In this document: one piece after another, positions 1-64,000 of the stretch | Position numbering within the stretch: the stretch's first letter is position 1 | How the letters are laid out: every line of letters starts with the position of its first letter | DNA from: Pratylenchus scribneri | Lineage: Eukaryota > Nematoda > Chromadorea > Rhabditida > Pratylenchidae | Assembly (NCBI GenBank): GCA_030063045.1 | Contig: JAQSEB010000008.1 | Span: 1,612,001 to 1,676,000, forward strand | Direction: 5' to 3' | DNA length: 64,000 nt | Made by a program: the position numbers and the translations under genes | The notes under the pieces: model-generated | Told to the model about the DNA's origin: nothing | Database searches by the model: none | What the model saw: only the letters and a program-made list of their open reading frames with translations

Positions 1-263
1 GGAATTCCGCAGAGCTAAATTAACTTGGCCATTCCAAACCAATTCATGAAAAAGTTGGCTCATTTCCGCGGCCATTCAGCCCACTCCCAGCCAAGTCCTC
101 CGGCCAATTTCCTCTCAAAATTTTGTCATTTCCCCTCCCCCAAATTGCCAACTCATTTCAAAACCCCTCAATTCTCCTCGCATTCATTTCATTGTGCCAA
201 TCATCACACAAAGCAAAAAGGAATTTCCTTTTAGAGTTGATCCTCCAATAAATCCCACAAAAA

Positions 264-787
264 ATGCGGTGGTCCTCCTCCACTGATTATCGCGCCTCAT
301 TCAAATCTCATCGGCCATTTCCCGCCAATCGAACCATCGAAACTCCATTTAATGCCGTCCATTCCCCGCCATTTGGCCAATATCGTTCCCGCCGAACGGC
401 CTCCAGCTTTCTCCTTTTTTGGACATCCTTCGCCCTCGTCGCATTATCCTTGTTGCTAATTGCCTTGCCTGAACAAGCCCAGGCAGCGGCATTGTCCATT
501 CCAGTGTCCGAAATGCTCCGAGAAGCGGATGAGCCATTCGAACGCGACGATCGAGACTATCGGCCATTACAGGTTGGACTTGGACACAAATTCGTTTTGG
601 CTTTTCCTTGCTGAATGCCTAAATTTTACAGTTTGGCAAACGTGATGCCACATATCGTCCTCTGCAATTCGGCAAAAAAAATGTCTATCGGCCATTGCAA
701 TTTGGGAAAAGGGGTGGCGCCCATTATTGGCCTGTGGATGCCTCCTCCGATTCCAGATTTGTGATTTCGACGGCCAATTTGTTATGA
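264..787 (+). CDS. nlp-12: NLP-12 / cholecystokinin-like neuropeptide precursor
   Basis: Two exons, 264-572 and 632-787, give 154 aa. A hydrophobic signal segment lies at about residues 46-72 after an unusually long basic N-region; 264 is the only in-frame ATG before it. The C-terminal part carries three copies of YRPLQFG. The first (DYRPLQFG then KR) is split exactly at the intron; the others are DATYRPLQFGKK and NVYRPLQFGKR. Known family: C. elegans nlp-12 encodes DYRPLQF-amide, a CCK/sulfakinin-like peptide secreted by neurons and acting on CKR receptors in locomotion and feeding. The glycine donates the amide and the dibasic or single Arg sites allow cleavage. Three copies versus two in C. 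elegans. Identity is very secure; the extreme N-terminus is less certain. Confidence 0.93.
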
Positions 788-1225
788 ACAAAGAAGAATA
801 GAGGGGGAAAATGAGGAGAAATAAATATCAGAAACACAAAAAAGCCATCCATCAGTCAAAATTGCATTTCCATTTAAATATTAAAAAATAATCACGAAAA
901 GCATTTGATTTGATCCATTCGAAATGATTGTGGAGGAAAAATTAACGTTGATTTTTAAAATTGCATCTTCCCTCGCCTCATTTTCCTTCAGGCATTTTCT
1001 ATGATTTATTGAAGTTTGAAATAGTTTTTCTTCATTTCAATTTAATGCGATTACTTCCCCTCCAGCAGATTTCCTCTATTCAATATGGAATACTGTTTAG
1101 GCAAATGAATGAATAAAAATTAAGTTTTATTAGGATAATATTTATTTATTGATTGTAAAAATATGAAAAATAAGAATTGAAATAGGAATGAAATTGGATT
1201 GAAATTGGCTCGTTTTCTTCTTCTT
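788..1225. other. Intergenic, AT-rich
   Basis: Convergent 3' ends of the nlp-12 and DPH7 genes. AATAAA-type signals occur (for example near 822 and 1113). No further gene is visible. Confidence 0.5.
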
Positions 1226-2869
1226 CTATATAATTAATTTTTGCAATCGAATTTGGCAGTCATCAAAGGTGCAAGAAGCAATCTGAAATGGAGAAATTAA
1301 CGAAATAATTATCAAAAATTTAATTACAAGATAATTTGCATTTCCACATACTCCGATTTTCTTCAATGGCCTTGCATCGACGGCATAAAGGAGATGGTCA
1401 TTGATGGAATTGGAATGGACCAATTGGAGGGAATTGAGGCGGGGGCAAAGTTGGACCAGGGACCAGCCTTTAGAAAAAAAAATATTTAAAAAATATTCAA
1501 AAATTTTGGGTAACCTCCGTACATGCAGGCTGTAATCAAAAATTCATTGCCGACTGGATTCAAATCCCATACGCCGCCTGACATCTGAATTTATAAAATT
1601 AATGCATTTTTAAATTCAGTCAGTAAAAAAAGGAAAAAACCGATTAATATTTTTTGTACCGACTTTGAGTTCACTGATTGGCCTTTGCAATTGGCGAGTG
1701 TCAAAAATGCGCAAATGTTCATCGTATGAGCCAGTAAGAAGAAAATGATCACCGCGCCGATGGATTCTGGTTATTCCGGCCGAATGTGTTTGTGTGTTGG
1801 TCATCGACGCAATTGGATTGGGACTGAAAATTAGTGGAAAAAATTAAAATATATATCAAATATTTAAATAAGTAAAATATTAAATTATATTAATTTTTTG
1901 ATTTAATTTTCATTAATTTTATTTAAAATATTACGTTGAATTAATTGAGCGAAAATCCCAAATCTTTAGGCAAGCATCCTCGGCTCCAGTCGCACAAACC
2001 TAAAATTTTAGATATAAAAATATTTGGCAATTTTGTTTTTAACTCAACTGTTTGGTCAATCCAAGCACAACTCCATGCTTCACAATTGTCCCCATTATCG
2101 CATCGATCATTTGGTTCATTCCCAATTGCCTTTCCTCCCATATAATAATTTAATGGCATTTGATGAGCCCGCAGGGAAGAAAGCACCGATTCGGTTTCAA
2201 TATCCAAAAGGAATAACTTAATTAATTTTGGTTACATTGTATTCTTAAATGAGAAAACCTGGCCAGCGGAATCAGTGCAAATTATTCGTCCAAATTGTTC
2301 ATTACAGTCCAATAGCATATTTTTGGCGACAAGTATTTTCGAGATGGATTTTATTTGGGCACCATCCACCTTAAGGAAAAAAAGAACATTGAAAAAGAAA
2401 GGTTGGAATTAAATGAGTTAAATAAGTTAGCAACATAATTAGTCGATTCAAATTTATGAATTTAACCTGAAAAAACCTCAAAAATGCCGATCTCACCGCT
2501 GCTCAATGCCGCCATAATTTTATTGCTCACACCAATTTGCTCAAATCGGAAAATACCTCCCTCAGAATTTATGCAACTTTGATGGCATAGATCAAGTTGT
2601 TCACTTTCGATTAGATTAAATCCACCCAAACGGCTCAAACCATCAGCAGCAGGACCTTAAATATTAAAAATAAAATATATAAATTATGAATTTTTTTTAC
2701 CATTTTCTGGAATTTTATATGTGCCGACAATAAAAAGAGAATTTTGAGTAGACAATTCTTCATTTTGTGCATTTATATCATCTTCATTAATGGGTGTATT
2801 TAGAAATTTTAATGAAGCAGGGTTCTGTTCAATTTTTACAGAACAAAGATCTTCGACTTTTGGTATCAT
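1226..2869 (-). CDS. dph7: Diphthine methyltransferase DPH7/WDR85 (WD40)
   Basis: Nine exons (2869-2701, 2655-2477, 2369-2259, 2216-2049, 1999-1935, 1823-1660, 1577-1515, 1467-1352, 1282-1226) join in frame to 363 aa. WD40 blades include TGSYDEHLRIFDTR followed by PISELKVGGGVWDL, a signature of DPH7, then a C-terminal blade with IASCTFDDCQIRL. Known role: cytosolic WD40 protein that demethylates methylated diphthine before the final amidation of diphthamide on eEF2. The length fits the family. A stretch around residues 135-160 before the EAWSCAW motif is longer than usual and could hide a missed intron. It is divergent from mRpL32, sharing a 250 bp promoter region. Confidence 0.9.
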
Positions 2870-3121
2870 AATTAATTCTAAAAATAAATTAGGTATTAAT
2901 AAATCGGTCCTAATTGTTCTAATAAATCATTCATTTTATTTTGCAATTGCAATTTACTTTTTTTTTTTGCCATTTATTTGGCAATTCTAAATTTTATTTT
3001 CTTGTTTCTTCTCATTTATTAAACCAAATTAATTATTAAATTGATAATCGATAAACAATTTAATATTTATAGATTTCTCAAGTATTTTTGATTTCAATTC
3101 ACATTCACAACAATAAAAATT
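2870..3121. promoter_or_regulatory. Shared divergent promoter region, DPH7 / mRpL32
   Basis: 252 bp separate the two divergent ATGs. The stretch is AT-rich with no recognisable core element, so bidirectional control is inference from spacing only. Confidence 0.4.
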
Positions 3122-3575
3122 ATGGTTTTCCTCAGTAGATTACTTGCTGGTGTGCCGAAATTCAGAACATCAAAACGTAAGATAAAGATATAATCATAAC
3201 CAATTTATTAAATCCACCATTTACAGCTAAAATACAGACGCGCAGATTCAAGCAAATATTCATGTTGGACAAGGCACCATTGAGCATATGCCCCGAGTGT
3301 AGTACACCACATTCTCCATGGGTTTGCTGCTTGCGATGCTACAAAGTGTTGAGAGACGACAGTGAACATGTATTTATTTTATTTAAATTGTTGTAATATT
3401 TAATCTTTTTTGTTAGATTAAGCAACAAATGTGCGCCTCATACAATCCATTTTTTGGTCAGCGACAAAAACCGATAACTGATGAATGGCTCGAACAACAA
3501 AAACAGCAAAAAAATCGGGAAAAGGAAGAAGAAGAGAAGGTCAAGTCTCAAAGTAAAACACGAAAATTAAAGTGA
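3122..3575 (+). CDS. mrpl-32: Mitochondrial ribosomal protein bL32m
   Basis: Exons 3122-3176, 3227-3369 and 3417-3575 give 118 aa. The centre holds a zinc-ribbon, CPEC then CCLRCYKVL, in the position typical of bL32m, preceded by a short basic presequence-like N-terminus (MVFLSRLLAGVPKF). The C-terminus is a charged K/E-rich helix. Known role: structural protein of the large mitochondrial ribosomal subunit. It is followed 175 bp downstream by Tim9 on the same strand, with a polyadenylation-like AATAAA just after the stop, so the two mitochondrial genes may be co-transcribed. The family call rests on the Cys motif, size and flanks. Confidence 0.8.
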
Positions 3576-3750
3576 TTAATTATTTTACGAAATGGAATAA
3601 ATTTTTATTACAATTTTTCATTTAATTAAATACGTTATTCCATGTCTAAATACATTTCTTAATCAGACCTTTTTGATAATTTTAAATATTTTTTCTGTTT
3701 TACATTCCTTTAAATCGTGTGAGGCTTCCACTCCATATTCCAATCGAAAA

Positions 3751-4126
3751 ATGGCTATGTCGGACACTGATCTTCGAACGGTTTGACTAATTTATAATGA
3801 AAGCATTCATTCTTTTGTTTTAGTTTCGCGATTTCCTCCTCCAATACAATATGTTGACCGAACATTGCTTCAGCGCATGTATAAAGGACTTTTCAACTCA
3901 AAAATTGGGCGATAAAGAAGAAAAATGTGCCAAAAATTGCATGGACAAATTTCTCAAGGTTGGAAGAAAATTATAACGAATTTTGGGGAAATATTTAATA
4001 CTTATTATTTAGAGTGGCCAGAGATTGACTTTGCGTTTTCAAGAACACCAGCTTTTAAATATGGAGGCACAAGGGGCGCCAATTGCAGCGACAAAAGCCG
4101 GTGCAAATGTAATTGGATCTACGTGA
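3751..4126 (+). CDS. tin-9.1: Mitochondrial intermembrane chaperone Tim9
   Basis: Exons 3751-3780, 3824-3958 and 4013-4126 give 92 aa, the usual small-Tim size. Twin CX3C motifs are present: CFSAC at about residues 26-30 and CAKNC at about 49-53, flanked by the Tim9-specific FRDFLLQYNMLTE and LTLRFQEHQ helices. Known role: a heterohexamer with Tim10 that escorts hydrophobic precursors across the intermembrane space. A second in-frame ATG lies at 3757, so the start may be two codons further in. Confidence 0.9.
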
Positions 4127-4414
4127 ACAGCTGGAATGGGCACTGATCGAATATGGATAGATTGTTTTAAATATTCATTCATTTTTTGTTGTCATTTTTC
4201 TTTCATTTTTGTCATATAAAAATTAAATAATGTGGAAAAGAGTTGGTGGAAATGGAAGAGTGATTTGTTGGGAATATTTTTTGATGCAATCTTTATTATT
4301 TTTTTATCAAAATGGGCTTTCAAAAATTGTGCGAGTTAACAACAAAAAACAGTCATTTTAAAATCATGGTGGTTCTTCCTTTTCATCATATATAATAGGC
4401 TTCTTCATTCTAAT

Positions 4415-7400
4415 TCAGCGGACAGCCAAAACGACGTCATCAATTTTGAGGATGGCTCGAACGCATTCAGCGGCTTGTTTGATGGCAAAGGAGGAGACCA
4501 ACAGCGGTTGAACAACATTCTCCTCCAAAATATTGGTGACGGCGCCCTTAAAAAATTTTGATTATTGAATAAATGATATTTTGGGATGTGAATAAAAATT
4601 TAAATTTCCTATAAAGTCCGTAATTTACTAAAAAAATTTGTATATTTTTACTCACCGTTCGAACATTGACTCCGAATTCCTTGTGTCCATTGGCATGTTG
4701 AGTTCGCAATTCTGTAACCGTCTCAATGGGCGAAAGTCCAGCATTCTCGGCCAAAGTGTATGGAATCAATTCAAGGGCATCAGCAAAAGCCTAGAATAAT
4801 ACAAAAATTTAATTACTCAATTTTTTTTAATATTTAAAATTTTATTTGGTAAATAAATAACCAGAATTCCTAATAAATCTATGGATTATAATTTTATTAC
4901 CTTCCAACAATATTGTTCAGCGCCTTGTTCGGTTTGGGCCGCTTGTCGAAGTTTGACCGAAACTTCCATTTCGGGAGCGCCACCGCCTGAAAAATTACAT
5001 AAAATCAAATATATTGATAATGAATGAAATTTTGTCAGAGAATCAGGGAAGTCCAATATTTGATTTCTTTTAGTAATTGTACAAAATTCAAAATTGTTCG
5101 GTTTGATAATTGAAATAGATTGTCTTAGAATTTCCCCAATGAAATCCTAAGACCTTGTGTTTGGAAATGTTTGGAAAAGGAATAAAATATATTTATTTAT
5201 TTTTAATTAAAATACATGTGGAATAAATATTGGATGAATGGAAAGTTGGGTTCAAAGGAATAATTGGGAATTGGGGAATGAATGGGACTAATGCCAGAGG
5301 GATCAAGGCGGCTTTATATAGGGCGCCGCGCGAGAATGGAATGCGAGAATAAGCATGTGGACATAAGGAAAGAAGGGAACAATTGAAGGGAAGAAGAGAC
5401 ATGCTAATGGATTAGCACGTGGATAGATGAGGGAGGAAGAGGGGCACAAAAGAAGGAAGGGAAAAGTGCACGTGGACAGGTGCACATGGATATGCTAAAT
5501 TGAGACTAAAATAGGAAAGGAAATTATGAAATAATATGACTAATAATTGAATAATAATGGGAATTAAAGGAAAGGATAAATTAAATATTTTAATTCGAAA
5601 TATTTTTCGACATTCCGCCCCGAGAAGATATTTTTTCCATATTATTCATCAAATCCGCTTAATTCTCTTTTGTCGTTTCTCATCTGCCAAACCATTTCTC
5701 TTTGCTTCAAAAATTTGTCAGCTAATTCAATCAATTTTGTTGTGTTGAAGTCAGCAATGTTTCTTTTTTCCTGTATTATTTCTAGTAATAACCATTTTGG
5801 GAATTTTTCCATAATTATTTCTTGAATTACCGTTACATTCACATTTTCACCTGCTTGTTCCAATTGATTCAAAATTCGCGTGCATTCGCTAGTCATTTTT
5901 CTAACATCAATTGTCTTTGGAGTCTTAGAATGAATTTCTCCCAATTCCTTATATAAGTTCGATTTAAATGTTTCCATGTCACCAAATCTTTTGATAAGAT
6001 GGTCCTTAACAATTTTATAATTCCCAACTGTCACTGTATATCCTTTGAGGTCTATTTCAGCATCATCTTTCATACACGATAACAAGTAAGCTAACTTTTG
6101 AACTTCGGGTATTGTTTTATCTGAGTCTATTGAGGCTTCGAAAATACTCCAAAATTGCATCCAGTTTTTAAATTGACCATCAAATTGAGGTAGGGTAAGT
6201 TTCGGAAGATGCACTCTCTGTTTTTTATTATCATGAATTTGTATAGCTAATGTTTGATGTTTCTGCTGCAGCCAATTTTCTAGATTATCAATCATTTCTC
6301 TTCCCTGATCTATAAGCTCGATAAAATTTCCATGATTATTCAAATAATTAGTAAATTCCTGTTCTTCTCTAACTCGATTCACAGCATCTGCCATAATCAT
6401 TAATTCTGACCAATCACTAATTTTTCCATCCAATGTATTTATTGCGTTTTTTATCTTAAGAAGTATTTCCTTTACCGATTGCTCGGTTTGTTGTCCTTGT
6501 TCCCCTAGAAGATTATTCGCTTGTGCTATGTAATTCGCCAATCGTGTTCGGGTGAGACCAATAGAGGTTCTAATTGGTCCAGACATCTTAATAACTGTCT
6601 AAATATGAAGAAGGATCACAAAAAATCCAATTCCGGAAGGACTCTGCCAGCACGAGAAAAAAAATGAAAAGAAATTTTTCAAACAAAAAAAATTTTCTGT
6701 GCAGTTATAAAAATATTAGGCTTATTAGAAGCAAATGATTATCCTCTCGATTCAGAACAATTGTGATGAAGGTCACTCAGATTAAAATCTGACAGCAAAA
6801 AGTAAATTCAAAAATGATTCGCGCACTGGCCAAAATTTTTTTTTTGTTCGTTTGCTTGACTAAAAACAAGGGTTTAGCTCTCTGCAAAGGGCGTTTTGGC
6901 TCTCAGGCCACAAAGGTGAATAGGAACAAGTTCAATAAATATTTATTGATTAGGCGGCTCTCGGCCACAAAGTGAATAGAAGCAAAATCCAAGGAATTAT
7001 GAGGCACTCGGCCAAAGAATGAATAAAAACCCAGTATAATGAATGTTTAGGCGCAAAAAGTTGAATGGAACACAGTCCAATAAATGTTGTTTAGGCACTC
7101 AGGCCAAAAAATGAATGGAACTCAGTCCGATGATTAGGCACTCAGGCTACAAATTGAATGGAAATCAATCCAATGAATGTTTAGGCACTCAGGCCAAAAA
7201 AATGAATGTGCTTTGGCACTCTGGCCAAAAGGTTGAAGAGGAACAAAAGTCCAATGAATGTTAGGCAAACAAGCCAAATAAAAGTCTTAAAGCTTTATGG
7301 TACAGCAAAATGATGACCGCCTGCCTCAGTCACACTTTCTGCTGCTCAAATTTTTGTTATTGAAAGTATTGTTTGTTGAGAAATTGTTGTTGCAATTCTG

Positions 7401-9904
7401 GCCAAAATTTAACAAGGCCGCCCAAAATTTTGTTGTTGAAGAATTGGTTGAAAATGTTGCGTTTGGTTTTCCTCTGAAAACCCCCAAAATTCAAATGTTG
7501 AAATTGTTGAAAAAATGTTGTTTTGGTTTTACTCGAAAACCCTCAAATTTTGTTGTTGAAATGGCCCAAATCCGGTAGTTGGCCGTTGCACCAAAATGTC
7601 TTAGAATTTCCCCAATGAAATCCTAAGACCTTGTGTTTGGAAATGTTTGGAAAAGGAATAAAATATATTTATTTATTTTTAATTAAAATACATGTGGAAT
7701 AAATATTGGATGAATGGAAAGTTGGGTTCAAAGGAATAATTGGGAATTGGGGAATGAATGGGACTAATGCCAGAGGGATCAAGGCGGCTTTATATAGGGC
7801 GCCGCGCGAGAATGGAATGCGAGAATAAGCATGTGGACATAAGGAAAGAAGGGAACAATTGAAGGGAAGAAGAGACATGCTAATGGATTAGCACGTGGAT
7901 AGATGAGGGAGGAAGAGGGGCACAAAAGAAGGAAGGGAAAAGTGCACGTGGACAGGTGCACATGGATATGCTAAATTGAGACTAAAATAGGAAAGGAAAT
8001 TATGAAATAATATGACTAATAATTGAATAATAATGGGAATTAAAGGAAAGGATAAATTAAATATTTTAATTCGAAATATTTTTCGACATAGATGTCCCAA
8101 ATTTGAACAAATTTTATAATAAACCTGGAAGTAGAGCGCGTTTCTTGACAAGGCAACGAATGACGCAAAGAGCATCGTGAAGAGAGCGTTCAGCCTCCTC
8201 GAGAACAAGTTTGGAAGAACCACGGATGAGAATCGAAACAGCTTGACCATTCGATTTAAGGCCGGTTACCTTCAAAATTATTGTTTAGAATAGAATCAAA
8301 TTCATTAATTGTAAAAAATTAACCTTGACCACTTTTCCATCGGCGGTCTCAATTTCTTCGACTAATTCGGCGGTGCCCAAAGTTTCGGGTGTGAAATGAT
8401 CAGGGGAAGCGACCGGACGGCAGCCCAGTATTTTCGAATAGAATTCAATGTCCTCGCGTTCAATATCCTTGATGACCATGATTTTCATTTTAGCAAAAAA
8501 GTGCAGTGCCAAATCGTTGATGGCATCGCTGTAAATTCAAAGAAATTAACAAATGAAATACTTTTTTAATTAAATCCAACCGTAGAATAGATTTTTGGAT
8601 GAGAAGAACATTGCAGCCGGCTTTCTTTATTTGTTTGCACAAATCCAAAATATAATTGCGCTCTTCCTTCAATGCTCGATCCATTTGTGTATAATCGGAA
8701 ATAATCACTTGATTTTCCATCTGTGCAAAAATTTTCTTCTTTCAATTTTAATACATAAAACTTACATTGGTTTTTGGTGGCGATATTTGGAATTGAATGA
8801 GTCCAATTTTTGCCTTCTCAACACGGCCCGGTCCTCCATGACCCATCGAATTCTGTTCAATTATGGCGCCTTCAATCAATTGGGTCTCGTCCATTGTTTC
8901 GCCCAATTTCTTCACAATTTTGATCATTTTCAAGTTCACATTTTGGTCCTCCATCGAATTCATGATTTTTTTCACAGCTTGCACGGCCATCGGTGCCAAA
9001 ATATGCGAATGTTGTGAAACGACCTGAAAAAATTGATTTATTTTCCACAAAATTCATAGTTCCAAATTTGAGTTAACTTTTTGTTATTTAATCTCTCTAA
9101 TAAGAGTTTTACGAACTCTTCTTTTCCTTATGGTCATCAATCTTTTAATATTTGTGTTCCAAACTCAATTACAATGTAAATATTGCATATTCTGCAGATT
9201 TTGAATAATAATATCCTACCACTATTCCATTCTAGTTTATTCTATAATAAGAAACCTTGGAATTCAAACTAGTCGTTGCCAACTTAATCAATTCGGCGTC
9301 ATCATTGATGTCAATTGGAGTAGCCATTTCCTCAAGAATTTGTTGAGAAAAGGTGGCGGCGCGACGAAATGAATCGGAAATTGTGGTCGGATGAATGCCT
9401 ACAAATGTTTAAATTTGCTTTTTTATTACTTCTATCGAAACCTTTGGCCAATAATTTCTCTGCCGCATCCAAAAATGAGCCGGCTAATACAACAACTGTG
9501 GTTGTACCATCGCCGGCTTCGATGTCCTGTGCCTTGGACAGTTCAACTAACTGAACATTTAAATTAAAATTTCCAACATTAATTTGAATAATCTAGTGAA
9601 ATTTTTTAATAAATTTGATATTTCTTAATTCTAAATTGCAAACCATTTTGGCTGTCGGATGGATTACAGACATTTGGTTGAGTATTGTCGCACCATCATT
9701 GGTGATTGTTACTTCCCCATTTGCTGCTTGGATCATTTTGTCCATGCCTCGTGGACCCAAACTTGTTCGAACCGAATCGGAGACAGCTTTTGCAGCAACA
9801 ATGTTGCTTGTACGAACACTTTCCGGCTTGTCTCGATCTTTGAAACCACTGCCGGCTTTATTTGATGCAAATGCTACTGGTGTCGATTGGGCAATTGTAG
9901 CCAT
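4415..9904 (-). CDS. cct-4: Chaperonin TCP-1 subunit delta (CCT4)
   Basis: Ten exons join in frame to 537 aa: 9904-9644, 9550-9442, 9398-9256, 9023-8766, 8720-8581, 8528-8324, 8269-8125, 4986-4901, 4790-4656 and 4546-4415. The product is collinear with CCT4: [17 protein letters not shown], the ATPase motif AGDGTT near residue 99, [31 protein letters not shown], ending [10 protein letters not shown]. Known role: one of eight ATP-driven subunits of the cytosolic chaperonin that folds actin and tubulin. The intron between the exons ending at 8125 and starting at 4986 is swollen to over 3 kb by an LTR retrotransposon. All junctions keep frame, so the host gene looks functional. Confidence 0.95.
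5121..5612 (-). repeat. 3' LTR of the gag-only element
   Basis: 492 bp, bounded by short inverted TGTC/GACA termini. It appears identical to the copy at 7597-8088. Left flank ends in TAGAT. Confidence 0.93.
5642..6586 (-). CDS. Retrotransposon gag polyprotein (BEL/Pao, DUF1759-like)
   Basis: A single 314-aa ORF. Residues about 120-240 carry the gag signature of BEL/Pao elements: [11 protein letters not shown], then [14 protein letters not shown], then [14 protein letters not shown]. The N-terminal third is helical. The usual C-terminal zinc knuckle and pol region are missing and the ORF stops just before the 3' LTR. Known role: gag forms the particle that packages element RNA. The ORF is open and uninterrupted, consistent with recent activity. 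The BEL/Pao assignment is by motif; RT is absent, so it cannot be confirmed phylogenetically here. Confidence 0.85.
   Translation of the reverse strand: MSGPIRTSIGLTRTRLANYIAQANNLLGEQGQQTEQSVKEILLKIKNAINTLDGKISDWSELMIMADAVNRVREEQEFTNYLNNHGNFIELIDQGREMIDNLENWLQQKHQTLAIQIHDNKKQRVHLPKLTLPQFDGQFKNWMQFWSIFEASIDSDKTIPEVQKLAYLLSCMKDDAEIDLKGYTVTVGNYKIVKDHLIKRFGDMETFKSNLYKELGEIHSKTPKTIDVRKMTSECTRILNQLEQAGENVNVTVIQEIIMEKFPKWLLLEIIQEKRNIADFNTTKLIELADKFLKQREMVWQMRNDKRELSGFDE
6880..7290 (-). repeat. Degenerate tandem repeats in the retroelement leader
   Basis: About seven imperfect units of roughly 45-55 bp, each with AGGCACTCAGGCCAAAAAATG-like cores spaced by CAGTCCAATGAATG. They lie between the primer-binding-like site and gag. 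Unit boundaries are approximate. Confidence 0.7.
7597..8088 (-). repeat. 5' LTR of the gag-only element
   Basis: 492 bp, appears identical to 5121-5612. It contains a TATATAG box-like stretch on the plus strand. The right flank begins with the target duplication TAGAT. Confidence 0.93.
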
Positions 9905-10268
9905 CAAAGCTGGTTCACTCAAATATTTAAAATTTGGGAATATTGTTTTATATACTCTGCAAAAACTCGAATTTTTCAGTTATATTTTTATTGATTTGAA
10001 CCAAATGAAAAATAAAAAAATAGTAAATTAAGAAGAAAATTTATACTTTATACAACACATAGTCCAAAATACATATATCAACAATAATGAGAAATGGAAA
10101 TGAGAAGCAATATGATAACACAATGGATTTGGGGCATTATCAACAAAAATATAGGTTTGGGAAAATTACAATATAGATGACAATGACATAGGAAAGGGCA
10201 TTATATGTTAATCCAGTTTTTCACAGTTCTTATCCTCTGTTGCTGTTCTTTTCCATCCATCATCATTC
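9905..10268. other. Intergenic between CCT4 and membrane-protein genes
   Basis: 364 bp, AT-rich. It should hold the CCT4 promoter and the 3'UTR of the downstream minus-strand gene. No ORF or RNA gene is recognisable. Confidence 0.5.
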
Positions 10269-11380
10269 TTATCCGCCGCGGGTCCCGAAGATGAAGAGCA
10301 GAGCCAGCTGGATGTAGACAATGGCGCATTGGTAGACGAGCATGTAGAAATGGGGATTCTTCTGGAAATAGAAAAAATGATTTTGATTTTATTAATAAGA
10401 AAAGACCAACCTGATAATCTTGGTCCCAATGCTCGAAGTAGTATTGAAGTGTGACCAGGGCAACCAGGGTTTGCATTATGGCAGCCAGCAGATACGAGAA
10501 GGTCAAGCCCGCAATGATCCATCCAAGGAGGCAATTGGCAAGGAAACCGGCAAGCAACGATATTGACAGAAATTGGATTCGGGATGTTGTTTTCCTTGCT
10601 ATGAAGTAGGCGGCAGCAGCAATGAACAGGGGCACAATGAATGGCAGAGGCTGAAAATAAAACAAGTTAAAGAATGTTGGTTTTGATTATTAGAAGATTT
10701 GAACATACCAAATGGAGGTGATAATCCTTGAATGTGTATCCCGTCACGATCCCGTGCAAAGCGGCGAACATTTGTAGATTGAAGCGGTTCTTGACATCTT
10801 CTTCAATTTCGATTGTTCGATGTGCGATGGTCGGGATGATGAACGCCAAAGCTGCCATTTGAGTGTTTGTGAGCAGGATTGACAAGAGTGGGTTGAACAT
10901 TACAGAGCACACATTGTGACCGATCCAGAAGATGAACATCTAAATAGAAAATTGTTTTTAAAAATTCGTAAAATTTAATTGAGAAAACCAACCATAATGG
11001 TGATCCAGGCGAAGGTTTCAAGGAGCGCAATGTCGGCAATTCCAATGCTGGTCTGAAAAATAAAGTTCATTTTTTTGTAAAGGAATTGAATAAATAATCC
11101 CACCAGGTTCTTGAGCGGCTGAACAATCCCCATTTTGAGTCGTTTGGCTGGATCATCTTCGGCCTCCTGCAGCAATTGTTTTAAGTTTGTGATGCAATCC
11201 TTGAACTTCTTTGAATTGTCGTGCAGCCAACGTCGAACATTGTTGTATTGCTCCTGAAATTTTAGAGATTGATTGGATTTAAAAAAGAAAACAAATGACC
11301 TGGAATTCATGTTTGTATTGTCCTACAAGGCTCGTCGCAGTTGGTGTCGGTTTCGGGCCATTCGCAGGTTCAGCAGCCAT
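10269..11380 (-). CDS. Multi-pass membrane protein, possibly Bax-inhibitor-1 (TMBIM)-like
   Basis: Six exons (11380-11300, 11253-11104, 11052-10993, 10939-10709, 10650-10411, 10361-10269) give 284 aa. Residues 1-80 are hydrophilic with a charged helix (RRWLHDNSKKF). The rest forms about six hydrophobic segments, ending in a short GTRGG tail. Near the C-terminus EHWDQDY resembles the EHGDQDY of TMBIM6/BI-1, and the spacing of the helices is compatible with that family. Other Bax-inhibitor signatures are weak, so the function is a hypothesis. It is divergent from the kinase gene with 223 bp between start codons. Confidence 0.6.
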
Positions 11381-11603
11381 TTTCAATATATTTGTGTTGT
11401 GTTTGTTGAAGGGTGGAATGTGTGGAGAATGGTTTTTGATGATGGATGATGATGATGATGAGTGCGCTTTAATACTTGAAAAACAACACGATCATGTCAA
11501 GATTCAAGAATTTCTCTGAATACCATACTCGAAAAAGGTACTATATAAGCAGTACGTTAATGACTTACTGTAGCTGGAATTCGACTATAAAAGTAGAACA
11601 AAA
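11381..11603. promoter_or_regulatory. Shared divergent promoter region
   Basis: 223 bp between the ATGs of the membrane-protein gene and the kinase gene. It includes a TATATAAG box at about 11542, on the kinase side. Confidence 0.45.
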
Positions 11604-12987
11604 ATGAAAAAATGTCACCAACAATTCACCGGCTCAAGCAACACCACTACCAGCAGCAAAACTCATCAACCAACAACGCAAGAACGTCAAATGGCAGAAG
11701 AACTCGTAATCCTCTCACCTGGCCAGCTGATTAACAACACGTGGACAATCACAAGGAAGCTGGGAGCAGGAGCGTTTGGAGCAGTCTACTTGTGCCGCAG
11801 CTTGCAGGGACTGGACGCAGCACTCAAAACGGAACCACTCAATGCCAATCCTCCCCTTCTGGCCATGGAGGTTGGTTTATTTTTAATTTTTTTTAAATCC
11901 AAATACAATCCATTTTATTTCAGGCGCAAGTTCTGAAGCAACTCCACAACGTTCGAGATGGGCGCCACTTCACCAAATGCCACGACATTGGGCGCGACAC
12001 ACAACCGGACGACCAAGGACGGCCATGCACATTCAACTACATCGTGTAAGTAATGGGAATGGGCTCTCAATCATAATTCTTTCAATAATAAATTTTCATT
12101 TAAGAATGGCGCTCGTGGGCAAAAGTCTGGACAAGCTGATCGAACAGGCACCAAACCGGCGATTTTCTCCAGGAACGGCGATCGGATTGTCAATTCAAAT
12201 GGTCAACGCGTTGCGGGCACTGCACCAAATTGGATATCTGCACCGGGACATCAAACCTGCGAACACAACCATTGGGCGCCCCGAGGACAACGAAACAGGC
12301 AACGTCTACTTGCTCGACTTTGGAATGGCCAGGAAATTCATGCGCGAAGATGTGAGTTTTGCTTTCATTTTTTTAACTCTCTTATAATCAATCATTTTTA
12401 AGGGAACACTGAGACGTCCGAGGCAAGGAGCAAACTTCCGTGGATCGCCCCGCTATGCTGCAATCTCCGCACACATTGGCCGAGAATATTCCCGCAAGGA
12501 CGACATCGAATCCTGGTTCTACATGATGGTGGAAATGTACAAAGGAAGTCTTCCATGGGGGCACATCGGCGACATGAAACAGGTGGGAATTTTTAGTTTT
12601 TTTAAAGAAATGATTGGTTCTATTTTTTTAAGATCGGCGAAATCAAGAGTAAAAGGCTCCCGAACAATGCGCCGGCCGTCAGAAACCAAGCCGTTCAGGA
12701 CCTGAACGCTGGATGCCCTGCTGCCTTTGGCCAAATCCTCAAGCACATCGACGATCTGAAATTCTATGGGCGGCCCGACTACCGATGGATAATGCAAACA
12801 CTGCGCGACTACCTGGTTAGTTTTTTTTTTTATCTTTTTTTTAAATCAAATTTTCATTTTTTTTCAGACCAAGAACCAGATTCCCGAGCGCCCGTATGAC
12901 TTCGAAGCCGGAGCACCACGACGTCCAGCAGCAGCAACACCAATGCCGACACCGGGACCACAAGCGGTCGACTCCTACTTCAAATAG
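11604..12987 (+). CDS. Casein kinase 1 / tau-tubulin-kinase-like protein kinase
   Basis: Six exons (11604-11870, 11924-12045, 12105-12351, 12403-12582, 12633-12815, 12868-12987) give 372 aa. The kinase domain shows a glycine loop GAGAFGAVYLC, ALKTE lysine, catalytic loop HRDIKPAN, DFG in LLDFGMARKF, and the CK1/TTBK-specific RGSPRYAA activation segment followed by DDIESWFYMMVE. The C-terminus is short and proline-rich. Known context: nematodes have a greatly expanded CK1/TTBK-like family, many members sperm-enriched; the substrate cannot be inferred. The residues needed for activity are present. An alternative start is the in-frame ATG at 11691 (MAEELVILSPG). Confidence 0.88.
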
Positions 12988-13428
12988 GCTGGCAAAGAAT
13001 GTGAAACCAAGATGACACTCCTATTCCCCTTCCTCTTACCCCACCACTTCACATGTCGCCCAATGTTCCCATATTGTAATATATTGTTGCTCCATTGATA
13101 TTCCACTTATATTGTTCTCTATATATTCCATAATCACCCAAAATTGTATTATATTGTTACCTATTGTTTGTTTGTTTTGTATAAATTATGTTGATGAATA
13201 AATGTTTTTATAAATTCTTTTTGAAGTACTTATTAACAATTATTTTTCCATTCCACTTTCCTTACATTCGTCATAATTTGGAGTTTAGTTTTCTTGAATT
13301 GGACCTTTCTTCACCCAAAAAAAATTTTCTTCCTTTTAGCACTAGAGACTGGGACCTGGGAGTCGATTCTCCTGTGGTAAAAAGGCCTTGGCCTAGCGCC
13401 TAGCTATCAAAACCAAACATATTAAAAA
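12988..13428. other. Kinase 3'UTR and flank of the MULE insertion
   Basis: AT-rich sequence with many ATATTGTT words and an AATAAA at about 13198. It ends with the 9-bp target duplication TATTAAAAA at 13420-13428. No gene is seen. Confidence 0.5.
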
Positions 13429-13620
13429 GAGAAAAGTTTTTTTTGTCCCCAAAATCGGTTCTTTTTGTCCCCAAAGAGGTTTTTTTTGTCCCCAACTTTT
13501 AAGTAGTTTTTTTTGTCTCCAAATCGGTTCTTTTTGTCCCCAAAGTGGTTTTTTTTGTCCCCAACTATAAAAAATTATTAAATCAATTAAAAATTAAAAT
13601 CAACCAAAATCATGGAAAAT
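13429..13620 (+). repeat. Left TIR of the MULE
   Basis: About 192 bp containing six TTTTTGTCyCCAA words in two alternating contexts (CGGTTC and GGTTTT). It matches the right end inverted, with a small insertion near 13595. The outermost 7 bp are less conserved. Confidence 0.9.
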
Positions 13621-13689
13621 GGTTCTATTTAGTTAAAATGGCTTCTTAATTCAGATAATACCAATTAATTTACATATTGATCTTTATAA

Positions 13690-15818
13690 ATGGATGAATA
13701 TTATGTCGACGTCACCACAAATGAAAATGATGACGAAAATTTTCTCATTTATAATAACAACACACCAAAAAGGAAGCCACAACTTGAAAATTATGTTGAA
13801 TTTGAGCATTTTGAAACGGAAGAAGATTGGTTGAATTGGATGGCCCAGCATGACGACATGTGGACAATGTAAAAAAGCATTCTTTATTTATTTGTGATCA
13901 ATATATTTTTTTAAATCAGGAAAAAAAGCAATGATGGCGTGCACTTTATAAAGAAATTTTACATTTGCAAAAATGCACGGCGAGGAGAAGACAAATGCAA
14001 AGCAAGAATGAAGGTGATGAAGGACAAAATCAATGGCCAAATAACCGTTTTTACTAATCAAAAACAGCATGAGCATCAAATAAATGTGGCACTTTCCAGA
14101 ATGGCCAAAGAAAAAATGCGCGAAAAAATGAAAATTGGTTATAAACCGGCTCAAATTCGGGATGAACTTTTGGTTTAATTTTTATTTTTAAGAACAAAAA
14201 TATGAATTTAGAGAGATTTCGGAGAAGAAGCACCAACATTGGATAAGGTGCAAAATTTTGCAAAACGGGAACGACAAAAGGATGAAGAAAATAAGCGAAT
14301 GACCATTTACGAATTGCAAGAGTACTGCAATGCCAATTCGGCCCGTCCTGAAAATATTCATGGTCCATTCATTGTCGGTTCAAACATTGCGGACGATGGC
14401 AGTCATTTCATTGTCGTATGGTCAACAACGGCACTGATCAAATTGCAAAATGTCTCAAAATTGATTTGCGTCGATGGCACCTACAAACTGACCACGGATG
14501 GATACCCATGTTTGGTATGGAATTTTTGTAAAGAAAGAATTAAAAATTTAAATTTTAGAGGGCTGGATTTGCTGATTGTAATGGGCGCTTCCACTCCACT
14601 TTCATCGCCATTAGCAAGAATGAAAATGCAAGGGCTTACGAGGAATTTTTCCGATTCATTTCTGCAAATGAAAATGGACCAATTTATCAACCTTATTGGA
14701 TCATGGCCGACGCGGATCGAAGCATTACAGCAGGTAAATTTGCCACAAAAATATTTTTTATAAATTTTTTAGCGTCAAAAAATGTCTGGCCGCAGAGTCT
14801 GAGGGCCACTTGTTTTTTTCATATGATGAAAAACCAAAAGAACAAAATGAAAAAGGGCCGTCTCGAACAATTTTGGCCGATGATTCAATCAGAATTGCAC
14901 ATTCTGGCACAGGTTTTTTTAAAAGTCTAATTAAATGTAATTAATTTTTTAAGGCCACAACATATCGCGAATTCATCAAGGCCGCCCAACAACTCGAAAG
15001 GGAATGGTTGGCCAGATTCGAAAACGATGTGGAAATGCAGCAAATCCTTGGAACCTTTGTGCAGGAATACATCAACGAAGAGGCAAATGCGGGTTGGTGG
15101 GCTGGATTTTGTGCGGAAGGGCCAAGGACGAACAATGCACTTGAATCGTCAAATAAGCAGCTGAAAGCAAGATGGACTGAATGGAAAAGGCAGCCATTGC
15201 GAAAGTTTTTGGGGACGGCAGCCGATCACATGAATCTTTCCAGCATGGCACGAGAATTACAGGTTAATAAATTAAAACAAAATTAAATTTAAAAAAACTT
15301 ATGAAGAACCCAGCACAGCGCCCATCAATTGGGAATGATCTGTATAAGGCCGCTTGGGAATTGAAAAAGGAAGGACGATTGACCATCGTTCAGCAGAATG
15401 AGCAAAATTTCGTCCACAAAGTGATCATGCCATCTGCAGCTGGGAAAGAAGAATTTGCAGGGCCTGAAAGTGTGCAAAAATTGATCGATGCATTCACCCT
15501 CTTCGAATCGGATGCGCAATTCCAAAATTGGGATCAGTACAAGCGGCTTCGTTCACAATTCCACATCATCAGACGTTGTCCGAATTGGCAAGGTTAGAAA
15601 CAATTTTTTACAAAATATATTTAAATTTTAAAGACTTCTTCATGTGCAATTGTTATACGGCTGCCAACGGAAGGCCTTGCAAGCACAGCGTATTTGTGAT
15701 GTGTATGCCGCAAGTGCATTTGAAGGAATACCCTCCGGAAGTGACGTCCCAACAACTAACTCCAAACCGGAAAAGAGGCCGTCCAAAAAAAGTGGGACCA
15801 GCATTGAATTTGAATTGA
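13690..15818 (+). CDS. MULE transposase (zinc finger, DDE, SWIM, AT-hook)
   Basis: Exons 13690-13868, 13920-14172, 14212-14514, 14559-14733, 14773-14912, 14954-15262, 15307-15592 and 15634-15818 give 609 aa. Residues about 40-125 form a FLYWCH/WRKY-like Cys-His finger (FYICKN, then CKARM, then QHEH). The DDE core shows CVDGTYKL, the second Asp in MADADRS and the Glu in NNALESSNKQ. A SWIM finger follows (CNCYTAANGRPCKHS), and the protein ends with an AT-hook, KRGRPKK. Known role: binds the TIRs and catalyses cut-and-paste transposition. No stop or frame break was found; the exon 7 acceptor (ATGAAG/AACC) is the weakest junction. Confidence 0.9.
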
Positions 15819-16165
15819 TTTTTCATTTCACTCAATTTTTCGTGCTCCAATAACATTTTTTATTTCCAGTCATTTTATTATTTATTTATTTTGCTCAAAA
15901 ACACAAATACATTTTCCATATTATTGCCATTGTTTTATTTTGCCCAAAAACTCAAATGAATTTTTTTTATTTTATTGTTGCCAAATATTTTAAATGGATA
16001 AAGATTTTCCGATTATATTATAAATATAATTCGATTTCAAATTAATATGAGTAAATTAATTTCCAACCCCATCCCTTCCCTTCAATCAGAATTTTCCAAC
16101 ATTAAATAGGCAGTAAAAATTATTATTTTTAATTTATTCCAACTTATTATATCAATTTTTTAATT

Positions 16166-16351
16166 ATTTTCCATGATTTTGGTTGATTTTAATTGATTTA
16201 ATAATTTTTTATAGTTGGGGACAAAAAAAACCACTTTGGGGACAAAAAGAACCGATTTTGGAGACAAAAAAAACTACTTAAAAGTTGGGGACAAAAAAAA
16301 CCACTTTGGGGACAAAAAGAACCGATTTTGGGGACAAAAAAAACCGCACCC
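16166..16351 (-). repeat. Right TIR of the MULE
   Basis: About 186 bp, inverted relative to 13429-13620, with the same array of TTTTTGTCCCC words. The target duplication follows immediately. Confidence 0.9.
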
Positions 16352-16658
16352 TATTAAAAAAGCACAGCTGTTCGCCAATGGACAATTGCTTTCTCTTTTC
16401 CATCTCCATGAAGAAATATGGGGAAGAAAAATTTACGGAAAAGAGAAATGGAAAACGAGATGTGTTCAATTTTCCAGGCCATTTTTGCTTTATTCATTTT
16501 CTTCAACCACACGCCACATCCCAAATTCCAGCAGATGGTGGATGTCAATTTTTTTGTGGTCATTCACATTTCACTAAAATTTACAATCAATTTTTAATGA
16601 AATAAATGAATCAAATTTTTTAGAGAAAAATAATAATATTTATTTTATCGTTGACGAC
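16352..16658. other. Intergenic upstream of the OATP gene
   Basis: Begins with the right target duplication of the MULE. The remaining 300 bp presumably hold the OATP promoter and 5'UTR. No independent gene is supported. Confidence 0.45.
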
Positions 16659-19600
16659 ATGTCCGTTGAAGATGGCGGCGCTAACAACAAAACAGTAAAT
16701 GAAGCACAAACTCGAAAAAACTCATCGAATAATATAACGACTAAACCTAAGAAAGATTCTTGGACAATTGGCAAGGGCCAATTTTTCGGTCTCGATCGGA
16801 AATATTTCTTCGGCGGTAACAATTACAAATTTTCATTTAAAAAGTATTAATAAATCCATCATTTAATAGAGAACAATGATTTGCCTGGTGCTTCACTATC
16901 TGCTGAAATTCGATCCGCACCGGGGGACTTAGCACATTTGCCGAGAGCATGGCATCATCATATGGACGATTTGTTGAGAAGAAATGGACGTGCTGGAACT
17001 CAACAGCCAGGAACTAGTGAAACGAAACAAGAATGGCGCAAACAACGGAACAATTTAAAGAAAAAAGAGGACATTAATGGGATGGAGGAGGATAGAAGGT
17101 TTTTTTGTTTATAATTTCGATGCAAATATAAAATGTAAAGTCAAAAATTGAGTTGAGAATTGTCAAATAATAGATTGGGCAAGAGAAGAGATCACAAAAA
17201 TCGATAATAGAGTAGGGTAGGGCAGGCATAGAATGGATGTAACATATATAACATGGTTATCCGTTGTGGTCTTATAGGCAAATTTAATTTTATGGCTAAA
17301 AATAATTTAAGAAATCGATTCCAAATTTTTATAAAATATTAATAGAAGAAAATTCAATTTGAATCACATCTTTAATTTTAGTAGTAGTCCAGCCAAAATG
17401 GCTCGACGTTCCCAACCGGACACTGTTGCACCATTGCAACAAAATTCAGCATACATTTCATTGCTTAATGGCCAGCAAAATCGTCAACAGCAACAGAAAA
17501 GACGAGGCCATTTGCGCGGTATTAATTATTAGCTAATTTTAAAAGTTTAAAATATGAATGGTTTATTTTTCATTTAAAATTATTCCAAATTTATCGTTGA
17601 ATAAGAAAATTATGAAAAGTTCATTTTTTATTCAGGTACTCGAAGCAATGGATTCGCATCAGCGCCACCTTTTCCAAAACGTCCAATCGGAAAAAATGGT
17701 TCAGTGGAATTGAATGGAGATGATGATTTGGACGATGACCAATATTACCCTTGGGGACAGCAGCCAATGAATGAACGTAAAAAACAGCAACAAATGGCAT
17801 TGATTGAACATGTAAGAAAATGGGAAATTAATTTGGATTAGGAATCGTAGAAAGAGAAATATAGCAAATTAATATTAATTTAGTTTCATATTCAGAAAAA
17901 TACAACTCATCATGAGAAGTGAATAATGGTGCTAGATGGAATTAGGCTAGCTGAATAGTGTTTGACAATGGAGGGCCAGATTTGGTCACATCTATGGACC
18001 AAAAATTCCTATTTTTCAGTAATAATTGAATAATTAGGATTTATGGGAAATCTTAATCTTGTTATTTTCATCACCACTAAAAATATTAATATATTTATAT
18101 AATGAAAGATTGGAAAATTTGAAATCGATTGATGATTAATAAATGTGAAAAGCATATTCCTTTCCATATGAAAAATGAATAATTTTTCACTTTATAGGAA
18201 TTGAATGTAATGGCCAATGAAACATTATGTGGGCTTGGTCGATGGCGGCCTAAATGGATTCAACGATTTGCGCGAAAGGAATGGATGCTCATTCTACTTT
18301 GCTGGTTTTGTACAATCCAGGTCAGGAAATATTTTATAAAATTTATTTTTGAATATTTTTCAGGGAATGATTGTTAATGGTCTTTTCCCATCGTCCATTT
18401 CCACAATTGAGCGACGATTTCAATTCTCAACATCCACACTTGGACGAATCATGCAGGTTTGCCCAATAAACCACAATTTCTATTTGCAATAAATAAAAAA
18501 ATATTAAATTATACTGATTGAAGGGAAATGAATCATAGACTTTTTTGAACTTTAAAGACGAACAATAATCAATTCTTAAATTTAGATATCTTTTTTCTCC
18601 TCCAATTTCACTTTTCTAAACGATTTTTCATCCATTTAAGTTTTACGATTTTGGCTATGTGCTTTTCTGCATCCCAGTTTCCTATTTTGGTGGCCGGCAT
18701 TCCAAATCGACCGTTCTCAGTACGGGTTTGCTGCTCATGTCGGTCAGTTTTTATTTCATTAAATATATTTCCTAACATCATCAATTTAATTTATAGTTGG
18801 GCTCTTTGGTGTTCACTTTGCCCCATTTCATTGCCGATCCATACTCCAGCTCATATCAATCCGATGCTTCGGCCCTGTCCAAATGCTTTTCAAATGGTAG
18901 GAATTTAATATTTAATCTCAATATTAATATTTTTCGTTTTTTACAGAAACTTTTTACTCAACATCCACCCAAATTTCGCTTCCTTCCAGCAACATTTCCT
19001 CTGTGGATTCACCGGTTGAAGGCGCTGAATTTGATGCATTAAGAGCATGTCCGTCACCAGAAAATCAGGTGAATATTAAATTACATTTAAATAATTTAAT
19101 TTCTGAACACATAACATTTCATAAATCCAAATGAAATTTGGGCTATTAGTGCAGTTTACAGGATGGAAGCGAAAAGGATGAGGATGATATGGTGAGGAAG
19201 ATAATAATGAGGATGATATGATGAGGATGATATGATGAGGATGATGATGAAGATGCTTTTTTTTCCTCAGCTTCATCTCTTCTTCTTCATCATCCTCATC
19301 CTTTCTCTTCCATCCCGTAAACTGCACTAGTACCAAATTTAGGGTTTTATTTTTTGAAATTTTGACTGAATCAAAACCTCTCTGACCAATTAATTATATT
19401 TATTATATTTAGCCCGGCACCTTCCGCTTTGTTTTCCTATTTTGTCTGGCTCATTTTATGCATGGAATTGGAGCAACGCCACTCTACACAATTGGTGTCT
19501 CATACATTGACGAAAATGTTTGTTTATTTACTTTTTACTAAATTTGAATTTTCCATTCATTTTTTTAGGTTGGCCCCGCACTTTCTTCTCTCTACATTGG

Positions 19601-22600
19601 CATTTTTTACGCATTTGCAATTTTCGGCCCAGCAATTGGCTTTTTTGCCTCCAGCAAATTTCTATTATGGCACAGTGATTTTATGAATACGGGACAAAAA
19701 TTACAAAAATTGTTTGTTTTCAAAACCGAATTTCAATTAATGATTATTTTTGATAGAATTATTGATTTGGACGAGACTGACCCAAAATGGGTGGGCGCTT
19801 GGTATTTGGGCTTCTTATTGGCTTCTTTCCTTGGTCTTCTTGCAGTTTTTCCAATTTTGGCTTTCCCTAAATTGTTGCCCGAATCATTGAAATGGCACAG
19901 GTAAGAAGATGGGATGGGATTTTCATTATTAATTTAAACAATAATTGCAGAACTCGCCTCCAAGAGGAAACAATGGGCGCGAAAAAGAGGACGCCAGAAT
20001 GTTGTGGCATGCCTCCATCAAATCGGACAACGGCTGCTGTTTTCAATTCAACCTATGTTGCAAATGGTGCAGACATTGATGCGAATTTAGGTAATTTTGA
20101 TGAAGGGAATTGCAAAAAAATATTATGAAGTTTTAATTAAATACTTTATAAATCAATTAACCAATTATCAATTTATGTTCAATCCTTACTTCTACTCCAT
20201 TAGCTTTAGCTCATAAATTAATTTAATTTGAAAATTATGTCCTTATTCAACATTTATCAATCCATTTATTATTTTGACATGAACTTTATTTTCTATTCTA
20301 GATGAAAGCAGTGAGAAGGCAGTTGTCATTCACCAATTCCAATCAACGATGCCAGCATTGAAGAGTCGTCAGGATCCAATTTGGTATCAATTGTGGTTGG
20401 ATGTTCGGCATATTCCCATTGCAATCTATAAAATTCTTCTCAATGGCCCATATATGCTAATCACATTGGGAATGTCCATAGATGGTTGGTTTATTTTATT
20501 TACAAAATTTTATCGTTAAAAAATTAAACAAGAGGGGTTATTGAGATTCTCTTATCACAATTAATCAAGGAATAGGATAAATAAATTATAAATAGTGTTG
20601 ATATTCTAAAATCATTAGGATGATAATTTCCACCTTTTCTCCTTTATATTTTCTGCCCATTCTTTTCATTCAAACCATCCAACGGTATCCAGATCCAAAT
20701 TTTCTCTAGCCATATCATCTTGTGAATTTCCTCCTTTCATCACTGCCATTTCATCCTCTTCAAAATGCTTCTCATCGCTACCCATTTTATCCTCATTCCC
20801 AACAAATGTTCCATTTTCTTTTTTCCAATCCGCCTCATTTTCGTCCGCTATCACCATCATCATTGGAATTCTCTTCATTGAAGTAGCATTGAATTCTCTA
20901 CCTGAAAAATTTGCGGTCAAAATTATTTTGCCTCGAGAATTTATCTACAAAATCCAATTACTTAACTCTTCTAAAATACAAAAATATTACTAAAAATTCC
21001 TCCCATTTTCCTCTTCCGGTCAATAACCTTTTCGCCTTTTCTCATCCTTTTCCCATCCAACTTCCTCTGAACTGCTCCACCATCGGCGCCGTTGATCCTC
21101 ATTTTCCCCTCCATCATTTTTCACGCCAGCTTTCTCCTCTTCAAATTGTTTCTTCAACATTCCAATCATTCCATAATTGAATGTGGCCATTTCTGCAAAT
21201 ATTTTTCCACGGTCATCCATCATCATCAATCGATCCAATCCGCCACCATCTATTGTCGGTGGTGATGGTCTCTTTTTCATCTCCTTATAATGATTTCGTT
21301 TTTTTGGAGCGATAATATCGTTCAAGAAACGATTTTCTACAGCATCATAGACATCCGTGTCTAAAATTCATTTTTATATAATATTGGCCATTCATCCTTC
21401 ACCGTTTTTATACCTTTTTCTACTGCAGCCAAATATGGGTCGTCAAAAACTTTTGGCGTATCCGCCCAATCCCCAATTCCACCTTCTTTTTCTCTATCTT
21501 CATTTTCATTGCCGAGAATTGTGGGAATGATGGCAAAAAAGAGGGAAAAAATTAGTGGTTTGATCATTTTAAAAATGCTAAAAAATTTAATGGGTCAAAT
21601 AAAAGTGGGAAAATGGATGATAAGGCGTGAACAGCAGGGCTAAGAAATAAAAAGAACGGAAGAAAATGAGGGCGACAAACCATATAAACACAGAATCCAT
21701 CAAAAGTCAATAATTAAATGGTATATAAAATGAAGAATTTAATGTAAATAAACAAAAGATTTGAAGTTAAAATTTAAGAAATAGCCTTTATACTTTGTCG
21801 GGCGATTATGCCCGTTGAATTTACATTATTTACCATTCCCCCATCTCATGTAAAAATCTGATTGATTCCGTTAGAAACGGCAAAAAACACAAAAACGGGT
21901 TTTGGGATTGATGGCACCAAATGAATTGTTTGCAAAACCATCGGAGGGAATGGATAGAAAAAGAGGGGATTGCGGCGCATTGTGTGGTCAAATGTGGGAC
22001 TTGATCGGCGCTTATTATTTGAATGAATTTTCATGACAACAATCACCATCATTATGATTGGTTTTGTTTTTTCCCACCGCTACATCCATTTCATTGTCTT
22101 TCGCATTCAATTCATTCATTTCATTGTGGTTCATCGCGCAAATATTCTTATTATTTTTATCCGCTTTACAACCAATCCAAACAAATGTGTCGATTCTAAT
22201 TTATGTAAAAACAAATGAATTTGATGTGTGCGGCGAACAAAAAGGGGGATAGGGATATGATGCGAAAAATCGCGAGAAATAATAAGAATGTATGGTACAA
22301 TAATTGTGTGGGATTTTATTTTATAACGTAGTTTATTTGAGTACATAATTAAAATTGTTATTTTGAGACGGGAAAAAAGCACAGGGTAATTGTAGCAAAT
22401 CAAAAATGGTGAATGACTTTCTCCTTCACTGACCGCGCAAACTTATCCAGCAATCTCCCCAAAAATGTTGTTGCCGTATTGTGCACTTAACCATTTGCGC
22501 ATATTTGTTCCCTCGCAACTTCAAAATACTTAATTCTACCTCATCTTATTAGCCATCCATCCATAATAACTCATCTTCTTCCCTCTGAGGCTGGAAATAA

Positions 22601-24240
22601 CAAGAGAGGGATTTCACATTTCACTTCTAGGAAGAGTGGGGCAAAATGGGGGAATATTCTAATTCTACTCCTATACTACATAATATTAATTATTATTAGC
22701 AACCTTTAGGGATAAAATAGATAAATATATTAATATAAATTTAAATTATTATATTTATTGTTTTTCTATTCAGGTTTGATCGTCACAGGATGCTCCACTT
22801 TCATGTCCAAATATTTGGAGAGACAATTTGGTGTGGCACCCAGCAAGGCAACCTTATTCATGGGGTAAAGATTTTATGATGCATTCTATTAAAAAATCAA
22901 TTAATTTTATCTAAAAGCTAATCCATTAAAAATTAAAATTAATTTTTCATTTAATTGCAGCGCCGTAATGGTCCCAATGGCTGGTTTTGGCACAATGTTC
23001 TCTGGCATTATAATTCATCGATTTCGACTCAGTTGTGTGCGCACATTGCAATATTGCATTGCTTTGGTCCTCTGCTCATTGCTCCTCTCTCCAATGTACT
23101 TCATTTATTGTGATCATGATCAATTAGTTGGAATTGAACGACACTATCCCGTCGATGAGTGAGTAATTTGGATTTGATAAATTAATTAAAAATTAATAAA
23201 TTAATTCTTTGCAGTGTTCCATCAAATCACTACGACGAATCAACCGACACCTACATCTACAAACTTAATGTTCAATGCAATTCCCAATGCCAATGTTCAC
23301 CAACCGAATATCATCCCGTGTGTGTCGAGCGAATTGATGGTAGTCAGGTAGGCATAAAAATAAGGAAAAATTATCTTCAATTTCAATTCAGATGGCTTTT
23401 TATTCGCCTTGTTATGCCGGATGCCCCCAACCATATTCTGTAGAGCACAAGGAATACCAGAATTGCAGTTGTGTTCCAGATGAGACCAAAGGCGGTATTC
23501 GACGTGTAAAGAAAGGCTTTTGCGAATCCAAATGCCGGGGACTTTTCGCCTTCATGGTGTTTTTCGCTCCATTTTGTTTCTTCACATTCGCCGTTGGCAT
23601 TGCCCTGATCACCGTTGTATTGAGGTGAAACTAAATTTTTAAAATTATTAATAAAATCGAAATAATTCAGGACGGTTGACTACGATGAACGATCATTCGC
23701 ATTGGGCATTCAGTGGATTTTGGTCCGCATCATCGGAACGATTCCAGCGCCTGTCGTATTTGGATGGCTTTTTGATGTAATTTTCTATTAAATTTAATAC
23801 AATTTTCGCCTTTTTTCAGTTCTCATGCATTCGCCAACATTTGGACCCATGTTCAGGTTGCAAATTGCAATGAATGATTGATATTTAATGGATAAAAAAC
23901 ATTTTTCAGGTGAGCACGGCTCATGCATGCTCTATCACAATAAAAGTTTGGCCGATTTGTTCTTGGCATTCACTGTTGCCGGACAGGTTAAATTAATCAA
24001 ATCACAAAAAAAAAAAATAATTCATTCATTTTATTTCAGCTTGTGGCATTGGTCTGCCTAATAGGAGTTTTGATGTTTTTTGCCAGCTCCCTGCGAGATG
24101 ATCCGTTGCCGGCCACCGCCGCCGATGCTCCTGAAAACAATATTGAAACGGGAGTCAGACAATCATCAGCACCGGAAGAAGAACCATTCACAGGCGAGAA
24201 GACTGATGAAGATGAGGAAAGAATTTGGCGGAGAGGATGA
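16659..24240 (+). CDS. Organic anion transporting polypeptide (SLCO/OATP)
   Basis: Twenty-two exons join in frame to 1009 aa. Starts: 16659, 16870, 17382, 17636, 18198, 18364, 18641, 18797, 18947, 19413, 19569, 19757, 19951, 20302, 22774, 22961, 23215, 23392, 23671, 23820, 23910, 24040. A hydrophilic N-terminus of about 260 residues precedes 12 membrane helices of the major facilitator type. OATP marks include WVGAWYLGF before TM6 and a Cys-rich Kazal-like loop (about residues 760-840: [24 protein letters not shown]) between TM9 and TM10. Known role: sodium-independent uptake of amphipathic organic anions. The N-terminus is much longer than in mammalian OATPs. The 2.3 kb intron 14 holds an antisense gene. 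Confidence 0.93.
19147..19329. repeat. Fold-back (inverted-repeat) element in an OATP intron
   Basis: Arms of about 40 bp, TAGTGCAGTTTAC.GGATGGAAG then GGATGAGGATGAT, occur inverted at 19147-19190 and 19285-19329. The centre is GAGGATGATAT-rich. It looks like a small MITE or fold-back element. Confidence 0.75.
20666..21567 (-). CDS. Putative secreted protein or peptide precursor nested in the OATP intron
   Basis: Three exons (21567-21414, 21360-21028, 20901-20666) with canonical GT-AG junctions keep frame for 240 aa. The start codon opens a clear signal peptide ([19 protein letters not shown]). The rest is highly acidic and charged, Met-rich, with no Cys pair pattern and several basic pairs (KKR, KKR, KRRK, KR) that could be prohormone-convertase sites. 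I do not recognise the family, and no C-terminal amidation Gly stands before the basic sites except GREF after KRRK. It lies wholly inside OATP intron 14 on the opposite strand. Coding status is inferred from signal peptide and intron phasing. Confidence 0.6.
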
Positions 24241-24817
24241 ATGTTTTCGGACAAATGCTGGAGAGAAAGGAATGAAAACAAAAGCAAAATCGTTGAAGAA
24301 AGTTGTGGAAGGAACGGAGAGAAATAGCAAAGCAACGTGATGGATGAACTATTCGATTCCCAAATTATATTATTTGTTTATTAAAATTATAATTCATCTA
24401 TCTATATTTGCTCCATTTTATAATTGCCACTTTTTTTTGATACACAGTTTAATCCCATAAGTTCATTTAAATATTGATAATAAAAAAAAATTTAATTATA
24501 ATTTTAATTTGTATTTGATGAACAAAAATGATTTTAAATAATTCATCTTTACCTCTTCTATTTCAATTCAATAAGTAGTTACTAATTAATAAACAGTTCA
24601 TTCAATAGTAAGAAATAGTTAGGAATTTATCAATCAATCATCATAAAATATTTTACACGTGATTAATAATGACTAGTTGATTGCATTGGTGATTATAGGA
24701 TAGTTATAGATAAAACATAAAACTGATAAGATGCAATCGATAAGAGAAAATAATAAAATGCTGCTCATTCAATATTTTTAATTCGTATGTTATTTTAGCA
24801 AAAAAAATAAATAAAAA
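24241..24817. other. Intergenic, AT-rich
   Basis: 577 bp between OATP and the isochorismatase gene, very AT-rich. No gene is seen. Confidence 0.5.
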
Positions 24818-25766
24818 ATGGCAGCTGCTCGGTTGCTCAGATTGGTCCCTTCGGAGAGTGCCTTACTTGTTTGTGATATGCAAGAGAAATTCAGGTTTTT
24901 ATTTTATTATCAGATTCAGATTTTTAATTATTTTTTAAATCAGGCAACACATTCAATATTTCCCACAAATTGTGGAGGTGACTCGCCGAATGATTGAAGC
25001 CGCAAAATTGTTGGACATAAAGGTAAGAAATATGAAATTTGATTTAATCCCAACTGATTCGAATAGATTATTGCAACAGAACAAAACCCGAAAGGCTTGG
25101 GGCACACTGTACCTGAACTTGAACTGCAAAAATATGGAATTCCAGTATTCGAGAAGACTAAGGTATTTTTCTTTTATTAACGATCTAACATCTAATTAAT
25201 CTTAAAGTTTTCAATGTGTGTACCCGATTTGAGGAAAGAAATTGGCAATGGCATTAAATCCGTCATGGTTTGCGGCATCGAAGCACATGTCTGCGTTTTT
25301 CATGTATGTCAATAATTTGATCTTATTCAATTAAAAATCTTGAATCTAATTTTGGTATTTGATTCTTAAGAAATAATTTCTTTTAAAATAATTAATTTAT
25401 TTAGCATTATTTAATAGGATTAAGCTTTCCAAATCTTTTGAACATTATCATTAATTTTGTCAAATTTTCAGACTGCAATCGACTTCCAAGAGCAAGATTT
25501 CCAAGTTCACGTCGTCGTTGATGGTTGTTCCAGCCGTTCAATGGTTGACAGGTTTGTTATTTTGAATCGAATTTTCGTAAAAATTTATTTACAGAATGTT
25601 TGCTTTCAAACAATTGCACAATGGTGGCATCAATTTGACGACAAGTGAATGCGCAATTCTCGGTTTAGTCGGCGATAGTGCACACGAAAAATTCAAAGCA
25701 GTCCAGAAAATTATCAAAGAAACTGCTCCCGACAGTGGACTACTCGCCCATAGCTTGAATGTTTGA
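24818..25766 (+). CDS. Isochorismatase domain-containing hydrolase (ISOC1/2-like)
   Basis: Six exons (24818-24894, 24944-25022, 25067-25162, 25208-25303, 25472-25551, 25595-25766) give 199 aa, the usual length for the single-domain family. The cysteine-hydrolase triad is visible: Asp in LVCDMQEKF, Lys in EKTKFSM and Cys in CGIEAHVCVFHT. TEQNPKGLGHTVPEL is the typical loop after the second strand. The natural substrate of animal ISOC proteins is not settled. A divergent paralogue is fused into the gene at 30547-33607, with matching intron positions around the first three strands. Confidence 0.92.
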
Positions 25767-26017
25767 GTTGAATGTTGTGAAATGGAAATTTAGGATTTAT
25801 TTATTGATTGATTATTGATGCCAATTCCAATTAAAGTGATCATAAATATGAACAACCGTATAAAAATTAATTTTCATTTGTTTGCATTTTGAAATTGTTG
25901 AAAGTTTCTTTAAACTTTATATTTTTCTGTATTAATTGCCATGGAAACAGAGGGAAAAATCAATTTTCCAAAATTTTTATCAAAAATCCATCCACCATAA
26001 TTATTTAAAACAAAAAT

Positions 26018-28092
26018 ATGGAAAGTTTGGATCCACTTTATTTAGCCCTTCTCTACTATCGACTCAACAGAATCGAGGATGCCCACAAAGAATGTGGCCG
26101 ATTGCTTGACCGTAATCCGCTTGACCAAGCTGCTTGGTCACTAAAATTGGCTTGCTTTGCGGAGGAGGTTTTTGTCGATGAATTGGAGAATGATGAGGCA
26201 GGATTGGCTGATGCATTCATGGATTTGGGCACAACGGTAAAATTAACAATATGCATATTTATTCAATTATGCATTTTAGGTTGCAACTGCGGCAAGACCC
26301 GGTACATCATTGAGTAGGCCGTTAACTGGCACCAGTGGAGGACCGAGTCCAGCTGTTCGGTAATAATTTGCTTTTTAAATATTTGGTAACAATTTTTGAT
26401 AATTTGCAGTCCCCGAACAGCGAGTGGCCGACCATTGAGCGGAATGCAAAGACCAGAAAGCAGATTGAAGACTGGAACAATGGAACAAATGCTACGCACT
26501 TCGAGAACATCCCGGACAGCGAGGCCCGTTTCCGCCAGTACTGCCCGACAAGCTCGGCTAGGAACGGTTTAGTTTGGAATTGAGGAGAGGGAGATTAAAT
26601 AATATTATCAAAATACCAATCTAATTTACAAAAATGTCAACTGATTTTATTTTAAGGCATCGATGATTGCTCAAAGAGATGGGCCCTTCCTAAATTTGGC
26701 TAGATTGAATGTGGAAAAATATGCCCGCGAAAAAACCATCAACCGACATTTGTTCGACTATGTATTTTTGCATGAAGCCGACATGAAAACTGCACAACAA
26801 GTAATTCCAAATTTTGACATTAATTCGATTATAAATTTGCTTTAACAGATTGCGATGATTGCTTTGCGAAGTTGTGTTGAACAGGAAAATGATTGGTTTT
26901 GGCCAAATCAGCTAGGAAAATGTTATTACAGGTATAACGGGAACAAATAAACGAATTTTCTTTTACTAACAATCCAAAAAGGTTATTTTTGGGACAAATT
27001 TATATTTGAATCATTTTTTATCACTAAAATATTCCTTAACATTTTTGCTCATTCCATTTTCATTCGCATTGAATTTTCAGACTTGGGATGGTCCGGGAGG
27101 CGGAGAAACAATTCCTTTTGTCCATTCAACGATGCAAAATGGTGGAAACATTCGCATATTTGGGCAAATGTTACCGAAGATTGGACCAGCCATTGTCGGC
27201 GGTGGAACATTTCAAACAAGGACTGGAACATTTTCAAAATGAACCAACACTTTTGACCGGATTGGCCAGAATCTACGAGGTTTTAAGGAGTTTTTCCTTT
27301 AATTTATTTTAATTTTAGGATATCGGAGACACGGAACGAAGTGTGGCCTATTATCGACTTTTATTGAAGCAAGATGCCTCAAATGTGGAGGGCATCGCCT
27401 GCCTGGGAGCACATTTCTTCTATGAATCACGACCGGAAATTGCACTCAAATTTTACAGGTCATTTCATTAAAAAGACAATAATAATTCATCATTTTTCTC
27501 CAAACAGACGAATCCTCCAAATGGGTGTGAACAGTGCGGAATTGTACGTGAATTTGGCACTTTGCTGCTTTTATTGTCAACAATTTGATTTGGCATGTGG
27601 TTGTTTGGAACGAGCACATTCACTGGCCGACCAACAAGTTCAAGCTGATCTTTGGTATAATACGGCACATATTGCATTGGTCAGTCAAATTATTTAATAC
27701 AAAAATAATCCATTCCTCATTTCAAAGGCTCATTGTGATCTGAAGATGGCTGAACGTTGCCTTCGTTTGGCATTGTCTGCTGACTCAAATCACGCCGAAT
27801 CATTGGTCAATTTGGGCATTCTAAAAATGCAAGAGAATCGGGTGGATGAAGCACGCCATCTATTCCATTCAGCCACTCAAAAGGGTCCACATCTTTACGA
27901 AGCACATTTTAATTATGCTCTTCTGCTTCATGAGGTTAATCCAAAAGAAATATATTTACAGCAATTCACTATATTCAGATGGGCAATTATGCGGAATGTT
28001 ATCGAGCTTTGAAGAAAGCATTGGAACTGTTTCCGGAACATTTTTATTCAAAGAAATTGCTCCAAAGAGTTGACACAATTTTGAAGAGCTAG
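26018..28092 (+). CDS. bbs-8: Bardet-Biedl syndrome 8 protein (TTC8), TPR
   Basis: Ten exons (26018-26236, 26280-26359, 26410-26566, 26657-26800, 26849-26931, 27081-27279, 27319-27458, 27508-27679, 27728-27934, 27979-28092) give 504 aa, near the size of known BBS8 proteins. The N-terminus (MESLDPLYLALLYYRLNRIED) and the basic RPLSG/RPESR region are BBS8-like. From about residue 230 to the end there are consecutive tetratricopeptide repeats (LGKCYYRLGMV, YLGKCYRRLDQ, NLALCCFYCQQ, NLGILKMQENR, ALKKALELFPEH). Known role: BBSome subunit needed for intraflagellar transport and membrane protein sorting in cilia, which in nematodes means sensory neurons. Confidence 0.94.
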
Positions 28093-28244
28093 TCCAGAAA
28101 TTTGATTTTTTTTCATTCATAATATTATTTGCGTATAAAATTGAAATATTTTTATACATGTTTAATCTATAATCTTGGTTCATATTCCAGAAAATATTTA
28201 AAATTCATTAAAATATTTAACATTTAATTAACAAGAAACATCAT

Positions 28245-29865
28245 CATGTAATTTCTAAGTTATAATTGCGATTGTAATTTTAAAATCTAAGTTGTAATTG
28301 CGATTGTAATTTTAAAATCTAAGTTGTAATTGCGATTGTAATTGTAAATTCTAAGTTGTAATTGCGATTGTAATTGTAAAATCTAAGTTGTAATTGCGAT
28401 TGTAATTGTAAAATCTAAGTTGTAATTGCGATTGTAATTGTAATTGTAAATTCTAAGTTGTAATTGTAATTGCTATTGTAATTGTAAATTCTAAGTTGTA
28501 ATTGCGATTGTAATTGTAAAATCTAAGTTGTAATTGCGATTGTAATTGTAAAATCTAAGTTGTAATTGCGATTGTAATTGTAAAATCTAATTTATAATTG
28601 CGATTGTAATTGTAAAATCTAAGTTGTAATTGCGATTGTAATTGTAAAATCTAAGTTGTAATTGCGATTGTAATTGTAAATTCTAAGTTGTAATTGCGAT
28701 TGTAATTGTAAAATCTAATTTATAATTGCGATTGTAATTGTAAAATCTAAGTTGTAATTGCGATTGTAATTGTAAAATCTAATTTATAATTGCGATTGTA
28801 ATTGTAAAATCTTAGTTGTAATTGCGATTGTAATTGTAAAATCTAAGTTGTAATTGCGATTGTAATTTTAAAATCTAAGTTGTAATTGCGATTGTAATTG
28901 TAAAATCTAAGTTGTAATTGCGATTGTAATTGTAAATTCTAAGTTGTAATTGCGATTGTAATTGTAAAATCTAATTTATAATTGCGATTGTAATTGTAAA
29001 ATCTAAGTTGTAATTGCGATTGTAATTGTAAAATCTAATTTATAATTGCGATTGTAATTGTAAAATCTAAGTTGTAATTGCGATTGTAATTGTAAAATCT
29101 AAGTTGTAATTGCGATTGTAATTGTAAAATCTAAGTTGTAATTGCGATTGTAATTGTAAAATCTAATTTATAATTGCGATTGTAATTGTAAAATCTAAGT
29201 TGTAATTGCGATTGTAATTGTAAAATCTAAGTTGTAATTGCGATTGTAATTGTAAATTCTAAGTTGTAATTGCGATTGTAATTGTAAAATCTAATTTATA
29301 ATTGCGATTGTAATTGTAAAATCTAAGTTGTAATTGCGATTGTAATTGTAAAATCTAATTTATAATTGCGATTGTAATTGTAAAATCTAAGTTGTAATTG
29401 CGATTGTAATTGTAAAATCTAATTTATAATTGCGATTGTAATTGTAAAATCTAAGTTGTAATTGCGATTGTAATTGTAAAATCTAAGTTGTAATTGCGAT
29501 TGTAATTGTAAAATCTAAGTTGTAATTGCGATTGTAATTGTAAAATCTAATTTATAATTGCGATTGTAATTGTAAAATCTAAGTTGTAATTGCGATTGTA
29601 ATTGTAAAATCTAAGTTGTAATTGCGATTGTAATTGTAAAATCTAAGTTGTAATTGCGATTGTAATTGTAAAATCTAAGTTGTAATTGCGATTGTAATTG
29701 TAAAATCTAAGTTGTAATTGCGATTGTAATTGTAAAATCTAATTTATAATTGCGATTGTAATTGTAAAATCTAAGTTGTAATTGCGATTGTAATTTCTAA
29801 GTTGTAATTGTAATTCTAAATTGTAATTGCGATTGTAATTGTAAATTCTAAGTTGTAATTGTGAT
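28245..29865. repeat. 32-bp minisatellite array
   Basis: About 50 head-to-tail copies of a 32-bp unit with core TTGTAATTGCGATTGTAATTG and tail TAAAATCTAAG. Two unit types alternate irregularly, CTAAGTTGTAATTGC and CTAATTTATAATTGC, and there are a few TAAATTC variants. Both edges decay into shorter TAATTG words. The array follows the BBS8 3'UTR and has no coding potential of its own. Confidence 0.97.
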
Positions 29866-30546
29866 TAATTTTATATTCTCATTTTTGTAAGATAAGATAA
29901 TATCATCCATCAATAAAAAATAATCCCTCCACAATTTTCCTATTTAATTTTATTCATTCAAAAATTAATCATCCCATTTCCCACCCCGATTACAATTACA
30001 AATCGACACTCTCCTCTCCCTTCTTTCCAATTCCATCCATCAACTTTAAATAAATTATGGCTCATTTTTGTTGGGCTTTATATAGGAAAAAAAGTTACCT
30101 AGTCAATATTACCCATTTCCAAATTCCAACCTATATATTGATTTTATTATAATCTTTGATTTTATTATAATCTTGAATTTATCAAAAACAGATTTACTGA
30201 TTGCACATTTAAACTAATAAAATTATTTTTCTAGATATCAAATCCAATAATTTCCATTTCACCAATTTTAACTCAATTTATTTCATTTCTTCAACTGTGA
30301 ATTGTTGGCATTAAATGATGGGCACAAACCATGCAGTCGATTCCACAAGCACAATGACACCGGAAGCAAGGGCTTTTGCCAACGCAATTTTCGTCACATT
30401 GTCATCCGAATATGTGGGATTCAACCTTAACAACCTGAATTTTTGTTTATGGTTTATTTTTATTTTAATAATTAAAAAACATTAATTAAATGAAAAAATG
30501 AGTCTTTCGAAACACAAAATATTAAATGTAAAGACATTTACCGATT
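29866..30546. other. Region between minisatellite and the LOTUS-isochorismatase gene
   Basis: AT-rich. Contains a candidate coding exon at 30314-30439 that opens with ATGATGGGC and encodes an amphipathic helix (ARAFANAIFVTLSSEY) followed by GFNLNNLN, like the first half of a LOTUS domain. Its only GT donor leaves a phase that does not match the next exon, so I keep it outside the model. Confidence 0.45.
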
Positions 30547-33500
30547 ATGAATAGAACTCAATTCTATCCGCAATTAAGGTTCTAAAACGGTCGGTGACAA
30601 TTTTAGTTGCTTTATTCCATAAGATGTGATTGTTTTTTGATGATAGTTTGGGAGGACCAATGCAACTAGCTAAATTAAATTATCACAAATAAATCGAATT
30701 ATTTTTTAATTAAGTGATGATTTGAATATCAATCCGGATGATGAAGCAAGGAAAGTTGGCTATAGAAATCTGCAAGATTTATTGGAATCCAACGAGATGA
30801 AATCATGGATCCGTGTGGAGGATGTAGAAAATGATTATGGCGAAGTGTCACGAATGTACAGGGCAAAACCAATCGGCGAATATTACACCATTTATTTGGA
30901 ACAACGGAAAGCTTACAAACAGAAGATGAAAAGGTTTGTACTTTTTTAAATATATTATATTAAATGATTCATTTTTGGGTGGAGTAATGAAAAATATTAT
31001 TCTCTACTTTTTGATAGCAAACCTAGGAAAATGCAAATAATAATAACTTTTTTTATCATTTAGAAAAGCACAAAAGGAGCGAATGTATGAGCGGACATAT
31101 GGAGTGACAAGGAATGCGGCAATGGGCAGCAAAAATTATGGAGAGCAACAACAAGAACCGCCAACTTCCAGCAATAAAAACAACAATTGGAACCGTAATG
31201 AAGGCCACCAATTTGATGAACCAAATGGAAAGGCCAATTTAGGGGAACAAAGCAGCAAAAACAACCAACAAAGCAATAATTGTTCCACACCGACAAATAA
31301 CAATCGACCACAACCACAGGAGGAACAACAAAAATCAAAGTTGGTTAAATATTTTTAAATTTAATTTTATTTAATCAAAGTAAATAAAATACAATTCTTC
31401 GCAGAGTCAATTCAAATGGACGGTCGGATGTGCCAGTCCCAAATCGATTGTCAACCACAATTCATTATCAAGGATTGGGAGAACCAGCCGGATTGGATGA
31501 TTTTTACGATGATAGCAGCGATGAAGATGATATTGGAAATGGCGATGATTGGATGGTAAATTCATTTTAAAATTGGTTTTTAATTATTTAATTTCTAATT
31601 TATTTTATAGAACAATAAATTTGGCCCAGGAGTCAGCAGCAATGATTTGGGGACGTCTACAACAACAAAACCATCAATTCCCATTGAAAAACATTCATCT
31701 AGGTAAATTTTACTAATCCTTTTTAATAACAATGATTAAATTTTAACATTTATTCAGCAATTCCAATTCCAATTTGCCTCCTCAACCAAAGGCAACGAAC
31801 ATTGGCAATGTTTTTGATGAGACGGGAAAAAGAAATGGGAATATCCGGAATGGAATGAGCAGCAATGCAAGTTTTGCTACAGCCAACGACATTTGGGACG
31901 AAGATTACTTTGAAGGGGAAGAAAAGGTTGCGATTGGAATTATAAATAATAAAATATTAATATATTAAGGAAGATGAAGATTGCAGCGACGATGATGATG
32001 AGGACGATTTTCGGACGGTGATGGGCGACGACAATAATATTGTTGATGGCAGTGGACATTCGGTGATGAGGGGAAATGCACCAGCCAATCATCAAATGCA
32101 TCAATTTGGTCAACAAAATGGAAATGGAATAGGGCATCCAATCCAAAATGGGACAAACAAATCGAATTCTTCCAATTTGAGGCAAATGGCACCAATCAAT
32201 TCCCATCCTCAATTACAACAACAAAATCAAATGATGAGTGGTTCTGATGGACGAAAACAGCAACAAAAGGTAATTTATTCATTAAAATGTATTAATAAAT
32301 AATTAGTTAAGAAATTAAATATGCAGATTATTCAACCAGCAAATCAACAATTGGGGGAAGAAAGGGAACAACGACCACCACAACTGCCATCAACCCAGCA
32401 AAAGGACCGAACCAAGGCACAAAAACAACCAATGGGATCAAATGATGCAACCAAACCAAAAAATGTGCCCGAAGATATTTTAGTCGATTTTGGGTATTTA
32501 TTTTTATTTTTATTTTGTATAAATTTATTTAATTTTAGGTCTCCAACCGTCCATCAACCAACCAATAATCAAATTGTGAGCAATTCGAATGGAATTGGCG
32601 GCCAATTGGAAATGGGCGGAAGCAGTTTTGGCACAATTTCAATGAATGACATATTGACCACCGCCGTCGCACTTCCTCAATTTGATTTGGTCAGTTCCAA
32701 AAAAATGAACTATTTAAATTAATTTAATTTTAAGCCAGGAGAATGTAATGGAATTGCACATCCACATCATTTTGTGCCGGCCGAATGTGCCCTTCTCCTT
32801 TGCGATGTACAGGAAGGATTCAGGTGAAACATAATGTTTTAAAATTATTATTTTCTACATTTTGATTCAGACAACGCATTCGATATTTCCCCGAGGTCGT
32901 CAGCAATATTTGCCGAATGGTAAAGGTGGCCAAATTGCTTGACATTCAGGTTGGTGTCTCAATTATTTTTGGTGGCAACAATTTATTCTATTTTTTCAGA
33001 TTATTGGGACTGAGCAATTGAATTGTGGATTAGGCAAAATTGCTGTCGAATTGCAGAGATTTGGAGGAATTTCATATATCCAGAAAAGCCAGGTTGGTTG
33101 ATATTATGAATATTTTTAAACAAAAATTAGGTTTAATTCCAAAACATTAATAAAAATGATTTTCACCAATTTGATCCATTTAATTTACTCCCATCCATCG
33201 TTTCAGTTCTCAATGTACATTCCCCTCATGCAAGGACGTGTGCTCCCAGAAGGCGTGAAAACTTTGATTTTGTGTGGATTCGAGGCGCATATTTCAATTT
33301 TGCAAAGTGCATTCGATTTCCAGTCACATGACTTCAATGTTCATCTCATTTCGGATGCCAGCTCCAGTTCAACAATGCAAAATAGGTTCATTCAAATCCA
33401 ATGGAAAATGGATTAAAATCCTTAATTTCAAGATTGTTGGCATTCAAAAAGTTGGAAACCAGCGGAATTGGTTTGATGACCAGCGATTGTGCCATTCACC

Positions 33501-33607
33501 TTTTGGTCGGCGATAGTGCTCATCCAAAATTCCCGGCAATCCAAAAAATCATCAACGAGCATCCAGCACCCGAAACTGGGCTTACATATCAATTGCCGGC
33601 TTTTTAA
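30547..33607 (+). CDS. LOTUS-like / disordered / pseudo-isochorismatase fusion protein
   Basis: Fourteen exons (30547-30578, 30715-30933, 31064-31339, 31405-31555, 31611-31702, 31758-31926, 31970-32269, 32327-32493, 32539-32689, 32735-32823, 32871-32949, 33000-33092, 33207-33385, 33433-33607) keep frame for 723 aa. Residues about 10-75 resemble a LOTUS/OST-HTH domain (DEARKVGYRNLQDLLES). Residues 80-540 are low-complexity, rich in Q, N, S and acidic runs. Residues about 550-723 are an isochorismatase fold: Asp kept in LLCDVQEGF and Lys in IQKSQFSM, but the catalytic Cys site reads CGFEAHISIL, so the nucleophile is lost. LOTUS proteins act in germ-granule RNA regulation; a similar role is only inference. 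The 5' end is uncertain. Confidence 0.7.
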
Positions 33608-34621
33608 GGAAGAAGATAATATGATAAGATTAATTTTTAATTTAATTTGTTAATTTTTTTAATTATTCATGATTCTTAACTGGCCTTTCTCACCTGCTGC
33701 CATTTATACAATTCGATTTCAATTAATTGTTCTTTTTTAAATTATTATTTTTTTGAATAAATTTTGTATTATATTTAGTATAATTGTTTAATAATAAAAG
33801 CATTTAATTAATTATGAAAAATTGACAAAGAAAACTGCGGGGGTCATTCATTGAAAAAATTCAAATTTCCACGTGAAATTTATTTATCGAAACGAAAGAT
33901 TTATTTGGCGCAATTTCAAATTTTCTTTCATAGTCAGAAAGGGCAATTAGTCTAAAAATTCAAATTCACGCGTAAAATATATTTATCGACACGAAAGATT
34001 TATTTGGCGTAATTTCAAATTTTCTTTCATAGTCAAAAAGGGCAATTAGTCTAAAAATTCAAATTCACGCGTAAAATTTATTTCGACACGAAAGATTTAT
34101 TTGGCGTAATTTCAAATTTTCTTTCATAGTCAAAAAGGGCAATTAGTCTAAAAATTCAAATTCACGCGTAAAATTTATTTCGACACGAAAGATTTATTTG
34201 GCGTAATTTCAAATTTTCTTTCATAGTCAAAAAGGGCAATTAGTCTAAAAATTCAAATTCACGCGTAACATTTATTTATCGACACGAAAGATTTATTTGG
34301 CGTAATTTCAAATTTTCTTTCAATATCAGAAAGGGCAATCGGTTTAAAAAATTAATTTTTCCAAATTGCAAGGTCGTCATTTATAATTTATTCAGAATAA
34401 AATGTCGAGATAAAATTTTGATCAAAAATTTTCGTAATATTGATGATAAACATTTCTCCATAAATATTATAACTGGGCCTGATAAATGAGCGTGAGATGA
34501 ATACAACATTCAATGTTGAGATTTAATAAAAAAAAGATGGAATCAAATAAAATAATTGATGAAAGTGACAAAAAAAATTGTTAAATCTGTGCATTTTTCT
34601 ACTGTTTTCACCCTCAATAAG
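33608..34621. other. Convergent intergenic region with satellite
   Basis: Lies between the 3' ends of the fusion gene and the SFMBT-like gene. About half is the 98-bp satellite at 33841-34335; the rest is AT-rich with no gene. Confidence 0.5.
33841..34335. repeat. 98-bp satellite, five copies
   Basis: Five tandem copies of about 97-99 bp. Each contains GGCAATTAGTCTAAAAATTC, CACGCGTAAAAT, GACACGAAAGATTTATTTGG and TTTCTTTCATAGTC. The first and last copies are the most diverged, and the inner three are nearly identical, suggesting unequal exchange. Confidence 0.95.
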
Positions 34622-37600
34622 TCAATTCGATTCAAACCCTCCGCCAGTGTTGGATGTTCCCGGTTGTTGTGGCGAAAAATTAGGAACAGAGGATTTCAGT
34701 GTCTAAAAATTCAAATTCTTTTTTCTTCTGATTGTATTTATTTTACCTCAACCAAATCGTTCATTTTGACGGCCGGTCCCAAAGTCATTCGCATTTGTTG
34801 CCGAAATGTTTCCACATTGAAGAGAAGGAAACTGGACCCGTCCACCTCCTTTCATATTCAAATAGATCATTAAAATATTCCAATTTTACCTCATTCCTAA
34901 GTCGATTTGCCATTTCCATTTGGCCGCATTGGCCAACCCATTCGGCCAATTGTTCACAATTCCAATTGGTTGGATCGCTCATAATTGGTGGATATTTTGT
35001 TGTCATTGGTCGATTGGCGCCAAATTGCTGCTGTTGCTGTGCGGCCATTTGATACATAAAATATGGGGAGGCGGCCATCATTTGTTGTTGATATTCTTGG
35101 AATGAATTGGCCGCAAAGAATTGTTGATTTGGCGGATGGGAATGTGAGAAGAATGGCGAGGAGGAGGTAGAGGTCGATGGATAGCCAAATCCTCCAGTTG
35201 TGCCCATTCCGAACATTTGTTGCTGTAACTAAATTAAATCAAATGAATAAATAAATTAAAATTCCCAAAACTGACAATCATTTGATGGGAATGCGCAAAT
35301 GGTGGATAATGATGTTGTTGCTGATTTGGATTGGGCGGTTGCACAAATTGAAAGGGTGGTTGTTGATGAGGATGCATATTATTTGGTGGCACTGTGCCCA
35401 CTCGACGGTCCATTACCCCTCCTCCTCCACCAATATTTGTCGATGAACATTTTGCCTCATTTGGCAGTGAATTTGGCAATTCATTCGAACAAACTTTGAA
35501 TTTGAATGGAATAAATTTACTTAAAAAAATTGGCTAACCTTCCCCAATTCGAATTCCCATCATTTTGTTGGCCTCCTCCAATAATGCAGCATTTTTTGGT
35601 TTGACAATTGGCAATTTGGCCCCTAAGAATTTTTCCAAATTTGAATATTTCTTATTGAATCCATCACTGCTACCCAATTTAATCCATCTTCTCTTCCTTG
35701 ACAATAAGGGCGGTGGCGTCTTAATCTGAAAAATGACAATTTTTTTTGTGCTAGGAATTCATTTACCCGTTCTTCGTCCTCCTCCTCTTCGCCCCTTTCC
35801 ATTTGTTCATTGGCGTTCAATGCGGAATTTTGTGTTGATGTCTGCGATGATGATTGGGTTGTGGCCGTACTGCATTGACTTTCTTGGCTCCATTCCTCCT
35901 CCGGAATCAAATGTGGCGGTGCATTTTGTTCCAATCTATTAAAATTGAATTTTTCAATAAATCCCAAAAGGCTACATGACACTTGGTCCAAAGACCATTT
36001 GGTCCAAAGGAATAAAAACTACCATTTGGTCCAAAGTAATAAAAACTACCTTTTGGTCCAAAACCATTTGGTCCAAAATTCATTTGGTCCAAAAGGCATA
36101 AAATAATCATTTGGTCCAAAATGGAAAATAAGAGCTATACTTGGTTAAATAAATTCCGATTTCAACTATACAGGGGTTTTCGACCATCCCGGATCCGAAT
36201 CTGGCATCAGATTTTGGAAATTCGGTAATTTCAATAAACTATTGGCAGATAATTTAACGAAGGGAAAAATCAAGATATATTTGGTGAATTGGAAAAATCT
36301 AGTTTAAAATTAATCGTACCATTGACACAAAAAATTTGTACCATTGAAGTAAAAAGTTGTGCCAAAGACTTAAATGTTTGCCATCGATTATTGAGGCTGT
36401 CGAATCCTCTAAAAATTTGTTTAAACAAATATGTAAAGATTTTATGCAAAAATAAAATAAATTGATCAAAATTGCAAAAATAAAAGATAATAGTTGAATA
36501 AATGGAAAATAATATAATTAATAATCGTGATCTGTGTAATCGGAAGAGATATTGGAAGTGCTGGCCAAATTAAATGTTGCATTTGGGGACAGAGCAATTG
36601 GCGCTTTAATATTACGGATCAATTCAGATGTAGCTCCAGTGTTTTCTTCATCCTCTCCAATAAATAATTCATCATCTTCGGCATAATTTTCTTCAGCTTC
36701 CTCTTCATTGTTCTCTTCGCCATCTCCATTGTTTTCTTGACATTCAACTTCATCCACGATCAAATCATCCTCCAATCCTTGCAATGCCAACGAAACTGCT
36801 TGCAGAAAAACACGGATGCATTGGTCATTGAGAAGTGGAGCTTGTATAAGAGCCTTCAAGCGTGCATCCATCGTTCGATATTCAACTCGTCGATAAATTC
36901 GGTCTGGTTGTAATTTAAGTTCGCGGACTTCATTCATTTTCCGGCTATCATATTTGCGAAGTTTGATCAGAAAATCATGCATTCTTGGATGGGTGCAGTT
37001 TCTCTTCTATAAATAAAATGAATATTTTGAGATTTATGAAAATTAAAAATGGTACATGGCAAGAAGTCCGTTACAATGAACCATTTTTCCCAAAATGGTA
37101 CATTCTATGAAAAAATTGTACATGGCAAGAAGTCCGTTACAATGAACCATTTTTCCCAAAATGGTACATTCTATGAAAAAATGGTACATGGCAAGAAGTC
37201 CGTTACAATGAACCATTTTTCCCAAAATGGTACATTCTATTGCAGTAGGGATTTCCAAATCATTTTCAAGACGTTCCTTGTAATTGTTCAAACGATGTTC
37301 AATCTGAATTATATATATCTATATATATATATATATATATTTATTTATTTATCAAAATAACGATTCACTGTGATAAACTTCAAAAAATGGTTCATTAATA
37401 AAAATGGTTCATTTGATAAAAAAAACGGTTTAAATGAACCATATTTCATCTCCAAATCGTGCTTAGTTCATTCATAAAAATTTATTTTAAATTCGATTTA
37501 TATTATTTTTACGTTCTTATTACATTCAAATATTAAATTCGTTGACAAAATTCTAATCAAATCATTTACCTCTTGTCCATGTGTTTTTGCCAAATGCCTG

Positions 37601-40600
37601 TGCGCTTTCTTGTTGATGGTACCCTCTTCATAATTTTCACTGCTTGTAATTGCCTTGACTGGACATCGCTTTGGTGGTCTCGATTCTTCACATCGCCAAT
37701 AGGCTTTGGTTTTCGTCTTAGAATGCAGAAGAAAACGAAAACCTTAAATATAATTAGTATTTAATATGTAACATAGTCGAATTTACCATCATGCCACAAG
37801 TCACATTTTCCTTTTGTTGTTTTTTGGATTTCAAAGCGCACTTTGCCAGCATCTTGTTGAGGAATTCCTGCTTCATTCACTGTTTCTACATCGATTTCAC
37901 CATCCGATTCCGGCAATGCAACAACAGGACGTAGACGTTTCTTAGTGTCTGCTCCTAGGAGTAATTGACGGGCATTCATTTCGCTTAAGATTACAAATTA
38001 ATTAATAATAAAATATAACAAAAGACTAACAATAGTTTTGCCGACGGCTGCAATTAATGATTTGTTGAAATTTTGGCCAACGGCTGCTTTCGATGATTTG
38101 TTGGAATATTTGGCCGGCGGCTGCTTTCGATGATTTTGTGGAAATTTTGGCCGGCGGCTGCTTTCGATGATTTTGTGGAAATTTTGCCGACGGCTGCAAT
38201 TGATGATATTGAAATTTGCAGCACGAAAAATTATATTTTTATAATCTATAAATGTTGGATAAGTGATTATAATATTGCAAATAAAATAATGATTTTGATT
38301 TTGGATGAACATGAGATAAGCATATATCTATGAGTGTGCAAATATTTAAATGTTTATTCAAAAATATTTTTGTTTTTCAAAAAACAGATAAGGGATAATT
38401 AAATTAACTGCTTTACTAATAAATCAATAAAATATTTTAAGTATTTTTATTTATATTGCTATATTGCCAATATATAAAAATTGTGGACCAAATTACTATT
38501 TTTTGTCTTTTGGACTAAATGATTTTTGGACCAAATGGTTTTGGACCAAAAGGTAATTTTTACACCTTTGGACCAAATGCCCGTTTTATGGTTTTGGACC
38601 AAATGGATTTTGGACCAAATGGTCTTTGGACCAAATGTCTGGACGCCTCCCAAAAATGTGAATTATTTTTACCTTTCAGCCCGTTGTTTTGTGTTTGCTC
38701 GAGTTTTCATTAATCTGGTGCGCATTCCACTGGATTCATAAACAGTAATTCGATTGATCCTTCGTTTTTGGCCATTTCCTTCTTCTTCTTCCTCTTTCTT
38801 TCTTTGTTTATTTGTCATTTCCCGGTTAATTTGTTTGATATCCGCCAAAAACTTAAAAATTATTTTTATAAATTTAATTTATTATTTTTTATTAAAACTT
38901 TGTTTAAAAGGCATTTGGATGTGGTGGAATTGATCATTTGTGGATGGCCGGATGATTGAAAATAGGCCAATTTGGCCATTGAATTGGAACATTCGCATTC
39001 AGCCAATTTTTCCAGCGAAAAAAGATTTGGGCATGCGTCCAAACGAATAAGTAACTGAAAAATTATTTAATTAATTAATTTTATTTAGTAAATATAAAAT
39101 TATTTAATAAATAAAAACAGTTCTCGCAGTTGGTTTTCATCCCCAAAGCCAGAAAAAATTATCAACAGCCACTGGGAATCGAACCCGGACCAGACTTTTC
39201 ATTTCCTCTTAAATTAAAACGAGCGATATACCAATGCGCTAAATATACATATATTCCCGTCCCTCTAGTTATCCTATTAATGGTAATGTAATAAAAAGGA
39301 TATAAGCACACAAATTTGCATAGAATTCTCACGAGTGTTTTTACTACCCTAGAGGATGAGTATTGATCTATTTTCCCATTTTTATTAATACAAAAGAACA
39401 AACCATTGCCAACCATGCGGGGAATTGTTTTGCCTGATTGCAAATTTCCACATTGGCCATAATTCGCCTTTCCTTATGCCTTAAAACATATTAAATAATC
39501 ATTAAATTTGGCAAAAACCTACTTCAATTGGACCAACATCAATTGGGAATGGTTGTTTGCATTTTCATTGACAATTTTGAGCATTTCGGCCATTTCTTTT
39601 GGTCGATTTGCGCACAAAATGATATTTTTGAAGATTTCATTGAGCAAATGAGGCAAAGGACCAGGCCCAAAATGGAATGGAAGTGAGGCCAATTTAGTTT
39701 TGCAAAGGAATGGGCCAGAAAAGCAACCAATGTTCAGATGAATTTTGGGAAGCCAACGATCGTCTTAAAAAGAAGAAATTGAATTAAATGTGAATTAAGT
39801 GGTTAAAATTGACTGACCATCCATCCAAATTTTGGGCATAAATGCCTTTGGATTGGGCAAAATGGTGGAGGAGGATTCGTCCGAATTGTATGTCTCATCA
39901 AAATGACGTCGTTCCAAAGCCAATTCCGTTGGAATTTTGATGGGCATTGCCGAAATAAGTGAATTTGGGAATTCGTTGGCCGAACCATTGCGAAAAAGAT
40001 GAAGTGAACTAAAATTTGAAGGAAATTAATTAAAAAATTAAATAAAAAACTGACTGAATTGAGTAAATTTTTGGCAAATTGTAAGGCCCTTTTGAGGACT
40101 CTGAATGGACCCAAATGAAATGACGATGGCTTCGGAGGATGGCCGAAGGAGAATGTTGGTAGATCAATGGGGATACGGAGGATGCATTTTGGACCTGAAA
40201 ATTAATTAAATTAATTGAATAATTTTAATTCGAATTTCAACTTACTTCACAATAACGAATGCAATCCAACTTTTTGGCCATCATTTTTGGCAAATCAAAC
40301 AATGCGTCCGGAGCAAATTTGAATGAAATTTTTGCATTCTCCTCCGCCGACTTTTCCATCAATTCTTTGAGTCGATTTCGCAATGCCGAATACGAAAATG
40401 AATTGGAATCGGCGCCGCCTTTCATTCCTGCAAATATTTTTGAATAAATAAAATTAGGATGATTTCATATATTCCAATTAACCTTCCGGAAAAACAAGTC
40501 GAATTTGATTTTTGAAGCACCAGCCAAGTGGAAGCAGTTCCGGCGAACATCGATGGCATAAATATTCCTCATTTTTGGCATCCACCGTTGAGACATTCCG

Positions 40601-42081
40601 AATTGGTCGAACCTGGAAAATAGAGAAAATTAATTTTAATTGGAACAAAATTTATACCTTAAAATAATGTTGATTGCAAATTTCACTAACAAAGGCTGGC
40701 ACAAAAGTGAGTCGATTGAGCGGGTCGAGCATTTCCAAAATCATTCCAACCTGCAAAAATTCATATTTTAAATTCCATTTTAAATTAAATTACCTCAAAT
40801 TTGTGTTCCTGAATTGGTCGAAAGGTGAAAAGCCAATTTGGAACCATTGAAATTGATTTTGGTAGAATATTGCTGAATCCATTTTGCAATTTATAACGTG
40901 GAAAAATTTGATGATTAAAAGCAGCAAATTTTGAATTTTGGCATTCGGTCCATCCAAACTAATTTAAATAATAAATAAATTTAAATAATAATTCAAACCG
41001 GATGGCACCGTTCATTGCAAATATGGATCCACTCTTTTTGTTGATTTTTTGTTCCAAATTCGGCCAAAATCATTCCAAATTTGCATTTCACAATTCGAAC
41101 CAAATGAACCAAATTGGCATTTTTGGCATCATGCAGTTCAAATAATTGGCCAATCTGCGAAAAAAAAAACATAAATAATTCAAAAATATGGAAGGAATAC
41201 CTCGATGAAATAGTGCAATGGTCGCGACAGCCAATTCCGATGATTGGCCAAAAAATTTGAATATTCTTTGTCAATGCTAAAATTAAAATATTTTCTATTT
41301 AATTATTTTTGTTAACCTTTTCCATTCCTCTGCACTCATCATTTTGGCATCTTCGAATTTCTCTTTTTCCGTTCCCTCAATTTCCAATGGCAATAATTCC
41401 AATTCGGATATTGGAAAGAAATTCTTGTAAGGCAGTGAAGTTGGTGGAATATTATTGGTCGATTCCTCATTTTCGACTTTTTCCATTGAGCAGAAATGAA
41501 AGCCATTGTCGGACGTTATCATTTTCGGTTTCTTCACTTTTCCCATCCAATTGATTTCAATAATTGCCTCATTTTTGATTGTTATTTGGATTCGTCCCTT
41601 GAGCATTTGTTCCGCTTTGTTGCCATCCAATTTATGATGAACATGAACCAAACTAAAAATCAAATGATTTTATTTTTAAATTCAATTAATTAAATTATTA
41701 CCGTCCGGGTCGGAAAATATGCTCTCCAAGTGTTCGCTCCACAAAATGTTGATGTTGGAATAGATGACCATCCACAGCTGGCTGTCCGGCTCTCAATTCT
41801 AGATATTTTTCCCAATCCATATTTGCACTGGCATTGCTATTTGACTGCGATGTAGAGGGGGCTGGTGGTGCCTCTTTTACTAAATTTGAATTATTATTGT
41901 GATGACAGATTTTTTTTTGCTATAATTTTCGGATAATCTCACTAATTTTAAATGCTTTTTTAATATTTTAATCAAATTTTAATAAGAAAAAGAAACCTTT
42001 GATCATTTCTTGTTTGCTCTGCACATTTTTGCTGGTTTCTGGCTTTCTCTTCAATGAGCTCTTCTCTGATGATTCAATCAT
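34622..42081 (-). CDS. SFMBT/Scm-type Polycomb protein (MBT repeats, SLED, SAM)
   Basis: Twenty-one exons join in frame to about 1159 aa, starting at the ATG at 42081. Residues about 60-410 hold two to three degenerate MBT repeats (NERCHPVFGWTE; HKFEVGMILEMLDPLNRL; SPELLPLGWC). Residues about 580-685 match a SLED domain (CFSGPFLCKTKLASLP, FGPGPLPHLL). A Q/P-rich linker precedes a C-terminal SAM domain at about 1075-1135 (WNCEQLAEWVGQCG, DGSSFLLFNVE, LGPAVKMNDLVE). MBT-SLED-SAM is the order in SFMBT and Scm, Polycomb group proteins that read methylated histones and polymerise through SAM. The intron 38672-35936 holds a FLYWCH-carrying DNA element; the intron 39403-39055 holds a tRNA-like SINE. 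One exon end near 41317 may be off by a base. Confidence 0.87.
35970..36122. repeat. Left TIR with TTTGGTCCAAA array
   Basis: Seven copies of (C)ATTTGGTCCAAA-like words in about 150 bp, separated by short AATAAAAACTAC spacers. The array is the inverted counterpart of 38495-38647. Confidence 0.88.
36518..37979 (-). CDS. FLYWCH zinc-finger protein inside the DNA element
   Basis: Four exons (37979-37787, 37742-37570, 37303-37214, 37006-36518) give 314 aa. Residues about 64-123 are a FLYWCH finger: FRFLLHSK, AYWRCEE, RCPVKA, HRHLAKTHG. The C-terminal half is a helical region (DFLIKLRKYDSRKMNEVREL, RALKALIQAP-like) ending in an acidic tail. There is no DDE or SWIM domain. FLYWCH fingers occur both in MULE-type transposases and in nematode transcription factors (FLH family), so this could be a transposon accessory DNA-binding protein or a captured regulator. 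Exon 3 can end at any of three equivalent donors inside a 66-bp triplication, adding 0, 22 or 44 residues. Confidence 0.78.
37041..37240. repeat. 66-bp tandem triplication at the FLYWCH exon 3 donor
   Basis: Three nearly identical 66-bp copies (AATGGTACATGGCAAGAAG at each start; two near-matching CATGGTACC/ATGGTTCAT motifs). On the minus strand each copy is an open 22-codon unit containing the donor AAAATG/GTTCAT in phase 0. Confidence 0.93.
37307..37342. repeat. TA dinucleotide microsatellite
   Basis: A run of about 36 bp of (TA)n interrupted once, in the FLYWCH intron just before the exon 3 acceptor. Confidence 0.9.
38036..38216. repeat. About 42-bp tandem repeats upstream of the FLYWCH gene
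   Basis: Four to five imperfect copies with core GGC(G/A)GCTGCTTTCGATGATTT and TTGGCCGGCGGCTGC. They lie 57-237 bp upstream of the FLYWCH start codon on the minus strand, inside the element, and are much more GC-rich than the surroundings. They could be promoter or protein-binding repeats. Confidence 0.88.
38495..38647. repeat. Right TIR with TTTGGACCAAA array
   Basis: Seven to eight TTTGGACCAAATG-like words, inverted relative to the left TIR. The target-site repeat TCCCAAAA follows at 38648-38655. Confidence 0.88.
39165..39245 (-). repeat. tRNA-derived SINE-like sequence (copy 1)
   Basis: On the minus strand a pol III A-box-like TAGCGCATTGGTATATCGC is followed after about 35 bp by a B box, GGTTCGATTCC. 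The acceptor arms do not pair, so it is not a functional tRNA. A second sequence with the same A-box region lies at 55728-55812. It sits in an SFMBT intron. Confidence 0.7.
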
Positions 42082-42314
42082 ATTTTACCACAAAACTATT
42101 TTTGCTATAATTTACTAACAATAAGTGATTTGCCGCAGTTATCTCTGTAAATTATATTAAATTTAAAATACTAAATGCATAAATGAAAAAATATTATTGA
42201 TTGATTAAACAAAATTCAATATAATTCAGTAATAAATGGAAACAATTTTATCAATTTAACAAAAACAAAAAATAATAAATTAAAAGGTCAAATCGAATTG
42301 TTTTGTTTTGATGT
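42082..42314. other. Short spacer between ARLE-14-like and SFMBT-like genes
   Basis: 233 bp, AT-rich. Both flanking genes read leftward, so this is the 3' flank of one and the 5' flank of the other. Confidence 0.5.
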
Positions 42315-43448
42315 TTATTTCCCGGACAAAAATGGATTGAAAATTTCTTCACCGCCCAGCACTTCGATGCTTTCAATGCAGGTTCGACGATTTTTGCGGC
42401 ACTCATAGCTGCATTTGCGCGAATCACATTTGCTGCACTGAATTTGTTGAATTATTGTTAAAATTTTAATAGATTTTTAAAGATTTTTAATTTTTCGATA
42501 ATTATGCCCAACCAATTTTATTTTATTTTTGGTCAAACTCAATTTTATTTTTAGTATCAAACTGACCGGATAATTGCAACCGGTGCATTCTTTGTCCAAA
42601 CAGTCGCACAAATCATATGTATCCCCATTTGGCAATACCAAATGCCCCTTGCCATTGTGACGAAGTTTGCGGGCTCCCGGCACTTCTTTAAAATTTGATT
42701 TATTTATTTCAAAAAATTAATAAAAATAAACCGAAATATGATGGATTGCGGGTTGTTCGCTTTCGTTTTCCTCTTCCCTGCGCAATGCTTTCTCCATTCT
42801 CATCAATGTTCTCGCCAAAGTCCACCGGCAGTGCCAAACTTGATGAAGTGCCAGGCTTGTCAAAACGCAATTCTTTGAAAATTTTGTGCATTCGTTGTTG
42901 ACGTTCCCATTGCTCATCTTTTTTACCTTCCATTTGGTCATTCACCTCTTCTTCCGGATTGCTGTCCAATTCTTCATTTTCGAAGTTGTTTGGCCTAAAT
43001 CGCCCTTCCTTTTCTGAGAGCACTTCGATCGATATTCCTTCATCTTCATTCGAATCATTGTCCGCATTAACCTGAAAAAATGTTAAGTATCATATTGGTT
43101 TAATGTTCATATATTTTAGTGCATTATCATAAAAAAATTGTAATGCAAAATATTAAAAATAGAAACCTCGTTTTTTGCTCGAATGATTAAGTTTTGGACG
43201 TAGTCCCTGGCTCTTCCAATGAGTGCAGAATCCTCTCGGTTTGTTGTTGTTTTTTTGACAATCTTCTTGCGAGTTCGATTCTTCCGTCCATCACTTTCAG
43301 TGGATTGATCTGCTTCGTCCGGCAGTTGAAAACTTTCATCATCTCCATCATTGCATTCTTCTTCAACCGTTTCGTCCTCTTCCTCCTTTTCACTATCGCT
43401 GCTCAAAATCACAATTTCGCTGGAATGTTCATCTCCTTTCTTTTCCAT
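42315..43448 (-). CDS. arle-14: ARL14EP / ARLE-14-like protein (ARF7EP_C domain)
   Basis: Four exons (43448-43167, 43071-42732, 42685-42567, 42437-42315) give 287 aa. The first 200 residues are acidic and disordered with basic KRKRTTRNP near the end. The C-terminal 85 residues are a Cys-rich ARF7EP_C domain: YDLCDCLDKECTGCNYPC, CDSRKCSYECRKNRR, then a GGEEIFNP tail. Known: C. elegans ARLE-14 binds the H3K9 methyltransferase MET-2 and helps load it on chromatin; the human homologue was first described as an ARL14 effector. It lies directly upstream of the SFMBT-like gene on the same strand, 233 bp apart. Confidence 0.85.
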
Positions 43449-44323
43449 GGCCAAATTCTAGTCAAATCAATGATAAATTTGTAAATCTATAATTTGTTTT
43501 GATGGTTATTTTATTATAGGACCATATTCGCGCTTAACATCCTAATCATTAGATAAATTGGCAAACATAAAAAAGAATAAAAAAAAATAATTTGTGTAAT
43601 CCAGAAAATATTGGTTTTGACCAAATGAAAATTAGCTTAATTGATTTAAGCTTATGCTAAGCCTAGCCTATTTATTGTCAAACTATAAGGCTGATTGAGT
43701 TCGCTTAAAAGGAACTTAGAAAATATTAAAACCAATTTTTGTTTATTCATACGCGAAAAAACGTAAAAAGTCGTTCGAATTCATGAATGATGTTAATGGA
43801 TTAATTTTGTAATCGATGTATGGGAATGAGAACTGAGAATTAGAAAAGAATAGAGAAGTGAATCAAAAAATCAATCAATAATTTACAATCATTCGCTTTG
43901 AAAAAAATTTTTAAGATTATAGCCAGACCGTATTTTAGACTTAACTTTGCGCAATAGGCGCTAGCTAGCTGTTTTTAATCTTTTTTAAAATTAATTTTAT
44001 AATAAATGAAAAAAAAATAGTTTGGTTAAGAAAAATTAAACTTTTTCACCTCAAGCAAAATCTAGCTAAGTGCTAAGCTATCTTCAAGTCCAAGTTCAAG
44101 CTACGTGTACGTTCAATTAAATCAAAAAATCGATAAACCATCACTACCGTACTTAATCCCATCCCAATGCAAACATAAAAATGAATAGTATTGGTTTGGG
44201 TTTAGTTATTTGAGCTATCAAATCAAAGTATTTATGACAATATAAAGATTTGGATAAAAAATAACGTAATAAAAATGCACACAAAAATCTGATTTATTAA
44301 AATGTTCTTGCTTCTTTGTTTCA
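43449..44323. other. Intergenic, AT-rich
   Basis: 875 bp with scattered short palindromes such as AAGCTTATGCTAAGCC and GCTAGCTAGC at 43660-43975. No gene, RNA or mobile element is identified. Confidence 0.45.
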
Positions 44324-46229
44324 TCACATCATGGCTCCAATCACCCTCCCTAATGTTCGTACTTTGTTCGCCAATTTTGCGAATAATCCCGCACCACTTT
44401 CACCTCCCCCACTTGTTCCATTTGGCAGTTTTTCCTCGGCTGCTTTGTTGTTTGGATCGCAGCCAAGTTTGCCAAAAGCTGGCACCTGAATTACAAAGAA
44501 ATTGTCATCCATTCACTTAAAAAAATGAGAGCGATCTCGGGTACCTTATGGTCAAAATAGTGTCGATGATCCCAAATGTAAGTCTCATATTTGGACACTT
44601 CAAAAGAGAGTGAATCAGAGCAATGAAAATCCTCATCACGAGGAACTCCAACGCATTCATAGTAACGTTCTCCGGGTTTCATCCCATTTGGGTACCTTTT
44701 TTCCAAATAAATTGAGTCATCCTTCATAATATTCTCCATGTTACCATATTTCTGTGCCATGATGATAAGCAATGCCGGGGGCCGATGGATCGCAGGGTTT
44801 GCTATCATCCTCAGGCTCTACTCCAGGCCAATGTTCATTTTTGGCACACTTCAATTGGATAAATTAAAAGGAAAAATTTCATTACTGACTGGTGGCAAAT
44901 GCGGAACAATGTCCATTCGAAAAATGACTCGAAAACTTAAATGGAATTTTATCATATTTTGAATACCTCTTTACCTATGAGGGACAAGCTCATCATGTTT
45001 GAATGCAAATTGCGCATTTCCAACACGCGGTTGACCAAACGTATATAATTTGATTTGATCACTTCTTAAAATTGAGAAGGATTTTTAAAATGAATATTTC
45101 CCAGGACCTTCTGTGTCCGTCCAAAACTGCTCGAATGGAGGCTAGCGAGGCGAGTGCACCACCAAGGGAATGACCCGTGAATGTCACTTGAAAATCCTTA
45201 ATTTATCGTCATTTTTGCCCAATTGAGAATGGAATCCAACCGAATGCCTTGGATCAGCAAGAGCTGATTGAACACTTGGCCACAGGACGTTCAATGCACG
45301 GAAGAAATATTTGTTCACCTGAAAATTATAATATTTACATGAATTTTAATCATCTTGGAGACCTTCCCAATGCCGTAAAAATCTTTGCCCGGCTGGAAAC
45401 TTTGCCATCCCTCCAAAAAAAGTTGCTCTTTGGTTTTTGTACCACGGAAGACGACGACCATTTCCCGACGTTCTTCTGATACAATCTGTGAAATGAAAAG
45501 GAGGAATATTCAAATTGATTAAGGCCCCAAGCAATAAAGATAAAACCATCAAAAAAAGCATTCAATTTGAATCAAAATAGGCCGAAGGGAAAGGGATGAT
45601 GTTAAGGGTACCCATATTACAACAATTACAAAATACAAATTACAATTACAATCGCATTTATAAATTAGAATAAACCATGATGCCTAATTAATGATTTCAT
45701 ATTTTTCAAATTGTATCGGTGAAATGTCCTTCCTAATCCTCATCCAAAAATGGAATATAATCGTACAGTATACGTTGAACAAGTATTGTCAAGTGCATCG
45801 CAAGTCTGATTCACTGCAGTGTAGAGACGCCAAACATGGGCATCTGGCATCCATCTGTGACGGAATGAATACACTCAAACATATGAAAAATCAAAATTTG
45901 TTGCCCCAATAATTTTGCCTGGCAATGCACGGATTTGGGCTAGGCGCATAGGCGCCGGCAGCCAATGCCAACATAATATGAGCGAATTGCTCATTATAGG
46001 CCGTGACAGATTGTTGCTGCTGTTGGGGTTGAATTGGTTGCTGTTGTGGGAAGAATTGTTGGGGTTGGATTGGCTGCTGCTGACCCACGAAAAATTGTTG
46101 CTGTTGGAATTGTTGGCGCCGTTCTCGAATGTGCCTGGGCAATGCAAGGAGAATGGAAGGCAAAATGAGGAGCAGAAAAATAGAAATTGATGGTGGCCGG
46201 AGGGTGGCGGTGGCAAGGGGCGAAGGCAT
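44324..46229 (-). CDS. Secreted class 3 (fungal-type) lipase
   Basis: Starts at 46229 with a signal peptide (FLLLILPSILLALP) and a Q-rich stretch. Exon ends supported: 46229-45919, 45854-45767, 45485-45363, 45318-45241, 45196-45108, then about 45060-44988, 44953-44898, 44850-44755 and 44700-44324 (with one intron). Family motifs in order: MLALAAGAYAPSPNPC, VNQTCDALDNTCSTYT, MVVVFRGTK, catalytic Ser in TGHSLGGALAS, YTFGQPRVGN, RMDIVPHLPP with the likely catalytic Asp, and a His in IWDHRHYF. Known role: extracellular triacylglycerol or phospholipid hydrolysis. Intron 1 must use a GC-AG donor. The junction after 45108 does not keep frame under any GT-AG choice, so the gene could be a recent pseudogene or the assembly has a 1-base error. 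Confidence 0.8.
45615..45668. repeat. Orphan copy of the 32-bp minisatellite motif
   Basis: CAATTACAAAATACAAATTACAATTACAATCGC, read on the minus strand, gives GCGATTGTAATTGTAA, the core of the array at 28245-29865. It lies in a lipase intron, about 16 kb from the array. Confidence 0.7.
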
Positions 46230-47857
46230 AAGGCCCAAAATTGTTTCTTTATTATTTTTTGATAAAACGATGATTCTGGCCTCAGGTGCCCTCCTTCACA
46301 GGAAATTGTGAAGAGAGAATTCACGCTGAGGATTCACTAAAGGAAAAGGGCAATTTATTTTAAAATCAGTCATTCGCAAAAGTCAAAAGAAAGGGAAGGA
46401 AGGAAATTTGATCTTTGTAAATGACTCATCGAACGCCCAAATGTGTTGGTCTTGATTTTGGGGTTACCCATGTAGAAATCATGTTGGATGGGATTAAGAG
46501 GGAAGAATTTGGTTGTGTTTATTTATTAAAATTTCATGCATTGTGTAGCAATTTATTTGATGAAAGCTGATTTTTTCCAATTTGTTCTTTCCGCCGTTTG
46601 TTTGGATAAAAAATTTGGAACCGAGTCAAGAGGGGAAGGAGCAGGTGGAAATTGGTGACATTTGGGATTGAATTGGAGTTTGGAGGGGAATTGAATTTTT
46701 GGTCCTTCTTCATCAAATATCCTTCCATCCATCCAACTATTACATTTCCCTTTTGGCCATAAACGCCCATCGATCTTCCTCTCCCCCTTAATTTTCTCGA
46801 CTTATTGGGTCATGTTCTATGAGAATTTGAGGATAAAAATCGACAAAATGAGGAAAATGAAGGAAAAAATGAATATATTTGATCTCGTAAAAAATTTTCA
46901 CAAAAGTAAAAAAATCATTTGGAGAGGCGGTTGGTTCGTATTGATGTGCCAGCCGACCGTCACCGACCTTTCTGACTCATTACATACATTGTATTTTTTA
47001 TTCCTCCTTTTTGGTGCGCAAAAGTTTATCTCCGTTCTGCTCAAAACGACCGCTCATGTAATCAATAGCCCATCTATCCGTTGTACTCATTCATTCTCCA
47101 ATGCGTCAGAGTTGTGATTGTTTGAGTTGTTCGTTAATGCAACTTGCGCGACCGGGCGACCAACAACTATTTTAAATGAATTTTTTTCGAAAGGAATTCA
47201 TTTGAATATTGGAGAAAAGATAATTGAAAAATGAGATAGACAACAACCACCTGCCGCTGCCACCCATAAACGTAAAAAAAAACCCGTGGATGTGGCCATA
47301 ATCTATGATTCCATTAAGAATGGATGCCGAAAACAAGATTAATTGATTATCCAATCTTAATTATTAATCCTCAAAACAATGGAAAATTTGTATAGGTTCT
47401 TTTGCCACTGATGAAATTTAGGCCAATTTCCTTTATCTTCTATTCAATCTACTCTAATCTACTTTTTATTTAATGTTTTTCTTTACTCAAATCTGATTTG
47501 TGAGCGGAACAACCTATTACACCTTTAGGGAAAGTATGATTACTAATTATCTTGAAGAAAAAATACTGAAAATAGTGAAGTGAACTTCCCAATAAAATTC
47601 CCATGTGAATTTCCTTCGGCGGAGATTAAGTTGATAGGGAACCAATTAGATTTTTACAAATAGACCCTTTTCCAAAAAAAACATGGTAATGGCTGACGGC
47701 ACCAATCAAACATCATCATCATCATCGACATTCTTCCCCAAATATTTTAAATTTTGATTGATTCCCTTCATTCTGCTGCTCAATTTACTTCCATTTTCCT
47801 TCATTTTATTCCTCCACAATTCCATAAGTATTCCATCCATAAATCCATACAAAAAAT
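46230..47857. other. Intergenic between lipase and WIPI2 genes
   Basis: 1.6 kb holding the lipase promoter on the left and the WIPI2 promoter on the right. Several open frames exist, but none has splice support or recognisable sequence. A (CAT)n run occurs near 47712. Confidence 0.5.
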
Positions 47858-50311
47858 ATGTTCTCTTCCGCAACTGAATTTGTCTCAAATCAGATTATTT
47901 CTACAGCCATTTGGAATTTTGCCGAATCTGGTGTCCAACGGACACAACAAATTTTAAACCATTATTTGACACGAAATCTGCCAGCTTTTACACCAGGTTT
48001 ATTAAAATATTATTTTGGAATTAATTAAAATTATCAAAATTATTTTTAAAGAAGGCATGGATCCTGACCAATTGACTCCATCCAAGAAAATCTATTGTAT
48101 TTCATTCAATCAGGATTGCAGCTGTTTGACAGTTGGCCATGATGATGGGTACAGCTTCTATTCGCTGAGCAAATTGATGGATAAATTGGAGAAAATCCAG
48201 GATGCAAAAGGTTTTTTAATAAAATATTGGTGACAATTAATTGACCAATATTATCATTTTCAGTACCAGAACGTGCTTGCCTCGTTGAAAAATTGTTCAA
48301 CAGTTCATTAATCACTGTAGTGTCAATGAAGAGCACCCGAAAATTGCAAGTGATCCATTCAAAGAAGGAAAACGAGATTTGCTCCCACACATATGCCAGC
48401 TCCATTGTGGCAGTTCGGATGAACAGAAAAGTAAAAAAAAAAATAATAATTTACAACAATCTTTCTTTTATATTTCAGCGGGTCATTGTTTGCCTTGAAG
48501 ATGCCATCCACATTCACAATGTTCGCGATATGAGGGTATGCTTTCTTTTAATTTATTTGAGTTTTATTACAAATAAACAACATGGAGATTTTTCATTAAA
48601 TGAATTTTATCATGAATAAATAAATCATTTGGATTTAACCAAATTCATTTCCAATTTCAGTTAATGCATATGATCAAGGACACACCACCAAATCCACAAG
48701 GGATAATGGACTTGTCCAACGATGAGAATAATTGCTATCTAGCATTCCCGGCCTCTTCTAGCACTGGTCATGTGTAAGTTAGGGAAAAGGAAGGGAATTA
48801 TAAAATTACAAAACTTAAAAATTAATTATTACATAAATAAAAATTACTTGGCATAATTTTTCTCTCTAAATTACAGACATATTTTTGATGCTGACAATTT
48901 GGTCACGGTTTGCCAAATCAAAGCTCATGATGGAATTTTGGCTGGCATTCGTTTTAATCCAGAAGGCAATAAATTGGCAACAGGATCGGAAAAGGTTTTC
49001 AACAATTATTCCAATTACAAATTAATGCTTTCCAATAAAATCAATAAAAATAAATTAAATTTCAAAAACGTAAAAAACATTTTTATTAGTTCTAATTTAT
49101 TTATTTTTTTAGGGAACCGTCATCCGCGTTTTTGCCATTCCTACCGGCGAACGACTTTTTGAATTCAGCCGTGGCGTTTCCCGTTGCGTTCAAATCAGTT
49201 CATTGGCCTTCTCCCAGGACAGTCGCTATCTTTGCCTTTCTTCAAACACCGAAACTGTGCACATTTTCGCATTAATTCCATCCGAACAACAACAAAATCC
49301 AATTCATCATCATCAAAGGTAAATTTATTCATTTTTCTTTAAATTTAACATTTCATTTTCAGATCAGAAGAAGCAACTTTGGCCGGTCAAGAAGGCCTTG
49401 GCGGTTGGATGAGCTATTTGTCCCAACAGGCCAGCCAATATTTGCCCCAACAAGTGAATGATTTGATTTTGCGCGAAAAGAGTGCTGCCACTGCCCGTTT
49501 ACCCGTCCTCGGGCCTCGAACCGTTTTGGCCATGCCTAAAATTCGGGTTTATTTTTTGATGATAATTTAAAATGGTATAGTGAAATTTTTTGGTTCGCTT
49601 AACAAAAATTCGATTAAAAATGTATTAATTTTTGTGATTTAAATTTTTCCCACTATTTAGGGTACGGATTATTTGCTGGTGGCCAGCATGGACGGCTATT
49701 TGTTCTGCTATTCTCTGCCTTCAACGGCAAGCCAATCTGGAGGCGGTGAATGTCTTTTAATGCGTCAATATCGAATTGGGCCGCCACAAAATGATGAACA
49801 AAACCAAGAAGAATTGGAGGGAATGCCAATTACCATTGGCCGGACTCCACAAAGAAACAGCAGAAACTCGGTTTGTGAAACTATTTAGTCTTCAATAATA
49901 TTTGAATTTTTCAGGAATCCGAGTCTCATACACCAAAAGTAACGCCAATAAAACAAATTGGACCGAATTCGGCGGCCACAACACCAACGACAACAAATCG
50001 AATGAGGGCCGGCAGTGGAGGCAACAATGGTTCTTCCTCATCACTTTCATCCGCTTCCGGGCCTCCTTCATCATCCACAGCGGCCCCGCCAACTCCTCAA
50101 TTGAAGCAAATGCCACCACCAGTGCCTCCAAATCCGCCAAAAAGAGGACCATCCGGATCGAAATTGTCGGCGCCCATCAAAGAATTTAATAGTCCCAAAA
50201 GTGAGTAAAAATATACAATTTTCACTATTTTAATTTTTCATTAAAGTTAGCCCAGCAAATCCATTCGAATTGGAGGATTTGGTTGTGCCACTTGATAGGA
50301 AGGCGGCTTGA
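47858..50311 (+). CDS. atg-18: PROPPIN autophagy protein WIPI2 / ATG-18
   Basis: Eleven exons (47858-47996, 48052-48210, 48264-48430, 48479-48535, 48661-48773, 48877-48994, 49113-49318, 49363-49546, 49661-49870, 49915-50200, 50247-50311) give 567 aa. A seven-bladed propeller is visible: [88 protein letters not shown], followed by a Ser/Pro-rich tail. Known role: binds PI3P (and PI(3,5)P2) on phagophores through an FRRG loop and recruits the ATG16L complex. Here that loop, at about residues 269-272, reads FSRG, so the first binding Arg is a Ser. Confidence 0.93.
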
Positions 50312-51008
50312 ACATTCGCGAAACCATTGGCGCTGGGAGGAATATATCAAGTGGAGGCAGCGATGGTCAATCAACGCCATTTTCTCCACCGACTGATTTG
50401 GACGATATGGAGGAATATCCTCCATTGCATCACAACGCAAATCATTGATTCAATGTGTAAAAATCCTCAAATTCAATTCAAGGAATTTGCTGCTTATCCC
50501 ATCCTGCTGCCTAAATCCTTTACCTTCATTCTATAAATATATGGCTTCAAAACGAAACAAAATAAAGAAAGATGAAATTGATTTTTTTAACATCCATTTT
50601 ATTTTATCATTATATTTCCAATAAATTCAAACATTTCCGTCATAAAATTTTGTGTAATATATTTTTCTTTTCAATTAATAATAATTAAAATTTTAACCAT
50701 ATTTGTATTTACAATATACATATTTCAATATTTTTCCTTTGTCAAATAATATGAATATGATGTGCTTTTTCATGTCAATAAAAACATTCACTCAAAAAAT
50801 AATTTTTATTTTTGCCTCTGAAAAACGAAGAACAGATTACCTTAAATATCATGGTCTGGATCTTTATTGATTGCATTTAACTATGATTACATTTTATTGG
50901 CTCCAATAAAATTATGAAAAAAAAAATAATAAATCAGTATAGATTTTTCAGAGAAATTTTATTGGAAGATTATTTTTGGTTTTTTTTTTGAGAGAAAAAA
51001 TTAATAAA
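50312..51008. other. Intergenic, AT-rich
   Basis: 697 bp with several AATAAA motifs (50562, 50622, 50780) after the WIPI2 gene. No gene seen. Confidence 0.5.
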
Positions 51009-53926
51009 ATGGAACAACAAGAAAAGGCGAAAACTGGCGGAAAGCAACGTCGCAGCACGGTTGGCGATCGATTGGGTGGCAGCGGAAACATTGGCAATAA
51101 GGTTTGCATAAAACTTAGCAACAATTTACTTAATTTGAGATTGTTATATATTAGTTGTTAATAGAATAGATGATTACTTCTGAAAAAATCTGATAAAATG
51201 GATTTTAAAATATACTCAATTTCGGTATATTTATACTTTTCTAAAAATATGTATAGGATTATAGGTTGAGGTCAATTCCTTCCAATTTAAAAATCAATAA
51301 ATTTTGTTAAAATAAACACGCATAATATTATATTCTTTAGAATCAACAAACATCGCAACAACGAACACAAAGTGAGCAGCAGCAACAGGACACTGCACAA
51401 CTTGGACAAGTCACCCAGCAGCTCAAGGATGTCAACATTAATCAGCAACAACCGACAGAAGGAGAATTGGGAGCAACAAATGATGGGACCGTGGATGGGA
51501 ATGCTGAACGGAATCGCGCGGCCAAACAATTCGAGGACAAAGAAATTCGCTTTGATCCACCCTGGGACCATAAATTGGGTCAAATGCAACAAGTTGTGCG
51601 CAATTTGCAACGCCATTCACACATATTGCTGGAAAATCGGTTAATCCCAATTTAAAATTAACAACAAATTATTCCATTTTTTATTCAGTGGTTCGGTCAT
51701 CATTCGTTGCTATCCATACAAGTCGGCCACTTACATGCATTTGGTTTGGTTTTATCGGTCTATAAAATATATTTATATTCTTTTTAAGGTTTATCAATTG
51801 ATCTACGAAATGTTGAGCATCAACCAGCAAATGGGCCAAGCATATTCGCCCACCGAAATTCGACCAATTTTGCTGCACTACGATGACAATGTATGTTAAA
51901 AGGGTTCAATTTTGAATTCCCTCTTCTCAAAATAGGGTTTACCCAATCCGGAGCAGCAGCCGGCGGCCCCATATTCATCGATGCCCCAAATAAATCAACA
52001 ACCGAATTGGACTGACATTGTGCTGGTTCGTGTCCGTTTTGACCAACAAAGTCCATCCATTGCATTTTTGCAGAATTTTAATCGGTTTTCATTTTTAAAT
52101 CAAATCAAATTATTTAAAATCCAAAATTCTAGCAATGTTTGCCGTGCCTTCGACCGTCGCCAAGTCCGTTGCCCATTTGCCCATCCCGATTTGACCCAAC
52201 CGGAGCGCATCCTCCGCCATCGACTTCAACAAATTTGCTTGGAAAAGAATGGGGGATTCAATCGACGGGTAAGCAAAAAAGTTATGGAAATAAAAGTGAA
52301 AGGACATTATTTTTTTACAGCGCCGTAACCGCTTCAACTATAATTATAACAACAATCGTTCGAATGAGCCCCGCTTTTTCCACAATGGACTTCAGATTTA
52401 CAAGGTTTTTACTTTTTATCAATTAAAATAGAATGAACAAAAAAATGCAAATATTTATGGATTTAATATTTAAAATTGCTGAAATGTTCAATTGTGAATT
52501 TTAATTCAAAATTTATTTTTACAGGAACATTCGAATGGATATATTGAGCCGGTGCCATTCGATAACTACACCGAAATCCATTGTTTGCATGTTGTGGTGG
52601 CCTCCTTGCGAAAATATGCCACTTTGTACCGCGAAAAAGAGTTAGTTTTAATATTTGAATTGAAAAGAAAAAAATTTTTTTACTTTTTTAAGGACATCGG
52701 TGATCATGCAAAATATTGACTTGGAGGAATTGGACGAAGCGGACATGGAAAGGATCACGGAATTGGTATATTTGGTGGTCAATACGAATGAATATCGTCA
52801 ACGGTGTCAAATAATTCAGGTTAATCAGTTTTTAATTGATTTTTTTAATATTAATTATAATTATTTAAAGGAACGCATCAAATCTCGTCAAATTGGGCTA
52901 AAAACATCGATGACCAATGTGGCAGAGGGAAATCAACGCGAGCACGAATTTTTGCCGGAAAAGATTGAACGCCTTCCACGCCGCAAAAGAGGAGGACCGC
53001 CGGCACAAACAACGACAAAGAAAGAATCGCCCAAGAAGACAAATGGAAGTGGAGGAAGCGATGGCAGCGGGGAAGAAGGAAGAGGAAATGACCAGCAGAA
53101 AAAAGAAGATGAAGAGGAGAAGAAGGAAGAAGGGCAGCAAAATGAGAAGAAGGAAGAGGCGGCAAAGGTGGTTGAACGTCCCCCATTGGTGCGAATCCAA
53201 TTCCGAAACAAAGAATCAGCAGCCGCATTTTGCCAACTTTTCAAGGTAAAAACCGAAATTAAACAGCAAAATTGTTTAGAATAATTCAATTTTAACATTA
53301 AAAATCTTTGATGGGTAGCGTGAATCATCGCTCCACTTTTAATTATCCGAATTCATTTTTTTCCATTTAAGACTTGCCAAGAACACCAAAAGAAGGTGGA
53401 GATGGAAAAGAATGCCGAAGGGGAACGAGACCATTCATCCGCTGATTCATATTCCGATTTGTCCGATTTGGGGGATGTGTTCAGCAGCGAAGAAGAGAAT
53501 AATGAGGAAGAGGAAGGAGAAGAAGGTGGCACCGAAGACGCGGAAAAGAAGAACAAAGCAAAGGAGAAGAAGAAGAAGCAAAAGGCCCGTCGCCGTCAAC
53601 CGAAAATGTGCCTTTATTTTCCGAATGCATTTGCCCATCGCGATTTGACTCCACCCGAACTGGCATTGGGCTATGCTTTGCGCCAATTTTGTCGGGTTTG
53701 TTGGAAAATAATTTTATTAAATTATTTGTAAATTTTGCAGGAGAAAAACGCCGAAATTGTAGCGAATAATGGCCCATCTTCCTCGAATGTTGCTGGTGGG
53801 TCTGGGACGAATGATGGTGGCCAACAACAGCGTCGTTTCTTCACTCGCGTGGGACGAATTTATGAGCGAATTTATGGCACGGACATGGATGGGAATGTGG
53901 CGGCGGCATCACCAAAAGAAGGATGA
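51009..53926 (+). CDS. Unrecognised charged, Q-rich protein
   Basis: Twelve exons (51009-51101, 51341-51639, 51689-51743, 51789-51890, 51936-52084, 52133-52268, 52321-52404, 52525-52640, 52693-52819, 52871-53245, 53372-53695, 53741-53926) keep frame for 681 aa. I do not recognise it. Residues 30-70 are Q-rich. Residues 90-240 look folded (FDPPWDHKLGQMQQVVRNL, IIRCYPYKSATYMHLVYQLI, then RQVRCPFAHPDLTQPERI). An Arg/Asn-rich patch (RRNRFNYNYNNN) follows, a second folded part at about 270-350, then K/E-rich tracts at 370-560 with an acidic SEEENNEEEE run. RCPFAHPDLTQPE and CLYFPNAFAHRDLTPPE look like an internal repeat. There are no membrane segments. Nuclear or RNA-related location is a guess from composition. 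Confidence 0.78.
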
Positions 53927-54923
53927 AGACTGAAGAGGAAAAGCGGCGATGAAGGAAAGGTGGACAAAAGGAATAGAAGAGACGAAGAATTGACCATTTT
54001 ATTATTTATATTGCAATTATATTATTGATTTATTTTGAAGCATCCATCCATCCATACATTTGACACACAACAAATTGACCTTAATTATGATCAGAAGAGA
54101 CGACAAAACAACCTCCCACCCCTATACATCCATTTTTTTGTTTCCACATTAACACCATCCAAATCCAATTATGTTCCAAAAAATGCTCCACCATTTTGAC
54201 TCCTTTTTGTTTCTCGTGCGCCCCCCTCTTTCGGCTTTTATCGAATTTTTTTTATAAATAAATACATAAAATAAATCACTTAAACTTTCAAATTTCAATC
54301 CAAATTCATTTTAATTAATAAGTCAACATTTTTTACTAAATAGACGAAATTGTTTTGAGTTTTGACCCATAAATGCATTGAATATAATTCACTTGATAGA
54401 ATATTCATTATTACAAACTGCAATCCCTCAATGCCCAATAATGTTCCATTCATTTCAATTTGATTTATTGAAAAAACATTCCCATTGAAAGTATTCCGGT
54501 AAAATTTCCCTTTTTTGTGATTTGAGATTTTTACCGAATCTCATTTTTGTCTATATCTTGTTGTCTAAACTTTTTCTTTGTACCGACAGATTTCATTAAC
54601 CATACCCAATACCCTCAATTTTCTGAGTAGTTTTGCTTTCTTGAATTTAAAATAAGCATTCCCCTATTATAAAAAAATTTTTATGATCGAGAAAATGTGT
54701 AAAAATTGAAGGAATATTTTATTTTATTATATAAAAAATTTGGCTGAATGAATTTGTGGGAATGTATAATACAAAAAAAAAAACACAAAACATAAGGTGG
54801 ATTGGCAATTTAAAGTATTTTTTCTGGAAAAAATGTCAAAAAAGGGCGAAATGATATAATTAAATTGGCAAAAAAGGACGGTGGCATATGAGTTCTTCAT
54901 TTTTGGAATTTATCAATCATCCA
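53927..54923. other. Convergent intergenic region
   Basis: About 1 kb between two converging genes. AT-rich with AATAAA signals near 54257 and 54266. No gene or repeat family recognised. Confidence 0.5.
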
Positions 54924-60950
<6,027 letters not shown>

Positions 60951-61493
60951 TATTGAAATTGCGCAAAATTTAGTTATTAATCTGTCAATATTTCGGTTTT
61001 AATTTCAATATGGCTTGATAAAACATGAATCGGTGAATCAGCGAGGTTTTTAGTGAGAAACCTTCGCAAGTAATGAAATAAAGATTCGGTTTAAAGTAAG
61101 GTTTAAAACTTGTTTTCTCTTTTCTTGTTAGTTTAGGTTTAGCTTAAAAAATGGCCAGTCATAAATGAATTTAAAAATAGGTAATTTTTAGTTTTTGTCA
61201 AAATGTTTATTTAAAAAAAGGAAAAGAGAAAAAAGAAAAAAAGTAAAAAATTACTACAAATAAATTGTTTCACGAGATAAAAAACAAAATCCCGGATGCC
61301 GAATGCCGATCACCCAAGATCGCCGATTCCGCGCAAATTTTTTTTTTATTATTTCATCACATTTTTGCCTTAATATTAACAAATTTGAGACGAAATGAAT
61401 TAATGGGATTCCCCAATGCCCAACGTAATAAAATAAAATGATTTTTTAAAATTTTTCTAGAAAGTTTCAAAATAAATTAACTAAAATCCAACA
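60951..61493. promoter_or_regulatory. Shared divergent promoter region, AGAP / REX exonuclease
   Basis: 543 bp between divergent ATGs, with a short GC-richer block at 61290-61335 (GATGCCGAATGCCGATCACC) in otherwise AT-rich DNA. Shared control is inference from geometry. Confidence 0.4.
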
Positions 61494-63887
61494 ATGGCTG
61501 ATAATTTCGCGCAATGGATTAATTTCACACATGACTCAATCGATAAAGCAGCAAATGTATTTTTTGGAATCGATGGAGTCAAGAAACAATTAGTTGAATA
61601 TCATCAGCCTCGACCTCCTGTTGCTGTTCAATTGGCTGGCATTTCTGGTGGAATCGCAGTTGCCTTCATGAAAAACAATGCCAACCGCATCCTCGACAAT
61701 CGCAGAAAGGTCCTCGATTCCGGCTCCAGTTGGACAAATTGCAGGGAAGAAATTTGGGAGAGCGGGAATTGGCCGGTTTTCTCCATAAAATGACATTGGG
61801 CAGCCACAACACATCGACCGCATCCCGGGCAGCGGCAAAATGGATTCGATTCGACACTCGGTGGAAACCACTGCAATTTTTGGTGATTAGAGTGAATTGT
61901 GAGGACCGAAAAATGGTAAGACTTATTTAAACCTAAAAAATATTTTTCATTTTCCACATTTTAATTCAGTTGGACACAAATCTGGACGCAAAATTCATCG
62001 ACGACTATTTCGAACGCCAATGGATTCGAATGGCCCAAAATGTGAGGGACAGAAACAAATTTTGGCAAGCAATTGGCACCGTTGTGCAATCTCGGAATGA
62101 GTTGCTAATTCGCAAAATTAAGGTAAAAAATAAATGGCATTCAAATCTATTTATTTATTTTTTTGTAGACTAATGGTGATCCATTATTGGCCATCCGCCG
62201 TCCAGAACGCAAGGCTCAATTGTTGATGAGTTTGGAGCAAATGGTCGAGTCAAAATATCCATTCCCAACTGAAAATACTATAAATGAAAAGAAAGAAGAA
62301 AAAGTTAAATGGAAGGACATTCAGGCAAATCAAGGCCGAATTCCAAACAAATCGGACACCAAAAATACAATGGATGAGCCAAAAATTCGGCCAACTCGTC
62401 AAATTTACCGCCGCGTTGGCGAAAATTCACCAATTTTGGCATTGGATTGCGAAATGTGCTTCACATCGGTGGACAGACTCGAATTGACCCGAATTTCTGT
62501 GGTAAATTAAAATATTTTATGGGAAATGAGAATTTCATAAATTTTTCAAAAAACGAGAATTAAAAATTCTTATTTATTTATTTATTTATTATTTTAGTTG
62601 AATGAAAAAGGCGAGCTATTGATGGACGAATTGGTGAAGCCGTACAACAAAATCACAAATTATATCACTCACAAAAGTGGAATTACGGAGGAAAAGCTCA
62701 AAAATGTTACAGTAAGTTTTTAATTTAATAATAATTTAATTAATTTTCCAATTTATTTTAGACTCGGCTAAAAGATGTTCAAAAGCAATTTCGTGCATTA
62801 TTAACGGATGATACAATTTTGTGTGGCCACAGTTTGGAAAATGATTTAGAAGCCCTTCAACTTTCTCATCCGTAAGTTTATTAATTTTTTAAATTTGAAT
62901 TTGAACCACAAATTTCAAAATTCCTATAAAAATGTTTGATGGGATTATTGAAATTTTTCGTGTTCATAAAATATCCTAAAATTGGTTGCCAAATTCACAT
63001 GGATTGCCTCTTCCCAATTCATTGACGGGCTTTCCAAATTTGCATGGCAGCACATTTTAATTTAATTTTATAAATAAATAAAATAATTTTTTTTAAGTTT
63101 TTGCATTGACACATCCGTCCTTTTCAATTTTGCCGGCCGCGCAAACATTCGAAGTGGCCTAAAGGCTTTGGCCAAAGTTTTCCTTGACGAAGAAATTCAA
63201 AAAGACACCAAAAATGGTCATTGTTCCATTGAAGATGCACGGACCACACTAAAATTGGTTCAACTCAAATTGGATAAAGGGTAAATATTAATGTTATTAT
63301 TAAATAATTTACCCAAAAATATTTTCAGCCTTCAATTCGGCAATGTTTCTTTGGGATGGAATTTCAATGCTTGGGCACGTGAAAATGGACTGACTTTGAC
63401 TGGGACACGAATTTGCAATGCCAATGTGCTTGACATGGTCAAAAGAGAGCCAATTTTGGGGGAAAAAGAAGAAATCAAAGTGGAAATGATCAAATTGAAT
63501 GAATCAATTGCCTCATCCACAAAAACAATGGACAGTTTTGGGGCCACCGACGAAAATCCAATCAATGCAGAATTTGAGACGATCGATTTAAAGAAAGAAG
63601 CGGAAGAAAATGCATCAATTGAAGAAGACAAAGCAGCAGAAATAGAAAATGGACAGCAGAAAAATGAAATGGAAACAATGGTAAATTTTGGATGATTCCC
63701 AGAATGTCTAATAATTTTTATTAACTAATTCAAAAAGAAATTAAGCTAAATGAAATTAATTAATCATTTCGAATTTTCAGATCCCGCCAGATGAGGAGAT
63801 AAAGCCACCGGTGACAGGGCAACAAGTTGGCAACGAAAATGGCGATGATGATCCAGAGATGGCCGCAGGGAAAATCTTCGATTTTGC
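61494..63887 (+). CDS. REX-type (REXO1/REXO5) DEDDh RNA exonuclease, 3' end cut by window
   Basis: Nine exons in the window (61494-61658, 61706-61915, 61970-62122, 62169-62501, 62598-62711, 62762-62871, 63098-63280, 63329-63680, 63781-63887) keep frame for 575 aa and end in an open donor, so the gene continues to the right. The exonuclease domain begins at about residue 265: Asp and Glu in ILALDCEMC, RISVLNEKGELLMDELVKPY, Asp in CGHSLENDLEAL, and the His-Asp pair in HCSIEDART. This is the REX/NEF-sp DEDDh set. Known role: 3'-5' trimming of rRNA, snoRNA or tRNA precursors in the nucleolus. The first intron is only 47 bp and restores frame between two helical N-terminal parts. Confidence 0.88.
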
Positions 63888-64000
63888 GTGAGTTTTCTTT
63901 TACTTAGTAATTCAAATTTAATTGTTATTAATTTTAAAATTAATTTAAATTTTATCAAATAAGACAATTCAAATTTCTATTAATTAATTTCATAATTTTT

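Follow-up and report, generated by a model that had tools for sequence, protein, structure and literature searches.

A probable internal-deletion derivative of a FLYWCH-bearing Mutator-superfamily transposon in a short intron of Pratylenchus scribneri

The window, that is, the whole stretch of 64,000 nucleotides analysed here (Pratylenchus scribneri, assembly GCA_030063045.1, contig JAQSEB010000008.1, positions 1,612,001 to 1,676,000 of the forward strand), contains a mobile element of 2678 bp at positions 35970-38647, located in a short intron of a host gene. Inverted arrays of a short word form its ends, and the interior carries the predicted remains of a gene for a FLYWCH zinc finger protein. 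The features are listed below by window position; other copies of the element are designated by L numbers and contigs by C numbers, the contig of the window being C8.

35936..38672, minus strand: host intron with the element, its donor GT at 38672 and its acceptor AG ending at 35936 (splice sites predicted)
35962..35969, no strand: left target site duplication TCCCAAAA
35970..36122, plus strand: left terminal inverted repeat, with end word GGCTACATGACA followed by the TTTGGTCCAAA array (35982-36120)
36518..37006, minus strand: remnant of exon 10, the last exon, from comparison with the transposase gene
37043..37303, minus strand: 5' remainder of exon 3 running directly into what was the last intron, a predicted read-through giving a 208-aa product
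37045..37242, no strand: three 66-bp tandem units, like units in the last intron of the full-length copy L009
37240..37241, no strand: deletion junction, at which about 1.7 kb of L010 is missing, a gap that takes in the remainder of exon 3 and reaches the last intron
37570..37742, minus strand: exon 2, predicted, bearing most of the FLYWCH zinc finger
37787..37979, minus strand: exon 1 (MNARQ...), predicted, with donor and acceptor sites conserved in ten full-length copies
38036..38207, no strand: 36-37-bp tandem units past the 5' end of the gene, on the side of the right array
38480..38647, minus strand: right terminal inverted repeat, with end word GGCGTCCAGACA (minus strand) and an array at 38482-38635
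38648..38655, no strand: right target site duplication TCCCAAAA

The left array is composed of TTTGGTCCAAA and the right array of its complement, giving long terminal inverted repeats with end regions of 153 and 168 bp (paired arms of up to 108 nt, 87%); being built from short tandem repeats, these inverted ends also have a foldback-like character. The inverted arrays, first noticed in a first-pass annotation made from the window alone, stand far above shuffled expectation: with at most one mismatch, TTTGGTCCAAA matches the window 32 times, against 5.79 expected and a maximum of 14 in 100 shuffles. These 32 matches correspond to 20 places, of which the end arrays together contain 15 and the remainder of the window 5. 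Throughout the genome, TTTGGTCCAAA pairs spaced 1-20 bases apart were counted 78 and 85 times, and a reversed control pattern 0 times. The 8-bp flanking repeat reported in the same annotation is likewise present on both sides of the element. A separate repeat, in which two TTTGGTCCAAA words are linked by one 20-bp spacer, ATGGCCGCGCAGCGAAAAAA, was observed at C12:1734142, C23:6118317, C41:2824940, C54:1305019, and C79:1281240; it may be a distant subfamily or another element.

With the element, the host intron measures 2737 bp, and removal of the element together with one copy of the duplication leaves 51 bp. The annotation had correctly anticipated a short restored intron, but its figure of 59 bp included both copies of the duplication. 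The left flank was located on three contigs, C8, C59, and C31, and on the latter two the right flank adjoins it without the element, in introns of 43 bp (C59) and 45 bp (C31) that share the intron ends of the window contig. Empty-site alleles, which the annotation had proposed to look for in other strains, are therefore found in the animal's own genome, and together with other copies and target duplications they corroborate the proposal of a mobile DNA element inside an intron. On C31, one TCCCAAAA lies precisely at the insertion site. On C59 (L036), TCCCAAAA is intact, about 20 bases immediately to its left are replaced, and 3 of the 9 indels over approximately 3 kb fall within 30 bp of the duplication site. 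The replaced stretch may be the scar of an imprecise excision, which is conceivable because C59 is otherwise nearer than C31 to the window contig, or it may be an unrelated intron indel.

The naming of the host gene as a Polycomb gene is not established, its sole support being one mbt-repeat match in the host gene region (window 40993-41298, minus strand) at E 0.029, below the cut-off. Two further observations were made on repeats of this genome. Approximately 90 bp at 39153-39243 resemble the T-arm region of a tRNA and recur at 74-82% identity in at least 37 other genomic places (40 of 47 candidates scored); ARAGORN called no tRNA in this interval, which is perhaps a tRNA-derived short repeat. 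Additionally, SL1-like spliced leader RNA was matched in at least 41 places when the best 50 of 98799 candidates were scored; none of these matches reaches the family cut-off (the strongest has E 8.6e-7), and 14 control genomes gave none, a pattern suggestive of a nematode.

The element is far from alone: with 40 of 130 candidates scored, a search of its own genome returned at least 117 matching pieces, a figure that includes both the window and matches of one array to another. An absence of further copies, which the annotation had named as a refutation, is thus contradicted. Thirty fetched stretches were inspected along with the window, 31 in all, of which L019 and L047 are one and the same copy. 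Both ends are present in 25 of the 31 and were not called in L018, L019, L020, L041, L042, and L047. Perfect 8-bp target duplications flank 22 of the 25 two-ended copies; the call is absent in the other three, which have mismatched flanks (L015, L027) or are cut at the edge (L013). L025 and L045, having identical flanks and 100% identity, are probably a single duplicated insertion. At different sites, L022, L043, and L044 are 99.95-99.98% identical across 4400 bp. Over its left 1.27 kb, the window copy shares 99.8-99.9% identity with L010, L011, and L012, and its right part is less close (98.3% to L011, 94.2% to L009). Judged from these sequences, the family is one that has moved recently. The number of words per end, counted from a word pattern that may miss or add one, is 7-9 for the TTTGGTCCAAA type (11 complete copies), with the exception of the right end of L014 (4), and 6-8 in the two other end-word types.

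Full-length copies span approximately 4.3-5.4 kb and contain a predicted ten-exon gene for a transposase with FLYWCH and MULE (DDE) domains. In L009, the ten exons can be spliced without a stop into a predicted protein of 708 aa, in which FLYWCH (PF04500) is recognized at residues 53-114 (E 2.1e-8) and MULE (PF10551) at 238-330 (E 2.8e-13, 50.6 bits against a cut-off of 27.6); single exons, unspliced, remain below the MULE cut-off. The catalytic residues D241, D303, and E539 are all present, as are C324xxH327 and W521. In a four-row alignment of the model with three database relatives, D303, C324, H327, W521, and E539 are kept in four of four rows, and D241 in all three rows that cover it. The homologue search with the full-length protein returned 3 of 7992 candidates scored, and the closest relative listed is a Globodera rostochiensis protein whose alignment covers 55% of the query at 42% identity; the model's C-terminal part is matched by it as well.

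When the exons were transferred to ten further copies, all 90 donors read GT and 89 of the 90 acceptors AG. Three of these copies (L022, L043, L044) could be read without an internal stop; a stop was met in the other seven, with lengths that are no multiple of three in five, and the plain carrying-over of exon ends may account for some of these stops. The exons absent from the window copy are carried, whole or largely, by L009, L010, L020-L023, L025-L027, L038, and L043-L045. In L009, the right array is separated from the gene by about 1 kb (811-1834) that lacks similarity to the window element and is probably a nested insertion.

Compared with these relatives, the window copy retains exon 1, exon 2, 26% of exon 3, and the last exon, and the approximately 1.7 kb missing relative to L010 includes the catalytic core; nothing in it matches exons 4-7 and 9, the site of the catalytic residues. 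The predicted product of 208 aa has an open reading that stops inside the 66-bp repeats, and FLYWCH (PF04500) is recognized in the spliced reading at E 1.2e-8. The annotation described the cargo as a FLYWCH protein with no transposase; the FLYWCH domain is the N-terminus of the element's own transposase and not a stand-alone cargo, because full-length relatives continue the FLYWCH exons into the transposase gene. In the exon tally of the 25 complete copies, all ten exons are detectable in 12 (L010 with 76% of exon 9). Four copies, the window copy, L011, L024, and L039, have kept the FLYWCH exons and lost the core through different deletions; exons 5-7, where the first two catalytic residues are encoded, are wholly or almost wholly gone from these four (17% of exon 5 is left in L039). 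One copy (L046) has the core without FLYWCH, and eight have neither.

The window element is thus almost certainly a non-autonomous internal-deletion derivative of a multi-copy DNA transposon of the Mutator superfamily, of the Phantom/Muta-like kind. A MULE DDE domain in full-length relatives, 8-bp duplications, and long inverted ends place the family in Mutator, and in the available portion of PMC6446971 MULE target duplications are given as 8-11 bp. The N-terminal FLYWCH finger on a MULE transposase is a Phantom/Muta feature; for Phantom, the MULE-group table in that portion gives FLYWCH, SWIM, or the absence of a finger, and duplications that are either 8-10 bp or left unstated. Phantom membership is a reading of domain make-up. 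In the proposed mechanism, the full-length transposase would bind the end arrays through its FLYWCH finger, a binding that is plausible for such transposases, would cut at the GGC...GCC ends with its DDE core, and would insert with an 8-bp staggered cut. Acting in trans on deleted copies that retain their ends, it would have placed the window copy, or its full-length parent, into the host intron, and the window copy would be a passenger that keeps the sites.

Conjecturally, the truncated 208-aa protein could bind without cutting, as the KP product of Drosophila P elements does in the account seen in part in PMC12393704. There, as here, an internal deletion takes away catalysis but leaves the ends and the DNA-binding domain in place; KP, however, belongs to another superfamily and is treated in that account as a known repressor, whereas repression is only conceivable here. 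It is a tentative and rather unlikely extension of the deletion reading that the leftover protein of this copy, and perhaps that of similar ones, is produced, sits on the end arrays of related copies, and represses their transposition. The four copies that lost the core through different deletions while keeping the FLYWCH exons are in its favour, and P-element repressors share the two traits of an interrupted transposase and a present DNA-binding domain (same source and portion). The window copy, the one of the four whose frame was read, combines a kept DNA-binding domain, a lost core, and an open frame. Random internal deletions, moreover, will often keep FLYWCH because it lies towards one end, eight of the 25 copies lost both parts and one lost FLYWCH while keeping the core, and the protein search with the truncated form returned 0 of 394 candidates scored at E ≤0.001.

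Three end-word types occur among the copies: TTTGGTCCAAA, TTTGGTCGAAA, and TTTGGCCTAAT along with its variants. With each subfamily represented by one copy (L009, L021, L022), residue identity between them is 70-82% for FLYWCH and 89-92% for MULE. For the same three, dN is 0.164-0.184 in FLYWCH and lower in the MULE part (0.041-0.053), and dS is 0.554-1.324 in FLYWCH and likewise lower in the MULE part (0.282-0.369), the rows with L021 and L010 being unreliable after their stops. There is no sign of positive selection on FLYWCH, as dS is raised along with dN. A broader proposal holds that the family repeatedly loses its core and keeps FLYWCH, that the truncated proteins are trans repressors acting on TTTGGTCCAAA arrays, and that finger and site co-evolve; the pairing is suggested because end words and FLYWCH changed together and the core stayed similar. 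As a whole this proposal is doubtful. The subfamily differences fit a joint change of ends and finger and also fit an exchange of the catalytic part, which may have passed between subfamilies.

The architecture, for which the first-pass annotation knew of no description, is not new, because FLYWCH transposases with tandem-repeat inverted ends are in print both for Tm1 of root-knot nematodes and for Muta1 of a mosquito. Tm1 (Tm1-A and its derivatives, Mutator/Foldback, Meloidogyne), as described in the available part of PMC3169594, resembles the present family in its intron-containing gene for a transposase with N-terminal FLYWCH and MULE, in its composite inverted ends of short tandem repeats with asymmetric end motifs, and in its 8-10-bp duplications, non-autonomous derivatives, and empty sites. 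According to the same excerpt, it differs in having end words of the CGATTCAGTATCGC type instead of the TTTGGTCCAAA type, mostly 9-bp duplications, and a transposase of 496 aa encoded in 7 exons. In that excerpt, the FLYWCH finger of Tm1-A is also said to be missing its final His, whereas C82, C91, H112, and H114 here fit C-C-H-H ligands, an assignment of the present analysis.

Muta1 and other FLYWCH MULEs of Aedes aegypti, as far as the accessible text of PMC5225508 goes, likewise have the finger at the N-terminus, with DDE, CxxH, and W in the same order and at near-equal spacing (D to D, 69 in Muta1 and 62 here; D to H, 24 in both; W to E, 18 in both). They further share a palindromic terminal motif, subterminal tandem repeats, 8-9-bp duplications, and non-autonomous derivatives. 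Across the mosquito families covered in this text, an N-terminal FLYWCH finger is found in 13 of 14 MULE families, and short subterminal tandem repeats in 10 of the 12 with long ends. Sequence and host are different, and Muta1 has been shown to transpose in yeast with duplications of 8-9 bp, whereas the present family is known from sequence. The printed string TTTGGTCCAAA had no literature match with nematodes or transposons in the title (titles only).

That the element is itself a member of the Tm1 family is very improbable, despite the shared transposase type and tandem-repeat ends. The Tm1 tandem end repeat CGATTCAGTATCGC, sought as exact close CGATTCAGTATC pairs, occurs 0 times genome-wide, a search by which diverged repeats would be missed, and where the available Tm1 text gives 9 bp for most duplications, a 496-aa protein, and 7 exons, the present family has 8 bp and a predicted 708 aa and 10 exons; membership was rejected on the end words, the window array being TTTGGTCCAAA. 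A self-targeting element that evolved without a transposase from a FLYWCH gene and its own end sites, as the first-pass annotation had conceived, is suggested by the window copy in isolation only and was rejected as next to impossible, given longer copies with the same ends that bear the rest of the gene, transposase exons included, and the clear deletion junction and retained last transposase exon of the window copy.

As a deletion derivative, the window copy is by itself ordinary. Its family adds to the FLYWCH-bearing Mutator transposons a recently active member in a nematode genome, with array-type ends and three subfamilies that differ in their end words, and the paired differences in end word and FLYWCH constitute a natural series on what a transposon FLYWCH finger reads.
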